Positions 1-59,422 of a DNA stretch of 59,422 nt are shown piece after piece. This DNA comes from an uncultured Lachnospiraceae bacterium (GTDB lineage: Bacteria > Bacillota > Clostridia > Lachnospirales > Lachnospiraceae), in assembly GCA_946541955.1 (NCBI GenBank), contig CAMNJZ010000004.1, forward strand, positions 1 to 59,422, written 5' to 3'. The notes under the pieces were generated by a model. The model had not been told where the DNA came from and made no database searches. It was given only the letters and a program-made list of their open reading frames with translations. The position numbers and the translations under genes were made by a program. Numbering within the stretch: position 1 is the first letter of the stretch; each line of letters opens with the position of its first letter.

Positions 1-51
1 CGCGACCTCCACCTTGGCAAGGTGGCGTACTACCAACTGTACTACTATCGC
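1..51 (-). tRNA. tRNA-Gly (anticodon GCC), partial at window edge
   Basis: The minus strand from position 51 down to the window start reads as the 5' two thirds of a glycine tRNA. The acceptor 5' strand begins GCGATAG, followed by a D arm containing AGTTGGTAGT. The anticodon stem-loop is CACCTTGCCAAGGTG, with the GCC anticodon at plus positions 16-18, exactly where residue 34 should fall. The T arm and the 3' acceptor strand lie outside the window. A near-perfect promoter sits just upstream. Confidence 0.92.
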
Positions 52-83
52 ATTCGGTATGTGGTTTCGCAACCGACTTCGTT

Positions 84-112
84 ATAATACCGAATTCCCG
101 GGCCTTTGTCAA
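84..112 (-). promoter_or_regulatory. Promoter of tRNA-Gly
   Basis: On the minus strand a consensus -35 TTGACA (107-112) is followed by a 17-base spacer and a -10 TATTAT (84-89). This places initiation about 25 bases before the tRNA 5' end. It lies directly downstream of the Nudix gene stop, so the tRNA is probably transcribed from its own promoter. Confidence 0.8.
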
Positions 113-121
113 CAGGTTTTT

Positions 122-697
122 TTATTTTTGTTTTGCCCTGAGGCAGAGACGGCTGTGATAGGCCATAATGCCTGCAACGGTCTTTGCATCCTGGATCTGT
201 CCCTGATAGATCTTCTCCAGCAGGTCCTCCAGAGGGCAGGGAAGGATACGGATCTCTTCGGCTTCATCCAGGATCTGGTCCCCGGCGGGCACCAGATGCT
301 CCGCCAGATATACCTCTGTAAATTCGCTGCAGTAGGCTACCGCCGTCCGCAGACTGACCAGATGGGTGATGGAACTGCTGGTATAGCCCGTCTCCTCCCG
401 CAGCTCTCTGGCTGCCGTCAGCGCCGGATCCTCCAGCTGGCCGGTTCCGGGATCCCTGTCCCTGGCGCCGGCAGGCAGCTCCAGGGTCTCTCTGTCCACC
501 GCCGGACGATACTGGCGGATCATAAGGATCCTGCCGTCCTCCAGGACCGGCACCACGCAGGCCCCGCCCCGCTTGTGTTCCAGATAGTCCCACTCTTCGA
601 TATGCCCGTCCGGCAGCTCCATGGTATCCTTATAGAAATCCAGCACCTTGCCGGGATATACAAGCTCTCTTTTCAGTCTTTTTAATCCATACTCCAT
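122..697 (-). CDS. Nudix hydrolase, ADP-ribose pyrophosphatase-like
   Basis: A 191-residue Nudix protein, probably hydrolysing ADP-ribose or a related nucleoside diphosphate derivative in the cytosol. The Nudix box lies at about residues 77-105 and contains ARELREETGY, with the E-x7-REL-REE-TG spacing intact. The loop after LPAG is longer than usual (RDRDPGTGQL). The ATG at 697 is chosen because it overlaps the preceding stop as TGATG, typical of translational coupling; a longer in-frame reading upstream would run through the chorismate mutase gene. It is the last gene of a four-gene overlapping operon. The substrate is inferred from the family and is not proven. Confidence 0.88.
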   Translation of the reverse strand: MEYGLKRLKRELVYPGKVLDFYKDTMELPDGHIEEWDYLEHKRGGACVVPVLEDGRILMIRQYRPAVDRETLELPAGARDRDPGTGQLEDPALTAARELREETGYTSSSITHLVSLRTAVAYCSEFTEVYLAEHLVPAGDQILDEAEEIRILPCPLEDLLEKIYQGQIQDAKTVAGIMAYHSRLCLRAKQK

Positions 698-1278
698 CAC
701 AGCACCTCCATGATCCTGAAGTCCTCGCTCTCCATGGAGAGCTGGAACACAAGCTTCTGCACGGACTTTTCCTTTATATTCCCCTGCAGGACCAGCTCGA
801 AGCTGACCTTTCCGTCCTGCCTGTCCCGGGGAAGCTGCAGCAGGGTCTCCATATTGCAGCCATAGTCCCCCACCATGCCCAGCAGGGAGGCCATGGATCC
901 CGGACGGTCCGGCCGCGTCAGGCAAAGGCGCAGGCGGGCAGGCTCTTTGGGGATGGACAGATCCCGGATCAGGGGCTCAAACAAATCTTCCCGGGCGTCA
1001 AACAGCAGACCGTACTGGTACATCCGGCTGGTCTCCATGATTTTTCTGACCAGGGCCAGATAGGGCGCCCTTCTGCCCGCCGGAACGCCTTCGCCCAGCC
1101 TGGCAAGGATCTCCTCCTCCCTGTCCGCTCTGTAGATCCGGAGATCCCCCGATGCCAGCTTGGCTTCTGCCACCTGGCGGGAGCAGTCCATCCGCTCCAT
1201 CACAAGGTCCCGGATCTGGGGATCGATCGCATCGATCGTTTTTCTGATTTCTTCCAGTGTCATGACATTTCCTTTCAT
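697..1278 (-). CDS. Chorismate mutase with C-terminal ACT domain
   Basis: A 193-residue protein. Residues 6-95 match an AroQ-type chorismate mutase, with the opening pattern TLEEIRKTIDAID and the helix pair carrying the conserved R, K and E residues. Residues about 112-193 resemble an ACT domain, including RPDRPGSMASLLGM, the usual amino-acid-binding loop. This is the P-protein layout without the central prephenate dehydratase domain. Family knowledge points to chorismate-to-prephenate conversion with possible allosteric control by an aromatic amino acid. The start overlaps the MATE stop as ATGA. A second ATG five codons in (position 1263) also has a fair ribosome-binding site. Confidence 0.85.
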   Translation of the reverse strand: MKGNVMTLEEIRKTIDAIDPQIRDLVMERMDCSRQVAEAKLASGDLRIYRADREEEILARLGEGVPAGRRAPYLALVRKIMETSRMYQYGLLFDAREDLFEPLIRDLSIPKEPARLRLCLTRPDRPGSMASLLGMVGDYGCNMETLLQLPRDRQDGKVSFELVLQGNIKEKSVQKLVFQLSMESEDFRIMEVL

Positions 1279-2630
1279 GCCCCGTCCTCCCGGGGAAGCT
1301 TGGCAAAGAAGGCCTTCATAAAAAAGAGGGCGGAGGCCGTAGACAGCAGGTAGGCCAGGGGCTGGGCTTCCTGGATCCCCGCAAGGCCCCGCAGCTGCGC
1401 CAGGATCAGTACCAGAGGAATAAAGAAGAGCCCGCTCCGCATGGAAGAAAGGAGGGAGGCTGCCAGGCGTTTGCCCGTACTCTGGAGGGTCATTTCCACC
1501 GCCATACTGAAGGGGAGGAAAAGCATGGCCATCATCTGCAGGCGCAGGGCCCGGGTGCCGATCTCAATGACCTGGGCGTCGTCCCGGAAGATCACGATCA
1601 GCCTTCCGGAAAAGAGCAGGACCAGGGCGGCGCCGATGACCATGACCGACTCGGCCAGGATCACCGTGACCCTGAAGGCCTGCCGGAGCCTGCTGTATTT
1701 CTTTGCGCCGTAGTTAAAGGCGCTGACCGGCTGGTAGCCCTGGCCGATCCCCAGCGCAATGGAAAACACAAAGAAGCTGATGCGGGAAACAATGCTCATT
1801 GCCGCCACCGCTGCATCTCCGTAAACCGCTGCATGGGTATTGAGCACGATGGTGGCGATGGAATTCAGGGCCTGCCGGATCATGCTGGGGAAGCCCGTCG
1901 CGCAGATATCCCAGACCTCAGAGGGCCGGAAGGAGGCGCTCTTCCAGGAAAGTCTGACGGTGGTCCTGCCCCGCAGGAACATGCTCAGAAGGATCCCAAA
2001 GCTGAGAATCTGGCTGATGGCCGTAGAAAGTCCGGCGCCGGCAATGCCCATTCTGCATCCGAAGATCAGGATCGGATCCCCCACCATATTCATGATGGCG
2101 CCTGTCATCAGACCGATCATGCCCAGACTGGCCTTGCCGTCATAACGGAGCAGGTTGTTCATGGTGAAGCCTGCCGTCATCATGGGGGCCGAAGCGATGA
2201 TGAAGCTGATATAGGTCTTTGCGTAGGGCGCAATGGTCTCTGTGGACCCCAGCCCCATAATGAGGGGATCCAGGAAGAGGAGGCTGAGAAGGCCGATCAG
2301 AGCGCCGGAAAGAAGGGATCCGAAGACCGCCGTGGAAGCGACCTTCTGGGCGCTCTCCAGGTCTCTGGCCCCCAGGCGCCTGGCCATGATGGACCCGCCG
2401 CCCTGGCCGAACATAAACCCGGCGGCCTGAATAATGGACATATAGCCGAATACGATGCCTACTGCCCCGCTGGCGCTGTTGCCCAGCTGGCCCACAAAGG
2501 CGGTATCGGCCAGATTGTAAATATTGGTGACCAGCATGCTCAGAATTGTCGGGACAGAAAGGCCTGCGATCAGGGGCAGGACCGGAGTCCCGGTCATTTT
2601 TTCATACTGGGTCTGATTTGACTGGTTCAT
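1275..2630 (-). CDS. MATE family multidrug/organic cation exporter
   Basis: A 451-residue integral membrane protein with about 12 hydrophobic segments in two homologous halves, as in the MATE family. The N-terminal half carries the typical ADTAFVGQLG and FGYMSIIQAAGFMFGQGGGS patterns, and the second half repeats a similar GIGQGYQPVSAFNYGA motif. Such proteins expel drugs or metabolites by Na+ or H+ antiport. It starts inside the stop of the upstream lipoprotein gene (ATGA) and overlaps the next gene by four bases, so the genes are translationally coupled. The exported compound is unknown. The mutase neighbour hints at aromatic metabolites, but that is only inference. Confidence 0.9.
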   Translation of the reverse strand: MNQSNQTQYEKMTGTPVLPLIAGLSVPTILSMLVTNIYNLADTAFVGQLGNSASGAVGIVFGYMSIIQAAGFMFGQGGGSIMARRLGARDLESAQKVASTAVFGSLLSGALIGLLSLLFLDPLIMGLGSTETIAPYAKTYISFIIASAPMMTAGFTMNNLLRYDGKASLGMIGLMTGAIMNMVGDPILIFGCRMGIAGAGLSTAISQILSFGILLSMFLRGRTTVRLSWKSASFRPSEVWDICATGFPSMIRQALNSIATIVLNTHAAVYGDAAVAAMSIVSRISFFVFSIALGIGQGYQPVSAFNYGAKKYSRLRQAFRVTVILAESVMVIGAALVLLFSGRLIVIFRDDAQVIEIGTRALRLQMMAMLFLPFSMAVEMTLQSTGKRLAASLLSSMRSGLFFIPLVLILAQLRGLAGIQEAQPLAYLLSTASALFFMKAFFAKLPREDGA

Positions 2631-3349
2631 TGCTGGTCTTCATCCATTCTGATAAAACGAAGCTTCTGTTCATCCAGGAAGAGGCTGAAATTTCCGTCCC
2701 GCCGGATCCTGAGCGTCAGCGTTTCCTCTTTTCCGTCCGCATTTTTTCCCTCCAGAAACAGAAGCCTGTCCTGGGTCCTGAAGCTCCCCTCCAGGGAATA
2801 GCTGACGGCCCGGGCGGAATTTTCCAGCTGTTTTTCGGCGGTCTTTAAGACCATGTCTTCGAAGTCTTCAAACTCACTGATCTGGGCGACCTCGTCGAAC
2901 TGGTCCTCGCTGTAGCCGGCCTCTTTGAGCTTCTGGGTCTGTACGCTGCGAACGATCTCGATGGTGGCCTTTTTCTTGGCTTCCTGGAAGGCGGCGTCCT
3001 CATCCGCCGTTTTGAGAAGGAAGGTCTCATCCGCGTTCAGGGTCAGGATATAATTCAGTATGACCTTGGTGCTGACCTGACCGGCCCCCTCGGGGAGGGT
3101 CAGATTCAGGGCCTTGCGCATGTCTCTTTTGGCTCTGTAGACGCCTGCATAGCGGCTGGCCGCCGCCGTATCCTGATCCACGACCTCGGCGGCCTCTTCC
3201 GGGGCGGTTTCTCCTCCCGGAGCGGCCGTTTCTTCCCCGGCAGGCGCCGCGGAAGGTTCAGAAGCCGTCCTGCAGCCACTCAGAGTCAGGGACAAAAGCA
3301 GCAGGCAGATCCATGCCGCAAAGCCTGTCTTGGCAAATCTTTTCTTCAT
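2627..3349 (-). CDS. Lipoprotein of unknown function
   Basis: A 240-residue predicted lipoprotein. From the chosen ATG it opens with MKKRF, a hydrophobic stretch and the lipobox LSGC, so the mature protein starts at that Cys on the outer face of the membrane. A Pro/Glu/Ala-rich linker of about 35 residues follows. The C-terminal part resembles repeated beta-rich lipoprotein modules (DETFLLKTAD, then EGSFRTQDRLLFLEG) that occur in clostridial surface lipoproteins. The ATG at 3349 is preferred over the longer reading because AAGGAAAG lies just before it. It is first in the operon with the exporter. No specific function is recognised. Confidence 0.75.
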   Translation of the reverse strand: MKKRFAKTGFAAWICLLLLSLTLSGCRTASEPSAAPAGEETAAPGGETAPEEAAEVVDQDTAAASRYAGVYRAKRDMRKALNLTLPEGAGQVSTKVILNYILTLNADETFLLKTADEDAAFQEAKKKATIEIVRSVQTQKLKEAGYSEDQFDEVAQISEFEDFEDMVLKTAEKQLENSARAVSYSLEGSFRTQDRLLFLEGKNADGKEETLTLRIRRDGNFSLFLDEQKLRFIRMDEDQQ

Positions 3350-3430
3350 TCTTTCCTTATCAATGTTTCCATGAGTTATTTTGTGCATCTTCCGCTTATT
3401 TTACGTTTCTTTTTCCCTTTTCACAAGAAG

Positions 3431-3463
3431 AAAAATCGGCATCCGCCAAAAGCGGATGCCGAT
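3431..3463 (-). terminator. Rho-independent terminator after the HPr-LDH gene
   Basis: A perfect 12-bp stem (3435-3446 with 3452-3463) with loop CAAAA is followed on the minus strand by a run of Ts. It lies 23 bases past the HPr-LDH stop and separates that gene from the lipoprotein operon. Confidence 0.9.
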
Positions 3464-3485
3464 CCTAAAACAGATTCCTGCGGTA

Positions 3486-4787
3486 TTATGCCTTGCATTC
3501 TGCAATGCCAAGAGGCAGGCCTTCGTTGAAGTTGCGGGCGTTTTCCATGGTGACCGCTGCGATGGCCTGCAGAGCCTCTCTGGTGAAGAAGGCCTGGTGG
3601 GAGGTCAGGATCAGCTGCGGGAACATGGTCAGACGGCCTGTGATGGCAGTCTCCAGCGGCTCGTCGGAACGGTCGGTATAAACGTTCCTGTCTTCGCCTT
3701 CGTAAACATCCAGGGCAACGGCGTGGAATTTGCCCTTCTTCAGAGCAGCGATCAGGGCCTCGGTGTCGATCAGACCGCCTCTGGCGGAGTTGACCAGCAT
3801 GACAGTATCCTTCATCAGGGAGATCGCCTTCTCATCGATCATATGATAGGTTCCCTTCTCGCCCATGATCAGCGGTGCGTGAAGAGATATCAGGTCAGCC
3901 TTCTGGAAGAGCTCTTCCTTGGAGACATAGGTCAGCAGACCTTCGTCCACCAGTCTCTGGTTGGGGAAAGCATCCCAGCCGATGACAGTCATGCCGTAGC
4001 CCTTGCAGATCTGGGCAAAGATCTGGCCGATCCGGCCTGTGCCCACGATGCCGGCTACCTTGTTGTGGAGGTCAACGCCCAGGAGGCCGTTCAGGGCAAA
4101 GTTGTTGTCCTTGACCTTGGTGTAGGCCTTGTGGATCCGGCGGTTGGCTGCCTGGATGATGGTCATGGCGTGCTCGGCAACAGCATAAGGAGAATAAGCG
4201 GGAACACGGAGGACGGTAATGCCATATTCTCTGGCGGCGACCAGGTCAACGTTGTTGAAGCCGGCGCAGCGCAGGAGGATCAGTCTGACGCCGCAGTCAT
4301 GAAGGACCTCAATGACCTCACGGGGCGCTTCGTCGTTTACGAAGATGCAGACGGCGTCATAGCCCTTGGCCAGAGAAGCAGACTCGATGGTCAGACGGCT
4401 GTTGAAATATTTGATCTCGGTATTATAGGTGCCTTCGCCCTTTTCCTTGGCCAGCTCGCTGAAGAAAATGCGGTCATAATCCTTGGTGCCGAAGAAGGCG
4501 ACCTTAAGGATCTGTACCTTCTTCTCCTTTTGCGCGATCCTGCTCAGGACATCCTGGATGCTTGCAAGGCAGGCCTCTTCGTCTGTACCATCTATCGCAA
4601 TATTCAGAGTCTGGCCCTTGGTGGCATGCAGAGCCATGATCTGCAGGACGTTGTTGCCGGCAGCCTTGTTGCCGTTGCACTCAAAGGTCGTGACACTCTT
4701 GAACTCTACACAGGCCTGTGCAAGAAGTGCCGCGGGACGAGCATGAATCCCCAGCGGGCTTTCGACAACGTAAGAGAATGTTTTCAT
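3486..4787 (-). CDS. HPr domain fused to D-lactate dehydrogenase-type 2-hydroxyacid dehydrogenase
   Basis: A 433-residue two-domain protein. Residues 1-88 are an HPr phosphocarrier: PLGIHARPAALLAQ places the phosphorylatable His at exactly residue 15, but residue 46, the regulatory Ser in Firmicute HPr, is Asn. Residues 94-430 are a D-isomer-specific 2-hydroxyacid dehydrogenase close to D-lactate dehydrogenase. It has the NAD site VGTGRIG (248-254), substrate Arg173 in LLRCAGFNN, the VNSARGG block, the DVYEGE block and the catalytic SHQAFFT. It should reduce pyruvate to D-lactate with NADH. The HPr part may sense PTS phosphorylation or pass phosphate on. AAGGAGG precedes the ATG. It is monocistronic with its own terminator. 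Confidence 0.9.
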   Translation of the reverse strand: MKTFSYVVESPLGIHARPAALLAQACVEFKSVTTFECNGNKAAGNNVLQIMALHATKGQTLNIAIDGTDEEACLASIQDVLSRIAQKEKKVQILKVAFFGTKDYDRIFFSELAKEKGEGTYNTEIKYFNSRLTIESASLAKGYDAVCIFVNDEAPREVIEVLHDCGVRLILLRCAGFNNVDLVAAREYGITVLRVPAYSPYAVAEHAMTIIQAANRRIHKAYTKVKDNNFALNGLLGVDLHNKVAGIVGTGRIGQIFAQICKGYGMTVIGWDAFPNQRLVDEGLLTYVSKEELFQKADLISLHAPLIMGEKGTYHMIDEKAISLMKDTVMLVNSARGGLIDTEALIAALKKGKFHAVALDVYEGEDRNVYTDRSDEPLETAITGRLTMFPQLILTSHQAFFTREALQAIAAVTMENARNFNEGLPLGIAECKA

Positions 4788-4907
4788 TTTCGGTAATCCT
4801 CCTTATCTGATTTGATGGATACTGCATTTGTCTCAGGCTCCGGTCCCGTGCTGTATGCCCCTGCCTGTCTTTGCTCATACACGCTTCCCGGCAGCCCAGT
4901 TGTGGAT

Positions 4908-4935
4908 ATTATAGCATAAAACCGGTCTTCCAACA
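4908..4935 (-). promoter_or_regulatory. Likely promoter of the HPr-LDH gene
   Basis: On the minus strand a perfect -10 TATAAT (4908-4913) follows a moderate -35 TGTTGG (4930-4935) at 16-base spacing. It implies a leader of about 110 bases before the HPr-LDH start. Confidence 0.55.
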
Positions 4936-5049
4936 GTATTCTTTCATAAAAGTGACAAAAAACCTGACGGATTACAGAAGCTTTATAGTCAATTTGTTAT
5001 TTCCCTGGGCTCTCTGCCGGGCCTGCTGCCAGAGACTGCAGACAATGGC

Positions 5050-5078
5050 TTGCCAAGCCTTTCCCCGCACTCTAAAAT
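5050..5078 (+). promoter_or_regulatory. Promoter of the RyR/TrkA channel operon
   Basis: TTGCCA (5050-5055), a 17-base spacer and TAAAAT (5073-5078) form a good sigma-A promoter 40 bases upstream of the first channel gene. AAGGAGGT (5106-5113) is the ribosome-binding site. Confidence 0.65.
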
Positions 5079-5117
5079 AGAATCTGTACCCGATGGCCCA
5101 CATGCAAGGAGGTCCCC

Positions 5118-6995
5118 ATGGACAAATGGATCATACCGCTTTTAACCGCCGCCCTCTTTCTGGCTGCCATTTCGACCCTGGCTGCCAAGCCCAGATTTCT
5201 GTCAAGGCTCCTGGGCTTCATGACGATCTTCTCCATGGTCACCGGCATTGTGCTCTACAGCCTGGGCTATCTCTACACCATTCAGGGCAATACGCCCCTG
5301 GTCATTATCCGGGCCGTCTTTTCCACCATGGGCATGTTCCTGGGCAAAAATGACCTGAGCGCCATCAGCGCCGCGCCCTTCTTTGGCAACATATATATTC
5401 TGGGCCTCTTCTGGTTCATCCATTTCTGCGCCTTCTACGCCTTTGCCAGCGCGGCCATCGTCACCCTGGGCGACAGTGCCATCCGGCAGATCCGTCTGGC
5501 TCTTCTGCGCAGAGGGAACCTGTATCTGATTTACGGTGCCAATGAGGATTCCATCAGCTTCGGAAGCGCCCTGATGAAGGACTCCAGGGATTCGGTCGTC
5601 TTTGTGGACGATCTGGCCGACCCCGGCTCCATCCAGGCCATCCAGGCCATCGGCTGTCTTCTTTTATCCTCGCCGGGCGCCGTGGAACCGGAAGGAGCCT
5701 TTTTAAAAAGCATCGGCGCCGCCTCCGGCCGGCGCAGGATCGAGCTCTTTGCCCTGGAGAAGGACTTCACCTCCAACATCCATTATGCAGGCATGTTCCT
5801 GGCCGCCTGTGAAGAGGCCGGCATCCACGCCGAGCAGCTGAGCCTGACCTTCCTGGGCTATGACGAAGTGATCGGAGCCATGTTCCAGGCGGAGGAAGGC
5901 CGCTACGGCTACCAGCGGGTATCGGTCTTCAGCGAGCAGACCCTGGCGGCCAGGCTCCTGATGCGGGCCTATCCCCCTGCGTCTGCCCTGACCTTTGATG
6001 CAAAAGCCCGGGCCACGGAGGACTTTGACGCCCTGATCCTGGGCTTTGGCGGCTTCGGCCAGACCCTTCTGAAGTATCTGATCCAGAACGGACAGTTCGC
6101 CGGCAGCGCCTTCCATGCGGCGGTCTTCGATCCCAATTACGAGATGGTCAGCGGCAGCTTCATGCATGAGTGCGGCCCTGCCCTCCGGAACCTGAAGGGC
6201 GACGTCGAGTTCCACGCCTGCGACAGCCGGTCCGCCGAATGCTACCGCTATCTGACGGAACACCGAAAGACCCTGCGCTATGTGGCCGTCTGTGCCGGCG
6301 CCAACGGCGTCAACGAAGAGCTGACGGCCTCCCTCCAGCGCTTTTTCTTCCGGAACCGGATCTCTCTCCCCATCTTCTGTCTGGACCACGGCGGCATCCG
6401 GGTCCTTTCCGAAAACGGCAGAAAGGTGGAGCACCTGAAGATCTTTACGCCGGATATCCTGGTCTCCAACGCCCTGGACTCCAAGGCCATCGCCCTCAAT
6501 CATTTTTACTGCAGCGGCAACGGCAAAAGCGCCGAGGAAAACTGGAAGGACTGCCGGTATTTTGACAGAATGAGCTCCCGGGCCTCCGCGGATTTCATTG
6601 ATTCCCTCCTGATCGCCGCCCATACAGACCGGGACAGTGTCCTTTCCGGGAACTGGCACCCGGACCAGGAATCCCTGGAAAATCTGGGCCACACCGAGCA
6701 CCTGCGCTGGTGCGCCTTCCACTACACCATGGAATACCGCCCCATGAGCGATACGGTTTTCAAGGCCAGGGCCGAACAGTATCTGAAGGAAAAGGAAGCC
6801 GGCATTGCAAGGCCCATCCGTATTTCCAAGGATACAGAGCACTTCCGCCACGCGGTCCTGCGCAGCTGGGAGGACCTGGATGCACTTTCCGCTGCGGAAA
6901 GCGCCATCACCGGCGAAGCGGTGGATTATAAGAAGAGTACGATCCATACGATCGAACAGATCCCGGAAATCATCCGAAAGGAAGCTGTCTCATGA
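5118..6995 (+). CDS. Membrane protein with degenerate K+ channel-like pore, two Rossmann (TrkA-N-like) domains and RyR-like C-terminus
   Basis: A 625-residue protein. The N-terminus has hydrophobic segments at about 5-23, 33-55 and 92-116. Between the last two lies a loop, VFSTMGMFLGKND, that sits where a K+ filter would be but lacks TVGYG. A cytosolic region follows with two nucleotide-binding-like folds: LYLIYGAN near 135-142 and ALILGFGGFGQ at about 305-315, the latter a TrkA-N-type glycine motif. Residues about 520-590 contain HTEHLRWCAFHYTMEY, like the core helix of the RyR domain (H/E-x-x-W). The next gene overlaps by four bases and has the same layout. I infer a non-conducting or modulatory partner subunit of the channel encoded downstream. 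Confidence 0.75.
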   Translation: MDKWIIPLLTAALFLAAISTLAAKPRFLSRLLGFMTIFSMVTGIVLYSLGYLYTIQGNTPLVIIRAVFSTMGMFLGKNDLSAISAAPFFGNIYILGLFWFIHFCAFYAFASAAIVTLGDSAIRQIRLALLRRGNLYLIYGANEDSISFGSALMKDSRDSVVFVDDLADPGSIQAIQAIGCLLLSSPGAVEPEGAFLKSIGAASGRRRIELFALEKDFTSNIHYAGMFLAACEEAGIHAEQLSLTFLGYDEVIGAMFQAEEGRYGYQRVSVFSEQTLAARLLMRAYPPASALTFDAKARATEDFDALILGFGGFGQTLLKYLIQNGQFAGSAFHAAVFDPNYEMVSGSFMHECGPALRNLKGDVEFHACDSRSAECYRYLTEHRKTLRYVAVCAGANGVNEELTASLQRFFFRNRISLPIFCLDHGGIRVLSENGRKVEHLKIFTPDILVSNALDSKAIALNHFYCSGNGKSAEENWKDCRYFDRMSSRASADFIDSLLIAAHTDRDSVLSGNWHPDQESLENLGHTEHLRWCAFHYTMEYRPMSDTVFKARAEQYLKEKEAGIARPIRISKDTEHFRHAVLRSWEDLDALSAAESAITGEAVDYKKSTIHTIEQIPEIIRKEAVS

Positions 6996-8551
6996 AATTC
7001 AAAAGAAGAAGGTATTACCTGGCCGCCCTGCTCATCTGGCTGGCCCTGCTCCTGATCCTGTGGCTGGCCGAAAGAAATGCAGAGGGCGGCAACATCCATA
7101 CCCTGGGCGACGCCTTATGGTATTTTGTGATCACCGTTTCCACCGTCGGCTACGGAGACCTCTATCCCCATACCCTGATCGGCAGGATCACGGCCTTTCC
7201 CTTCGTTCTGATGAGCGTGGGCCTGCTGGCCTTTCTGATCAGCTCTGTCCTCCTCCTCTTCCGGTCCCGGATCTTCCCGGAGATCGTTCTCAGGACCACC
7301 ATGGACAGACACTGGTATGTTTTTCCCAAGTGGAATTCCCACGCCGAGGCCCTGGCGGAAAAGCTCACGGGCGTCATCGTCAGCGGAACGGAAACCGCGG
7401 CCGATCCCTATTTTTCCCTGGAGCTTCCCGTCCAGAAGATCGTCTCCCGGCGAAAGCCCGGGGACTGCACCATCGTGATCATGGGGGACGACTCCTACCA
7501 GTGCTACCGGGAGGCCCTGGAGCTTTCCCGGACAGGCTGCCGGATCGTCTGCGAGTCCTCCTATGCGGCGGATGCCGCCTCCGACAGGCTGACCCTCTTT
7601 GACGCCGCCGACTGCGGCGCCAGGCTCTACTGGGATGAAAATCCCATTCAGAAGGACGGCGAGGAGATCCTCCTTATCGGAGACGGAAAAAACGCCCGGG
7701 CTCTGCTGAGCCGGGCGGTAATGACCAACGTATACGGACCTCTGGCCCGTGTGACCTATCATCTTTTTGGAGACTGGGACGGCTTCCTGGATTTCCATCA
7801 GGGGCTCTCCGCCGTCATGGACCTGCGCCGGGATCCTGCCGATTCGGATCCTGCGCCCCTAAGGGACGCTCTGATCCTGCACAGCGGCCCCTGGCAGGCA
7901 GGAAGGTCTCTTCTTGCCGGTGCAGACCGGATCATCGTCTGCGGGGATCTGGAAAGTGAAAACGCCGAAACGGCAGGCCAGATCCTGGCCTGGTTCCCCG
8001 TCGCCGGCAGGGTCGACTGCCTCTGCGGCACCGCGCTGCCGGGGGTCCATGCCTTCATGCAGAGGAAGGACCTCTATACGCCCGAAAACGTCATGCAGGA
8101 GCGTCTGAGCAGGACCGCCATCCTCATGAATGATATTTACAGAGCCTCCACCGGCGGGACTGCGCCGGACTGGTCTGCCCTGACGCCTTTCCTTAAGCAG
8201 TCCAACATCGCCTCCGCCGATCATCTGTCCGTCAAGATCCGGATCCTTCTGGCCGGAGAAGCCGTGCCCGGCGCCCTTTCCCTGACCCCGGCCCTCTGCC
8301 GCAGGGCCATGGAGGCCTACAGAGAAAGAAAAGAGCGGGATGCGGACCTCTTCCGCCAGATCGAACACGAACGATGGCTGCGCTTCTATTCCATGTACAA
8401 CTGGGCCTACGGCCCCAAAAAAGATAACCAGCGCCGGCTCCATCCCGATTACCGTCCCTACAAGGCGCTTACACCGTCTGAGCAGGAAAAGGACGATTAT
8501 TCCTGGGAGCTGATCGGCGCCATTGCGGAGCATCTGGAAAAGGCCCCTTAA
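6992..8551 (+). CDS. Two-TM K+ channel with Rossmann domains and C-terminal RyR domain
   Basis: A 519-residue protein. Residues 8-26 and about 64-90 are membrane helices flanking a pore loop with the canonical filter STVGYGDLYP (50-59), so potassium conduction is expected. The cytosolic part has Rossmann-like strands (TIVIMGDD and EILLIGDG). The last 65 residues, including IEHERWLRFYSMYNWAYG, then RLHPDYRPYKAL and SEQEKDD, match the ryanodine-receptor RyR domain pattern. It is coupled to the preceding gene by an ATGA overlap. RyR domains in prokaryotes have been linked by comparative genomics to ligand sensing. What opens this channel is unknown. Confidence 0.85.
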   Translation: MKFKRRRYYLAALLIWLALLLILWLAERNAEGGNIHTLGDALWYFVITVSTVGYGDLYPHTLIGRITAFPFVLMSVGLLAFLISSVLLLFRSRIFPEIVLRTTMDRHWYVFPKWNSHAEALAEKLTGVIVSGTETAADPYFSLELPVQKIVSRRKPGDCTIVIMGDDSYQCYREALELSRTGCRIVCESSYAADAASDRLTLFDAADCGARLYWDENPIQKDGEEILLIGDGKNARALLSRAVMTNVYGPLARVTYHLFGDWDGFLDFHQGLSAVMDLRRDPADSDPAPLRDALILHSGPWQAGRSLLAGADRIIVCGDLESENAETAGQILAWFPVAGRVDCLCGTALPGVHAFMQRKDLYTPENVMQERLSRTAILMNDIYRASTGGTAPDWSALTPFLKQSNIASADHLSVKIRILLAGEAVPGALSLTPALCRRAMEAYRERKERDADLFRQIEHERWLRFYSMYNWAYGPKKDNQRRLHPDYRPYKALTPSEQEKDDYSWELIGAIAEHLEKAP

Positions 8552-9498
8552 GCTTCCTCTTCCCGGGGCTCTGCCCCTTCCTTCCGCTCTCTGTCCCAGG
8601 TCCGGCTTGTGATCACATAGCCGGACCTGTTTTCTTTTGCCCGCAGAAGCCTGCCCAGACAGACGCCTGCGGCGCCGATGCCTGCAAGCTGCAGGCCGCA
8701 GAGAAAGCTCCAGAAAGGGACGCCCGGATCGCGCAGGATCCCTGTCAGCGTCAGAAGGCAGATCATAAGGCCGATGGCCGCCAGGAGGGGGAAAATCAAT
8801 CCCGGCCGCCTTCCCGCTTCCTCCAGAACACTGCCCGTTTTTTTGCTGCCGCCCTTTCTGGATCTGCCGCCGGCCCGCTGCTTTCTCTCGTAGGGCAGGT
8901 CGGCTGTTTCAAAGCCGGCGCCGGGATAGAGTCCCTCCAGATAGAGTCTGACGTCGTCAGAATCCGAAAGCGCCTTCAAAAGGCTCCTGGTGACCAGTCT
9001 GTAGCTGCCCCGGGCCGCGTTCAGACCGGGGGCCCGTCTGCCAAGCAGACGGCAGGCAAGCTCTCTGGCCTTCCTGTGGAAGCTGCCCTCCCTGGTCTGC
9101 CCGGAGGGCAGCCCATAGACGATCCGGCTTCCTTCCCGGGCCGCGTCTACCATGGCCTCCATGAGCCCTGGATCATCCTGGCCGTCACTGTCGGGGCACA
9201 CGACCAGATCCGCCCCCAGCTCCAGCGCCTCCTTCATGCCGGCTTTCAGGGCAAGGGGCTTGCCGCAGTTTCCTGCCAGGGACATGCCCCGGTATCTTTC
9301 ATCCTCCAGCGCCAGGGCCCGGATCACCTCCCAGGTCCTGTCTGTGCTCCCGTCATTCACAAAGAGGATCCGGCTCTCCGGGCTGATCTTCTCCTTCCGG
9401 ACCAGCTCTTCCATCTCCCGTAAAAAGCTCCCTGCCGTCAGAGGAAGCACATTTTCCTCATTGAAGCAGGGGACGATCATATATAAAACATCCTGCAT
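8548..9498 (-). CDS. Family 2 glycosyltransferase with membrane anchor (DPM1/GtrB-like)
   Basis: A 316-residue protein. Residues 1-225 are a GT2 GT-A fold with FVNDGSTD, the divalent-metal motif CPDSDGQDD and a basic segment (ERKQRAGGRSR) like the polyprenyl-phosphate-binding RxxGxSK region. Two hydrophobic helices at about 233-255 and 262-285 anchor it. This is the layout of polyprenyl-phosphate sugar transferases that feed cell-envelope glycosylation. The C-terminus is charged and cytosolic. It converges on the channel operon: the two stop codons share the four bases TTAA at 8548-8551. AAAGGA lies ahead of the ATG. Confidence 0.88.
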   Translation of the reverse strand: MQDVLYMIVPCFNEENVLPLTAGSFLREMEELVRKEKISPESRILFVNDGSTDRTWEVIRALALEDERYRGMSLAGNCGKPLALKAGMKEALELGADLVVCPDSDGQDDPGLMEAMVDAAREGSRIVYGLPSGQTREGSFHRKARELACRLLGRRAPGLNAARGSYRLVTRSLLKALSDSDDVRLYLEGLYPGAGFETADLPYERKQRAGGRSRKGGSKKTGSVLEEAGRRPGLIFPLLAAIGLMICLLTLTGILRDPGVPFWSFLCGLQLAGIGAAGVCLGRLLRAKENRSGYVITSRTWDRERKEGAEPREEEA

Positions 9499-9596
9499 TC
9501 TGCTATCCTTTCGAACAATTGACTTGCATTCCCTATTCTACTATATTTTCTCCTCTGCTGCCGAGGCACTTTTGGCAGGATGAACTGCCAAAGAAA

Positions 9597-9621
9597 AATC
9601 CCCTGGCCTTTCCAGGGGATT
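9597..9621 (-). terminator. Rho-independent terminator after the kinase gene
   Basis: A perfect 10-bp stem (9597-9606 with 9612-9621) with a five-base loop is followed on the minus strand by TTTTC. It sits 30 bases past the protein kinase stop. Confidence 0.8.
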
Positions 9622-9650
9622 TCAGGGTCTGCCAGGGCAGGCGCCGGGGC

Positions 9651-10682
9651 CTAGAGAAGCGTGGGCCTGCGGATCCGCCTGGAAGTCAGAAAACCGAAGG
9701 GGGATCGTTTTTCATGCAGGAGCTTTGCGGATACCGAGGCGTTGCCGGTTCCGGCTACCGGGGTCACCGTAAAGACGATCTCCCTGTTGATGATATCCAG
9801 CAGCTCCCGGCCGGAGGGACGGTCTGCCGGATCCAGCGAAAGCCCCCGGATCAGCATTTCGTTTACAAAGGCCGGCAGGTCCGAGACATAGAAGCCGGGC
9901 TCGACAAAGGACCTCCCCCGCAGGCGTTCCAGGCACTGCCTGGGCGGCTCGCCGCAGATGGCGTCAAAGACCGTGGCGCAGAGACAGTAAATATCCGTGG
10001 CAGGCGTCAGGACCTCGCCGCTGATCTGCTGCTCCGGCGCCGCATAGCGGACGTTCACAGCCTGCCGGACCACATGGTCCTCCATACTGCCCTGCAAATC
10101 CGCCGCATTGCCCCAGTCGATCAGGTATACCGTGCCGTTTCGGCAGAGGAAGCTGTTGATGGGGCTGACGTCGCAGTGGATATAGCCCTGGCTGTGGATC
10201 TCCTCCAGGATCTCCAGTGTGCCTTTCATGATATAGAGGCCCAGGGTAAAGGGGATCTTTCCCCGGAAACGGTCCATATATTCCCTGCAGGTCATGCCCT
10301 CCAGAAATTCCCGGATCAGGTAATAGGTGTTGTTTTCCCTGACCGCCCCGTAGATATCGGGGACCCCGGCCAGGTGGCCGAATTTCTCCAGGATCTCCTT
10401 CTCCCGGTAGACCTGCATGAGGCCCCGGATGATCATTTCCTTCTGGGAAATGGCGGAAGGGTCCTCCAGAGGGGAGGGCTTTTCGCGGCTGGCAATATCA
10501 TAGGCGTTTACCCGCAGCGTCGTATTCAGGCCGTCCATGTGGTCGGCGGTAAACTCCTTGACAGAGACCTCCTTCCCTGTCTTTTCGTCTATGGCCATAT
10601 ATACAGTGCTGAAGCCGCCGGTCCCGACAACGGTTTTCAGGCGGTAGCGGCCCTGCAGCAGCAGTCCGGTATTCTGATTCAT
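9651..10682 (-). CDS. Hanks-type Ser/Thr protein kinase
   Basis: A 343-residue soluble kinase. The glycine loop is GTGGFSTVY (20-28), the catalytic Lys is K42 in VSVKEF, and the catalytic loop is HCDVSPIN with Asp171 and Asn176. The metal Asp189 sits in LIDWG and the activation segment ends in AAPEQ (214-218). The usual HRD is HCD, so it is a non-RD kinase, and DFG is DWG. There is no membrane helix and no PASTA repeat, unlike PrkC-type kinases, and no PP2C phosphatase neighbour. The last 45 residues are basic and probably disordered. AAAGGAG lies before the ATG. Substrates are unknown. Confidence 0.9.
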   Translation of the reverse strand: MNQNTGLLLQGRYRLKTVVGTGGFSTVYMAIDEKTGKEVSVKEFTADHMDGLNTTLRVNAYDIASREKPSPLEDPSAISQKEMIIRGLMQVYREKEILEKFGHLAGVPDIYGAVRENNTYYLIREFLEGMTCREYMDRFRGKIPFTLGLYIMKGTLEILEEIHSQGYIHCDVSPINSFLCRNGTVYLIDWGNAADLQGSMEDHVVRQAVNVRYAAPEQQISGEVLTPATDIYCLCATVFDAICGEPPRQCLERLRGRSFVEPGFYVSDLPAFVNEMLIRGLSLDPADRPSGRELLDIINREIVFTVTPVAGTGNASVSAKLLHEKRSPFGFLTSRRIRRPTLL

Positions 10683-10732
10683 CTCCCTCTCCTTTGCTCT
10701 GCCCTGCTTGATCAGGGGCTGTCTTTGGGCCT

Positions 10733-10741
10733 ATTATAGCA
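10733..10741 (-). promoter_or_regulatory. Extended -10 promoter of the kinase gene
   Basis: On the minus strand TGCTATAAT forms an extended -10 element with the hexamer at 10733-10738, about 50 bases upstream of the kinase ATG. No convincing -35 is visible. Confidence 0.5.
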
Positions 10742-10814
10742 TCTTTGCAGGGATACAGGGGCCTCTTACTGCCGTCTGATCTTCCGGCAGCCCAGGGCGC
10801 ATTGCCCGGGCATA

Positions 10815-10840
10815 AAAAAGCCGGGAGCCCCGGGCCCCCG
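10815..10840 (-). terminator. Rho-independent terminator after the acetyltransferase gene
   Basis: A GC-rich stem (10822-10828 with 10834-10840, one G-U pair) is followed on the minus strand by GC and six Ts. It directly abuts the acetyltransferase stop. Confidence 0.75.
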
Positions 10841-10845
10841 ACTGG

Positions 10846-11379
10846 TCATTCTGCATGCGCAGGCACTTCGGTATGAAGTTCAAAGAGACCGCCTTCAAAG
10901 TAAATATCCCGTCCGCCGGCGTCTTTATAGAAGGTGACCTTTTCGGAGCCCACCTGCTTAAAGCCCAGGCTCTGCAGCAGATTTACGGAAGGCGTATTGG
11001 CCATGCCGGTACCTGCCGTAAAGCGGTGGATCCCCACCATGGAAAAGAGCCGGATCAGGGCCATGATCCCTTCCTTTGCATATCCCTGTCTGTGATAGGC
11101 CGAATCAAAGCAGTAGCCTATATCCAGGGCGTCCTTTTCCCTGTGAAAATCCACATGGCCGATCATGAAATCCTGATGCCGGGTCAGGCAGACCGCAAAA
11201 CTGAGACCGTATTCCGCCAGCCTCTTTGTCACCTCTCTGACCTCGTCGTCTTCCAGAGGATGAGGGACGTCATACTGTCCATATTCCGAGTGCTCAAAGT
11301 CACACCAGATATGCTGAAGGTTCCGCCAGTCGTCTTCTCTGACAGACCGGATTGTGAGTCTTGCGCTGTGAATTACCAT
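10846..11379 (-). CDS. GNAT family N-acetyltransferase (RimJ/RimL-like)
   Basis: A 177-residue acetyltransferase. It begins with the usual ARLTIRSVREDD strand and helix. The acetyl-CoA-binding region is YHRQGYAKEGI, matching the R/Q-x-x-G-x-G/A motif, and the NTPSVNLLQSLGFKQVG block typical of RimJ/RimL relatives follows. Targets in this class include protein N-termini and amino groups of small molecules. The ATG at 11379 is preferred because CAGGGAG lies before it; a longer reading starts at TTG without a good ribosome-binding site. It has its own terminator and stands alone. The substrate is not predictable. Confidence 0.85.
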   Translation of the reverse strand: MVIHSARLTIRSVREDDWRNLQHIWCDFEHSEYGQYDVPHPLEDDEVREVTKRLAEYGLSFAVCLTRHQDFMIGHVDFHREKDALDIGYCFDSAYHRQGYAKEGIMALIRLFSMVGIHRFTAGTGMANTPSVNLLQSLGFKQVGSEKVTFYKDAGGRDIYFEGGLFELHTEVPAHAE

Positions 11380-11469
11380 GGACTGCTCCCTGCTGACTGA
11401 AAAATGCGCACCTGCTTCCAACTGTCATCTGCGGATCGAATTGCCGGAATGCACGGAACAGTCGGGGCA

Positions 11470-11571
11470 TCAGCCTTCCATGTACTCCCGGTAGTCTCCT
11501 TCAGAAGCAAAAAGCATATAGACGCCTGCCACATATCCCATGTATCCGTTCGCTGCCCAATATCCCTTCAT
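11470..11571 (-). CDS. Conserved-looking 33-residue small protein
   Basis: A 33-codon ORF with a strong AGGAGG ribosome-binding site (about 11581-11586) before its ATG. It starts MKGYWAANGYMGY and ends EYMEG. The protein is rich in Gly, Tyr and aromatic residues, with a hydrophobic middle (VAGVYMLFASE). From memory, very similar short proteins are common in Lachnospiraceae and remain uncharacterised; that comparison was not run here. It lies past the dhaK hairpin and may have its own promoter. The ribosome-binding site and composition make it more than a random ORF. Confidence 0.7.
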   Translation of the reverse strand: MKGYWAANGYMGYVAGVYMLFASEGDYREYMEG

Positions 11572-11612
11572 CGCTTTGTCCTCCTGTCTCAATCACAGAT
11601 CCGAATGTGAAA

Positions 11613-11640
11613 AGGGGGGAGGGGAAACGCCCTCCCCCCT
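11613..11640 (-). terminator. Probable terminator of the dha operon
   Basis: A perfect 11-bp G/C stem (11613-11623 with 11630-11640) and loop GAAACG lie about 70 bases past the dhaK stop. The minus-strand T tract is only TTTT, so termination may be incomplete and could feed the small-protein gene. Confidence 0.6.
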
Positions 11641-11708
11641 GTACTACCTATTATCCACATTCAGTGTCCGATATTTTGGACAATGGACAGAGCTTTATCG
11701 ATTTTTGA

Positions 11709-12707
11709 TCAGAACTGTTTGAAGGCCGGTGTATCTGCGGGCGCATCCAGCAGTCCCTTGAGTTCATCGTCCAGCTTCAGCAGGGTAATGGAGAAGCCTT
11801 CCATGTCGAGGGATGTCATATAGTTGCCCACCAGGGTCTTGGCCACCTTGATGTTCTTTGCTGCCAGAACGTCTGCCACATGGTCATTGATCACATAGAG
11901 CTCCATCAGAGGGGTTCCGCCCATGCCGTTGATCATGACTGCGACCTCATCGCCTTCTCCGTAAATGCCTTCTGCCAGGATCTTCTCCAGCAGGGTGTCG
12001 GCTGTTTCGTTGGCGGTGGAGATCTTCTCTCTGTGGGTGCCGGGCTCGCCATGGATACCGATGCCGATCTCGACCTCATCCTCTTCCAGGTCGAAGCTGG
12101 GCTTGCCTACTGCGGGAACCGTGCAGGGTGCGACCGCCATGCCCATGGAGCGGACATTGGCAATGACCTTCTCGGCAACGGCCTTGACTTCCGCCAGGCT
12201 CCTGCCTTCTTCCGCTGCTGCGCCGGCGATCTTGTGAACAAAGATGGTGCCTGCAATGCCGCGGCGGCCGGTGGTCCAGGTGGAATCCTCCACAGCAACG
12301 TCGTCCGCTACAATGACCTGGTCCACTTCGATGTCTTCATCTCTGGCCATATCGGCTGCCATCTCGAAGTTCATGACGTCGCCGGTATAGTTCTTGATGA
12401 TCAGAAGGACGCCCTTGCCTGCGTCTACGGCATGAATGGCTTCATAGATCTGGTCCGGCGTAGGGGATGTGAAAACAGCGCCTGCTACGGCTGCATCCAG
12501 CATGCCTCTGCCTACAAAGCCGCCGTGGGCGGGCTCATGGCCGGAGCCGCCGCCGGAGATCAGAGCGACCTTGTCGGTCTTCTTGCTGCCGGTCCTTGCC
12601 ACCACTTCCGTGCCGGGGACTCTCTCCACATAATCCGGATGCGCCTTGACCATTCCGTTGATCATTTCATCGACAATATTATCTACGCCGTTAATAAGTT
12701 TTTTCAT
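11709..12707 (-). CDS. dhaK: Dihydroxyacetone kinase subunit DhaK
   Basis: A 332-residue DHA-binding subunit of the PTS-dependent dihydroxyacetone kinase. It shows the signature LISGGGSGHEPAHGGFVG, the MNFEMA segment, and the catalytic His in IGIGIHGEPG, which forms a hemiaminal with dihydroxyacetone. DhaL passes phosphate to the bound substrate, giving DHA phosphate for glycolysis. Length fits the family. It is the last gene of the dhaL-dhaM-dhaK operon, downstream of DhaM by 55 bases, with GGGAGG before the ATG. Confidence 0.93.
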   Translation of the reverse strand: MKKLINGVDNIVDEMINGMVKAHPDYVERVPGTEVVARTGSKKTDKVALISGGGSGHEPAHGGFVGRGMLDAAVAGAVFTSPTPDQIYEAIHAVDAGKGVLLIIKNYTGDVMNFEMAADMARDEDIEVDQVIVADDVAVEDSTWTTGRRGIAGTIFVHKIAGAAAEEGRSLAEVKAVAEKVIANVRSMGMAVAPCTVPAVGKPSFDLEEDEVEIGIGIHGEPGTHREKISTANETADTLLEKILAEGIYGEGDEVAVMINGMGGTPLMELYVINDHVADVLAAKNIKVAKTLVGNYMTSLDMEGFSITLLKLDDELKGLLDAPADTPAFKQF

Positions 12708-12762
12708 AGTAACCTCCCAATTTAAACACCAGTCTCTGCTGCCGGGATTCTTTTCCGGCCTT

Positions 12763-13146
12763 TTAGAGTTTGTGCATTTCCCTGGCTTCCATGGCGGCCT
12801 CCAGGACCTCGTCCAGTCCTGCGCCTGTGGAAGCTGTTACGGCTGCGGATACGGCGCCTTCCACGACAGGGGTATCCGCGATCACGACCCGGATCTCCTT
12901 TTCCAGCAGATCCATGGCCGTTTCAGCGCTCATAATGGCGCTGCCCAGATCCGCCAGGATCAGGACGCCTTCCCCCCGGTCAGCCTCCTCAATGCCTGCC
13001 TGGATCTTAAAAGCATCTGTACCGATTCCGCCATCGATCCCGCCTGCGGCAATGATCGGGAGATCGGGAGATGCCATCTGGGACGCCAGTTCTCTGACTC
13101 CCTCAGCCAGCTTTTCGCTGTGGGATACGATAACGATCCCTACCAT
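12763..13146 (-). CDS. dhaM: Dihydroxyacetone kinase phosphotransfer subunit DhaM
   Basis: A 127-residue single-domain DhaM of the EIIA-mannose type. It begins MVGIVIVSHSEKLAEG, with the phosphorylated His at position 9, and has the conserved GGIDGGIGTDAFKI and LADLGSAIMSAETA blocks. It accepts phosphate from HPr and hands it to the ADP cofactor bound in DhaL. Some DhaM proteins carry extra HPr and EI-like domains; this one does not, so it depends on a separate HPr. It sits between dhaL and dhaK. Confidence 0.92.
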   Translation of the reverse strand: MVGIVIVSHSEKLAEGVRELASQMASPDLPIIAAGGIDGGIGTDAFKIQAGIEEADRGEGVLILADLGSAIMSAETAMDLLEKEIRVVIADTPVVEGAVSAAVTASTGAGLDEVLEAAMEAREMHKL

Positions 13147-13167
13147 AGTCCCGCCTCTCTTTTTTCA

Positions 13168-13791
13168 TTACAGACCTGCGACAAAATCACGGATGGCTTC
13201 CAGGGTATACAGGGAAGAGGTCGCGCCAGGATCCTGATGTCCGATGCTGCGGTCTCCCAGATAGCTGGCCCTGCCCTTGGTGGCCCGGATCGTCTTGGTG
13301 TATTCAACGCCTTCCTCGGCTGCACTGCACATATCGGCAAGGCAAGCGTTCACGTCCTTCCCTTCGGCCATGCCGGCTGTTAGGGCTTCGGAAGCAGGGA
13401 TCAGAGCGTCCAGCATGGTCTTCTCGCCCCTGACTGCCTTTCCGCGCAGCTGAATGCCGGCAATGATCTCATCCATCATGGCCCTGGCGTCCTCCAGGGT
13501 CAGGCTCTTTTTGCCAGCCGCCACCTTGGCCGCCTTCATATAGGCGGTTCCATAGAGGGGGCCGGATGCGCCGCCGACCTTGGACAGCAGAGTCATGCCG
13601 GTCTTCTTCAGAACAGCACCTATATCCTCTTCTTCCTGGGGAATGGCCTTGAGGGCTTCAGTATAGCCGCGGGCCATGTTTACGCCATGGTCGGCGTCAC
13701 CGATCTCGCGGTCCAGTTCCGTCAGAAAATCCTTGTTTTCTATGATCTTGCTGCCGATCTGTTCAATGCACTGATAGATTACAGATGCCAT
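13168..13791 (-). CDS. dhaL: Dihydroxyacetone kinase ADP-binding subunit DhaL
   Basis: A 207-residue DhaL subunit. The signature pieces are GDADHGVNMARG (metal and ADP phosphate contacts), SKVGGASGPLYG and the C-terminal GDRSIGHQDPGATS. It holds ADP as a permanent cofactor that DhaM rephosphorylates. The ATG at 13791 is chosen because GGGAGG lies 7 bases before it; an upstream in-frame Met lacks one. It is first in the operon, so the order is L-M-K. Confidence 0.93.
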   Translation of the reverse strand: MASVIYQCIEQIGSKIIENKDFLTELDREIGDADHGVNMARGYTEALKAIPQEEEDIGAVLKKTGMTLLSKVGGASGPLYGTAYMKAAKVAAGKKSLTLEDARAMMDEIIAGIQLRGKAVRGEKTMLDALIPASEALTAGMAEGKDVNACLADMCSAAEEGVEYTKTIRATKGRASYLGDRSIGHQDPGATSSLYTLEAIRDFVAGL

Positions 13792-13914
13792 GTTGTTTCC
13801 TCCCGTACTAATGCATGCCCTGTCAGAGGTTGATGGGGCGTCCGGCAGGTGCATTCATGCTCTTGTAAGCGAAACAGATTTCTGCCGTGGGGAAGCAGAA
13901 ATCCCTCCAGTGTT

Positions 13915-13923
13915 ATTATAGCA
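13915..13923 (-). promoter_or_regulatory. Extended -10 promoter of the dha operon
   Basis: The minus strand carries TTGCTATAAT, an extended -10 with the hexamer at 13915-13920, about 125 bases ahead of dhaL. The -35 is weak, so activation by a regulator is possible. No dha regulator gene is nearby. Confidence 0.5.
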
Positions 13924-13987
13924 ACTTTATACAATCTTTGGCACAGTTTTTAGAAAATTTCAGCAATTTTTCCCATATTTTACAGGA

Positions 13988-15265
13988 TTATTCCTGGTCC
14001 TTCCGGATGGCCTCCCGCATCAGGGCCAGGTCCCGGGCCGTGACCTGGCCGGGGCCGTATCTGGCCTTTTCATAGATTCTGTGGATGGTCTTCCAGTTCT
14101 CCCGGCCGGCTGCCCCGGGGCCGCCGGCGACTTCCTCCAGCTGGGCGGGGGTATGGCTCTTTTCGATTTCCTCTCTGCCGGGCTGCTTTAAAAGGAATCT
14201 CCGGTATTCCCTGCGGATCCTGGCGGCAGGGGAGAAATCCAGCACAGACAGACGGGGCCTTTTGATCCTTTGGAGCTTCTCCCGGGTCTGGGTCCTCTTT
14301 CTGGTATCCCCGGTCTCGGGATCCGCCGCCCTGAAATCATAGTAGAAATCATAGAGGGCCCGGTAGCAGCTGTAGGCAAGAAGGAGGAGAAAGAGGATGC
14401 CGAAGACTCTTTCCAGAACGAACCAGACCAGATGCATCCAGGGGAAGAGGGGCTCTCCCTCCGGCATCATGGGGCCTCCCTCTCCGCCGCCGGTCCCTCC
14501 CCCGTCTCCGGCGGAAGGAAAGAGCAGGGCAAAGAGCCTTACAATGCCATAGAGGACCAGGGCCGCCAGACGGAAGGCCGCCAGCGGCAGGGCCATAAGG
14601 AGCTCGTCTCCGCTGTAGATGGCGGTCAGGACCAGACAGATGAGACCCGCCAGGCCCAGATAGACCGCCAGGAGCCCTCCGTTGAGGGCGCCGATCTTCC
14701 TGTAGGGGACCCGGGTCCTCTCGCTGGCGCCCACGTAGGTCCGCTCCAGGCTCTTCTGGTTGAGCCAGGCCAGGTAAAGCAGAATGAAAAGGATCTCTCC
14801 TCCGACGGCCAGGGCCTTCAGACCGGCTCCTTCCGTAAAGACGCCCAGAAAGTAGATGCAGACCGGGAAAAGAAGGTGGACGATGGAGGGGATAAAGACA
14901 TAGTGCTCCATGGCCCGTCCTCTGTAGAGGGCGGCGATCTGGAGGAGACATGCGAAGCCGAAAAATTTCCATACCAGAGGACTGATCAGGCCCGCGCAGA
15001 TGGTCACAAAGAAAAAAAGGCCTGTGCACCATGCGGTGTAAGGCCCTATATTCTTTACCCGGTGCTGGAGCTGGTCGGAGAGGAGGGCCAGGCAGACCAT
15101 AAGAAGGCCGCACAGGACCAGACTGCCCGCCGGCAGGTCAAAGACAAGACCGAGGGCAGCCGAAAAGAGTTCCAGGACCAGAAGGTCCGTCAGGATCCGT
15201 ATGACGCGCAGGCCCATTCGTTCCCGCACGATCTGATCGTCAGAGGAGGCTTCCCTTTGCGGCAT
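13988..15265 (-). CDS. Membrane protein of the MoxR/DUF58 operon, DUF4129-like C-terminus
   Basis: A 425-residue protein with about seven to eight hydrophobic segments between residues 20 and 310. A Gly-rich outside loop (GDGGGTGGGEGG) precedes the last one. A cytosolic tail contains RREYRRFLLKQ, TPAQLEEV and RIYEKARYGP, the pattern seen at the C-terminus of DUF4129 proteins that accompany MoxR ATPases. It overlaps the DUF58 gene by 26 bases. The role of such operons is commonly taken to be assembly or activation of envelope proteins; the precise job here is unknown. The exact start is uncertain, and a Met 16 codons in is an alternative. Confidence 0.75.
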   Translation of the reverse strand: MPQREASSDDQIVRERMGLRVIRILTDLLVLELFSAALGLVFDLPAGSLVLCGLLMVCLALLSDQLQHRVKNIGPYTAWCTGLFFFVTICAGLISPLVWKFFGFACLLQIAALYRGRAMEHYVFIPSIVHLLFPVCIYFLGVFTEGAGLKALAVGGEILFILLYLAWLNQKSLERTYVGASERTRVPYRKIGALNGGLLAVYLGLAGLICLVLTAIYSGDELLMALPLAAFRLAALVLYGIVRLFALLFPSAGDGGGTGGGEGGPMMPEGEPLFPWMHLVWFVLERVFGILFLLLLAYSCYRALYDFYYDFRAADPETGDTRKRTQTREKLQRIKRPRLSVLDFSPAARIRREYRRFLLKQPGREEIEKSHTPAQLEEVAGGPGAAGRENWKTIHRIYEKARYGPGQVTARDLALMREAIRKDQE

Positions 15266-16382
15266 GGCTGAGTTCTATTCCTGTAAAAGTGATTCCCGGA
15301 GGGATGGGTTTTCTTTCGACTTCCGGATCCAGAGGGCAGATCCAGACAAGGCCCCCGCACCGTTCCGACAATGCGGCGGCTTCCCGGATCAGGGCGTCGC
15401 TCTGTCCGGAGGAAATCATGCAGAAGGTGGTCTGGTCGGAGATGGGCTGCTGCCTTTCCTCCTCCAGAAGCCGGGCGAAGGAGGCCGGCTCCAGGGCCAG
15501 GGAGATCCTGGCCAGGCTTCGTCCCAGGGCCCCCAGATGCCGGTCCGAGCTTCCTGCAGACACCGAAAGGGCCTGGCCGTTTGTCAGATCCCGTCCGTTT
15601 GTCCGAAGGCTGACCGGGATCCCGGCCCGGATCCCCTCCCCCGCCAGGGTATAGGCCAGGCGGATGCCGTTTTCCAGCAGGTCGTCGGGGTAGCGGATGG
15701 CAGGCGCCTCCAGGTTCAGAAGGATCCGCAGGGCCTGGCCGCTGGTATAATCCCGCAGGTTGACCATGTAGGTGCCGGCCGCTGCCGAGGCTTTCCAGTT
15801 GACCACGGAAAGGGGATCGCCCGGCACATATTCCCGGATCCCCCGGAAGGAAAAGACGTCCTGGTAGAGCCGGCGGCGGGAAAGGATCTCTCCCACGATC
15901 CTGCGGGAAAGATCCGTCGTTTCCCGGGTATGGAGGACCGAGGGCAGCACCAGCAGGGCGGCTTCCTGGGCCAGCTCGGTATGCCGGGTCTCCTCGGAAA
16001 AGAAATCCGGCAGGACGCAGTCCGCGCTCAGGATCTGATAGCAGCCTCTTTTCAGGGCCCTGACGCTCTGCCGTCTGGTGACCTGCTCATGAGAAAAAAG
16101 GCCGAAATACTCGACCACATTGGTCATATCCGATACGGATACGTTCCTGTCTTCGTCGATCACAAGGCCCCGGTCCATCTTGAAGGAAATCTTCAGGACC
16201 GGAAGGGGCAGAAGCTTGTCGTTGACCACCGTTTCCACAAGGGCAGCCCTGTCTCCTTCCGAGACGTCCCTCTCCTCAAAGGCAAGAGTGACGCCCAGTC
16301 CCTTCTTCCAGAGCCTTTTATAGATCAGCTTCATCAGCACATAGAGGATCAGAATACTGACCGGTATCCAGACAAGGATCAT
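15240..16382 (-). CDS. DUF58 domain protein
   Basis: A 380-residue protein anchored by one N-terminal helix (about 3-18). The DUF58 signature GIREYVPGDPLSVVNWKASA is complete at about residues 192-211, followed by a von Willebrand A-like region. DUF58 proteins almost always sit beside MoxR AAA ATPases and are proposed to act with them as chaperone-type partners. AAAGGGGG precedes the ATG. It lies 13 bases after moxR and overlaps the next gene. Confidence 0.9.
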   Translation of the reverse strand: MILVWIPVSILILYVLMKLIYKRLWKKGLGVTLAFEERDVSEGDRAALVETVVNDKLLPLPVLKISFKMDRGLVIDEDRNVSVSDMTNVVEYFGLFSHEQVTRRQSVRALKRGCYQILSADCVLPDFFSEETRHTELAQEAALLVLPSVLHTRETTDLSRRIVGEILSRRRLYQDVFSFRGIREYVPGDPLSVVNWKASAAAGTYMVNLRDYTSGQALRILLNLEAPAIRYPDDLLENGIRLAYTLAGEGIRAGIPVSLRTNGRDLTNGQALSVSAGSSDRHLGALGRSLARISLALEPASFARLLEEERQQPISDQTTFCMISSGQSDALIREAAALSERCGGLVWICPLDPEVERKPIPPGITFTGIELSHAAKGSLL

Positions 16383-16395
16383 GGCTTGCCCCCTT

Positions 16396-17349
16396 TCAGG
16401 CAGGGTCTCCGGTGAAGTTCTCGGTCGGGACCGGGACCTGGGAAAGGATCTCCTCCATGACGGCCTTCTGGCCGCTGTCTGTGCCGTAGCGCCTGGTCAG
16501 GACCAGGCGGTGGGCCAGGACAGGGACTGCCAGGGCCTTGATGTCCTCCGGCACCACATAGGACCTGCCCTCCAGAAAGGCCAGGCTTCTGGACGCCTGG
16601 AGCAGAGCCAGGGTCCCTCTGGGGCTGACGCCGGCTTCCAGGTCCGTCCGCCTTCTGGTCGCCTCGGCGATCCGGCTCAGATATCCCAGGAGCTCCTCAT
16701 GAACAAAGACCTGGCGGATCTCCTCTCTGGCCCCCAGGACCGCCTCCGGTCCGGCCACGGGCCGGGGCGCTGCCGCCAGCTGTCCGGACAGGGCTCTTTC
16801 CATGATCCGGATCTCCTCAGCGGGATCCGGCAGGCCCAGGGAGAGCTTCATCAAAAAGCGGTCCAGCTGGGCTTCCGGCAGGGGGAAGGTCCCCGCGGTC
16901 TCGATGGGATTCTGGGTGGCGATGACAAAGAAGGGGTCCGGAAGGGGCCTTGTCTTACCGTCCGCCGTGACCTGCTTTTCCTCCATGCATTCCAGAAGGC
17001 CGGACTGGGTCCTGGGCGTCGCCCGGTTGATCTCATCGGCCAGCAGGATATTGGTAAAGACGGGGCCCTCTCGGAAGCTGAAGGTCCCCTCGGCCTGGCT
17101 GTAGACAGAGAGCCCCGTAATGTCCGCCGGCAGAAGGTCCGGGGTAAACTGGATCCTCCGGAAGGTCATGTCCAGAGAAAGGGCCAGGGTCTTGGCCAGG
17201 GTCGTCTTGCCGGTCCCGGGCAGGTCCTCCAGCAGGACGTGGCCCCCTGTCAGAAGGGCTGCCAGGAGCAGCCGGATCCGGCTGCTGCAGCCCACCATGA
17301 AGGTTTCAATATTTTTTTCAACTGCCAGTATCTCGTCTCTGACTGTCAT
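16396..17349 (-). CDS. MoxR family AAA+ ATPase
   Basis: A 317-residue MoxR ATPase. Walker A is DLPGTGKTT, Walker B is LLADEINRA, and sensor 1 lies in ATQNPIE, followed by PEAQLDRF with the arginine finger. The length is normal. The ATG at 17349 is chosen from GGAGG just upstream; a longer reading would overlap the preceding gene. MoxR hexamers are thought to remodel or load cofactors into partner proteins, here presumably those handled by the DUF58 and membrane neighbours. Confidence 0.93.
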   Translation of the reverse strand: MTVRDEILAVEKNIETFMVGCSSRIRLLLAALLTGGHVLLEDLPGTGKTTLAKTLALSLDMTFRRIQFTPDLLPADITGLSVYSQAEGTFSFREGPVFTNILLADEINRATPRTQSGLLECMEEKQVTADGKTRPLPDPFFVIATQNPIETAGTFPLPEAQLDRFLMKLSLGLPDPAEEIRIMERALSGQLAAAPRPVAGPEAVLGAREEIRQVFVHEELLGYLSRIAEATRRRTDLEAGVSPRGTLALLQASRSLAFLEGRSYVVPEDIKALAVPVLAHRLVLTRRYGTDSGQKAVMEEILSQVPVPTENFTGDPA

Positions 17350-17378
17350 TCCATCCTCCCTGTCCCTGTGAGCGTCTC

Positions 17379-17942
17379 TCAGCTTCTCACGCCGCGGATC
17401 CATTCCAGGACTCTGTCCTGGACACTGATCAGATTGAGCAGATCCCGGGCCGTATCTCCGGTTTCCAGGGAATGATTGGCCCCCTCCGTCAGATACAGAG
17501 GGATCCCTGCCTCCCGGCAGCCTTCTTCGATCTCCCGGTTCCCTGCCCAGGGATCCTCTGTGCCGTGGAAGGCGGCGGCCTCCCTCTGGCCGAAGGCAAA
17601 GGTCTCCTGCAGAGGCGTAAAGAAAATGTGGCGGACCCCAAGGCCCTTTTCGGAGGCGTAGGCCGCCGCCGCGACCGTTCCGATGGATTTGGAAATAAAG
17701 AGGATCTCTTCATAGTCCTCCCACCGGATCCCGGCAAGGATCTCCCGGCTCTGGTCCATGGCAATGGCAAAGCTCTGCTCCATTTTTTCCCTGTCCCCTC
17801 TGACCTTCCCGGGGAAGCCCTGATAGGGGACCCGCACCAGCTCATAGCCCTCTTCGGCCGCAAATTTTCCTGCATAATACAGGAGCGGCCTGTCACAGGT
17901 ATACCCGATTCCGGGGAAAACAACCGCAATTTTTCCTGACAT
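17379..17942 (-). CDS. Alpha/beta hydrolase family protein
   Basis: A 187-residue small alpha/beta hydrolase. The nucleophile elbow is SKSIGT with Ser86, the acid is Asp130 in HGTEDPW, and the His is His157 in GANHSLE, so a complete triad is visible. The start MSGKIAVVFPGIGY is supported by AGGGA before the ATG. It has no signal peptide. It is first of the MoxR/DUF58 operon, 29 bases ahead of moxR. The substrate, possibly an ester or peptide, cannot be told. Confidence 0.8.
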   Translation of the reverse strand: MSGKIAVVFPGIGYTCDRPLLYYAGKFAAEEGYELVRVPYQGFPGKVRGDREKMEQSFAIAMDQSREILAGIRWEDYEEILFISKSIGTVAAAAYASEKGLGVRHIFFTPLQETFAFGQREAAAFHGTEDPWAGNREIEEGCREAGIPLYLTEGANHSLETGDTARDLLNLISVQDRVLEWIRGVRS

Positions 17943-18064
17943 ATCCCGTTCCCTCTTTCCGCTTTTATTCTGAAAAGTATTATAAAATCCCGGACTGCTC
18001 ATGGCAACAGCCTCTGCCGGACTTCATGGGTCTGACAGAGGCTGTCTCCTTAATTACACGGTAT

Positions 18065-18994
18065 TTACAAAAAAGAGTCCTTAAAATCTCCTTTTTGCTT
18101 CAGGATCAGAAGATTCTGCTCGTTCCTCCGGTAGGCCAGAGGGCTGACATCGAATTTCTGCTTGAAGATTTTGGAAAAGGCCAGCTGATCGGAATACCCC
18201 ACCGCATTGGCCACGGCGTAGACCGGCATGGCTGTATCGCGCAGAAGCCCTGCGGCCTTGCTCATGCGGAGACTGACAATGTATTCCTGAATGCTGCAGC
18301 CCACACATTTCTTGAAGGTAGCACTGAAATGGCTCCGGGATACGCCCAGAAAGGCGGCCAGCTCTCCGATCCGGATATTCCGCTCATAATGATGTTCAAT
18401 AAAATCTAAGGCCTTGATCACATAATCCGGATCATCTCCATGCCTGTTGATTCCCTCCGCAAAGGAAACGCTTTCGTAATTTCGAATCAGGATGGAAAAA
18501 ATCAGCATCAGATAGGCGTCCCGCCGGAGCTCACTGGAAAAGTCCATATTGCGGCAGTCCAGGATCTGGTTGACCAGGGCATAGATCTCTTCGCTCTGCG
18601 CGATATGACCCACCGGCTTTTCCAGAGAAAAGCCCGCATTGCGCACATAGGTCTCCGCCTTCATTCCTGCAAAGCCGACCCAGGTATAGACCCAGGGATC
18701 CAGGTCGTCGGACTTGTATGCACAGTGGACTCCGGGCGGGATAAAGAAGGCGTCGCCCGCACCCAACTCATAGTCATTGTCGCTGATCCGGAAGATTCCT
18801 TTTCCCGATTTGACAAAATGGAGAACATAGTTCTCTCTGGGCAGATTGTCGAAGACCCGTCCGGGCTCGTTCTGTTCATAGCCGCAATAGACCAGGCAGA
18901 TATCCATAAAGGACCTCTGCAGATTCTCCAGACACCTGTAGTCTTTTTCCTCCGTATATCCCGCCACTGCTTTTCCGGGTTTTTTACTCAACAC
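18065..18994 (-). CDS. AraC family regulator of the alpha-galactoside operon
   Basis: A 309-residue regulator. The N-terminal cupin (about 40-140) carries PRENYVLHFVKSGKGIF and GDAFFIPPGVHCAYKSDD. The C-terminal AraC domain (about 200-300) has two helix-turn-helices, with LAAFLGVSRSHFSATFKK and the family signature ending in AVGYSDQLAFSKIFKQKFDVSP. It starts at GTG with AGGGGGAAAG upstream and overlaps the GH36 stop by 11 bases. The cupin probably binds the sugar inducer and the protein activates this operon. It is transcribed last in the operon that it likely controls. Confidence 0.9.
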   Translation of the reverse strand: MLSKKPGKAVAGYTEEKDYRCLENLQRSFMDICLVYCGYEQNEPGRVFDNLPRENYVLHFVKSGKGIFRISDNDYELGAGDAFFIPPGVHCAYKSDDLDPWVYTWVGFAGMKAETYVRNAGFSLEKPVGHIAQSEEIYALVNQILDCRNMDFSSELRRDAYLMLIFSILIRNYESVSFAEGINRHGDDPDYVIKALDFIEHHYERNIRIGELAAFLGVSRSHFSATFKKCVGCSIQEYIVSLRMSKAAGLLRDTAMPVYAVANAVGYSDQLAFSKIFKQKFDVSPLAYRRNEQNLLILKQKGDFKDSFL

Positions 18995-21257
18995 GCTTTC
19001 CCCCTGCCTTTAATGCGTCCGCTTCTGTGCTTTGCGCCTCAAGTACAAAGATGACTGCCGCAAAATCTCCGCCTGCCTCTGTCAGGCACTCTCTGTCCAC
19101 CGGAATGCCCGCATACATCAGTTCATCGCCAAAGGCCTTGTAAGACCATTCCTTTCCTCCTGCCATGCAGCTGATCCTGTAGAACAAATCCTCCCGGAGG
19201 CCATCCAGATGAAAACGCAGCCAGGAAGCATTGACCTTGTTGAGCTTCTGGCAGAGGCAGGCAGCTGCCTTTGTCCTGTCTGAAGACACACAGATCCAGC
19301 CTGCCTCGTTTTTTTCAAAAGGACTGCACAGTCTGTAGAAATCGCTGTCTGTCTGGATCAGACGGCGAAGGGTCTTCATCCTCTTCACCTGGCTCTTTAC
19401 GATCTCGAATTCTTCTTCCCTGAGCCTGTCCAGATCCAGCTCATAGCCGAAGCTGCCGAACATGGCCACTGCGCCCCGGGTCTCCAGAGGAGTCATCCGA
19501 AAGACCTGATGATTGGGCACTGCCGAAACATGGGAGCCGATCATGGACAGGGGATAGACCAGGCTCGTCCCGTACTGGATCTTGCATCTTTCCCAGGCAT
19601 CCGTATCGTCACTGCACCAGGCCTGCGGCGCATAGTAAAGGATGCCGGGATCAAAGCGGGCGCCTCCGCTGGCACAGGACTCAAAGAGGATTTCTGGGAA
19701 GGCAGACGTCAGTCTTTCATACAGGCTGTAGACTCCCAGAATATAGCGGTGCATCAGCTCTCCCTGCCTCTCCGGTCCCAGATGGGCGCTGTAGCCCTCA
19801 GACATATACCGGTTCATATCCCACTTGATATAAGTGATCCGGGATTTTTCCAGGATTTCCGCCACCATGTCGTAGATATGATCCACCACCTCCTGCCGGC
19901 TATAATCCAGTACATACTGGTGCCTGGAGGGACTGGGGACCCGGCCCGGGGTCTGCAGGATCCAGTCCGGATGAGCCCTGTAGAGATCGGAATCCATGTT
20001 GACCATTTCCAGCTCCACCCAGAGTCCGAAATGCAGACCGATCTCCTCGATTTTGCGGGAAAGGCCGTCTATACCGGAAGGGATCTTATCCAGATTGCAC
20101 TGCCAGTCTCCCAGCCCCCTGTAGTCGTCATTCCTTGCGCCGAACCATCCGTCGTCCAGAACAAAGAGCTCGATCCCGGCTTCCTTTGCCTTCCGGGCCA
20201 TTGCCAGAAGCTTTTCTTCATTGAAGTTGAAATAGGTGCCCTCCCAGTTGTTTAAAAGGATCGGTCTTTCTCTGTCCCGCCAGAAGCCTCTGGCAAGGCG
20301 TCTGCGGTAGAGTCTGTGGAAGGTACGGCTCATGCCCCCCAGGCCCTGATCCGAAAAGACCATGACTGCCTCGGGTGTCGTAAAGGTCTGTCCCTGTTCC
20401 AGCTTCCAGGAGAAGGTATCCGGGTGAATGCCCATCATGACCCGGGTCATATCGTGGGTCGAGACCTCCGTCTGGGCCAGGAAGCTGCTGCTGTAGACCA
20501 GAGAAAAGCCATAGACGTCCCCTGTCCTTTCCGTCGCACCGGGCCGTTTTAAGGCAAGGAAGGGGTTCTGCTCTGCGCCGGAGCAGGTGCCGCACAGGCC
20601 CTGTACAGCCTGGATTCCCATTTCCAGGGCCCTTTCATGAATATAGCGTTCTCTTCCCCAGGCGCCGGAAAGCTGGAGCATCTCAAAGCTGCTGTCATGA
20701 AACTCCACACAGGTGCTCATGGCTCTTTCGATCCGGACCGGCCTCTCTCCCTCCTGGGTAATCCGGGTATGCCTTGTTATGACAGGTGCATTTTCAAAAA
20801 GGGTATAGGACAGGACCAGACGGGTCCCTGAGACCGTGTCAAAGAGGCTGATCTCCAGGGTAGAGGCCTCTTCCGGGGATTCCGCGTAGACAGCAGGCAG
20901 GCCCTGCAGGGAAGGCTTGCCGGCTAAGACCCTGAAGGACTCATAGGTAAAGACCGAGATCCGGCTTCCATTTTCCTGAAGAATGCTGACAGCGGGGCTT
21001 TTATAGTCCCCGGTACCGTATACCGGATACTCCTGGCCTGTGTAATGCAGGGCAAGAGAAGAAGGCTCCGGGGTCGAAAGGACCATATGGGAACGCAGGG
21101 CCTCTTCATGCAGATGGGAAAAGTCCTCTCTGTCACGGATCCTTTTTCCGTAATACAGATGCTCCAGCTGACCGTTTTCCATGATCCGCATCAGATAGCT
21201 GACATACGCGTTGGTCAGATGAAAGATTCCTGTACTTTCATGGTAAAGAATGGGCAT
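18984..21257 (-). CDS. GH36 alpha-galactosidase
   Basis: A 757-residue alpha-galactosidase of the large GH36 subgroup, with an N-terminal beta-sandwich, a (beta/alpha)8 barrel and a C-terminal sheet. The nucleophile is Asp480 in YIKWDMNR and the acid/base is Asp550 in WCSDDTDAW. LFVLDDGWFG and FESCASGGARFD line the substrate site; the latter is usually CSGGGGRFD, so one Gly is replaced by Ala. No signal peptide is seen, so it acts on imported melibiose or raffinose sugars. AAGGAG precedes the ATG. It follows the transporter genes, and the AraC regulator follows it. Confidence 0.95.
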   Translation of the reverse strand: MPILYHESTGIFHLTNAYVSYLMRIMENGQLEHLYYGKRIRDREDFSHLHEEALRSHMVLSTPEPSSLALHYTGQEYPVYGTGDYKSPAVSILQENGSRISVFTYESFRVLAGKPSLQGLPAVYAESPEEASTLEISLFDTVSGTRLVLSYTLFENAPVITRHTRITQEGERPVRIERAMSTCVEFHDSSFEMLQLSGAWGRERYIHERALEMGIQAVQGLCGTCSGAEQNPFLALKRPGATERTGDVYGFSLVYSSSFLAQTEVSTHDMTRVMMGIHPDTFSWKLEQGQTFTTPEAVMVFSDQGLGGMSRTFHRLYRRRLARGFWRDRERPILLNNWEGTYFNFNEEKLLAMARKAKEAGIELFVLDDGWFGARNDDYRGLGDWQCNLDKIPSGIDGLSRKIEEIGLHFGLWVELEMVNMDSDLYRAHPDWILQTPGRVPSPSRHQYVLDYSRQEVVDHIYDMVAEILEKSRITYIKWDMNRYMSEGYSAHLGPERQGELMHRYILGVYSLYERLTSAFPEILFESCASGGARFDPGILYYAPQAWCSDDTDAWERCKIQYGTSLVYPLSMIGSHVSAVPNHQVFRMTPLETRGAVAMFGSFGYELDLDRLREEEFEIVKSQVKRMKTLRRLIQTDSDFYRLCSPFEKNEAGWICVSSDRTKAAACLCQKLNKVNASWLRFHLDGLREDLFYRISCMAGGKEWSYKAFGDELMYAGIPVDRECLTEAGGDFAAVIFVLEAQSTEADALKAGGKRVE

Positions 21258-21296
21258 AAGATTTCTCCTTGCTTATTTTTCTGCTGCCTGCTCCTG

Positions 21297-22010
21297 TCAG
21301 AGCAGATGCCGGATCTGTTCGTCCGAGAGATCGGGCTCCTTCTCCTCCCGGGGAAGGGGGGCGTCCTCATCCAGGGCCGGCAGGTATTTTGAAAAGTCTT
21401 TGATAAGCAGACTCGAAACGGTCATGGCAACAGCGGAAAAACCGATCGCAGTCCACAGAAAGGAATAGAGAGGAAGATGCTGCAGGTCCATATAGGTCCA
21501 TACCAGGGGGCCGGCGTTGACAAACGCGATCAGAAGGGCCCGGACGGGGTTTTTCCCAATGAAGAAGAAGGCATTCCGGATAAGGCCCGGCAGGGTGTCC
21601 TCAAAGGCCGCCATGACGGGATAGAGGAAGGATGTCAGGATCAGAAGGATCCCCCCGATGACATAGATTCCATAGCGGAACCAGGTCAGAACGCCGCCCA
21701 TATATATGCAGAAACGTATATCCAGAAGCCCCAGGATGACCAGCACCAGGAGGGCTGCCCAGTAGGCCAGGGCCTGGCGGAAGCTGCCGGTAAAGCCCTT
21801 CCAGAACTCCCTGATCGGACTGATCTCCCCGTCGGACCGCAGGGTCCGCAGCATGACATGATAGAGTCCCGCAAGGGCAGGCCCCAGGGTGATCACAGGA
21901 AGGCTGAAGATCACGAACATGAGATTTGCTCCGATCATGACCCAGAGCCGGGTCATGATCTGGCCAAAAACACTGTCATTGTTGAAGATTCTGTAAATAA
22001 TCCCCTTCAT
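21297..22010 (-). CDS. DUF624 (YesL-like) membrane protein
   Basis: A 237-residue protein with five to six membrane helices. The opening pattern, NDSVFGQIMTRLWVMIGANLMFVIFSLPVITLGPAL in outline, is the DUF624/YesL signature. Such proteins commonly sit in sugar ABC transporter operons of Firmicutes, and their biochemical role is unknown. The C-terminal tail is acidic. AGGAG precedes the ATG. It lies between the anchored unknown protein and the alpha-galactosidase. Confidence 0.88.
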   Translation of the reverse strand: MKGIIYRIFNNDSVFGQIMTRLWVMIGANLMFVIFSLPVITLGPALAGLYHVMLRTLRSDGEISPIREFWKGFTGSFRQALAYWAALLVLVILGLLDIRFCIYMGGVLTWFRYGIYVIGGILLILTSFLYPVMAAFEDTLPGLIRNAFFFIGKNPVRALLIAFVNAGPLVWTYMDLQHLPLYSFLWTAIGFSAVAMTVSSLLIKDFSKYLPALDEDAPLPREEKEPDLSDEQIRHLL

Positions 22011-22024
22011 ACATATCTCCTGTA

Positions 22025-22708
22025 TTAGTCAATGCCCAGGTAGGAAAGGAAGAGCACCACTGCCTCCGGATGCCTGGAATAGGCCGAAACCCCCAGCACA
22101 CAGCCATCCTCATACAGTCCGTACTCTGTCACCAGGGCCGTATCCGACAGATCGATCCCCACGGGAATCTCCGTTTCCGAATAGGTCTCATCATAGGGAA
22201 GACAGTAGACGAAACGATCCCGGCAGAAGGCGAAGCGCTCCGCCGCCTCCCCTGCAGAAAGGTCCTGAAAACGGCCGCTTTCCGCCACTTTGATAAAGTT
22301 ATCCTTCTCCATGACGGCAGCATCCAGCGCCCCGGCTTCGATTGTTGCGATAAAGGATTGATAATAGGCGTTGTTTGTTCCTCCCTGCCTGGTTGCATCA
22401 AAATAGCAGGCACTGTTGAAAAGAACATTTTTCTGAGACAGGTCATAGCCGCTGTAGTCGATATAGCCCTGCTGCAGAGCGCTCCCTTCGCCGGCGTCCT
22501 GCATGGAATTGACAAAGGTGATATAAAACCAGTTCTCCCTGATGGTAAAGAAGGCGTGATAGACGAAATAGACTGTAAAGAAGAGCATTCCCATCACCAG
22601 AAGAAGATGAAGCCAGTAATACTCCGCAATGTAGGAAAGCTTTTTTCCTGTGCTGTACCCTTTGAGTTTTTCTCTTTCGCTTAAAAGAAGCAGACGCAGT
22701 CGCTCCAT
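22025..22708 (-). CDS. Membrane-anchored protein of unknown function in the sugar operon
   Basis: A 227-residue protein. Residues 1-30 are basic and cytosolic, about 31-52 form a single membrane helix (after IAEYYWLH), and the rest is outside the cytosol. The external domain has strands such as FYITFVNS and DAAVMEKDNF and ends VVLFLSYLGID, vaguely like a solute-binding-protein lobe. It is not a known enzyme. GGAGG precedes the ATG. By position it may assist the CUT1 transporter or DUF624 protein. The protein at 31261-32046 has a similar overall plan. Confidence 0.7.
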   Translation of the reverse strand: MERLRLLLLSEREKLKGYSTGKKLSYIAEYYWLHLLLVMGMLFFTVYFVYHAFFTIRENWFYITFVNSMQDAGEGSALQQGYIDYSGYDLSQKNVLFNSACYFDATRQGGTNNAYYQSFIATIEAGALDAAVMEKDNFIKVAESGRFQDLSAGEAAERFAFCRDRFVYCLPYDETYSETEIPVGIDLSDTALVTEYGLYEDGCVLGVSAYSRHPEAVVLFLSYLGID

Positions 22709-22741
22709 CCGATTCCTCCGTTATGTAATCCCCTGGATAAA

Positions 22742-22779
22742 TAAGACCCGGCATACCCTTTACGGATACCCGGGTCTTA
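22742..22779 (-). terminator. Intercistronic hairpin after the second permease
   Basis: A 10-bp stem (22742-22751 with 22770-22779) lies between the second permease and the next gene, followed by only a weak T-rich stretch. It probably attenuates rather than ends transcription. Confidence 0.45.
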
Positions 22780-22853
22780 CTCATTATAATAGACGTAAAA
22801 CCGTACATTTCATATGGAATAGTGTTCGGTTCCCATAGGTCAATGCACGCATT

Positions 22854-23696
22854 TTAGAGTTTTCCGCCGGAGGTGGCGATGCCCTCTACAAACTGCTTCT
22901 GGAAAATAACGTAGATAATAACCATGGGCAGAACGGCCAGGGTAGCCGCTGCCATCATTGTCGGATACTCGCTTCCGTACTGGCCCTGCATTTTGGCAAG
23001 ACCGGCAGACAGCGTTGTCGTCTGCGCGTTGGTGCAGACGATCATGGGCCACATCAGATCCTTGAAGGCAAAAACGGCTGTAAAGATGCCCAGGGAGACC
23101 ATGGAGCTTCTGGTCAGAGGCATCATGATGCGGGTGAAGCGCTGGCCTATATTGCATCCGTCGATCATGGCCGCCTCCTCCAGATCCTTGGGAAGTCCCT
23201 CATAGCCTGTCTTGAGCAGGTAGGTACCAAAGGCGGTGACCATACCGGGGAAGACCAGACCGAACATGGAATTGAGCATACCCATGCTGGAGACCATCAG
23301 GTACTGAGGAATGATAAAGATCTGCGCCGGGACCATCATCTGGATCAGGACCAGGGAAAACAGGGCGTTCTTGCCCGGGAATTTCAGGCGTCCGAATGCA
23401 TAGCCGGCCATGGTTGCGGTCAGGCAGGCGCAGACAACACGCCAGAATATCATCAGCAGGGTGTTCTTGTAAAGGGTGATAAAATTATAAGACAGCCATA
23501 CCGTCCCGAAGTTCTCCCAGTGCCAGCCATTATGGGGCAGGATATAGAAGGGATTGACGGAAATGGATTCCTGGTTGGTCTTGAGGGCTGTCAGGATCAT
23601 CCATGCAAAGGGAACCAGCATGATGAAAGACATGATGATCAGGACAACGTGCGTAAGCGCTTTATTCAGTCTCTGTTTTGCTTCATAGCTTTCCAT
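22854..23696 (-). CDS. CUT1 sugar ABC transporter permease (MalG-like)
   Basis: A 280-residue permease with six membrane helices. The EAA loop that docks the ATPase is LEEAAMIDGCNIGQRFTRIMMP. The C-terminus VEGIATSGGKL fits MalG-type subunits. It pairs with the permease directly upstream and the binding protein before that. No ATPase gene is present in the operon, so a shared MsmK-type ATPase encoded elsewhere presumably energises it. GGAGG precedes the ATG. Confidence 0.93.
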   Translation of the reverse strand: MESYEAKQRLNKALTHVVLIIMSFIMLVPFAWMILTALKTNQESISVNPFYILPHNGWHWENFGTVWLSYNFITLYKNTLLMIFWRVVCACLTATMAGYAFGRLKFPGKNALFSLVLIQMMVPAQIFIIPQYLMVSSMGMLNSMFGLVFPGMVTAFGTYLLKTGYEGLPKDLEEAAMIDGCNIGQRFTRIMMPLTRSSMVSLGIFTAVFAFKDLMWPMIVCTNAQTTTLSAGLAKMQGQYGSEYPTMMAAATLAVLPMVIIYVIFQKQFVEGIATSGGKL

Positions 23697-23716
23697 TATT
23701 CTGCATCCTCCTTCCC

Positions 23717-24604
23717 TTAGTTATGATAAACGATCTTCTTTTCGACCTGCTGCAGGATCCAGGTAAGGATCATGATAAATACCAGCAGGACCATGACGAT
23801 GGTCGCTCCATAGCCTTTGTTGCCGTTCGTAAATGAATACTGATAGAACAGGTAAACAATAGACTGGACCTTGGGCAGGGCTACATTGGTCTTGTCCATG
23901 ACCATGAACATCAGGTCAAAGATCGTCAGCGCACCGATGATACGGGTCTGCACGATAAAGAAGGTGGTAGGGCTCAGCAGAGGTACGGTAATGTTCCAGA
24001 ACTGTCTGAGACCGTTGGCGCCGTCAATGGATGCCGCTTCATAATAGTCGCCGGGAATTTCCTGCAGGCCGGAAATGAAGAGGACCATGTTATAGCCGAT
24101 GATGGACCATACCCCGATGATGCCGATGGCGATCCAGGCGATCTTGGGATCGGAGATCCAGGCAATCTGGGTATGGAAAATATTGTTGAGCAGGCCGAAC
24201 TGTGTATTGTAAAGCCATTTCCAGACCATAGCGACGGCTGCGGGCGCGCAGACCATGGGCAGGAAGAAAATGGTCCTGTATGCCGACCTGCCTGCGATCT
24301 TCTTGTTCAGAAGAACCGCCAGGATCAGGGCAATGACAATGCCGAAGGGAACTTCGATCAGGGCATACTTGATCGTGTTCCAGAGAGACTGCCAGGTCTC
24401 GGAATTTCCGATGACCGATGCATAGTTGGCAAGGCCGATAAAGACATTGCCCTTGCCGAAGTCGCCGGTCTTGCAGAAGGACTGATAGACCGTATTGAAT
24501 ATCGGATAAAAGTTGAGGATAATCAGGCCGATCATGGTAGGCGCTACAAACAGATACCCCCATCTGGCTTCGCGCTTTTCGGCCTCTGTCATCTTTTTCT
24601 TCAT
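23717..24604 (-). CDS. CUT1 sugar ABC transporter permease (MalF-like)
   Basis: A 295-residue permease with six membrane helices. The N-terminus ARWGYLFVAPTMIG is typical of CUT1 MalF-type proteins. The EAA loop is YYEAASIDGANGLRQFWNITVPLL. It sits 20 bases before the MalG-like gene. Together they form the channel for a sugar, most likely an alpha-galactoside given the GH36 enzyme in the same operon. Confidence 0.93.
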   Translation of the reverse strand: MKKKMTEAEKREARWGYLFVAPTMIGLIILNFYPIFNTVYQSFCKTGDFGKGNVFIGLANYASVIGNSETWQSLWNTIKYALIEVPFGIVIALILAVLLNKKIAGRSAYRTIFFLPMVCAPAAVAMVWKWLYNTQFGLLNNIFHTQIAWISDPKIAWIAIGIIGVWSIIGYNMVLFISGLQEIPGDYYEAASIDGANGLRQFWNITVPLLSPTTFFIVQTRIIGALTIFDLMFMVMDKTNVALPKVQSIVYLFYQYSFTNGNKGYGATIVMVLLVFIMILTWILQQVEKKIVYHN

Positions 24605-24648
24605 AATTCTTTTTTCTCCCCTGTAAAAATGATGTAAACTGCGGATAC

Positions 24649-24694
24649 AGAAAAAGAAAGCCGGGCCATAGGGACCCTATGGCCCGACTTTTTT
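24649..24694 (-). terminator. Strong hairpin between binding-protein and permease genes
   Basis: A near-perfect palindrome (24662-24673 with 24675-24686) is flanked by As on one side and Ts on the other, so it can terminate in either direction. On the minus strand it lies after the binding-protein gene and probably reduces read-through, so the binding protein is made in excess of the permeases. Confidence 0.8.
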
Positions 24695-24730
24695 ATGCAG
24701 ACGTATCAGGATTCTGCCTTTTGTCAGTCA

Positions 24731-26056
24731 TTATTCAGCTGCGATGGCATCTTCGATGATCTTCTGAGCGTTGTCGCATGCAGCTTCCATGATCGCGGGA
24801 TCGGAAGGATCCTGCCATGCAGGAAGGAATGCGCCGCCCTGCTGAAGAGCGTCTTCCCATACGGTGGTGTTTCTGGTGTAAGGACGGAAGAACAGATCGC
24901 CTTCTTCTTCAGCGCGTGTGAAAGCGGAAACATCCATGCCTTCGAAAGCGTTTGCGAATTCAGCGGAAATGCCCTTCATGCCGCCCATGGTAACGCCCAG
25001 CTGAGCCTGTTCCTTCTGGCCTTTTTCAGAGCAGAAGTAGGAGATCAGGCTGTAAGCTTCGTCAGGCATAGCGGTTGCAGCGGAGGCTGCCCAGCCAAGG
25101 CCGTTGTAAGCGGAATATCTTTCGCCTGCGTCGCATGCGCCGTTGCCGTTGGTGTCAGCGTAGGGAAGCATAGCCCATGCATAGTTTGCGGAGTTCTCGT
25201 TGGTGTAGAAAGTGTTGATCATCCAGGAGCCCTGTGTGATCATGGCTGCCAGGCCGGAGTTGAACAGAGAATCTGTACCGGTCTCGGCAACGACAGTCTG
25301 AGGAGCTGCAACTGTGAGGATCTTGCGGACCATTTCCATAGCGGCCTTGCCTTCTGCGGAGCCGATGGTGGTTCCCTTGTGGTCGTCTGTGATGACCTGT
25401 GCGCCGTAATCATAGATCACGTTGTACCAGCCGTCCTGGTTGTTGGAGCTGTTGAGAGCATAGCCGTAAACGCCATCGGCTGCGCCTGCTTCTGTGATCT
25501 TGGCAGCTGCTTCGTAGACATCTTCCCATGTCCAGTCGTCTGTAGGATAATCTACGCCGTACTTGTCGAAGATAGCCTTGTTGTAGAGAAGAGCGATGGT
25601 GTCGTGATCCTTGGGCAGAGCGTACTGCACGCCGTTGTCGTCGCGCTTGTACAGTTCTACGACGCCCTCGTAGTAGTTGGACAGATCGATGGCTTCGTCT
25701 GCAGCAATGTAATCATCCAGAGGAAGAAGCAGATCGTTTTCCATGTACATCTGAGCGGTGTTGGAGTGCATCCAGAATACGTCGGGCATCTGGCCGCCGG
25801 AAGCACCTGCTTCAAGCAGTGTCCAGTAGTTGTCCCAGTCGACAACGTTGATCTGAACCTTGACGCCGGATTCCGCGGACCATTCGTCGGCGATCTGCTG
25901 CAGGCCCTTAAGCTGGTTGTTGTCCCAGATGTTGACCTGAAGGGTGCCGCTGGAAGATGAACCGGAGCCGCCGGAAGATGAACCGGAGCCGCCGCATGCT
26001 GCCAGAGTTGCTGCCATAATGACCGCAAGTGTAAGAGCTACTAACTTTTTCTTCAT
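24731..26056 (-). CDS. Sugar-binding lipoprotein of CUT1 ABC transporter
   Basis: A 441-residue extracellular solute-binding protein (family 1). The signal peptide ends in the lipobox LAAC at Cys21, followed by a Gly/Ser-rich linker (GGSGSSSGG). Typical family pieces are QINVVDWDNYWTLLEAGASGG near the N-terminus and a GSWMINTFY region. It captures the sugar for the two permeases downstream. AGGGAGG lies before the ATG. It is first in the operon and is probably the most expressed gene. Confidence 0.93.
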   Translation of the reverse strand: MKKKLVALTLAVIMAATLAACGGSGSSSGGSGSSSSGTLQVNIWDNNQLKGLQQIADEWSAESGVKVQINVVDWDNYWTLLEAGASGGQMPDVFWMHSNTAQMYMENDLLLPLDDYIAADEAIDLSNYYEGVVELYKRDDNGVQYALPKDHDTIALLYNKAIFDKYGVDYPTDDWTWEDVYEAAAKITEAGAADGVYGYALNSSNNQDGWYNVIYDYGAQVITDDHKGTTIGSAEGKAAMEMVRKILTVAAPQTVVAETGTDSLFNSGLAAMITQGSWMINTFYTNENSANYAWAMLPYADTNGNGACDAGERYSAYNGLGWAASAATAMPDEAYSLISYFCSEKGQKEQAQLGVTMGGMKGISAEFANAFEGMDVSAFTRAEEEGDLFFRPYTRNTTVWEDALQQGGAFLPAWQDPSDPAIMEAACDNAQKIIEDAIAAE

Positions 26057-26080
26057 ATTTTCCTCCCTGTTAGGTTTTAC

Positions 26081-26107
26081 TGCATAAGGCAGGTTTACCC
26101 TTATGCA
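26081..26107 (-). promoter_or_regulatory. Inverted repeat in the leader of the sugar operon
   Basis: TGCATAAGG (26081-26089) and its exact complement CCTTATGCA (26099-26107) are separated by 9 bases, 25 bases upstream of the binding-protein start. It could be a regulator operator or a leader hairpin close to the ribosome-binding site. Confidence 0.5.
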
Positions 26108-26447
26108 TATTAATGGAATGTCATAATTCTAAGTGGAGACTGCTACAAAGAGTATGGAAAAGTTTTTTTACTTTATGGGGAAGTGTGGGGATTTGCTGAA
26201 TCGGACGTTCAGGCAGAGATTTTGTTGTATATCTTGCACAATCATGTTCTTTTGTATTTATTGATAATGCTGTGATTAAGACTTTATGCAGCGTGCATTC
26301 TGGCCAGAATTGCTTTTTGGGCCCAAGCTCCGGACCAGACATTTCTCCATACAGTCTGAAGTAAAACGGCAGGCAGCCTTCCAGAAAGCACTCGAACGCT
26401 GCACCAATATGCATCATCAATATGCCATCCTGCCTGGGGATTTATAG

Positions 26448-26476
26448 TTGACGCAAGAATAAGCGTTCGATATCAT
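26448..26476 (+). promoter_or_regulatory. Promoter of the aldo/keto reductase gene
   Basis: TTGACG (26448-26453), a 17-base spacer and TATCAT (26471-26476) form a strong sigma-A promoter 70 bases ahead of the ATG. Confidence 0.7.
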
Positions 26477-26545
26477 GTGATTATTAATATTGGTAAATGA
26501 CCAGGACAAAATCCGACATGAGAAATTAGTAAGAAAGGGACAATC

Positions 26546-27577
26546 ATGAAACAGATCACACTTGGCAGTACCGGCATTACTGTCCCTCAGAACGGATTCG
26601 GCGCACTGCCGATCCAGAGGATCTCCCGGGAGGAGGCCGTAAAGCTCCTCCGCATGGCATACGAGGGAGGCATCCGCTACTTTGATACCGCAAGAGCCTA
26701 TACCGACAGCGAGGAAAAGCTGGGCGAGGCCTTTACTGACATTCCCCGCGGCCAGATCTTTATCGCCACCAAGACCACTGCCAAAACCCCCGAGGACTTC
26801 CGGAGGGATCTGGAGACCTCTCTGAATAATCTCCGTACGGACTATATCGATGTCTACCAGTTCCACCAGATTGCCCAGTGCTGGAGGCCGGGCGACGGGA
26901 CCGGCATGTACGAATGCATGCTGGAAGCCCGGGCGCAGGGAAAGATCCGCCATATCGGTGCAACGGCCCACAAGATCGGCGTTGCCATGGAGGTGGCAGA
27001 GTCCGGTCTCTATGAGACCATGCAGTTCCCCTTCTCCTACCTGGCGGGCGATAAGGAAAAGGACCTGGTCCGCCTCTGCAAAGAGCAGAACATGGGCTTT
27101 ATTGCCATGAAGGGGCTGGCCGGCGGCCTCATTACCCGGTCCGACGCCGCCATGGCCTTTATGGCAGGCTACGACAATGTCCTTCCCATCTGGGGCGTCC
27201 AGAAGGAAAAGGAGCTGAAAGAGTGGCTCTCTTACATGGACCATACCCCCTCCATGACCGACGAGATCGCCGCCTTTCTGGACAGGGAAAGGAAGGAGCT
27301 GGCAGGCGACTTCTGCCGGGGCTGCGGCTACTGCATGCCCTGCACCGTGGGCATAAAGATCAACAACTGCGCCCGCACCTCTCTGATGCTGCGCAGGGCT
27401 CCTTCCGCCAGCTGGCTCTCCCCTGCCTGGCAGGAAGAAATGATGAAGATCGAAAACTGCGTGGAATGCGGCCTGTGCGCCTCCAGATGTCCCTATGAGC
27501 TTGACACCCCCGCCCTTCTGAAAAAGAATCTGGCGGACTATAAGAGGATCCTGGCCGGAGAAATTTCCGTCCAATAA
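26546..27577 (+). CDS. Aldo/keto reductase with C-terminal iron-sulfur domain
   Basis: A 343-residue protein. Residues 1-260 are an AKR barrel with the catalytic set Asp47, Tyr52, Lys76 and His107 (YFDTARAY, ATKTT, YQFHQI). The C-terminal part holds two cysteine clusters, CRGCGYCMPC and CVECGLCASRCP, which fit [4Fe-4S] binding as in ferredoxin-like AKR proteins of anaerobes. It probably reduces or oxidises a carbonyl compound with electrons passing through the clusters. The substrate is unknown. AGAAAGGGAC precedes the ATG. It is a single gene with its own promoter and terminator. Confidence 0.92.
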   Translation: MKQITLGSTGITVPQNGFGALPIQRISREEAVKLLRMAYEGGIRYFDTARAYTDSEEKLGEAFTDIPRGQIFIATKTTAKTPEDFRRDLETSLNNLRTDYIDVYQFHQIAQCWRPGDGTGMYECMLEARAQGKIRHIGATAHKIGVAMEVAESGLYETMQFPFSYLAGDKEKDLVRLCKEQNMGFIAMKGLAGGLITRSDAAMAFMAGYDNVLPIWGVQKEKELKEWLSYMDHTPSMTDEIAAFLDRERKELAGDFCRGCGYCMPCTVGIKINNCARTSLMLRRAPSASWLSPAWQEEMMKIENCVECGLCASRCPYELDTPALLKKNLADYKRILAGEISVQ

Positions 27578-27603
27578 AAAAAAGCGCCGCAAGGCGCTTT
27601 TTT
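27578..27603 (+). terminator. Rho-independent terminator after the reductase gene
   Basis: A GCGCC/GGCGC core stem with A/T arms (27578-27588 with 27593-27603) and loop GCAA lies directly after the stop, with T and A tracts on both sides. It may also serve the facing DUF975 gene. Confidence 0.88.
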
Positions 27604-27646
27604 ATTGTTATTTGTGTATCAGTCCTGCGGGACTTTCTGCCGCTTT

Positions 27647-28447
27647 TTATTTTCCAAAGGACTTCTCACGCAGGGTCAGATAGAGCTCTGCCCTGGTGCA
27701 GTAGCGGTAAGGATAGGTCCAGAGGATATTAACAAGGCCAAAGGTAATGGCACCCAGCAGGGCCCAGAGAATATAGGACAGATCCAGGACAAAGGCGTTC
27801 CACTTATTGCCGTCCATCATCTTCCTGCTGTAGAGGAAGGCCTCCTCACGGCTCATGTCCGGGTTGTCCGCCAGAAGATAGGGGATCATCATATATTCAT
27901 AGGATTTGACAAAGCCGGGAATGATCAGCACGAAGAACCAGAGAAAAGTCTTGAGGGACCGCATGAACTGGGTCACGACAACATTTCCGTAGTTCCTCTG
28001 AAAACCAAAGGCCAGCTCGGAGATGGATGCTTTCTCATGGGTGTTGCGAAGGAAGAAGCGGCAGCCGCCGACCTCCAGCACATTGATGAGAAGCAGGTTC
28101 AGCAAAATGGCGGGAAGCGCAAGTCCTGCTCCCATAAGTCCCAGCATGCCCGCTCTCTGGGGCGTCGAGCCTGCCAGAAAGTTCTGCACCACATAGGTGA
28201 CCACGCTGTTGGGTCTGGCCTCCATGATCTGCTGCAGTCTCGCCTCCAGCTCGGGATCATCCACTTCCATGCCGTTTACAGTGACCGTGACCGCCTCTTC
28301 CGATTCGGTCTGACTGGCCTGGCTGTTGGGTCTTGAAAAAGCACCGTCCACAAGGGCCGCCAGGATCAGGGCCACCAGGACGCACATCCAGTAATTTCTT
28401 TTGAAGGCAGCTTTTCCTCTCGCCTTCAGTTCTGCTCTTGTCCACAT
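27647..28447 (-). CDS. DUF975 family membrane protein
   Basis: A 266-residue protein with about six membrane helices. The start MWTRAELKARGKAAFKRNYW is the usual DUF975 opening. Later it has FLRNTHEKASISELAFGF, then SYEYMMIPYLLADNPDMSREEAFLYSRKMMDGNKW, both typical of the family. An outside loop near 38-90 is long and acidic. The function of DUF975 is unknown. AGGAGG precedes the ATG. It stands alone between two convergent or unrelated units. Confidence 0.88.
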   Translation of the reverse strand: MWTRAELKARGKAAFKRNYWMCVLVALILAALVDGAFSRPNSQASQTESEEAVTVTVNGMEVDDPELEARLQQIMEARPNSVVTYVVQNFLAGSTPQRAGMLGLMGAGLALPAILLNLLLINVLEVGGCRFFLRNTHEKASISELAFGFQRNYGNVVVTQFMRSLKTFLWFFVLIIPGFVKSYEYMMIPYLLADNPDMSREEAFLYSRKMMDGNKWNAFVLDLSYILWALLGAITFGLVNILWTYPYRYCTRAELYLTLREKSFGK

Positions 28448-28564
28448 ATTTTACAGAAACCTCCTGTTCTTAAAACATTCCTGTTGAAACGCTCCGGATC
28501 ATTTCCGGATCAGCTTTCATTATACGCCCCTGCAGGATGCATTCAAGAAAGGTTTCCTTAAAGT

Positions 28565-30259
28565 TTACTGTATTTTCTGCAGTCTTTCCAAAATGTCCTC
28601 TTTGACGGCCCGGCCCTTGTCCGCGGCCTTCCTGGCGCAGTCCGCCACAGAATAGAAATAGAACTTGATCTTGGGCTCTGTTCCGGAGGGCCGGATGGCG
28701 AACCAGGAGCCCTCCTCCAGCTCATAGCGCATGACGTTGGAGGCAGGGATGTCCTCCCAGCCGTTCTGATAGTCTATGGTCCTGACCACCTTAAGACCTG
28801 CGGTCTCCCTTATGGGGTCGCTCCGCAGAGCGTCCATCATCCGGCCGATCCGCCTGGCTCCCTCGATTCCCTGGAGGACGAGATTGGGCTCATCCTCATA
28901 GAAATAGCCGTATTTCTCATAGATCTCCTGCAGGACCTGCCAGAGGGTCTTGCCCTGCTTTCTGTAATAGGCGGCCGCCTCCGCCACCAGCATGCCTGCG
29001 CTGATGCCGTCCTTGTCCCGGATGTCCTCGCAGGCGGCGTAGCCCACCGATTCCTCATAGCCAAAGAGATAGGTATAGCCGTTTTCATGGAGGAAGGGGA
29101 TCCGGCCGCAGATATTCTTAAAGCCGGTCAGGGCTTCGAACATCTCCACGCCGTAATGCTTTGCAATGATGGAGGAAAGAGAGCTGGTCACAATGGACCG
29201 GACCATGGCTCCCTTTGCGGGCAGGGTCCCGGCCGTCAGGTGCCCCTCCAGAATATAGTTGACCAGGATATAGCCGGTCTGGTTGCCGTTGAGGGGAATA
29301 TACTCTCCCTTGTCGCTTAAAATCTCAATGGCAAAGCGGTCGGAATCGGGGTCCGTGGCCATTAGGAGCTCCGCCCCCACCTGGTGGCCCAGCGCTTCGC
29401 TCATGGCAAAGGCCGCCGGGGCTTCGGGATTGGGATAGCCCACCGTTGTAAAGTCCGGATCCGGATAGCGCTGCTCCTCTACGATATGCCAGTTGTTAAA
29501 GCCCCTGTCCTGCAGCATCCGGACAAAGGGCACGGAGCCAGCTCCGTTGAGGGGGGTATAGACCAGGGGAATGGACAGATCCAGCTCCTCGCCCTCGTGA
29601 ATGGCCAGGGCTTCGATCCTGTCCAGATATTCCCTGTCCTCCTTTTCTCCCAGGATCCGGATCAGGTCCTTTGCCTTTCCTTCCTCCAGAGAGATCTGTC
29701 CAAAATCGTCGAAATAATCCAGGCGGCTGATGCACTCATAGATGCCGTCCGCCACTGTGCTGGACACCTGGCAGCCGTCCTCCCAGTATACCTTGTAGCC
29801 GTTGTATTCCCTGGGATTGTGGGAGGCCGTGATATTGATGCCGGACACGGTTCCCAGCTTCCGGATCAGAAAGGCCAGCTCCGGGGTCGGCCGAAGGTTC
29901 GGGAAGATATAGGCCCGGATGCCGCATCCCGCCAGGATCTCCGCTGCCAGCAGGGAAAACTCATGGGAAAAATGTCTGGGGTCGTGGGCGATGATGACGC
30001 CCCTGTCCATGGCCTCCTGACCATGGGCGCATATATAGTCGGCAAGTCCCCGGGTCGCCCGGCCCACCACCAGGGCGTTCATGCGGTTGGTCCCGGCCCC
30101 CACCTTGCCCCTGAGGCCGGCTGTGCCGAAGGCCAGATCCTGATAAAAGCTGTCCTCGATCTGGTCCGGAAGGCCCTCCATCAGAGCAAGTTCCTTTCTG
30201 AGCGGGTCCTCTGCAGGCAGTTTTTCCATCCATCTGCCGTATCTTTCCATTGCATTCAT
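28565..30259 (-). CDS. Phosphoglucomutase / phosphomannomutase family (alpha-D-phosphohexomutase)
   Basis: A 564-residue four-domain phosphohexomutase, the length of the PgcA-type phosphoglucomutase of Firmicutes. The phosphoserine is Ser146 in ITASHNPREYNGYK, the Mg2+ loop is DPDSDRFA, and the phosphate-binding loop near the C-terminus is RPSGTEPKIKFY. It interconverts glucose-1- and glucose-6-phosphate for glycogen, envelope sugars and, by context, galactose use. The ATG at 30259 is supported by GGAGG; 38 extra upstream codons are unlikely. Confidence 0.92.
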   Translation of the reverse strand: MNAMERYGRWMEKLPAEDPLRKELALMEGLPDQIEDSFYQDLAFGTAGLRGKVGAGTNRMNALVVGRATRGLADYICAHGQEAMDRGVIIAHDPRHFSHEFSLLAAEILAGCGIRAYIFPNLRPTPELAFLIRKLGTVSGINITASHNPREYNGYKVYWEDGCQVSSTVADGIYECISRLDYFDDFGQISLEEGKAKDLIRILGEKEDREYLDRIEALAIHEGEELDLSIPLVYTPLNGAGSVPFVRMLQDRGFNNWHIVEEQRYPDPDFTTVGYPNPEAPAAFAMSEALGHQVGAELLMATDPDSDRFAIEILSDKGEYIPLNGNQTGYILVNYILEGHLTAGTLPAKGAMVRSIVTSSLSSIIAKHYGVEMFEALTGFKNICGRIPFLHENGYTYLFGYEESVGYAACEDIRDKDGISAGMLVAEAAAYYRKQGKTLWQVLQEIYEKYGYFYEDEPNLVLQGIEGARRIGRMMDALRSDPIRETAGLKVVRTIDYQNGWEDIPASNVMRYELEEGSWFAIRPSGTEPKIKFYFYSVADCARKAADKGRAVKEDILERLQKIQ

Positions 30260-30483
30260 AAAGGTGCCTCCTTTTCTCTCCCGATCTTCCGGGCCCTGCA
30301 TTTCCTGTCTTTCCCCTGCCGGTGCGCTCCCGCCCCGGCCCAGGGGGCATACTCTTATTTTACAATAATTCATGACGAAAGCCTACGGTTTTAGCCCTGG
30401 AAGGATATCAAACCCCCGGGGCGGACAGGGAAGCGGAAAAGGACAATTAACAGTTTCGGCCCTGCCGGCCGCAGGAGAGGCAC

Positions 30484-30513
30484 TTGAAAAAAATACAGGA
30501 AAGGCGCTATGAT
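30484..30513 (+). promoter_or_regulatory. Promoter of the HD-domain gene
   Basis: TTGAAA (30484-30489), an 18-base spacer and TATGAT (30508-30513) form a good promoter 60 bases before the ATG. Confidence 0.65.
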
Positions 30514-30572
30514 ACAGTTGCATAAAAGCTGACACAGATCCGCATCTGTAAATTATAACGGGAGGCAGAAAC

Positions 30573-31109
30573 ATGGCCCGTCAGGTCGGAAATCTTATAT
30601 ACAAATATGGGAACGATATTCTTCAGTCCGAGGAATTCCAGAAGGCCTTCGGCCAGACCCATCATAAATACATGACCGTGGCGGAGCATTCCCTGGGGGT
30701 GGCCGTCGTCAGTCTCCGGATCTCCCAGTTCCTCTACAGGCTCCATATTCCCGTAAAGGACCGGACCTTGATCATCGCCGCTCTCTGCCATGATCTGGGG
30801 ATCCTGGGCCGGACGGAAAAGTACCGGAACAACTTCGAATGCTACGGCAGACATCCTTTGGATTCTCTGCCCATCATCCGGGAGATCATCGGGGAAGAGG
30901 AATACGATGAGATCATCGAGGACTCCGTCCGCCGTCATATGTGGCCTCTGACCCCCATTCCTCCAAGGCACAGGGAAGGCCTGATCCTGACCACCGCCGA
31001 CAAGGTCTCCGCCGTCATGGAGCGGGTCGGCAGATCCCCTGCCAGAACCCTGGACCTGGACCAGTTCCGGTCCCCCTGTGAAAAGCAGGAGGCCCAGCAT
31101 ACTTCATAA
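30573..31109 (+). CDS. HD-domain phosphohydrolase-like protein
   Basis: A 178-residue protein with a single HD domain. The metal ligands are His in TVAEHSLGVA, the HD pair in ALCHDLGILG, and a later Asp in TTADKVSAVM. Such proteins hydrolyse phosphomonoesters or phosphodiesters of nucleotides. GGGAGG precedes the ATG. It is monocistronic with its own promoter and terminator. The substrate is not predictable. Confidence 0.85.
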   Translation: MARQVGNLIYKYGNDILQSEEFQKAFGQTHHKYMTVAEHSLGVAVVSLRISQFLYRLHIPVKDRTLIIAALCHDLGILGRTEKYRNNFECYGRHPLDSLPIIREIIGEEEYDEIIEDSVRRHMWPLTPIPPRHREGLILTTADKVSAVMERVGRSPARTLDLDQFRSPCEKQEAQHTS

Positions 31110-31157
31110 GGGAAAGCCTTTTCCTTTGGCATAAGCGCTGCGCATGACAGGCTTCAG

Positions 31158-31180
31158 GCCCCGGACGCCCGGGGCTTTTT
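31158..31180 (+). terminator. Rho-independent terminator after the HD gene
   Basis: A GCCCCGG/CCGGGGC stem (31158-31164 with 31169-31175) with a four-base loop is followed by five Ts. Confidence 0.88.
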
Positions 31181-31260
31181 CTGTTGCCGAAGAATGGCCT
31201 TGTGAAGTATAACTGATTATGAAACAGATCGCCCCGCAGAAATGAGAAAGGACCCTTTCC

Positions 31261-32046
31261 ATGGCAAGTGAATATATAAAATGGCAGCTGGAGCAGGAAA
31301 AAAAGGAGCAGGAGGATGCAGCCCTCCCTGCCCAGAAAAAGCCGCTGACCCGGAAGGAAGCCGCTTCCAACTGGTTCTATTACAACAAGTGGTTCCTCCT
31401 GATCGGCCTTGGCCTCCTGGCGGGAATCGCCAGTCTGGTCTTTACCCTGACCCACCCGGATCCCACGCCGGATTATCAGATCGGCTACACCGGTACCAAA
31501 GATCTTCCCGAGGAGACCGCAGCGGCCCTGGAAGAGGCCTTTTCGGCCATCGGAGAGGATGTCAACGGAGACGGCCAGGTTCTGGTCCGGATCAATCAGT
31601 ATGTCGTCGAAGCCTGGGAGGACGAAGAGACGTCCCCGGCGGAGGCGTCCGGATCAGGCCCTAAGAATCCCTACACCGATCTGGCCGGGGCGGCGACCCT
31701 GATGGCGGATCTGCAGGAGGGAAACAGCATTGTCTTCCTTATGGAGGATCCCGAAGGAATGCAGGAACGCTTCGCCTTCCTCTCCCGCCTGGACGGATCG
31801 GCCCCGCCCGAGGGCGCCTCAGCCCAGGGCTGTTATCTTTCCTGGAAGGACTGCCCCTGGCTGAGAGACCTGCCCCTGGGGACCTTCACCTGGTACAAAG
31901 GCAGCGAAGAAGTCATTACGGACAGCCAGGAGCTTCTCTCCACCCTTTTCCTTGGCAGGCGGATCGTAAACCGGGAGGATCCCACAGACCAGGTCCTGGC
32001 AAACGACAGACTCTGGGATACCATCACCCGGGACGCTTCCAGGTAA
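31261..32046 (+). CDS. Membrane-anchored protein of unknown function
   Basis: A 261-residue protein. Residues 1-45 are a charged, Lys/Glu-rich cytosolic segment ending in NWFYYNKWF, followed by one membrane helix (about 46-66) and an outside domain of about 195 residues. That domain is acidic and has patterns such as DYQIGYTG, GQVLVRINQYVVEAW and NSIVFLMEDPEG. The plan (basic or charged N-terminus, aromatic pre-helix motif, one helix, external alpha/beta domain) resembles the protein at 22025-22708. No family is recognised. AAAGGA precedes the ATG. The next gene follows after 25 bases. Confidence 0.7.
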   Translation: MASEYIKWQLEQEKKEQEDAALPAQKKPLTRKEAASNWFYYNKWFLLIGLGLLAGIASLVFTLTHPDPTPDYQIGYTGTKDLPEETAAALEEAFSAIGEDVNGDGQVLVRINQYVVEAWEDEETSPAEASGSGPKNPYTDLAGAATLMADLQEGNSIVFLMEDPEGMQERFAFLSRLDGSAPPEGASAQGCYLSWKDCPWLRDLPLGTFTWYKGSEEVITDSQELLSTLFLGRRIVNREDPTDQVLANDRLWDTITRDASR

Positions 32047-32071
32047 GGCCGCAAAGACAAAGGAGGTTTTT

Positions 32072-32827
32072 ATGCATCTGCTTACCCTTTTTTTCGGGAT
32101 CCTGGGAGGCCTGAGCATGGCCTATGGCCTGATGGTCCTGGGGACTGCCTCCGGGACCTCCTTCTGGATGGTCTGGGAAGGCGCGGGGCTCCTGGCCCTG
32201 GTCCTGGCCCTTCTCTTCCTGACGGGATACTGGACAAAGATCCCGGCCCTGGTCCGCATCCTCTCCATCAGCCTGGCCCTGGCCGGTCTGGCCTGTGTCC
32301 TCTTCTGCTCTTTCCTCATGGTCTCCCATTTTGAGGACAGGCCCGGTGAGGCTCCGGACTGCCTGATCGTTCTGGGCGCCCAGATCCGGACGGACGGCCC
32401 CTCGCTTTCCCTCCGCTACCGCCTGGACGCCGCCGCCGACTGTCTCAGAGAGTATCCGGAGACCCTCTGCATCCTCTCGGGGGGGAGAGGTCCCAATGAG
32501 CCCCTGTCGGAAGCCGAGGGCATGAAGCGCTATCTGACAGAGCTTGGCATCTCCGAAGATCGTCTGATCCTGGAAGACCGTTCCCGCAATACCATCGAGA
32601 ACATTCGCTTTTCCAAAGCGCTTCTGCCGGAGGGCTGCCGGTCCGTCTGCATCGTGACCAACAATTTTCATCTCTACCGGGGCCTAGCCCTGGCGAAAAA
32701 GCAGGGACTGACAGGACTGAGCGGCATAGCCGCCCCCTCCGCCCGCTCGTTTCTGCCCAACAACATGCTGCGGGAGTGCTTTGGCATCGCCAAGGACTGC
32801 CTGCAGGGCAACATGGACCTTTTCTGA
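32072..32827 (+). CDS. YdcF/SanA-like DUF218 membrane protein
   Basis: A 251-residue protein with three membrane helices in residues 1-85, then a DUF218 domain. Signature pieces are DCLIVLGAQIRTDGPSLSLRYRLDAA, LSGGRGPNEPLSEAEGM and LEDRSRNTIENI, then VTNNFHLYRGLALAK. DUF218 proteins are linked to envelope functions such as vancomycin tolerance (SanA) or S-adenosylmethionine binding (YdcF); no activity is firmly assigned. AAAGGAGG precedes the ATG. It is co-transcribed with the upstream unknown protein and probably with the trigger factor 60 bases downstream. Confidence 0.88.
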   Translation: MHLLTLFFGILGGLSMAYGLMVLGTASGTSFWMVWEGAGLLALVLALLFLTGYWTKIPALVRILSISLALAGLACVLFCSFLMVSHFEDRPGEAPDCLIVLGAQIRTDGPSLSLRYRLDAAADCLREYPETLCILSGGRGPNEPLSEAEGMKRYLTELGISEDRLILEDRSRNTIENIRFSKALLPEGCRSVCIVTNNFHLYRGLALAKKQGLTGLSGIAAPSARSFLPNNMLRECFGIAKDCLQGNMDLF

Positions 32828-32887
32828 TCAGCCGGGGACTCCCCTGTCTGCAGAACAGATTCATCTTAAAAGAAAGGAATTATCCCA

Positions 32888-34135
32888 ATGTATATCCAGT
32901 CATTCGAGGAATTGGAAAACGGAAACGCCCGGATCGTCGTGGCCATGGAGGCCCCGGAGCTTGAAAAGGCCGTCCGGGAGGAATTTGAAGTCAGAAAGGA
33001 CCAGTATGAAGTCAAGGGCTTTGAAAAGGGCCAGGCCCCCTTTGAAAAGGTCCTGGAGGTCTACGGAGAGACGGCTCTCTACCAGAATGTGATCAACGCC
33101 AGAGCCGGCGCCGTTTACCAGTTCGGTCTGAAGGAGACCGGCCTCCGGGTCATCGGACGGCCGACCTTTGAGAATGTTTCTGTTACAGAGGACAAGCAGA
33201 TGGTCTTCACCTACCGGGTCATGGTCTTTCCGGAGGTGACCCTGGGCGCCTACAGAGGGCTCCGGGCAAAAAGAAAGGCCGCTCTGGTCACAGAGGAGGA
33301 CATCCGTCAGGCCATTGAAAAGGAGCAGGAAAAAAATGTCCGCACCATCGACATCGAAGACCGCCCTGCCGCAGAGGGCGATACCCTGATTCTGGACTTC
33401 GAGGGCTTTCTGAACGGGGAGCCCTTCGACGGAGGCCGGGGCGACGCCTATCCCCTGGAGCTCGGCTCCCATACCTTTGTGCCGGGCTTTGAAGAGCAGC
33501 TCGTGGGCATGAAGCCCGGCGAGACCAGGGAGATCGGGATCACCTTCCCGGAAAACTATGTGGCAGATCTGGCGGGCAAGGACGTCATCTTCAAGGTCCG
33601 GGTCCACAGGATCACCAGAAAGGAAAGGGTCCCGGTGGAGATCACCCCGGACTACAGGGAAGCGGTCCGCCAGGCCCTGACCGTCCAGGCAGAGCAGGAG
33701 GCTCTGGACAACTTCCACAAGGCCATCCTCTCCCAGGCCGCCCAGAATCTGATCGTGACCCTGCCGGAGGGCCTGGTGGAAGAAAACGGCGAAGCCCTGG
33801 TCCGGGACTACGCCTCCCGCATGGGCATCGCTCCCCGCACCCCCTTTGACCAGGTCTGCCAGATGATGGGCATCGACGAGACCCTCCTCAAAGAGACCAT
33901 CTATCCCACCGCCGAGGAACAGATCCGCCTGGATCTTCTGATCGGCGCCATTATCCGGAACGAAAAGATCAGGGCAGAAAAAGAAGCCATCGAGGAATTT
34001 GCTTCCCGGATGGCTTCCAGCTATGGCGTGACAGTGGAAGAAGTCAGGCGCCGCTATGATGACGAAGCCCTGCAGAGGCTCTGCAGCAAGGAGCTGGCCA
34101 TGATGGCCATCCTGGACTCCGCCCTGGAGGAATGA
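32888..34135 (+). CDS. Trigger factor with atypical ribosome-binding loop
   Basis: A 415-residue protein with the trigger factor layout: N-domain (1-115), FKBP-type PPIase (about 155-240, EGDTLILDFEGFLNGEPFDGG to VPGFEEQLVGMKPGE) and a helical C-domain. Trigger factor normally docks on ribosomal protein L23 through the loop GFRxGxxP. Here residues 44-51 read GFEKGQAP, with the key Arg changed to Glu. It is not beside clpP/clpX, the common place for tig. It may be a second, ribosome-independent trigger factor; whether another copy exists cannot be seen. AAAGGA precedes the ATG. Confidence 0.85.
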   Translation: MYIQSFEELENGNARIVVAMEAPELEKAVREEFEVRKDQYEVKGFEKGQAPFEKVLEVYGETALYQNVINARAGAVYQFGLKETGLRVIGRPTFENVSVTEDKQMVFTYRVMVFPEVTLGAYRGLRAKRKAALVTEEDIRQAIEKEQEKNVRTIDIEDRPAAEGDTLILDFEGFLNGEPFDGGRGDAYPLELGSHTFVPGFEEQLVGMKPGETREIGITFPENYVADLAGKDVIFKVRVHRITRKERVPVEITPDYREAVRQALTVQAEQEALDNFHKAILSQAAQNLIVTLPEGLVEENGEALVRDYASRMGIAPRTPFDQVCQMMGIDETLLKETIYPTAEEQIRLDLLIGAIIRNEKIRAEKEAIEEFASRMASSYGVTVEEVRRRYDDEALQRLCSKELAMMAILDSALEE

Positions 34136-34162
34136 ATCTTTTTTGTCGGATGGGCCGGTCTG

Positions 34163-37100
34163 TCAGCTGACGATCCGGATATGGCTCCCCCTGTCGCCGG
34201 CCCTGACGATGATCTTCTTGGGGATGCTTTCCTCCAGCTTTGTCACATGGGATATGATCCCGATCTGGCGGCTGCCGCCGGCGATCTGGTCCAGGACCTT
34301 AATGGCATTGTCCAGGACGGCGTCGTCCAGAGAGCCGAAGCCCTCGTCTATGAACATGGCGTCGATCTCGGTCCCGCCCGCATGGTTCTGGGCCACGTCG
34401 GAAAGCCCCAGGGCCAGGGCCAGGGAGACCTGGAAGCCCTCGCCGCCGGAAATGGAGCCTGCCCTCCTGGTGGTGCCAGAGTTGTTGTCCACCACGTCGA
34501 TCTCCAGGCCTGCCGCCGCATTGACCCTGGCTCCCTCCAGCCTGTGGATGAGCTCGAACCGGCCGCCTGTCATGATCTGCAGGCGCTGGTTGGCCTCGGC
34601 CAGAATCTCCCGGAAGGCCTCGCCCATGACATAGCGCTCGAAGCTGAGCTTCCCGCCGGCATCGGCGGCCCCGGCTGCCATGGAGGAGAGCTGGTGGATC
34701 CGTCTGCAGGCCGGGGTGATCCGGTCGATCTCCTCCAGCCGGGACCGTACCCTCTCCAGGGTCTCTGTATGATTATGCAGCAGGTTCCGTCTCTCCTGCA
34801 GGGCATCTCCGGCCTTCTGCAGGGCGTCTCCGGCCTCCCGGATCTGCCGGTCCATGGCCTCCAGATCCTTCTTCTCCAGTCCCTGGGTCTCCTTTTCCAG
34901 CTCTGTAAGGACTTCCAGCGCGTGGGCCTTTCCGCCCTCATGCTCCGTCACAAGACGGGTCTCTTTGTCCAGCCACCCTTCCCCATTTTCCCGGCCGCAG
35001 AAGGAAATGGCCTCCTCGTAGGCAGCCCTGGTGGCAAAGGCCCCTGTCAGCGCCGCTTCATATTTTCTTTCCAGAAGGGACCTTGTCTCCGTTTCCTTCT
35101 CCCGGGTCTTCAACGCGTTGGCGATCTGGCCTCTGACTCTGCCAAGGGCTTCGCCCGCTTCCTTTTCCTGCCTTTCGGCCTCCTCGACGGCCGCTTTCAG
35201 CTTCTCCTGGTCTTTGACCAGTCTGTCCGCCTCCAGGGAGGCGGCTTTTTCATTTTCAAAGTCCAGGCTGTCCCGGAGGGCTTTGCAGCGTCCCTGGAGA
35301 CCTGCCAGCTCCGCCTGGCTTTCCGTATAGGCTGCGCTCTGGTCTTCCCTGGCCCGCCGGGTCTTCTCAAGTCTGTCCCGCAGGGCCGTCAGGGCCTCCC
35401 GCAGGCTGTCCCTGGCCTCGGCCTTCCGGGAGACCTCCGAAAGCTCCTTTTCTCTTTCCTCGATGGCTGCGGCGATCCTTCCCTCCATACGGTCCAGCCT
35501 GCCCGGCTCCATCAGCATTTCCCAGCTGTAGCGGCTCTGCCGGTAGATCTGATTGATCTCCCGGACGGCGGCTTCCTGTCCCTGTCGGCTTTCCGCCGCC
35601 AGCTGCTGCACATAGGAGGCCTGGTCCGCCCGGTCCTTTTCGGCCTCTTCGGCGGCCTTCCTGGCCGCCTCCACCCGGCTTCTTTCCGGGGGCACAAGTC
35701 CCGCAAAGGAGGGAGAGCGCCAGGGAGTCCTGATGGCGGTCCCGCAGACGGGACAGGGGGCTTCTCCCCGCTCACTTACATCCTTCTCCAGCTGGCCTGC
35801 CAGGATCCTGGCCTGGCCCTCGATAAAGGCCTGGTAGAGCTTCTGGCTGGCCTCGGACGCCTCGGCGGCCTTCCTGGTCTTTTCCACAAGCCTTGTCTTT
35901 TCTCTCTCCCAGGCCGCGGCCCTGTCCCGGGTCTTTCGGATCCTGGCAAAGAGGCCCTCCGGTCCCATCAGCCGTTCGGAGACCTCCCTGGCCTCGCTAA
36001 GCTTCTTTTCGGCTGCCGCCAGCTCTGTCTGGACCTGGTCGAGCCCGGACAGTTTTTCCTCCGTCTGCCGGATCTCCCGGTCCATGCCTTCTATGGCAGC
36101 GCCCATCTGCCGGACTTCCTTCTCCTTCGTCTGGACCTCTTTCTGCTTCAAAAGGACCTTCTGGCCCAGGGCGTCCGCCTCCCGGTAGACAGGGATCTGC
36201 TTTCTAATGCTTTCCTCCCTGACCGAAAGCTGCCGGATGGCTTCGCGCTTTTTGGGATTCTCTCCGGCCCTCTCTCCGGCCAGAGCCAGGGCCCTTTCCC
36301 TTTCCTTCTCCCGGGTCCGCAGGTCTTCCAGCGCCTGGTCCATGGATTGGAGCCTGTCCTCTGACAGTCTCACTTCCCTTTCTGCAGGCAGAACATCCCG
36401 GACGGCCCGCCTGACCACCAGGATCCTGGCCCTGCGCTCCTCCATCTCCGGGTCTTTGTCTGCAAAGGCCTGATAGATCCCGGCGGCCCTGTCCAGCTTG
36501 GCCAGCTTTTCATTGTCCTCACCGGCCTTTCCCCGGGTCAGAAGCAAGGCCTGCCGGGTCTTCTCGCAGTCTTCCCGCTTCTCCGCCAGGACCTGCTCCA
36601 GGGCGGCGTCTTCTCCGATCAGATTTTCCAGGGCCCGGACCAGGTCCGGATGGTCGGCCTGGTAGAGCGCCTCCTCCTCCGGCGTAAGGGAGGCGGGCAT
36701 GACAAAGCCGTGCTGCATGACCATCCGGATCTCCTCCGTCAGGGCTTTTCTCTGCCCGGTCAGAGAGGCGTCCGCCGCCTGCAGCCAGTTCTGGAAACGG
36801 ATATAGGGGGAGGAATCAAAGAGTCTTCCCAGGATGACGGACCGGTTCTCGGAATTGGAATCCAGAAATTTGCGGAATTCTCCCTGGGCCAGCATGATGA
36901 TCTGCTGGAACTGGGTGGCGTCCAGGTTGTCCAGGATGGCAGTGATCCGTTTCGTCACGGCATTCTGCCCGGTCAGCGCGGCCTTGTTCTCCTCCCAGAG
37001 GTCCGCGTCCTGGGTAAATTCATAGACATTGTCCTGGCCCCTCTTTTTCTTCATATGGATGGTCCGGCGGACCCTGTGGCGGCGGCCGTTATGGGTAAAG

Positions 37101-37342
37101 GTCAGATCCACCACCGAGTCTTCTCCCTTGGGGATATAGTCGGAATGCATCATGTTGATCTTGCGGTGGTCTCCGCCCACCGTCCCGTAGAGGGCGAACA
37201 TGATGGCGTCAAAGATGGTCGTCTTGCCGGCGCCGGTATCGCCTGTGATCAGGTAGAGGCCGTCTCCCAGCTCATCGAAAGGAATCCTGGTCTCTTCCGC
37301 ATAGGAGCCGAAGCCTTTGATCAGAAGTGTATTGGGTCTCAT
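34163..37342 (-). CDS. sbcC: Exonuclease subunit SbcC
   Basis: A 1059-residue SMC-like ATPase. Walker A is GDTGAGKTT within the first 45 residues. Two long coiled-coil arms flank a zinc hook CPVCGT near residue 528. The C-terminal head carries the signature SGGEGFQVSLALAL and Walker B MFIDEGFGSLD. With SbcD it forms the Mre11/Rad50-type complex that opens DNA hairpins and processes double-strand breaks. It starts inside the sbcD stop (four-base overlap). It converges with the trigger factor gene, with only 27 bases between the stops. Confidence 0.96.
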   Translation of the reverse strand: MRPNTLLIKGFGSYAEETRIPFDELGDGLYLITGDTGAGKTTIFDAIMFALYGTVGGDHRKINMMHSDYIPKGEDSVVDLTFTHNGRRHRVRRTIHMKKKRGQDNVYEFTQDADLWEENKAALTGQNAVTKRITAILDNLDATQFQQIIMLAQGEFRKFLDSNSENRSVILGRLFDSSPYIRFQNWLQAADASLTGQRKALTEEIRMVMQHGFVMPASLTPEEEALYQADHPDLVRALENLIGEDAALEQVLAEKREDCEKTRQALLLTRGKAGEDNEKLAKLDRAAGIYQAFADKDPEMEERRARILVVRRAVRDVLPAEREVRLSEDRLQSMDQALEDLRTREKERERALALAGERAGENPKKREAIRQLSVREESIRKQIPVYREADALGQKVLLKQKEVQTKEKEVRQMGAAIEGMDREIRQTEEKLSGLDQVQTELAAAEKKLSEAREVSERLMGPEGLFARIRKTRDRAAAWEREKTRLVEKTRKAAEASEASQKLYQAFIEGQARILAGQLEKDVSERGEAPCPVCGTAIRTPWRSPSFAGLVPPERSRVEAARKAAEEAEKDRADQASYVQQLAAESRQGQEAAVREINQIYRQSRYSWEMLMEPGRLDRMEGRIAAAIEEREKELSEVSRKAEARDSLREALTALRDRLEKTRRAREDQSAAYTESQAELAGLQGRCKALRDSLDFENEKAASLEADRLVKDQEKLKAAVEEAERQEKEAGEALGRVRGQIANALKTREKETETRSLLERKYEAALTGAFATRAAYEEAISFCGRENGEGWLDKETRLVTEHEGGKAHALEVLTELEKETQGLEKKDLEAMDRQIREAGDALQKAGDALQERRNLLHNHTETLERVRSRLEEIDRITPACRRIHQLSSMAAGAADAGGKLSFERYVMGEAFREILAEANQRLQIMTGGRFELIHRLEGARVNAAAGLEIDVVDNNSGTTRRAGSISGGEGFQVSLALALGLSDVAQNHAGGTEIDAMFIDEGFGSLDDAVLDNAIKVLDQIAGGSRQIGIISHVTKLEESIPKKIIVRAGDRGSHIRIVS

Positions 37343-38595
37343 GCGTCACCTCCTCCGCAGGCATGCTCCTGCCGCAGAATGAATGCTGTAAAGGCCTCGG
37401 TTTCCTTTTCGTCAGGAAAGAGCCCCTCGCCCAGATCGCCGGCCCTGGCCGCGTGCTCCGCCGCGTAGTCTATGATCGCCTTCTGGACCTGGTCCGGCAG
37501 CGTCTCCCCGCTCCGGTCAAAATAAAAGTCTGTAAAAAGCTCCGGCAGGGACTTGCGGCGCCCGTCCCCGCCTCCGGATCCCTGGAGGGAAGGCCCCTGG
37601 CCTTCGTGGACCAGCTCCAGGACCCGGCTGCCCCTGGCCCGGAACCAGGCCCGGAGCTTGTCCCCTGCATCCGCCACCCGGACCCTGTCCGTCAGAACGA
37701 TCCGCAGGTATTCGCCCCGGCCTTCCCCGGCCTCCTTTTCCGCCTCCAGGATCTCCTGAAAGCTTCCCCGGATCTCCCGCATGGGATGGAGGGGCTCGAT
37801 CAGGCAGGTCCGGATCTGGGCCTCAGTCCCTGCAGGCCCCAGTTCCACCAGGACCGGGCCCTTGCGGGGCTGCCTTGTCTCGGAAAAGTGATAGCAGAGG
37901 GGCGACCCGCTGTAGCGGATCGTGCTTCTCCCCACCGGCTGGGCCGCATGGATATGGCCCAGGGCCACATAGGTGAAACCGTCAAAAGCTCTGTAATCAA
38001 TGGCCCCCACGCCGCCGATCATGGTCTCAGACCCGCCCCGGTCGGCTTCCACGCCGTCCCGGACCACATTCTGGTGGGCGATCAGAACGTTCCTTTTGGA
38101 AAAATCAATGTCCTGGGCCTCCAGGAGCCTGCGGCAGGCCCCTTCATAGTCCCGAATGCTGTCATCCTCCAGGACCTGGCTGACCAGGGCCGGAAAGATA
38201 TAGGGGAGGAGCCAGAAGGTCACAGGGCCGTATTCGTCCTCCAGGGTCACATGGCGGATCTCCTTATGAACGATTCCCGCGATGTGGATCCCCTGGTCGT
38301 CCAGAAGCTTTTCGGCAAAGGCCAGCTTCTGGCCAGAGTCATGGTTGCCGGCGGTCATCAGGACCTCGATGCCCCTCTGGTGGAGCCCTGTCAGGAAGCG
38401 GTCCAGGAGCCTGACCGCCTCGTTGGAGGGAGCGCTCCTGTCATAGACGTCCCCCGCGATCACAACTGCCTGGGGTCTGACCTGGTCCGTCAGCTCCAGA
38501 AAACGATCCACCCAGAAGGGCTGGTCTTCTTCCACCAGGGGACAGTCATGCAGGGATTTTCCAAAGTGCAGATCCGCGATATGCAAAAATTTCAT
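37339..38595 (-). CDS. sbcD: Exonuclease subunit SbcD
   Basis: A 418-residue Mre11-type nuclease. The metallophosphoesterase motifs are all present: LHIADLHFGK, VIAGDVYDR, TAGNHDSG and LGHIHAAQ. The last 130 residues form the cap and SbcC-binding part. The ATG at 38595 (MKFLHIADLH) is the conventional start, with AGAGGAAA upstream; ten extra in-frame codons are ignored. It is first in the sbcDC operon. Confidence 0.95.
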   Translation of the reverse strand: MKFLHIADLHFGKSLHDCPLVEEDQPFWVDRFLELTDQVRPQAVVIAGDVYDRSAPSNEAVRLLDRFLTGLHQRGIEVLMTAGNHDSGQKLAFAEKLLDDQGIHIAGIVHKEIRHVTLEDEYGPVTFWLLPYIFPALVSQVLEDDSIRDYEGACRRLLEAQDIDFSKRNVLIAHQNVVRDGVEADRGGSETMIGGVGAIDYRAFDGFTYVALGHIHAAQPVGRSTIRYSGSPLCYHFSETRQPRKGPVLVELGPAGTEAQIRTCLIEPLHPMREIRGSFQEILEAEKEAGEGRGEYLRIVLTDRVRVADAGDKLRAWFRARGSRVLELVHEGQGPSLQGSGGGDGRRKSLPELFTDFYFDRSGETLPDQVQKAIIDYAAEHAARAGDLGEGLFPDEKETEAFTAFILRQEHACGGGDA

Positions 38596-38669
38596 GTGTG
38601 TTTCCTCTCTCAGCATCTGAGCCATGCGGGCACGGCGGCCGCCTGGCGGCTTTATCGCGCAAAATAAAT

Positions 38670-38723
38670 ACAGGGCCCGGAGGCATCTTCACACTGGAAG
38701 TGTCCGGGTCCTGTACTATTATA
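38670..38723 (-). promoter_or_regulatory. Promoter -10 and leader hairpin of sbcDC
   Basis: On the minus strand a -10 TATAAT (38718-38723) lies ahead of sbcD with no clear -35. Just downstream, a 12-bp stem with one G-U pair (38670-38681 with 38703-38714) spans the predicted start of the transcript. It may stabilise the 5' end or act as a facing terminator; I cannot decide. Confidence 0.4.
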
Positions 38724-38754
38724 ACGAATGCGGCGGAAAAAATCCTCCGGCTTC

Positions 38755-39516
38755 TTATGAAGCGGACCAGCCTCCGTCTACGGCAAGCTCGGCCCCGTTG
38801 ATATAGGCCGCCTGATCACTGGCCAGGAAGAGGCAGGCATTGGCGATTTCAATGGGATCGCCTGGTTCGGGGGAGGTTCCCAGAACCGGCTGGATCCTCT
38901 GATAACCGTCCATGTTGGGCATGCCCATGGCCGAAGAGATCTCCGTCTTGAACCCGCCTGCGATAATGGCGTTGGACCGGATGCCCTCCTTCATGTACAT
39001 GTAGGCCGTATTCCTGGAAAGAGAGGCGATGGCTGCCTTGGATGCGCAGTAGACCGCGCCCGCGCAGGCCTTTCTGGCCCCTTCCGAGGCAATGCTGACG
39101 ATGGAGCCGCCTGTGCCCTGGTCCAGGAAGACCTGGACTGCCTTTTTGAAGGCGTAGAAGGGACCGTATACATTGACGGCGAACACCTTCTCCAGCTTTT
39201 CCTCCGAGAAGCTTCCCACCGGAGACATGTCGTCCATGATGCCTGCGTTATTGACCAGGATATCCAGCTTTCCGAATTTTTCAACTGTGAAGTCGATCAT
39301 GCCGTTGTTGACCTCCTGCAGAGAAATATCCCCGGGATAGATCTCCACACGGCCTTCCTCGCCGGAGAGCTCCTCCGCCAGCTTTTCCAGTCTCTCTTTC
39401 CGTCTGGCGACGGCCGTGACCATGGCACCTTCCTTCACAAACAGCTTTACGATCTCCCAGCCCATGCCGCTGGATGCGCCGGTCACGACAGCGCTTTTTC
39501 CTGTTAAAATACCCAT
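38755..39516 (-). CDS. Short-chain dehydrogenase/reductase (classical SDR)
   Basis: A 253-residue classical SDR. The cofactor loop is TGASSGMG, NNAG is intact, and the catalytic set is Ser in VSIASEGA with YCASK. The Arg-rich stretch ARRKER after the second strand suggests NADP(H) preference. The C-terminus LAVDGGWSAS is normal. The substrate could be a sugar, sterol or keto acid; nothing nearby decides it. GGGAGG precedes the ATG. It lies just outside the left end of the IS element. Confidence 0.88.
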   Translation of the reverse strand: MGILTGKSAVVTGASSGMGWEIVKLFVKEGAMVTAVARRKERLEKLAEELSGEEGRVEIYPGDISLQEVNNGMIDFTVEKFGKLDILVNNAGIMDDMSPVGSFSEEKLEKVFAVNVYGPFYAFKKAVQVFLDQGTGGSIVSIASEGARKACAGAVYCASKAAIASLSRNTAYMYMKEGIRSNAIIAGGFKTEISSAMGMPNMDGYQRIQPVLGTSPEPGDPIEIANACLFLASDQAAYINGAELAVDGGWSAS

Positions 39517-39667
39517 TGTTTATCCTCCCTGTGGTGCTTGGTATGCATGTTCTGCATCCATTTTACAACGCTTTTATTTTGTAAAGCAATAAACAAAGAG
39601 GACTTTCTTCCGGCGGATCCTCCGGAAAGGAAAAGACGGGGCTGTGAAATAACAGCGTATGAAAAAA

Positions 39668-39699
39668 GCCATCTGGGGAAAACCTCAGATGGCCTTTTT
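39668..39699 (+). terminator. Insulating hairpin inside the IS left end
   Basis: An 11-bp stem (39668-39678 with 39683-39693) with loop AAAA and flanking A and T tracts lies between the left terminal repeat and the transposase start. It would block transcripts entering the element from outside, a known strategy of insertion sequences to limit transposase synthesis. Confidence 0.75.
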
Positions 39700-39718
39700 A
39701 TGGTAAAATTTAACTGCG

Positions 39719-41293
39719 ATGAAAAATTCAACCATGTCTAATTCTACTATCAAACAAGGCTATTTGCCACTGTTTATTTCGGATTGTCTGGATCTTCTGG
39801 ATCCTGTTTTCACATTTGACCGATTCATGGAGGGAATCGATTTAAAGAAATATCTGAAGAATGTCCCGGAGCACAAGACCGGCAGGATCAGATATAATCC
39901 GGTCGATATGCTGAAAACAGTGATCTTTGGATTTATGACATCCGGATACTGCTCTCTGAGAGAGCTGGAAGATAACTGCAGAGTCAATCTCCGTTTTATG
40001 TATCTGATGGACCATCAGACACCTTCTTACAGGACCTTCGGCTACTTTATTAACGAGATACTTAAGGATTCCATCGAGGAAATTTTCAACGACATCAATC
40101 AGAAGTTATTTAAAGAAGAGCATGTCGATCTTCATCATCTCTATATCGATGGATCCAAGTTTGAGGCCAATGCAAATAAATATACCTGGGTCTGGAAAAA
40201 AGCAACTGAAAAATCACGTTACCGTCTTTACGATAAGATCACTGCACTGATCGAAGAAATCAATGCAGATCTTTCCTGGAACGGAATCTAGATCAGTCCC
40301 AATACAGAATACGTTCCGGACTATCTGGAGGAAATAGCTGAGCAGTATGCAGTGGTATGGCAGATTGACGAGTCAAAGTTCGTACATGGAAGAGGGAAGC
40401 ATAAATCCGTGCAGCAGCGCCAGTATGAGCTCCTGAAGAAATATACTGACAAGCTGAAGGAATATGTGGAAAAGATCAGCATCTGCGGCCCTGACAGGAA
40501 CAGCTATTCCAAGACGGACCATAGTGCTACTTTCATGAGGATCAAGACAGACTACATGAGGAATGACCAGCTCCTGCCCGCATACAATGTTCAGGTCGGA
40601 GTAGCTGATGAATATATTGCAGTCGTTGATGTCAATCATTATCGTTCGGATATGGACTGCTTTGTACCATTAATGGAGCGTTTTCATTCACTTTACGGTT
40701 TTTATCCTAAGTATCCTGTTGCAGATGAAGGGTACGGTTCCTACAACAACTATATCTTCTGTGAGCAGCATGGGATGGAAAAGTACATGAAGTTCCCCAT
40801 GTTCAAAAAAGAAACAGAGGATAAGAAATATAAGGAAGATCCTTACCGTGCGGTAAACTTTCCGGTAGGGGAAGACGGAAAGATGCGTTGTCCAAATGGA
40901 AAGGCCTTTGTCTTCCAGTATCGGAAAAACGTCAAGGGAAACCAGTATGGGAGGCAGGAGGAAATATATCGCTGCGAGGACTGCAGTGGCTGCCCCTATG
41001 CCAGGCAGTGTAAAAAGAGTGAAGGGAACCGTACGATCCGGATCAACAGAGAACTGACATCCATGCACCAGGAAGTGATTGAAAATCTGGAAAGCATCCA
41101 GGGTGCGCTTCTCAGAATGAACCGTTCTATTCAGGCAGAGGGGACCTTCGGCATTATGAAAAATGACCGGTGGTACAAACGGATCATGCGTAGAGGAATA
41201 GAATCCGTCCGCCTGGAGGTATTTCTGGTCTCTATAGGACACAATCTCTATAAATATCACAATAAGAAAAAGAGAAATCAGGAAGCCGCATAA
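39719..41293 (+). pseudogene. IS1182-type transposase gene, interrupted by an in-frame amber codon
   Basis: The reading frame spans 525 codons, but TAG at 40289-40291 cuts it after residue 190. The next Met (40352) is in the same frame, so the two pieces are one gene. The N-terminal part has the DUF772-type block YNPVDMLKTVIFGFMTSGYCSLRELE and YIDGSKFEANANKYTWVWKK. The second part has PVADEGYGSYNNY, CEDCSGCPYARQCKK and QAEGTFGIMKNDRWYKR, typical of IS1182 DDE transposases. A change of one base (for example GAG to TAG) explains the break. No second transposase is present here, so the copy is probably inactive alone. Confidence 0.88.
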
Positions 41294-41382
41294 AAATCAG
41301 GAGATGATTTTTATGGGGGTAAGGGGGCGTATGCCCTAATTTAGAAAAAAGTATTGGGAATATGGATTTAACCAAAATGAAG

Positions 41383-41433
41383 AAGGGGTGTGAAGGAACA
41401 AATTCATGTTTCTTCACACCCCCTTCCTTTTTT
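41383..41433 (+). terminator. Hairpin at the IS right end
   Basis: AAGGGGTGTGAAG (41383-41395) pairs with CTTCACACCCCCTT (41412-41425, one bulged C) and is followed by six Ts on the plus strand. It overlaps the right terminal repeat, so it ends the transposase transcript. Its minus-strand form may also serve the facing antiporter gene. Confidence 0.7.
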
Positions 41434-41450
41434 GTGTCTCTTATTCTTTT

Positions 41451-42929
41451 TTATGACCTGCTGCTGAGGAAGAGGATCGCACCGATCAAAAGAGCCGCCG
41501 ACACGGCAAGAGGGATCCAGGGAGAAAGCATAAAGCCCACTGCCAGGTAGCCCACCGCGCAGGCGGCGGCAGCCAGCGTCGCATAGGGCAGCTGGGTCTC
41601 CACGTGACGGATATGCACGCAGTCCGCTCCGGTGGACGCCAGAATGGTGGTGTCCGAAATAGGGGAGCAGTGGTCGCCGTAGACGGAGCCTGCCAGGGTC
41701 GCGCCCAGGGCGGGGATCAGGAAGACGCCTGCCCCTTCTGTCTCACAGATCATGGTCACGATGGGGATCAGCATGCCGAAGGTTCCCCAGGAGGTGCCCA
41801 TGGAGAAGCTCATGAGGGCGGCGATGACAAAAATCAGCACCGGCAGAAAGCCCAACGGCAGGTTGGAGGAGCTGACGAAGCCGGAAATAAAGAGGCCGGT
41901 ACCGATCAGCTGGCGGCAGACGCCTCCCAGGCTCCAGGACAGGATCAGGATGAGCATGGGCGGCACAATATTGCTGATGCCCCCCACGATGCATTCGATG
42001 AACTTTCTGGGGGTCATCAGACGGCGGGGCAGATAAAGGACCATGGCCGTAAGAAGACCTGCAAAGGCTCCCAGAGACAGACCTGCGGTGGGATTATAGC
42101 CGATGGCCTCCGAGAAGCTGACGCCCTCGAAAAAGCCCCCGACATAGGCCATGCCCAGGATGGCGCAGATGATCAGGACCAGGATGGGCAGGACCAGATC
42201 GATCACCCGGCCCTTTGTCTCCTCCCTGCTGCCTGCTTCCTGCACGGCTTTGTTTACGGCTTCCTGCTCGGCCTTTTTCATGGGGCCGAAGTCCTTGCCG
42301 GTGTAGGAAATGAAGAAGACCATCAGGATGGTGAGCATGGCGTAAAAGTTATAGGGAATGGTGGCCAGGAAGGCATGGAAGCCCTCTGTGGGGCTTACTT
42401 CACTGGCTACGGCCACCGCCCAGCTCGATACCGGGGCAATGATACAGACCGGCGCCGCCGTGGCGTCGATGATATAGGCCAGCTTCTCCCGGGAAATGCG
42501 CAGCCTGTCGGTAATGGGCCGCATGACGGTTCCCACGGTCAGGCAGTTGAAGCCGTCGTCAATAAAGATCAGAATTCCCAGAAAGGAGGTGGCAAAGGCA
42601 GCCGCCCTTTTACTCTTTAAATGCTTTTCCACCCATTTTCCGTAGGCCTGGCTTCCGCCCGATACAGAGACCAGGCTGACCACCGCCCACAGAAGGGCCA
42701 GGAAAATGATCATGTAGGAGTTGTCGGAAATCTTGCTGCTCATCATGTCAAAGGTCATGGCCGCTGCGGAAACGAGCGATCCGCCGCTGGCAAAAGCGTA
42801 GATCAGCATGCCCGATGCGATTCCGATGAAAAGAGAGGAATAGACCTCCTTGGTCAGAAGCGCCAGGGCAATGGCGATAATAGGCGGCAGAATGGAAAGC
42901 CAGCCTGTTTCGATCATGATAAATTCCAT
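41451..42929 (-). CDS. NhaC family Na+/H+ antiporter
   Basis: A 492-residue membrane protein with about 11-12 helices. It carries NhaC-family blocks: FIDDGFNCLTVGTVMRPITDR, PVCIIAPVSSWAVAVA, SFSMGTSWGTFGML and GSVYGDHCSPISDTTILAST. NhaC proteins exchange Na+ for H+, though some move amines or organic acids. The ATG at 42929 is chosen because AAGGAG lies 8 bases before it, too close for the Met two codons upstream. Its stop is only about 30 bases from the IS right end. Confidence 0.92.
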   Translation of the reverse strand: MEFIMIETGWLSILPPIIAIALALLTKEVYSSLFIGIASGMLIYAFASGGSLVSAAAMTFDMMSSKISDNSYMIIFLALLWAVVSLVSVSGGSQAYGKWVEKHLKSKRAAAFATSFLGILIFIDDGFNCLTVGTVMRPITDRLRISREKLAYIIDATAAPVCIIAPVSSWAVAVASEVSPTEGFHAFLATIPYNFYAMLTILMVFFISYTGKDFGPMKKAEQEAVNKAVQEAGSREETKGRVIDLVLPILVLIICAILGMAYVGGFFEGVSFSEAIGYNPTAGLSLGAFAGLLTAMVLYLPRRLMTPRKFIECIVGGISNIVPPMLILILSWSLGGVCRQLIGTGLFISGFVSSSNLPLGFLPVLIFVIAALMSFSMGTSWGTFGMLIPIVTMICETEGAGVFLIPALGATLAGSVYGDHCSPISDTTILASTGADCVHIRHVETQLPYATLAAAACAVGYLAVGFMLSPWIPLAVSAALLIGAILFLSSRS

Positions 42930-43119
42930 AGTCATACTCCTTTTGAAATGCATACAGATTTCCCCGGACCGGGCCGCTGCAGGGCCCCGGGAATACCTTT
43001 ACTATAGCACGCTTTCCCGTTGCACACAATTAGATTGCACTTATTTTATCGCAGAAATTTAAAGGGTTAACGCATTAAAGCGTATCGTCCGGGCAGGGGC
43101 TCCGGCCGGCCCTGTGGTT

Positions 43120-43148
43120 TTGACAGATGTCCCTTCCTGTGGTTGAAT
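43120..43148 (+). promoter_or_regulatory. Promoter of the hypB pair
   Basis: A perfect TTGACA (43120-43125), a 17-base spacer and TTGAAT (43143-43148) precede the first hypB gene by about 40 bases. Confidence 0.6.
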
Positions 43149-43185
43149 AGGTTTAGCAGTCAAAAAAATGCCGGAGGAAAGACTT

Positions 43186-43863
43186 ATGGAAATGGACCGG
43201 GTAAAGGTAATCGAACTGAAACAGAATATATTTGCGGCCAACGAGGTGACCGCAGACAGGATCCGGGAACGGCTAAAGGACAAGGGGACCCTCCTGGTCA
43301 ACGTCATGGCCTCCCCCGGAGCCGGCAAGACCACTCTCCTTGCCAGGACCATCCAGGCCCTGGAGGATACTTACCGCTGCGGCGTCATGGAATGCGACAT
43401 CGACGCCAGTGTGGATGCCCAGGCCCTGCTGGATCAGGGCGTTCCCGCAGTCCAGCTCCATACGGGCGGCATGTGCCACATGGATGCGGAAATGACCCAG
43501 CAGGGCCTTACCGCCCTGGGAGAGGACGGCCTGGACGTCATCTTCATCGAAAACGTCGGCAACCTGGTCTGCCCTGCGGAGTATGATACCGGGGCCCATG
43601 AATGCATCGCCATCCTTTCCGTCCCAGAGGGGGACGACAAGCCCGTCAAGTATCCCCTCATCTTCCAGGTCTGCGATACGGTCCTGATCAACAAGACCGA
43701 CGCCATGCCGGTCTTTGACTTCAGCAAAGAAAGGGTCCTGGCGGGGATCCGGGCGCAGAATCCGGAAGCCCAGGTCTTTTTTGTCTCTTCCAAAACAGGG
43801 GATGGATATGAGGCCTGGATCCGCCATCTGAAAGAAATGATCGTAAAACTGAAAGAGGGATAA
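43186..43863 (+). CDS. hypB: HypB-like GTPase, first of a tandem pair
   Basis: A 225-residue G3E GTPase. The P-loop is ASPGAGKTT, the metal-binding segment is GGMCHMDAEM, the next block is ENVGNLVCPAEYD, and the base-recognition motif is NKTD. HypB binds nickel and GTP and feeds nickel to hydrogenase or other Ni enzymes. The ATG at 43186 is picked from GGAGGAAAG just upstream; the longer reading starts at an ATG without any ribosome-binding site. No His-rich nickel store is present. A paralogue follows after two bases. Confidence 0.9.
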   Translation: MEMDRVKVIELKQNIFAANEVTADRIRERLKDKGTLLVNVMASPGAGKTTLLARTIQALEDTYRCGVMECDIDASVDAQALLDQGVPAVQLHTGGMCHMDAEMTQQGLTALGEDGLDVIFIENVGNLVCPAEYDTGAHECIAILSVPEGDDKPVKYPLIFQVCDTVLINKTDAMPVFDFSKERVLAGIRAQNPEAQVFFVSSKTGDGYEAWIRHLKEMIVKLKEG

Positions 43864-43865
43864 AT

Positions 43866-44543
43866 ATGAGCAGCGTAAGAGTCATTCAGGTACAGGAAAA
43901 CGTATTTGCAAAAAATGACAGGGAGGCCGATCGGATCCGCAGGACCATGACAGACCAGGGGACCTTTTTCGTCAACGTCATGTCAGCTCCCGGCTCCGGC
44001 AAGACCACCTTTCTCACGGCCCTTATAAACTCCATGAAAGACAGGTACCGGATCGGGGAGATGGACGTGGATATAGAATCCAGCCTGGACGCCCAGCGGG
44101 TTGCGGACCTGACCGGGGTAGAGTCCCTTCAGATCCACAACTGCGGCCTCTGCCATATCGACGCGGATATGACGGCCAGAGCCCTTGCCGGGTATGACAC
44201 AAAGGACCTGGACCTTCTGATCCTGGAAAACATCGGAAACCTGGTCTGCCCCGCGGAATTCGATACCGGAGCCCATAAGAATGTCATGCTCCTGTCCGTT
44301 CCCGAAGGAGACGACAAGCCTCTCAAATACCCTCTGATGTTCCAGGTATCCGACCTGGTCCTCCTTACCAAGATCGATACACTGGACTACTTCGATTTTG
44401 ACTTTGAAAAGGCAGAGGAGCGGATCCTTGCCCTGAATCCCAGGGCCCAGGTCCTCCGGGTCAGCGCCCTGACAGGCGAAGGCATGAACAGCGTCAAAAG
44501 CTGGTTCGAAGCGGAGATCGCAGCCGTGAAGACCCTGGAATGA
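43866..44543 (+). CDS. hypB: HypB-like GTPase, second of a tandem pair
   Basis: A 225-residue paralogue of the preceding protein, with about half of the residues alike. The P-loop is SAPGSGKTT, the metal segment is CGLCHIDADM, and the shared block is ENIGNLVCPAEFD. The base-recognition motif is TKID instead of NKxD, and the C-terminal part contains a more acidic stretch (DYFDFDFEKAEE). AGAGGGA lies before the ATG, and the genes are co-transcribed. No hypA, hypC-F or hydrogenase gene is in the window, so the client metalloenzyme is unknown. Confidence 0.9.
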   Translation: MSSVRVIQVQENVFAKNDREADRIRRTMTDQGTFFVNVMSAPGSGKTTFLTALINSMKDRYRIGEMDVDIESSLDAQRVADLTGVESLQIHNCGLCHIDADMTARALAGYDTKDLDLLILENIGNLVCPAEFDTGAHKNVMLLSVPEGDDKPLKYPLMFQVSDLVLLTKIDTLDYFDFDFEKAEERILALNPRAQVLRVSALTGEGMNSVKSWFEAEIAAVKTLE

Positions 44544-44584
44544 GCCTCCTTTCTTTCTCTGTCTGCCGCTGCAGCTTCCTTTTT

Positions 44585-45520
44585 TCAGATCCTGCTTTTA
44601 AGATGCTCCATAAACCTCTGCACAGCCACCGGAATATAGGCTCTTCTGGGCAGGAGCATGTAGAAGACCCGGTCCGCCAGAGGAGAGTCGATGGCATAAA
44701 AGCGAAGGTCCGAGTAAGAGGCCTGCACCAGGCGGTCGCAGGTCACCGTAATGCCAAAGCCGCTTTCCGCCAGCTTGAAGGCCGTGGTCATCTGCTGGAG
44801 GACGATCCGGATACGGGGCTCGTAGCCGGCCTCCCGGTAGAGGCGGAGGGCCCTGTCATAGAGGTTGTTGCCCTTATCCAGGGCAATGAAGGGAAGGTCC
44901 CGGAAGACGCCCATCTCCACCGGCGGCTTGGTCCTCCGCAGGTGGTCGCCCTGAATGATCTCCTCCACTCCGTAGGAAAGGTCTCCCAGGGTCTCGTTGA
45001 TGGGTACGTTCCAGGGCACCGCCATCAGCAGCCTGTCCCGGAAGGCCTCCTGCTTCTGAAAGTCCTGCATGAATTCCATGTTGCAGCTGAAGGTCAGATC
45101 CAGCTCATTTTTCGAGAGCATCTGGGAGAGCCTTGCCGAACTGAATTCCACCAGTTCGATCTCCACGCCGGGATAGCGCTCCTGAAAGGAGGTCAGCGCC
45201 TCCGGCAGGATGGAGGTGTTGACATAGTTTGATCCTCCGATGCGCAGATGCCCCTTCTCCAGGTCCTTTATATCCCCGATCTGGTCCGACAGATCCTTTT
45301 CGATCAGAAGGATCTTTTCAATTGCTCTTAAATAGGCCTCCCCTGCTTCCGTCAGCTGCAGGGGATGGGACCTTCTGTCAAACAGAGGCATGCCGATGGC
45401 ATCCTCTGTTTTTTTGATGGACTTGGACAGGGCCGGCTGGGAAACGAAAAGATTCTCCGCCGCTCTCGAAAAGTTGCCTGTCCTGCAGACTTCATATATA
45501 TAGCGCAGTTCTGCTTCCAT
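44585..45520 (-). CDS. LysR family transcriptional regulator
   Basis: A 311-residue LysR regulator. The winged helix-turn-helix is at residues 1-60 (TGNFSRAAENLFVSQPALSKSIKKTE), and the effector domain of two lobes follows. The ATG at 45520 is backed by GGAGG. It is divergent from the UxaA-family dehydratase and symporter genes, the standard arrangement for a LysR activator. A dyad at 45605-45621 in the shared control region fits a LysR T-N11-A site. Confidence 0.92.
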   Translation of the reverse strand: MEAELRYIYEVCRTGNFSRAAENLFVSQPALSKSIKKTEDAIGMPLFDRRSHPLQLTEAGEAYLRAIEKILLIEKDLSDQIGDIKDLEKGHLRIGGSNYVNTSILPEALTSFQERYPGVEIELVEFSSARLSQMLSKNELDLTFSCNMEFMQDFQKQEAFRDRLLMAVPWNVPINETLGDLSYGVEEIIQGDHLRRTKPPVEMGVFRDLPFIALDKGNNLYDRALRLYREAGYEPRIRIVLQQMTTAFKLAESGFGITVTCDRLVQASYSDLRFYAIDSPLADRVFYMLLPRRAYIPVAVQRFMEHLKSRI

Positions 45521-45604
45521 GGATTTTCCTCCATCTTCTGACCTTCCGGCTTCTCCGGAAGGTCTTTTCACTGCTTTCTGCCCTCCCCCGAAAAGCCGGA
45601 TTTT

Positions 45605-45621
45605 TATAACTTCCGGTTATA
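45605..45621. promoter_or_regulatory. Candidate LysR operator
   Basis: TATAAC-TTCCG-GTTATA is a perfect 6-bp dyad with a T-N11-A core, centred between the divergent genes about 30 bases ahead of the -35 of the dehydratase promoter. A looser ATAAC/GTTAT pair follows at about 45631-45650. Confidence 0.6.
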
Positions 45622-45640
45622 TATATGTAAATAACAGGAA

Positions 45641-45670
45641 TTGGAGTTATAGTCAAGTCCGCCTTATGAT
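45641..45670 (+). promoter_or_regulatory. Promoter of the dehydratase-symporter operon
   Basis: TTGGAG (45641-45646), an 18-base spacer and TATGAT (45665-45670) precede the dehydratase start by 55 bases. The imperfect -35 suits activator dependence. Confidence 0.55.
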
Positions 45671-45723
45671 GGACTTACAAAGAAAACAAAAACCCCGGAA
45701 CAAGCGAATAAGGAGGAATAAAG

Positions 45724-47232
45724 ATGGCATCCGTAAACGCATTAATGATGGACCCTTCCGATAACGTTGTGACCTGCGTCAGACCTGTAAAGGCCGGCGA
45801 AGAAGTCGTCTACCGCTGCGGAGAGGAGTTCCTTTCCCTGAAAGCAGAGGAAGATATTCCCTACTGCCACAAGATCGCTCTGACAGATCTCCCGGAGGGC
45901 AGCGACGTCCATAAGTACGGCGAGCTGATCGGCCGCACCACGAAAGACATCGCAAGGGGCCGCTTGGTAAACCACGAAAACATCTACAGCGTTCCCAGAG
46001 ACTATGACAGCGAGCTGGTGGACGCTTCCGGTCAGGAGGAAGCCCTTCCCCTGGTGGAAGGAAACTCCGGCATGCAGTTCTGGGGCTACAGAAGAGCCGA
46101 AGGCCGCCCCGGCATCCGCAACCACGTCCTGATCCTCCCCACCTGCGCCTGCGGCTCCGAAAGCTCCCGGATCGTGGCCAGCCAGGTCAGAGGCGCCGTC
46201 AACATCGTCTTCAACACCGGCTGCTCCGACGTTGCCGCCAACACGGCCATGTCCCAGAAGGTCCTGACAGGCTTTGCCTGCAATCCCAACGTTTACGGCG
46301 TGGTCATCATCGGCCTGGGCTGCGAGACCGTGGGGCATAAGCTGCTGAAGGAAAAGATCCAGAAGATGACCAGCAAGCCCGTGGTCTCCTTCGGGATCCA
46401 GGATGAGGGCGGCACCTTAAAGACCATCGAAAAGGCCGTCCGGGCCGCCAGAGACATGGCAGCCGAAGCCGGCATGCAGCAGAAGGAACTCTTTGACATC
46501 TCCGAGCTCTTCATGGGCATCGAGTGCGGCGGATCCGACGCCACCAGCGGCATCGCCTCCAACCCCGCCGTAGGCGAGCTGTCCGACCTTCTGGTAGACC
46601 TGGGCGCCACCACCATGATGAGCGAATCCATCGAATGGATCGGCGGCGAGCACGTGGTAGCCAAGAGGGCCGCCACTCCCAGGATCCACAACGAGATCAT
46701 CGAAGTCTGCAGGGCCTACGAAGACCACCTGATGGCGGCGGGCCAGGACTGCAGAGCCGGCCAGCCCACGCCCGGCAACAAGGCAGGCGGCCTCTCCACA
46801 CTGGACGAGAAGAGCCTGGGCTGCATCCGCAAGGGGGGCACAAGGCCCATCGTGGAAGTCCTGGAGCAGGCAGATCGTCCCACAAAGCGCGGCGCCCTGG
46901 TCATGGATACGGCAGGCTATGACATCTCCTCCGTCACCTCCATGGTGGCAGGCGGCTGCCAGGCCGTGATCTTCACCACCGGCCGAGGCACCCCCACCGG
47001 CAACGCCATCGCTCCTGTCCTGAAGGTCACCGCCAACGAACTGACCTACAAAAAGATGGAAGACAACATGGACGTAGACCTTTCCGCCATCGTCAGAGGC
47101 GAGAAGACTTACCAGGAGATGGGAAAAGAACTTCTTACGGTCATGCACGAAGTCTGCAACGGCAGGCTGACCAAGGCGGAAGCTTACGGCTTCTCGGACA
47201 TTGCTGTAGACCATGTCTGCAGATTTGTATAA
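45724..47232 (+). CDS. UxaA-family sugar acid dehydratase (altronate/galactarate dehydratase type)
   Basis: A 502-residue protein with the two UxaA modules in one chain: an N-terminal SAF-like domain (about 10-95) and a large C-terminal domain with CACGSESSRIVASQV, GCSDVAANTAMSQKV, MGIECGGSDATSGI and TTGRGTPTGNAIAPV. Family members remove water from altronate or galactarate with Fe2+, but relatives act on other hydroxyacids. Pairing with a C4-dicarboxylate-type symporter and a LysR activator suggests a dicarboxylic substrate such as galactarate or another hydroxy-diacid; this is inference. AAGGAGG precedes the ATG. Confidence 0.85.
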   Translation: MASVNALMMDPSDNVVTCVRPVKAGEEVVYRCGEEFLSLKAEEDIPYCHKIALTDLPEGSDVHKYGELIGRTTKDIARGRLVNHENIYSVPRDYDSELVDASGQEEALPLVEGNSGMQFWGYRRAEGRPGIRNHVLILPTCACGSESSRIVASQVRGAVNIVFNTGCSDVAANTAMSQKVLTGFACNPNVYGVVIIGLGCETVGHKLLKEKIQKMTSKPVVSFGIQDEGGTLKTIEKAVRAARDMAAEAGMQQKELFDISELFMGIECGGSDATSGIASNPAVGELSDLLVDLGATTMMSESIEWIGGEHVVAKRAATPRIHNEIIEVCRAYEDHLMAAGQDCRAGQPTPGNKAGGLSTLDEKSLGCIRKGGTRPIVEVLEQADRPTKRGALVMDTAGYDISSVTSMVAGGCQAVIFTTGRGTPTGNAIAPVLKVTANELTYKKMEDNMDVDLSAIVRGEKTYQEMGKELLTVMHEVCNGRLTKAEAYGFSDIAVDHVCRFV

Positions 47233-47258
47233 AGTTTTTTAAAGGGAGGAAATGAAAC

Positions 47259-48491
47259 ATGAAGACACTTCTCGGCAAATGGAACAAGATGAGCCTGTTC
47301 ACCCGCATCATGATCGGCTTTGTCCTGGGTATCGTTTTCGGCCTGATCGCAGGGGAAAAGGCCTCCAGCGTGGCCTTTCTGGGCACCATCCTGACAAGAC
47401 TTCTGACCATGGTGGTGGCTCCCCTGGTCCTGGGCCTTCTGATCTGCTCCGCGGCAGACGTCAAGGATTTCAAGACCCTGGGCAAGATCGGCGGCAAGAC
47501 CCTGGCGATCTTCCTGGGCGGCACCGCCTTCGCAGTGGCCATCGGCCTGGTCGTATGCAACATTCTGAATATCGGAGCCGGCTTCGTCATGGAGTCCGGC
47601 GTGACCTATGACGCCAAAGAGATCCCCAGCATCTCCGAGACCCTGCTCAATATCATCCCCACCAACCCCTTCAACGCCCTGGCCAACCAGAACCTGCTGC
47701 AGATCATCTTCTTCGCCCTGCTCCTGGGCTTTGCTCTGATCGCTCTGGGCGAAAAGGGCGACCCGGTCCTGAACTTCTTCCGTTCCTGGACCGACGCCTG
47801 GAAGGAGATCACCAACATCGTTCTCGAGTTCACTCCCTTCGGCGTCTTCGGCCTCATGGCCGACATCGTAGGCAAGTACGGCCTCAGCGTCATGCTTCCC
47901 TACCTCAAGACCATCTTCGCCTGCTACCTGACCTGCTTCCTCTACACCGTGTTCGTCCAGGGCGGTCTGATGGTCGGCCTCTATGCAAGGATCAGCCCCC
48001 TGAAGTTCTTCGCCACCATGAAGGAAGCCATGCTCTTCGTGTTCGCCACCTGCTCCTCCGTCGCCACCATTCCGATCAACTTAAAGTGCACCAAGAAGCT
48101 GGGCGTTTCCGATAAGATCGCAGACTTCGTCATCCCCTTCGGCGCTGTCATGAACATGAACGGCACCGCCATCTATGAAGCCGTAGCCGTTGTCTTCGCC
48201 TCCCAGGTCTTCGGCATCCACCTGTCCGTGACCCAGCAGATCATGGTCATGATCACCGCTGTCCTTGCCTCCGTTGGCACTGCCGGCATCCCCGGCTCCG
48301 GCCTGGTCATGCTGACCATCGTCCTGAACGCCGTCAACCTTCCTCTGGAGACCATCGCTCTTCTGGCCGGCATCGACAGGATTCTGAACATGGCCCGCGT
48401 CATCCCCAACATCGTGGGCGACGCAGCAGCCGCTGTCATGGTAGCAAAGAGCGAAGGCGAGCTTCATCCCGAAGCCGTGACCGAGGAGTAA
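47259..48491 (+). CDS. Dicarboxylate/amino acid:cation symporter (SDF/DAACS family)
   Basis: A 410-residue transporter of the Glt/DctA family with eight helices and two hairpin loops. Family motifs are TCSSVATIPINLK (HP1 region), MNMNGTAIYEA in TM7, and GTAGIPGSG in HP2. It imports acidic amino acids or C4-dicarboxylates with Na+ or H+. An Arg in TM8 (DRILNMARVIPNIVGD) fits binding of a side-chain carboxylate. GGGAGG precedes the ATG. It lies 26 bases after the dehydratase and presumably supplies its substrate. Confidence 0.92.
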   Translation: MKTLLGKWNKMSLFTRIMIGFVLGIVFGLIAGEKASSVAFLGTILTRLLTMVVAPLVLGLLICSAADVKDFKTLGKIGGKTLAIFLGGTAFAVAIGLVVCNILNIGAGFVMESGVTYDAKEIPSISETLLNIIPTNPFNALANQNLLQIIFFALLLGFALIALGEKGDPVLNFFRSWTDAWKEITNIVLEFTPFGVFGLMADIVGKYGLSVMLPYLKTIFACYLTCFLYTVFVQGGLMVGLYARISPLKFFATMKEAMLFVFATCSSVATIPINLKCTKKLGVSDKIADFVIPFGAVMNMNGTAIYEAVAVVFASQVFGIHLSVTQQIMVMITAVLASVGTAGIPGSGLVMLTIVLNAVNLPLETIALLAGIDRILNMARVIPNIVGDAAAAVMVAKSEGELHPEAVTEE

Positions 48492-48541
48492 AGAAGACCC
48501 CATAATACAAAAACAGAAGGCATCTGTGTTGAGCTCAAACT

Positions 48542-48578
48542 GAAGGAGCCGGATCCCCGCTGGGGCCCCGGCTCCTTC
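48542..48578 (+). terminator. Terminator of the dehydratase-symporter operon
   Basis: An 11-bp stem (48542-48552 with 48568-48578) with an internal CCCC/GGGG pairing lies 50 bases after the symporter stop. The T-rich tail is interrupted, so efficiency is uncertain. Confidence 0.6.
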
Positions 48579-48633
48579 GCTTTGCTGTTCTTTAATTAAA
48601 ATGAAAACTCTTTCCGCTTTCCTTTTACTCTTC

Positions 48634-49872
48634 TTACTTCATTCCGGCAAATTCCTTTACGACCTCCACCAGGACCTGGGTGCAAAGGTCCATCTCCTCT
48701 GCCACCGCATGCTCGTAGTAGCCGTGGTAGGCATAGCCCCCTGTTCCCAGGTTGGGGCAGGGCAGGCCCCGGAAGGAGAGCTGGGCTCCGTCGGTGCCGC
48801 CCCGGACAGGCTCGGAAACGGGCGTAAGGCCGCAGGTGAGGGCAGCCTTTCTGGCAGCCTCCACCACCTCGGGATATTTTTCGATGACCTCCGCCATGTT
48901 GCGGTACTGGTCCCGGACCTGACACAGGACCGTGCCTTCTCCGTACTTTTCGTTGAGGATACGGGCGATCTCCATCATCTTCTGCTTCTTTTCCTCGATC
49001 TTTTCCCTGTCATGGTCCCGCAGGATATAGTCGGCGACGCCTTCCGTTACGTTGCCCCTGGCTCCTGTCAGATGATAAAAGCCTTCTCTTCCTTCCGTCT
49101 TTTCCGGAACCTCTGCCTCCGGCAGCATGGCATTGGCTTCCATCAGGACCTTCATGGCATTGATCATCTTTCCCTTGGCCGAGCCGGGATGCACGTTAAA
49201 GCCCCTGGCCGTAAGACGGGCCGCCGCCGCATGGAAGGTCTCATAGACCACCTCGCCGGGGATGGATCCGTCCACCGTATAGGCCAGGTCCGCTCCGAAC
49301 CGTTCCAGATCCAGAAGGGCTGCCCCGTGGCCGATCTCTTCATCGGGCGTAAAGCCGATGCAGATCCTGCCGTGGGGGATTTCCTCCCGGATCAGGGTCT
49401 CGCACAATGTCATGATCTCGGCGATGCCGGCCTTGTCGTCGGCCCCCAGGACGGAGGTACCGTCGGTCGTCAGGATGATCTTTCCCAGGCATTCCTTCAG
49501 GTGAGGGAAGGTCTCCGGATCCAGGACTCTGCCCGAGCTTCCAAGAGGAATGGGCGATCCGTCATAGTCCCGGATCAGCTGGGGATGGGTATCCGTGCCG
49601 CCGCAGTCATTCACCGTATCCAAATGGGCTATAAAGCCGATAGACCGGCAGGTCTCACAGCCGGGCGTCGCCGGCAGAAAGCCATAAACATAGGCGTGTT
49701 CGTCCACGAAAACGCCCTCCAGTCCCATCTCCTTCATTTCCTTTTCCAGAAGGAATGCCAGATCAAACTCTCCCTGCCCCGTAGGGGTTCCTTCCTTCTC
49801 CGCAAAGCTGGTGGTATTGACCGCCGCATATCTCAGTAATCTCTCATAAGCTCTCACAAAGATGTCCTCCAT
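48634..49872 (-). CDS. pepT: Peptidase T (tripeptide aminopeptidase)
   Basis: A 412-residue M20B zinc peptidase. Metal ligands sit in IAHLDTVND, LGADDKAGIAE (bridging Asp), TPDEEIGHG (catalytic Glu pair) and near GGYAYHGYYEHAV (last His). The pattern VRGGTDGAQLSFRGLPCPNLGTGG is diagnostic of PepT. It releases N-terminal residues from tripeptides in the cytosol. The length is normal. The ribosome-binding site is weak. It stands alone, facing the symporter operon. Confidence 0.94.
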   Translation of the reverse strand: MEDIFVRAYERLLRYAAVNTTSFAEKEGTPTGQGEFDLAFLLEKEMKEMGLEGVFVDEHAYVYGFLPATPGCETCRSIGFIAHLDTVNDCGGTDTHPQLIRDYDGSPIPLGSSGRVLDPETFPHLKECLGKIILTTDGTSVLGADDKAGIAEIMTLCETLIREEIPHGRICIGFTPDEEIGHGAALLDLERFGADLAYTVDGSIPGEVVYETFHAAAARLTARGFNVHPGSAKGKMINAMKVLMEANAMLPEAEVPEKTEGREGFYHLTGARGNVTEGVADYILRDHDREKIEEKKQKMMEIARILNEKYGEGTVLCQVRDQYRNMAEVIEKYPEVVEAARKAALTCGLTPVSEPVRGGTDGAQLSFRGLPCPNLGTGGYAYHGYYEHAVAEEMDLCTQVLVEVVKEFAGMK

Positions 49873-50019
49873 TTATACTTTTCTGTCCTCTCTCCGGCCA
49901 GTATTAAGTACTATATCAGGAAGGACGGGAAATCATCAAGTGCGCCGCTGCAAATGATTCCTGAGATTTTCGCTTTATTCCTGCCGCAGGAGAGAAAAAG
50001 CAGAAAGAAAAGCAAAAAG

Positions 50020-50053
50020 AGTGCCGGAAACAGGAAATCCTGCTTCCGGCACT
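50020..50053 (-). terminator. Terminator after the PTS EIIB remnant
   Basis: A 10-bp stem (50020-50029 with 50044-50053) extended by an inner CAGGA/TCCTG pairing is followed on the minus strand by TTTTT. It probably ended the original PTS operon and now serves the SDR operon. Confidence 0.85.
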
Positions 50054-50096
50054 CCTTGTCATGAGGGGGAGAATCGCTTATAAGGCTCTGGGGATT

Positions 50097-50294
50097 TCAG
50101 ATGCCGAAGGCCTCTTTGATCTTCTCAGTCATCTCAGGCATGGAAACCAGGTTCTTCAGGCCGACAGCCTTACCGCATTTCTGGGCCTGGGGGAGGAGGT
50201 CATTGCCGCAGATCAGAAGGTCTGCCATGCCGGAATGAATGTCAGCCAGAGTGGTGTGCTCCACCGTAACGCCTGTGATGTCCCTGTCCCTTTC
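50097..50294 (-). pseudogene. C-terminal remnant of a PTS EIIB gene
   Basis: After the SDR stop, the same reading frame continues open for 65 codons. It encodes ITGVTVEHTTLADIHSG, MADLLICGNDLLPQAQ, KCGKAVGLKNLVSMPEM and TEKIKEAFGI, ending at TGA (50097-50099). This looks like the second half of a galactitol/ascorbate-type PTS EIIB subunit; that assignment is from memory of the family. The first half, with the phosphorylated Cys, and any start codon are missing. It is most simply a deletion scar that joined an EIIB gene tail to the end of the SDR gene. Confidence 0.65.
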
Positions 50295-51146
50295 TCATAT
50301 CCTTGTTTCTCTTGAGAATGCCCCTGCGCCGCTGGCGATGCAGCCGCCATCGCAGATGATATCCGCACCCGTCAGATATCCCAGCTGCTCATCCGTGATC
50401 ATCTCATAGAGGGCTGCGATCTCTTCGGGCTTTCCGTTCCTCTTGATGGCATTGAATTTCAGATAGGTCCCGGCCTCGTCCTTTTCCAGATTTCCCATGG
50501 GGGTCTCGAAGTTGCCCGGAGTCACGGAAAGGACTCTTACGCCCTTTTCGCCGAATCTGGCCGCATCGGTCCTGGCAAACCAGATGACGAAGTGCTTACT
50601 GACGGCGTAGGCTACGCCTGTCCTGCTCTTTTTAGGCATCATGCGTACCCGGCCCATCATCTTTTTCATGAACTTTTCCCTGTCTGTCCGGGCCAGGGGA
50701 TAGGCGCCCCTGGGCATGATGAATTCCGGAGTCAGATAGGCCGACATGGAGCTGGTATCCACCAGGCAGCCTCCGGAGGCCATGACGGTATAGAAGGCGT
50801 CGTTGATGTTGACGGTCCCCAGGGCGTTGCCTGCCATGATCTTTTCGGGATCCCCCATGTGGGGAGAAAGGCCTGCGATATGGAGCATGACCATCACATC
50901 GCCCAGCTCCGCCGCATGGGCGGCCAGCTTAAAGCAGCTGTCCCTGTCGGATACGTCACAGGGAAAAGCCTCGGCCTCCCCGCCCAATTCCTGAAGCTCC
51001 TTTACGGCCGTTTCCAGCTTAGAGACCGTACGGCCGCACAGGATGGTGTAATAGCCCTTTTTTACCATGCGGCGGGCAGCGGCAAGGCCCATGCCGGACC
51101 CGCCCCCCGTAATGACGCATACTTTTTTTCTGACTGCTTCTTCCAC
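50295..51146 (-). CDS. Short-chain dehydrogenase/reductase
   Basis: A 283-residue SDR. The cofactor loop is TGGGSGMG and the catalytic YAVSK is present, with Ser in VDTSSMSAY. NNAG is replaced by HIAG. An insert of about 35 residues, rich in Met, Lys and Arg (FMKKMMGRVRMMPKK), lies between the Ser and Tyr and likely shapes the substrate site. It starts at GTG, supported by AAGGAG. The C-terminus after DGGCIASGAGAF may have been altered by the junction with the EIIB remnant, which follows in frame after the TGA. It is co-transcribed with the upstream SDR-like fusion. Confidence 0.85.
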   Translation of the reverse strand: MEEAVRKKVCVITGGGSGMGLAAARRMVKKGYYTILCGRTVSKLETAVKELQELGGEAEAFPCDVSDRDSCFKLAAHAAELGDVMVMLHIAGLSPHMGDPEKIMAGNALGTVNINDAFYTVMASGGCLVDTSSMSAYLTPEFIMPRGAYPLARTDREKFMKKMMGRVRMMPKKSRTGVAYAVSKHFVIWFARTDAARFGEKGVRVLSVTPGNFETPMGNLEKDEAGTYLKFNAIKRNGKPEEIAALYEMITDEQLGYLTGADIICDGGCIASGAGAFSRETRI

Positions 51147-51161
51147 TTTTTATCTCCTTCC

Positions 51162-52874
51162 TCAGGCTGCTTCCTGTCTCTGGCGGATCATGGCTGCCGC
51201 GCCTGCGATAGCGATCAGGTAAGGCGTTTCAAATGTGTCGTGAATGCCGTAGCGCAGACCTGTCAGAACGCCGATGGCTTGAAGCTTTCCTATATATCTG
51301 GTGCAGCGCTGTTCAAAGGTAAATCTCTTCATCTCTTCATAGTCCTGGTCAGTGAAGATGCCTTCCTGGTCCAGGAGGTCTGTATATTGAATCATGGTAT
51401 AAATGAAGTCCACACCGATGTGGTAATGGCCATAGGCCTTGAGGACCTCTGCTGCCGCTTCGGGGCTCATGGCCGTGTCCATTTCGGGTCCCATGCTGTC
51501 GTCATGGGCTGCATCCAGTATATCCCGGATCAGATCGAACTCGGCAGGGTTGGTCTCAATGCCCATGGCAGAGAGCTTGCGGGTGCAGCTGTAATAGCTG
51601 TGGTCTCCGAAAAGATCCGTCAGGGCCAGGCTGTTCCGGCTCATCTTCAGGTTCTCGAAGGCCTGTTCCAGAGTCTCACGGGTAAAGCCGGTGATGCCGG
51701 CAGTCTGTAGGACGGCCAAAAGAGCGTCTGCGCTTTCAGCCTGCGCCACCTGGCTGACAAGGTTCCTGTCCCCGGCAATGTCTCTGATCTTTTCGGGAAT
51801 GGACAGCTCTACAGACGGCGCTTCTGCTGCGGCAGCTGCCTTTACTTTTCCCTTCACATATCCGGCTTCCACCAGCCAGCGGGCTTCGTCTGTCAGGGTC
51901 TCCGCATAGGGACGGGTATGATAGCCCAGCTCTCTTTCGGCCTTGGAATAGTCGAAGTTGTTGTTTCGGTCCAGATTGTAGACGGCAAAGTTTGTCATCA
52001 GAGGCTTTTCGCCGGTTTTGGCAGCCTTCTTTTCCATGGAAGCGGCCAGGCGGTAGGCCATGGCAATGGGCACGTAGAAAAGGGGCTGCCGGCATCCGCT
52101 GGCGTCGTGCAGCATCTTTGCCACCTCCTTCAGGGTCACTTCCTTATTGCCCAGGATATAGCATTCACCCTTGCGGCCCCTGTCTGCGGCGGCGATGGTG
52201 CCGGCCGCCAGATCTCTGACATCGACAAGGTTGAAGCTTCCGCCCATGCCGATGGTCATTTCACCGTTCATGATCCGGATCACGGTGCCGGTGGTCTCGC
52301 TGACGGCATGGTCGCCAGGGCCCATAATACCAGTGGGATGGACCACGCAGGCGTTCATCCCTTCTGCCGCTGCATCCAGGACCTTCTGGGTGGCAATGGC
52401 CTTGGACCGGCTGTACCAGCCCACCACCTTATCGTCGTCATAGGGAACGAACTGGCTGACCTCTCTGATCTTCTGTCCCTTGGGAAGCTCGGGGATGGCC
52501 CCGGTGGAGGACACATAGACCAGCTTCTGAAATTCGGGGTGCTTTTTTGCCGCCGCCAGGATGTTCTCCGTGCCGCCCACGTTGACGGCCATGAGCTTTT
52601 CGCTGTAATCGGGATTTACGGTGACCATACTGGCGCAGTGGATGCAGATGGTCTCATACCCTTCGGGAACGGTAAAGAATCTGTCGCAGTCTTCGGCGCT
52701 GGTAAGGTCGCCTTCGCAGATCTCCACGCCTTCGGGGATATATTTGGCAGCCGGGTCTCCCTTGAGGACAAAGGCCCTGACCTTTTCGCCCCTCTCTACA
52801 AGCAGGGAGCAGATGTTGCTTCCGAGAAATCCTGCAGCGCCTGTCAGTAAATAAATCGTATTCTGTGTATTCAT
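51162..52874 (-). CDS. Extended SDR (epimerase-like) with Nif11-like segment and helical C-terminal domain
   Basis: A 570-residue fusion. Residues 1-340 are an NAD-dependent epimerase/dehydratase fold with TGAAGFLGSNI, the catalytic YSRSK (154-158) and a VHPTGIMGPGD block, close to dihydroflavonol reductase and 3beta-hydroxysteroid dehydrogenase types. An Ala-rich linker leads to about 357-408 (IPEKIRDIAGDRNLVSQV to GFTRETLEQAFENLK), which resembles a Nif11-type leader domain. Residues 410-570 are helical and unrecognised. The ATG at 52874 follows GGAGG; the Met five codons earlier lacks a ribosome-binding site. The substrate is unknown. Confidence 0.78.
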   Translation of the reverse strand: MNTQNTIYLLTGAAGFLGSNICSLLVERGEKVRAFVLKGDPAAKYIPEGVEICEGDLTSAEDCDRFFTVPEGYETICIHCASMVTVNPDYSEKLMAVNVGGTENILAAAKKHPEFQKLVYVSSTGAIPELPKGQKIREVSQFVPYDDDKVVGWYSRSKAIATQKVLDAAAEGMNACVVHPTGIMGPGDHAVSETTGTVIRIMNGEMTIGMGGSFNLVDVRDLAAGTIAAADRGRKGECYILGNKEVTLKEVAKMLHDASGCRQPLFYVPIAMAYRLAASMEKKAAKTGEKPLMTNFAVYNLDRNNNFDYSKAERELGYHTRPYAETLTDEARWLVEAGYVKGKVKAAAAAEAPSVELSIPEKIRDIAGDRNLVSQVAQAESADALLAVLQTAGITGFTRETLEQAFENLKMSRNSLALTDLFGDHSYYSCTRKLSAMGIETNPAEFDLIRDILDAAHDDSMGPEMDTAMSPEAAAEVLKAYGHYHIGVDFIYTMIQYTDLLDQEGIFTDQDYEEMKRFTFEQRCTRYIGKLQAIGVLTGLRYGIHDTFETPYLIAIAGAAAMIRQRQEAA

Positions 52875-52981
52875 TGTAACTTCCTCCATTTCAAACTCGT
52901 TTTCTTTCCGGGGCCGTTCTTATCGCGGCCGTGTCCTGTGCCGGATCTGTTTTTGTTTTCGTTGAACACAGAATAAGGGGG

Positions 52982-53029
52982 AAAGATAAACTTCCGGTTA
53001 ACTTTCCCGTTTATCTTTCGTTTATCTTT
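52982..53029. promoter_or_regulatory. Repeated operator ahead of the two-component system
   Basis: GTTTATCTTT occurs twice in tandem (53009-53018 and 53020-53029, 11 bases apart), with an inverted copy AAAGATAAAC at 52982-52991. Direct repeats at one helical turn are the usual binding site of OmpR-type response regulators, so autoregulation is likely. Confidence 0.65.
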
Positions 53030-53049
53030 CTCAGGTAGATTGTTAAAAT
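53021..53049 (+). promoter_or_regulatory. Promoter of the two-component system
   Basis: TTTATC (53021-53026), a 17-base spacer and TAAAAT (53044-53049) lie 48 bases before the response regulator start. The -35 falls within the second operator repeat, the arrangement of an activator or autorepressor site. Confidence 0.55.
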
Positions 53050-53096
53050 AGAAAAAAAGAATGGCATCCGCCTGTTTTATAAAGGAAGGAATATCT

Positions 53097-53771
53097 ATGC
53101 TGAAAATTCTTGTGGCTGAGGACGACCCCAGCATCAGCAGACTTCTCTGCACCATCTTAAGGATCAACGGATACGACCCTGTCCCGGCCCGGGACGGCAT
53201 GGAGGCTCTGGAGATCATGGACCACCAGCATATCGATCTTATGATCTGCGACGTCATGATGCCCCGTCTGGACGGGTTTGAACTTACAAGGCAGATCAGA
53301 GAGTCCGGCAGCATGCTTCCTATTATTATGCTGACCGCCAAAGCCATGCCGGAGGACAAGCGCACCGGCTTTCTGGTGGGAACGGACGACTACATGACCA
53401 AGCCCCCGGACAGACAGGAGCTTCTCCTTCGCATCAAGGCCCTCCTCCGAAGGGCCAGGATCGTGGACGAGCACAGGATCACCCTGGGGGATCTGGTACT
53501 GGACTATGATACCCACTCTGTCCGCAGGGGCTATGATACCCAGGTCCTGCCGCCCAAGGAATTCAATCTTCTCTATAAGCTTCTGGCCTATCCCGAGCGG
53601 ACCTTTACCCGTCTGGAGCTTCTGGACGAGATCTGGGGCATGGACAGTGAAAGCGACGAAAAGACCGTCAACGTCCACATCAACAGACTGCGTACCCGCT
53701 TCCAGGATGCGGAGGAATTCGAGATCCAGACTGTCCGGGGCATGGGCTACCGGGCTGTCAGAAAGGTGTGA
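53097..53771 (+). CDS. OmpR/PhoB family response regulator
   Basis: A 224-residue regulator. The receiver has the acidic pair AEDD (8-10 region), phospho-acceptor Asp52 in ICDVMMPRLDG, Thr in MLTAKA, and Lys in DYMTKPP. The C-terminal winged helix includes KEFNLLYKLLAYPERTFTRLELLDEIWG and RLRTRF, then TVRGMGYRAV. The ATG at 53097 is chosen from GGAAGGAA; 12 extra upstream codons are ignored. It is coupled to the histidine kinase gene. Confidence 0.93.
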   Translation: MLKILVAEDDPSISRLLCTILRINGYDPVPARDGMEALEIMDHQHIDLMICDVMMPRLDGFELTRQIRESGSMLPIIMLTAKAMPEDKRTGFLVGTDDYMTKPPDRQELLLRIKALLRRARIVDEHRITLGDLVLDYDTHSVRRGYDTQVLPPKEFNLLYKLLAYPERTFTRLELLDEIWGMDSESDEKTVNVHINRLRTRFQDAEEFEIQTVRGMGYRAVRKV

Positions 53772-53773
53772 GC

Positions 53774-54841
53774 ATGAAAAAGATACTGGAAAGGATCCGG
53801 GATATTTTTGCCACCCTCTCTCTGACGGTCCTTCTGACCTTCAACCTCTTTTTTATCGTCTTCCTCCTGCTGGCCCTGGTGACTCTCCTGGTCTTCTTCG
53901 GGGTGGACGGAGGTTTTCTTTTCACTGACGGGCATGTAACCGTTGGCGGAGGCCTGGTCATCATCTACTCCGTCTGCATCCTGGTGGCCGTCAGCATGGT
54001 CTTTATGATCCGCATGGTCTTTATAAGGCCTATCAAGATCATCATGGCTGCCATGGACCGTCTGGCCCGGGGAGAATTCGAGACCCGCATCGATTTCAGC
54101 CGGGAAAAATATATCCCCAGAGAGATCCGGGATTTCGGAGAAAGCTTCAATAAAACGGCCATGGAACTGTCCGGCACAGAGCTCCTCAGGAAGGATTTCA
54201 TAAGCAACTTCTCCCACGAATTCAAGACACCCATCGTCAGCATCAACGGCTTTGCCGACCTGCTGCTGGAAGAGGGAATCTCCGAAGAGGAACGGAAAGA
54301 ATTCCTGACCGTGATCCGGGACGAGAGCAGGCGTCTTGCGGACCTCTCCTCCAGTATCCTTGCCCTGAGCCGCATTGAGTCCCAGACCATCCTTCAGGAC
54401 CGGGAATCCTTCCGCCTGGACGAGCAGATCCGCCAGTGCCTTCTGGTGACAGAGCAGAAATGGAAGGAAAAGGATCTGGATTATCAGGTATATCTGGAGG
54501 AAGTCACTTATGCCGGCAATCCTTCTCTTCTTAAAGAAGTGTGGCTGAACATCCTGGACAACGGAGCCAAATTCAGTCCCGAGGGTGAAGTGATCGGCGT
54601 GACCCTCCGCAAGAAGGGCGATGTGATCACGGCCGCCTTCACGGATCACGGCCCCGGCATGGATGAAAAAACGAAGAGCCACATCTTTGAACAGTTCTAT
54701 CAGGGGGATACCTCTCACAGATCCCAGGGCAACGGTCTGGGCCTTGCCATGGCCTGGAAAGTGGCCGCCCTCCACGGCGGGGAGATCCTTGTGGATACAG
54801 CGCCTGGAAGAGGAAGCTGCTTTACTGTCATTTTAAAATAA
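53774..54841 (+). CDS. Sensor histidine kinase
   Basis: A 355-residue membrane kinase. Two helices (about 17-42 and 60-82) flank a very short outside loop, so it likely senses within the membrane. A HAMP domain (IRPIKIIMAAMDRLARGEFETRI) and HisKA with FSHEFKTPIVSINGF (His phosphorylated) follow. The ATPase domain has NILDNGAKFSPEG, GPGMDEK and GNGLGLAMA. The ATG at 53774 is used; a GTG at 53768 overlapping the regulator stop is also possible. It phosphorylates the upstream regulator. Confidence 0.93.
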   Translation: MKKILERIRDIFATLSLTVLLTFNLFFIVFLLLALVTLLVFFGVDGGFLFTDGHVTVGGGLVIIYSVCILVAVSMVFMIRMVFIRPIKIIMAAMDRLARGEFETRIDFSREKYIPREIRDFGESFNKTAMELSGTELLRKDFISNFSHEFKTPIVSINGFADLLLEEGISEEERKEFLTVIRDESRRLADLSSSILALSRIESQTILQDRESFRLDEQIRQCLLVTEQKWKEKDLDYQVYLEEVTYAGNPSLLKEVWLNILDNGAKFSPEGEVIGVTLRKKGDVITAAFTDHGPGMDEKTKSHIFEQFYQGDTSHRSQGNGLGLAMAWKVAALHGGEILVDTAPGRGSCFTVILK

Positions 54842-54983
54842 TCCGAAGGCTTCCTTTCTGTGATTCTTCCGTACGAGGTCAGCCTGGTCTGCCGCAGACC
54901 CGGTCAGTATTTTACTCCCCGCTGCCGTATTCACACACTGCACAAATCCCCCTGACATACAAGTGCTTAATAAATCCATAATA

Positions 54984-55056
54984 TTTCCATTTTAAAACCT
55001 TTTTGTTATAATATATCCATATTAAAGTAAATATCCGCATATGGATTTAAAATGGA
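54984..55056. promoter_or_regulatory. Promoter and paired operator of the HTH-Uma2 gene
   Basis: TTTCCA (54984-54989), a 17-base spacer and TATAAT (55007-55012) form the promoter. TCCATTTTAAAACC (54986-54999) recurs inverted with one mismatch at 55043-55056. One copy covers the -35 and the other covers the ribosome-binding site region. This layout fits autorepression by the HTH domain of the encoded protein. Confidence 0.65.
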
Positions 55057-55066
55057 GGACGAGAGT

Positions 55067-55855
55067 ATGACACTGGAAGAAATGCGGAGAAGAAAAAGAG
55101 AACTGGGATACAGCAACGAAAAACTGGCAGAACTGTCAGGCATTCCCCTGGGCACCGTCCAGAAGGTTATGAGCGGCAGTACCAAAAGCCCCAGGCAGGG
55201 AACGATGGAAGCCCTGGCCAGGGCGCTGAGCAGCTGGGAAAAGACCCCTTGTCTGTATCCGGGCCCCATGGCCGATGGCTTCGCAAGAATACTGAAAGAG
55301 CCCGCGGCCGTATACGGCCCGGAAAAAAAGATATATACCATAGAAGATATTTATGCTTTGCCGGAAGGCGTCAGGGCAGAGCTGATCGACGGAGAGATCT
55401 ACTACATGGCGTCGCCTACGAGAACGCATCAGAAGATCGCAGGCGCTATGCACCTGGCGGTTGCCGGGTATATCCGGTCCCACGGGGGAGAGTGTGAAGT
55501 TTACATTCCTCCGTATGGAGTATATCTGAACAGGGATGACTCGGTTTATTTAGAACCGGATCTGACAGTGATCTGTGATCCGTCGAAGTCGGAGGAAAAA
55601 GGCTGCGTAGGAGCGCCGGACTGGGTCGTAGAGGTGGTATCCCCTTCCTCAAAGCGGATGGACTATATACTCAAGCTCTTCAAATACCGCGCGGCCGGCG
55701 TCCGGGAATACTGGATCATCAATCCCGAAAAGCGGATCGTGCAGGTCTACAGCTGGAGTGATGGACACGAGTCGGCAGAAATGTATTCCTTCGAGGACGA
55801 GATTCCTTCGGGCATCTATCCGGATCTCCGGATCCGGCTGGCCGATGATGTTTAA
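55067..55855 (+). CDS. XRE-type HTH fused to a Uma2 (DUF820) PD-(D/E)xK nuclease-like domain
   Basis: A 262-residue protein. Residues 1-60 are an XRE helix-turn-helix (KLAELSGIPLGTVQKVMSG). Residues about 85-260 are a Uma2 domain, a member of the restriction-endonuclease-like fold. EPDLTVICD and DWVVEVVSPSS, with a following Lys, give the PD-(D/E)xK pattern. Uma2 genes are numerous in some genomes, and their role is unsettled, perhaps DNA cleavage or toxin-like. The ATG at 55067 has GGAGG before it. It is a single gene between its own operator and a strong bidirectional terminator. Confidence 0.88.
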   Translation: MTLEEMRRRKRELGYSNEKLAELSGIPLGTVQKVMSGSTKSPRQGTMEALARALSSWEKTPCLYPGPMADGFARILKEPAAVYGPEKKIYTIEDIYALPEGVRAELIDGEIYYMASPTRTHQKIAGAMHLAVAGYIRSHGGECEVYIPPYGVYLNRDDSVYLEPDLTVICDPSKSEEKGCVGAPDWVVEVVSPSSKRMDYILKLFKYRAAGVREYWIINPEKRIVQVYSWSDGHESAEMYSFEDEIPSGIYPDLRIRLADDV

Positions 55856-55902
55856 AGCCCGCCCTGCGCCACGTTCGTAATCATCTTTTCCGGTCTCCTC
55901 AA

Positions 55903-55948
55903 TGAAAAAACAGAGTTTACTGCCTGTGCGGTAAACTCTGTTTTTTCA
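55903..55948 (+). terminator. Strong bidirectional terminator
   Basis: An 18-bp perfect stem (55903-55920 with 55931-55948), with A and T tracts within it, lies between the convergent HTH-Uma2 and ATPase genes. Confidence 0.92.
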
Positions 55949-56013
55949 TGCATGTTTTTATAAAAAGACCAGCCTGTCCTGCCTGCCGGACTGCCCGGAA
56001 AGGCGCCCCTTCC

Positions 56014-56742
56014 TCAGTCCTCCAAAAGCCTCTTCAGGATCTGCTGCCTGTTATTTAAAAACAGAGAGGTCACCTGATAGCTTTCTGTCTCCTCATAGGA
56101 AACGGGATGGATCTGCCCGTCATCGAAGCTTAAGATCTCCGCACCGGGAAGGCCCAAAAGAATGGGGGAATGGGTGGCGATGATGAACTGTGCCCCTGCC
56201 TTCGCGCAGCGGTCGATCTCCACAAGGAGGGTCAGCTGCCTCTGGGGGGACAGGGCCGCTTCCGGCTCGTCCAGAAGGTAGAGGCCGCCGCCCCGGAAGG
56301 AGTTCTGCACAAGGGCCAGAAAGCTCTCTCCGTGGGACCTCTCATGGAAATGCTGGGGCCGTCCTCCGGGTCCCCTGCTGTACTCCTCTTCCTTTGTGGC
56401 CACGTTGTAGAAGCTCTCGGCCCGGAGAAAATATCCCCATCCGGCCTTCCGTACGCCCCGTGAAAGGCGCATGGCGCCGCACAGTTCAGAGTGAGAATCA
56501 TAGGTCGAAAAACTGTAATTTCTCGTCCCGCCCTCCGGATTAAAACCACAGGCAATGGCAATGGCTTCCAGCAGGGTGGACTTGCCGCTTCCGTTTTCTC
56601 CCACAAAGAAGGTGACGGGACGCGTGAAAGGCAGGCTCTCCAGGTCCCTGAGGGCCGGGATGCTTTTCAGATAGCTTTCCCGTCCGATTTTCTCCCAGTC
56701 TATGAAAATCTCCCTGATCAGCTGCGAATCCAGCATAGGCAT
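56014..56742 (-). CDS. ABC-type AAA ATPase (COG3910-like predicted ATPase)
   Basis: A 242-residue stand-alone ATPase with an SMC/ABC-type head. Walker A is GENGSGKST, the D-loop region is YLLDEPEAALSP with Walker B, and the switch His lies in IIATHSPILLG. The usual signature motif is replaced by SHGESFLAL. No membrane or coiled-coil segments are seen. Relatives are common in Firmicutes and uncharacterised. The ATG at 56742 follows GGGAG; the longer reading has no ribosome-binding site. It is divergent from the sucrose hydrolase gene. Confidence 0.85.
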   Translation of the reverse strand: MPMLDSQLIREIFIDWEKIGRESYLKSIPALRDLESLPFTRPVTFFVGENGSGKSTLLEAIAIACGFNPEGGTRNYSFSTYDSHSELCGAMRLSRGVRKAGWGYFLRAESFYNVATKEEEYSRGPGGRPQHFHERSHGESFLALVQNSFRGGGLYLLDEPEAALSPQRQLTLLVEIDRCAKAGAQFIIATHSPILLGLPGAEILSFDDGQIHPVSYEETESYQVTSLFLNNRQQILKRLLED

Positions 56743-56866
56743 GTTTCTCCCGCTTCCTTTTCCGTTTTCTTCTGCGTCCCCTCCATTATATGCCTCTTCT
56801 CCGCCATCGAAAAGTCTATGAGAAAACACAGGCAGGAACAATATCGCAATTCCATGTATCCATACT

Positions 56867-56894
56867 TTGTATTGCATGCTCCCGATAGTATAAT
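56867..56894 (+). promoter_or_regulatory. Promoter of the GH32 gene
   Basis: TTGTAT (56867-56872), a 16-base spacer and TATAAT (56889-56894) lie about 50 bases ahead of the GH32 start. Confidence 0.6.
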
Positions 56895-56946
56895 AGAAGA
56901 CATAGGAAGCTTATTATTCTGTTTTATCAAGGAGAGGAAATCTGCT

Positions 56947-58428
56947 ATGAGAACCTGGACCAAAGAAGAACGGTACCGTTATCTGAAGGATCCTCAGGAA
57001 CTGCTGGCGCTCTATCAGGCAATTTCTGCATCCCCTTACCGCCAGACCTTCCACAACCAGGCCGTGACGGGACTGATGAACGACCCAAACGGATTTGTCT
57101 GGCACGACAACAAGTGGCATCTCTTTTATCAGTGGTGTCCCTGGGGTGCCGTCCACGGACTGAAGCACTGGTATCACATCGTGTCAAAGGATCTGGTCAC
57201 CTGGAAGAACCTGGGCGTATGCCTGCTGCCGGACCAGGAAGACGGCTATGACAACAAGGGCGTCTATTCCGGATCCGCCATGCCCATCGGCGACAAGATC
57301 TATCTTTACTACACCGGCAACCACAGGGACGCCGACTGGACCCGCCATGCCTATACCTGCCTGGCCAGGCTGGGAAATGACGGCTGGCCGGAGAAATACC
57401 CTCTTCCCCTGTTCGGCTCCAATCCTGACTACACCGAACACCAGAGAGACCCCAAGATCATCAAAGTTCCCGGCCGGGATACCTACTACATGCTGATTGG
57501 CGCCCAGACAAAAGACAAACGGGGATGCGTCCTGGTCTACACTTCCGAAGAGCTCCAGCATGGCTGGACCTTTGCGGGAGAGCTGAAGGTCCCAGGCTTC
57601 GAAAACTTCGGCGATATGTGGGAATGCCCTTCCATCGAGCAGATCGGCGGCAGGGAAGTCCTGCTCCTCTGCCCCCAGCACATGACCCTGCCCGGCAGGG
57701 GCGGCAGTCAGAACCACAACGGCTATATCCTGGGCTCCATGGACTGGGACAGCCTGACCTTCACCCCCGACGGCCAGTTCCATGTCCTGGACTTCGGCTT
57801 CGATTCCTATGCAGCCGCCTGCGCCAACAATCTCCAGGACAGCGACAAGGCCGTCCTCATCGCCTGGATGGGCCTGCCGGACGTCTCCTATCCCACCGAC
57901 GAGGAAGACTGGGCCGGCTGCCTGACCCTTCCCAGAGAACTGACCATCCGGGGCCGCCGTCTGATCCAGCAGCCTCTGCCGGAGCTGCGAAAGCTGCGGG
58001 ACGAGCGCATCCATCCGGAAGAGAACGGAAACGGCGTCTTTGCCCTGCCCAGGGCAGCGGAGCTTCAGCTGGACTGCCGCAAAGGGGATGTCGAAGTCGG
58101 TCTTTTCACGGACGAAGCAGGAAAAGGCGGCATCAGGGTGACCTATAATGACGCTGCAAAGGAGATCACCGTTGACCGCAGCGGCATGCAGACCCGTTTC
58201 AATCTGGAAGAAGGCGAAAGCAGGACCAGACCACTGGAAAACGGTCTCTTCCATCTGCGCATCTTTGTGGATTCCAGTTCGGTGGAGATCTTCGTAAACG
58301 ATGGTGATGCCGTCTTTACTTCCAGGGTATTCCCCTGCGAAAACGAGCACTTCTTCCGTGTACAGGGCGATACCTTTATCCGCCTCTGGACCCTGAAGCG
58401 GGCTGTAAAGGATCAGTTCCTGATCTGA
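56947..58428 (+). CDS. GH32 beta-fructosidase (sucrose / sucrose-6-phosphate hydrolase)
   Basis: A 493-residue GH32 enzyme with a five-bladed propeller and C-terminal sandwich. The nucleophile is Asp46 in MNDPNG, the transition-state stabiliser is Asp168 in QRDPK, and the acid/base is Glu226 in WECP. No signal peptide is seen, so it splits cytosolic sucrose or sucrose-6-phosphate. The ATG at 56947 follows AAGGAGAGG; an upstream extension of the frame is discarded. Sucrose freed from raffinose by the GH36 enzyme would be a natural substrate. No PTS or regulator gene is adjacent. Confidence 0.93.
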   Translation: MRTWTKEERYRYLKDPQELLALYQAISASPYRQTFHNQAVTGLMNDPNGFVWHDNKWHLFYQWCPWGAVHGLKHWYHIVSKDLVTWKNLGVCLLPDQEDGYDNKGVYSGSAMPIGDKIYLYYTGNHRDADWTRHAYTCLARLGNDGWPEKYPLPLFGSNPDYTEHQRDPKIIKVPGRDTYYMLIGAQTKDKRGCVLVYTSEELQHGWTFAGELKVPGFENFGDMWECPSIEQIGGREVLLLCPQHMTLPGRGGSQNHNGYILGSMDWDSLTFTPDGQFHVLDFGFDSYAAACANNLQDSDKAVLIAWMGLPDVSYPTDEEDWAGCLTLPRELTIRGRRLIQQPLPELRKLRDERIHPEENGNGVFALPRAAELQLDCRKGDVEVGLFTDEAGKGGIRVTYNDAAKEITVDRSGMQTRFNLEEGESRTRPLENGLFHLRIFVDSSSVEIFVNDGDAVFTSRVFPCENEHFFRVQGDTFIRLWTLKRAVKDQFLI

Positions 58429-58464
58429 CAGATCCATGTTTTTCCATGAATGGAGGTGTTTTAG

Positions 58465-58683
58465 ATGATAAAGCTCTTTGCCGCAGCCAATCACTATATC
58501 GAGACCAGTGACTGGAAGATCATAGCCGTCCTGAAATTCTGCCTGATCTCCCTGGGCATTCTCCTGGGCATGCAGGTAAAAGAAGAGGCCAGAAAACCGG
58601 TCCGGATCGGGGCTGCCAGTGTCTTCTTCCTGACCTATATTCCCCTTATGGCCAAGTTTTACCGGTCCTTCAAGGAAGTTTAA
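58465..58683 (+). CDS. Small membrane protein of unknown function
   Basis: A 72-residue protein with two likely membrane helices (about 22-38 and 48-64) joined by a short charged loop. Similar short proteins with the pattern AxxYIxxSDWK at the start occur in clostridia, sometimes labelled as a permease of a phosphate transporter without evidence; that comparison is from memory. GGAGG precedes the ATG. It lies 36 bases after the GH32 gene and is probably co-transcribed with it. The function is unknown. Confidence 0.75.
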   Translation: MIKLFAAANHYIETSDWKIIAVLKFCLISLGILLGMQVKEEARKPVRIGAASVFFLTYIPLMAKFYRSFKEV

Positions 58684-58724
58684 AACTGCAACTCATTATA
58701 ATAATCAATTCTATTTTGTTAGTA

Positions 58725-58754
58725 TTGACTAATGTTATCTTCAGATTAGATAAT
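58725..58754 (+). promoter_or_regulatory. Promoter of the rubrerythrin gene
   Basis: TTGACT (58725-58730), an 18-base spacer and GATAAT (58749-58754) precede the rubrerythrin start by 65 bases. A TTATAAT half site just upstream (about 58696-58702) resembles half of a PerR box, but the other half does not fit. Confidence 0.6.
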
Positions 58755-58774
58755 TGGATTGTTCAGAAATGTTG

Positions 58775-58797
58775 CATTTCAAAAACCAATTGAAATG
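58775..58797 (+). promoter_or_regulatory. Inverted repeat in the rubrerythrin leader
   Basis: CATTTCA (58775-58781) and TGAAATG (58791-58797) are exact complements separated by 9 bases, directly before the ribosome-binding site AAAGGAG. It may be a repressor site or an mRNA hairpin. Confidence 0.45.
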
Positions 58798-58819
58798 ATT
58801 CATGAAAGGAGTCAACAGT

Positions 58820-59392
58820 ATGAAATACAAATGTACAGTATGCGGACACATCTATGATGAAGAAAAGACCGGCGTAAAGTTTGCTGACCTTCCCGATGAC
58901 TGGAAGTGCCCTCTCTGCAAACAGCCCAAGTCCAAATTTGAGCCCGTCAATGAGACAGCAGAGCTTTCCTGGGCTTCCGAGCACAAGGTAGGCATCGCTT
59001 CCGATCTCGATGAAGAAATGAAAGAATTCCTCCGTGCTGAATTCGCAGGCGAGTGCTCTGAAGTCGGTATGTATCTGGCTATGTCCAGAGCTGCGATCCG
59101 TCAGGGCTATCCCGAAGTCGGCGCTTTCTACCGTCAGGCTGCTTTCGAAGAAGCAGATCACGCTTCCCGTTATGCAGAAATGCTGGGCGAAGTAGTCTCC
59201 GCTTCCACCAAGGAAAACCTGCAGGCACGCGTTGCCGCTGAGAACGGCGCATGCGCAGGCAAGACCGCATTTGCAAAGAAGTGCAAAGAGATGGGCCTGG
59301 ACGCACTGCATGACAGCATTCATGAAATGGCCCGCGACGAGGCTCGTCACGGCCAGGGCTTCAAGGGCCTTCTGGACCGCTATTTCAAATAA
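58820..59392 (+). CDS. Reverse rubrerythrin (NADH peroxidase component)
   Basis: A 190-residue protein. A rubredoxin domain comes first (CTVCGHIYD and CPLCKQPKS, binding one Fe), followed by a ferritin-like four-helix diiron domain with [26 protein letters not shown] and [13 protein letters not shown]. Classical rubrerythrin has the opposite order. Reverse rubrerythrins reduce peroxide and oxygen using electrons from NADH-rubredoxin oxidoreductase in anaerobes. AAAGGAG fixes the start at 58820. It is monocistronic and strongly promoted. Confidence 0.93.
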
Positions 59393-59422
59393 AGATTCCT
59401 TTTCCTTAGCATAAGGATTTAA

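Follow-up and report, generated by a model that had tools for sequence, protein, structure and literature searches.

Two adjoining genes of an uncultured Lachnospiraceae bacterium, named A and B here, encode a K+ channel with a terminal ryanodine-receptor (RyR) domain (B) and a distant homologue of it (A), and a gene for a TIR protein was found to be the commonest neighbour of this pair in related genomes, which is a new observation. The frequent proximity of the pair to a TIR gene in relatives suggests that a nucleotide alarm signal operates the channel. It is somewhat more probable than not that this is a GsuK-type channel gated by an ADP-ribose signal made by a TIR enzyme and that it serves defence or stress. 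The narrower proposal, in which a heteromeric K+ channel is opened by the TIR enzyme via the RyR domains and the pair is a cyclic-ADP-ribose-gated immune channel, is put forward tentatively, with somewhat less than even confidence.

The window, meaning the whole stretch of 59,422 nucleotides that was analysed, carries gene A at 5118..6995 and gene B at 6992..8551, both on the forward strand. Gene A encodes a protein of 625 aa that begins with helices including a pore-helix-like segment, continues with tandem Rossmann (RCK-like) domains and has an RyR-like C-terminus, and gene B a protein of 519 aa consisting of a K+ channel, tandem RCK-type domains and then an RyR domain. The stop codon of A and the start codon of B share the letters ATGA, a 4-nt overlap. 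An AAGGAGG sequence resembling a ribosome-binding site (5106..5112, forward strand) lies 5 nt upstream of the ATG of A. A promoter-like match at 5050-5078 was at chance level (1 found, 1.3 expected). Both flanking genes are on the strand opposite to A and B, one for an HPr/2-hydroxyacid dehydrogenase protein before them and one for a glycosyltransferase after them.

By sequence and model, the product of gene B is a K+ channel of the two-helix kind, in which tandem RCK-type domains are followed by a terminal RyR domain. The predicted model (pLDDT 91.5) contains a helix (residues 2-27), a pore helix (38-50), the filter, a further helix (62-102), then a pair of Rossmann domains and finally the helices of the RyR domain. 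The full STVGYGD selectivity filter reported in the first-pass annotation was confirmed at S50-D56 (7139..7159, forward strand), and T.GYGD was found in 85 of the 93 B proteins. The tandem Rossmann/RCK-like region, delimited on the model, spans residues 106-378 (7307..8125, forward strand), and the RyR domain residues 433-517 (8288..8542, forward strand), with the core at I457-G474 as previously annotated. The assignment of this domain is based on Pfam, on phmmer comparison with solved RyR structures and on the pocket residues described below. In Pfam, the protein matched Ion_trans_2 (E 3e-13) and RyR PF02026 (E 8.7e-5), the latter with 23.1 bits, short of the curated gathering cut-off of 27.4. 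The 37 B proteins in alignment A5, that of the window included, all matched PF02026 at E<=0.01 (best 5.4e-9), and likewise Ion_trans_2 and Ion_trans. When the last 93 residues were compared by phmmer with solved ryanodine receptors, a whole-chain E of 4.8e-12 was obtained (6x33; best single domain 2.7e-5), and the bacterial or phage-type RyR structures 35tm and 3nrt were matched at E 3e-7 and 5.4e-4. No other ryanodine-receptor domain was present among the Pfam matches of B or A, each chain having one RyR domain, and the PADLOC models matched neither protein.

The A protein is a distant homologue of B with a channel-like membrane fold and a divergent RyR-like end. The earlier proposal that both proteins follow the same plan held for the channel-like fold, the tandem Rossmann domains and the RyR-like end, with the correction that A has no K+ filter. 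Residues 71-79 of A, MGMFLGKND (5328..5354, forward strand), lie at the end of the pore-helix-like helix 59-73 and beyond it, the position of the filter in channels. The K+ filter is absent from A, and an MF.G.N motif occupies its position, with M73, F74 and G76 conserved in at least 90% of 37 A proteins. A second K+-selective pore formed by A was rejected, as no TVGYG-type filter was found in the membrane parts listed (60 of the 65 A proteins, one incomplete); a looser filter pattern gave a single match, in L094, outside its listed membrane part.

The tandem Rossmann/RCK-like region of A, residues 133-452 (5514..6473, forward strand), was visible in its AlphaFold2 model (pLDDT 91.5). The middle regions had been annotated as TrkA-type; no Pfam match to TrkA_N was obtained for either window protein, where the RCK fold is taken from the predicted models, but weak matches occurred in 18 of the 37 A proteins (best E 0.002). 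The divergent RyR-like domain of A comprises residues 517-625 (6666..6992, forward strand) and was delimited by profile comparison with B and by its H-W-H-D residues. In hhalign, this end matched that of B at 99.8% (E 2.2e-29); no PDB match of the RyR kind was found for the C-terminus of A, the homology being by profile to B. Of the two RyR C-termini first proposed, PF02026 recovered that of B, below its cut-off, but not that of A: searches of A against Pfam, NCBIfam and PADLOC returned nothing at E<=1, and Pfam RyR did not appear in the list of families for the 37 A proteins, which showed 25 of 33. Foldseek gave GsuK as the best match of both models, with an alignment identity of 10-15%. The lists of PDB matches barely probe the RyR ends.

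The genome-contig scan yielded 182 relatives of B, and 80 loci were kept, mostly from MAGs labelled Lachnospiraceae, Oscillospiraceae, Clostridiales, Mogibacterium, Solobacterium or Butyrivibrio, many of them of rumen or gut origin. Gene A adjoined B in 40 of the 75 non-duplicate B loci, so the two genes do recur together. Six duplicate loci had been removed before these counts, and 20 of 131 loci with weak A or B matches were classed as "other" and excluded from the pair counts. Over all loci fetched, 46 pairs were found (35 in the order A>B and 11 in the order B>A), with a gap within 20 bp in 34. This tight recurrence and the GsuK-nearest folds support the original reading of a two-gene channel system of the RCK/RyR type. 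Neither outcome named beforehand as refuting it was observed, since B has an RyR match and A and B are found side by side. The distances among A proteins and among B proteins correlated at 0.879, a value reached by none of 2000 permutations, which indicates a shared history, not contact; A and B may pair within one channel.

The distribution of the genes is patchy. Of the 392 genomes searched in the order, 46 matched the A alignment at E<=1e-3, and 20 did so at E<=1e-70, a cut set by ourselves; in a phylum sample, 2 of 398 matched at E<=1e-30. Of 150 genomes in a family sample, 60 gave matches to the full B query at E<=0.001, most of them confined to the pore. One B clade of 24 members (support 1.0) occurs without A. 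Among 20 A-bearing genomes, chosen mainly for having A on its own, 17 gave no relative of B at E<=1e-30; the idea that A is always partnered by B was therefore rejected, and A is not always dependent on B. Solo A genes, some with an adjoining TIR gene, may represent a second mode of action for A. The viral contigs searched held no relative of the pair. The RyR end of B matched 132 phage records at E<=0.1; RyR-like stretches are not so rare, which amends the first-pass statement on the rarity of RyR domains in bacteria.

When the ORFs within 6 kb were clustered, the commonest neighbour was a TIR protein, present in 41 of the 131 loci at a median distance of 87 bp. In this cluster, 49 of the 50 ORFs matched the TIR model, and 59 of the 131 loci had a TIR ORF when all were counted. 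A TIR gene lay within 6 kb of 26 of the 40 pairs (same strand in 20) and within 300 bp of 17 (same strand in 13); none was seen within 6 kb in the other 14, where some contigs are short. Outside the A-less B clade, a TIR gene was found within 6 kb in 32 of 57 B loci. The TIR model behind the pair counts and the following densities was built from TIRs of the same loci: it gave 33 matches in 500 kb near the loci, 8 in 459 kb at greater distance and none in the 263 kb of 20 control loci. The test was repeated with Pfam TIR_2 on a set of 20 A-bearing genomes, made up of 19 of the 46 order matches (17 of those at E<=1e-70, together with G281 and G311) and G058; the set was chosen since the loci had already been fetched, with some TIR neighbours known at the time of choice. 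TIR_2 detected a TIR in all 20, and in 12 of them it lay no more than 3 kb from A or B. As controls, 20 loci of plain K+ channels were taken from 19 genomes of the family, one of which is that of the window; TIR_2 matched in 11 of these 19 genomes and in none of the 20 control loci. Among the 12 positive genomes, the TIR was near A in 11 and near B only in G490; it was 2.2 kb away in G281 and barely within the 3-kb cut-off in G343.

Additionally, 44 TIR ORFs of several subfamilies were located within 300 bp of A, B or a related RyR ORF, 36 of them on the same strand. The glutamate of the TIR motif S..(C/V)..E, which we take to be the catalytic residue, was kept in 42 of the 44. Several gene orders were observed: TIR-A-B (L105), A-B-TIR (L043), TIR-B-A (L178) and B-TIR-A (L095). 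The B proteins grouping with that of the window were those of L103, L104 and L105; a TIR gene lay 1,584 bp away in L103 and 24 bp away in L105, and none was seen in L104, whose contig ends soon after B.

The early suggestion of stress or defence signalling was strengthened by the TIR neighbours and by the conserved pocket, but not by the window's own contig, on which no TIR was found. Five TIRs were detected elsewhere in this genome (assembly of 2.24 Mb in 164 contigs, 85% complete). One of them (C63, 1102 aa) aligns at full length with the pair-linked TIR of L124, with 39% identity over 1,124 columns, and passes the Pfam ThsB_TIR cut-off (26.4 vs 21.2 bits), which only 4 of the 8 TIRs scanned, pair-linked or from the window's genome, pass. 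A TIR protein encoded elsewhere in the genome may serve the A/B pair in trans.

The strongest alternative, which we consider unlikely, is a homeostatic K+ channel gated at its RCK domains by general adenine nucleotides (ADP, NAD+), with RyR domains sensing ADP-ribose as a by-product and with no defence role. It agrees with the nearest Foldseek match, since GsuK is gated by adenine nucleotides, ADP/NAD+, according to PMC3510474, with the position of the window pair between metabolic-type genes on a TIR-free contig, and with the B clade that occurs without A. Nevertheless, the linkage to TIR genes of several subfamilies in several gene orders, and the patchy spread of A in the order and phylum samples, argue against it.

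The pocket of the RyR domains provided a further line of evidence. According to a preprint of May 2026 (PMC13232231), phage RyR-domain proteins cleave or sequester 2'/3'cADPR, and the residues that hold the signal in RyDEP are H75, W78, H100 and D117. The same residues with the same spacing (+3, +25, +42) were found in B as H459, W462, H484 and D501, the RyDEP numbers being taken from the preprint text. The equivalents in A are H528, W531, H578 and D603, with an insertion relative to the RyDEP spacing; the first three were kept in 65 of 65 A proteins and D603 in 56, so that the fourth pocket residue was missing in 9. All four residues were present in 46 of the 47 B proteins from loci with A, in 9 of 10 from loci with a TIR only and in 12 of 36 from loci with neither. 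Of the 26 B proteins with an altered pocket, 24 fall into a single clade (support 1.0), so that pocket loss amounts to about one event, and a Fisher value for these counts is not a fair probability. Outside this A-less clade, the pocket was kept in 67 of 69 B proteins.

This conservation, together with that of H, W and H throughout the A proteins, counts against a quite improbable explanation in which the TIRs act on the channel through protein contact or by depleting NAD+, and the channel itself responds to something else, such as voltage, osmotic stress or NAD+ loss. In its favour, the linked TIRs examined often have beta-propeller-like or LRR parts, which would suit sensors or scaffolds. 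Most improbable of all is a reading in which the RyR domains are RyDEP-like glycosidases that destroy the TIR signal, so that the channel would switch the response off or limit its own effect. Both proteins retain the H and D of the RyDEP catalytic dyad at the frequencies given above, so cleavage instead of gating is possible, but such residues alone do not predict cleavage, since, in PMC13232231, 6 of 8 phage homologues tested bound signals and none except RyDEP cleaved them despite conserved residues.

In the favoured reading of a channel gated by a TIR-made signal, A and B would be two homologous subunits of one ligand-gated channel of the GsuK type, with the conducting pore contributed by B, and A, which lacks the K+ filter, acting as a regulatory or mixed-pore subunit. 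The sensor would be the RyR domain of each subunit, which may bind an ADP-ribose-type nucleotide, such as a cyclic ADP-ribose isomer or a relative, made from NAD+ by the TIR protein upon stress or phage attack. The gating ring would then open the pore, and the resulting K+ flow could lead to a drop in membrane potential or to cell arrest. The signal would be Thoeris-like with an ion channel as effector, and in the window's genome the TIR would act from a different locus. Counting against this reading are the TIR-free contig of the window, the 14 pairs with no TIR seen within 6 kb, the genomes with A but no B, the A proteins that lack the fourth pocket residue, the retained RyDEP dyad, the TIRs that fall short of the ThsB_TIR cut-off, and the negative results with PADLOC and the viral contigs.

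If the narrower proposal is true, the pair would be a prokaryotic counterpart to the disputed connection of cADPR with animal ryanodine receptors. NADases are known outputs of TIR signalling, as are caspase-like proteases according to work cited in PMC13232231; an ion channel bearing RyR sensors would be an output of a new type. The same preprint calls for studies of whether cyclic ADP-ribose acts on ryanodine receptors via the R12 domain. With its single RyR domain per chain, a small bacterial channel would bring ligand, pocket and pore into one purified system, and it might give phages a further reason to carry RyR-domain proteins.

Among known systems, GsuK, a dual-RCK K+ channel of Geobacter, resembles A and B in having a two-helix pore and tandem RCK domains in one chain. 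GsuK is not known to have an RyR domain, a gene for a second subunit or a connection with TIR, and the plant channels CASTOR/DMI1 are not known to carry an RyR domain. Thoeris resembles the pair in that a TIR gene lies near a gene with a likely sensor of the ADP-ribose type, and differs from the window in its same-operon TIR, absent from this contig. To our knowledge, none of the known Thoeris effectors (SIR2-SLOG, macro-domain, caspase-like) is a K+ channel, whereas two channel-like subunits with RyR ends are present here; effector domains of these ThsA-type kinds gave no Pfam or PADLOC match in A or B. Among the papers that the literature searches listed, none was recognised as a description of a TIR-linked RyR channel, a comparison that leaves aside newer Thoeris types and Yirmiya et al. 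2025 (doi 10.64898/2025.12.03.692087), a work on TIR-based systems cited in PMC13232231 that may bear on priority. RyDEP and the phage RyR proteins share with B an RyR domain with H-W-H-D ligand residues at equal spacing; in PMC13232231, RyDEP serves phages as an anti-defence enzyme and two of the relatives tested act as sponges, whereas in A and B the RyR domain ends a bacterial membrane channel. Animal ryanodine receptors, like B, carry an RyR (R12-type) domain on a cation channel; unlike them, B is a small K+ channel with a single RyR domain per chain.

An approximately 880-aa conserved protein followed the gene pair A-B (the channel-like subunit without a K+ filter and the RyR-type K+ channel) in five loci from other genomes, four labelled Mogibacterium (L128, L149, L155 and L164) and one labelled Clostridiales (L157), and in all of them this arrangement lay near TIR-type genes. 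At another locus (L053:6806-13706), TIR proteins came third in order, after an A-type protein and a second protein whose HECGH motif resembles that of metalloproteases. Upstream of A in the window, the gene at 3486-4787 (minus strand) encoded, according to Pfam domain matches, an HPr (PTS) domain fused N-terminally to a D-2-hydroxyacid dehydrogenase in a single protein, which looks like an unusual arrangement.

The K+ filter was lost in the B-like proteins of L046, L048 and L049, and RyR-like ends were carried by other proteins of L048 (553 aa) and L050 (920 aa); TIR-type genes also adjoined these variant genes at the four loci. A TIR gene likewise adjoined A in L087, L089, L094, L097 and L099, where B was found neither nearby nor genome-wide at E<=1e-30, and here A may act on its own.

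Furthermore, 24 B-type RyR channels (L166, L038, L039, L114 and 20 others) formed a single clade lacking A. In this clade the pocket residue D501 (numbering of B in the window) was altered, and in a subclade H484 was replaced by D; these pocket changes perhaps reflect a different ligand.
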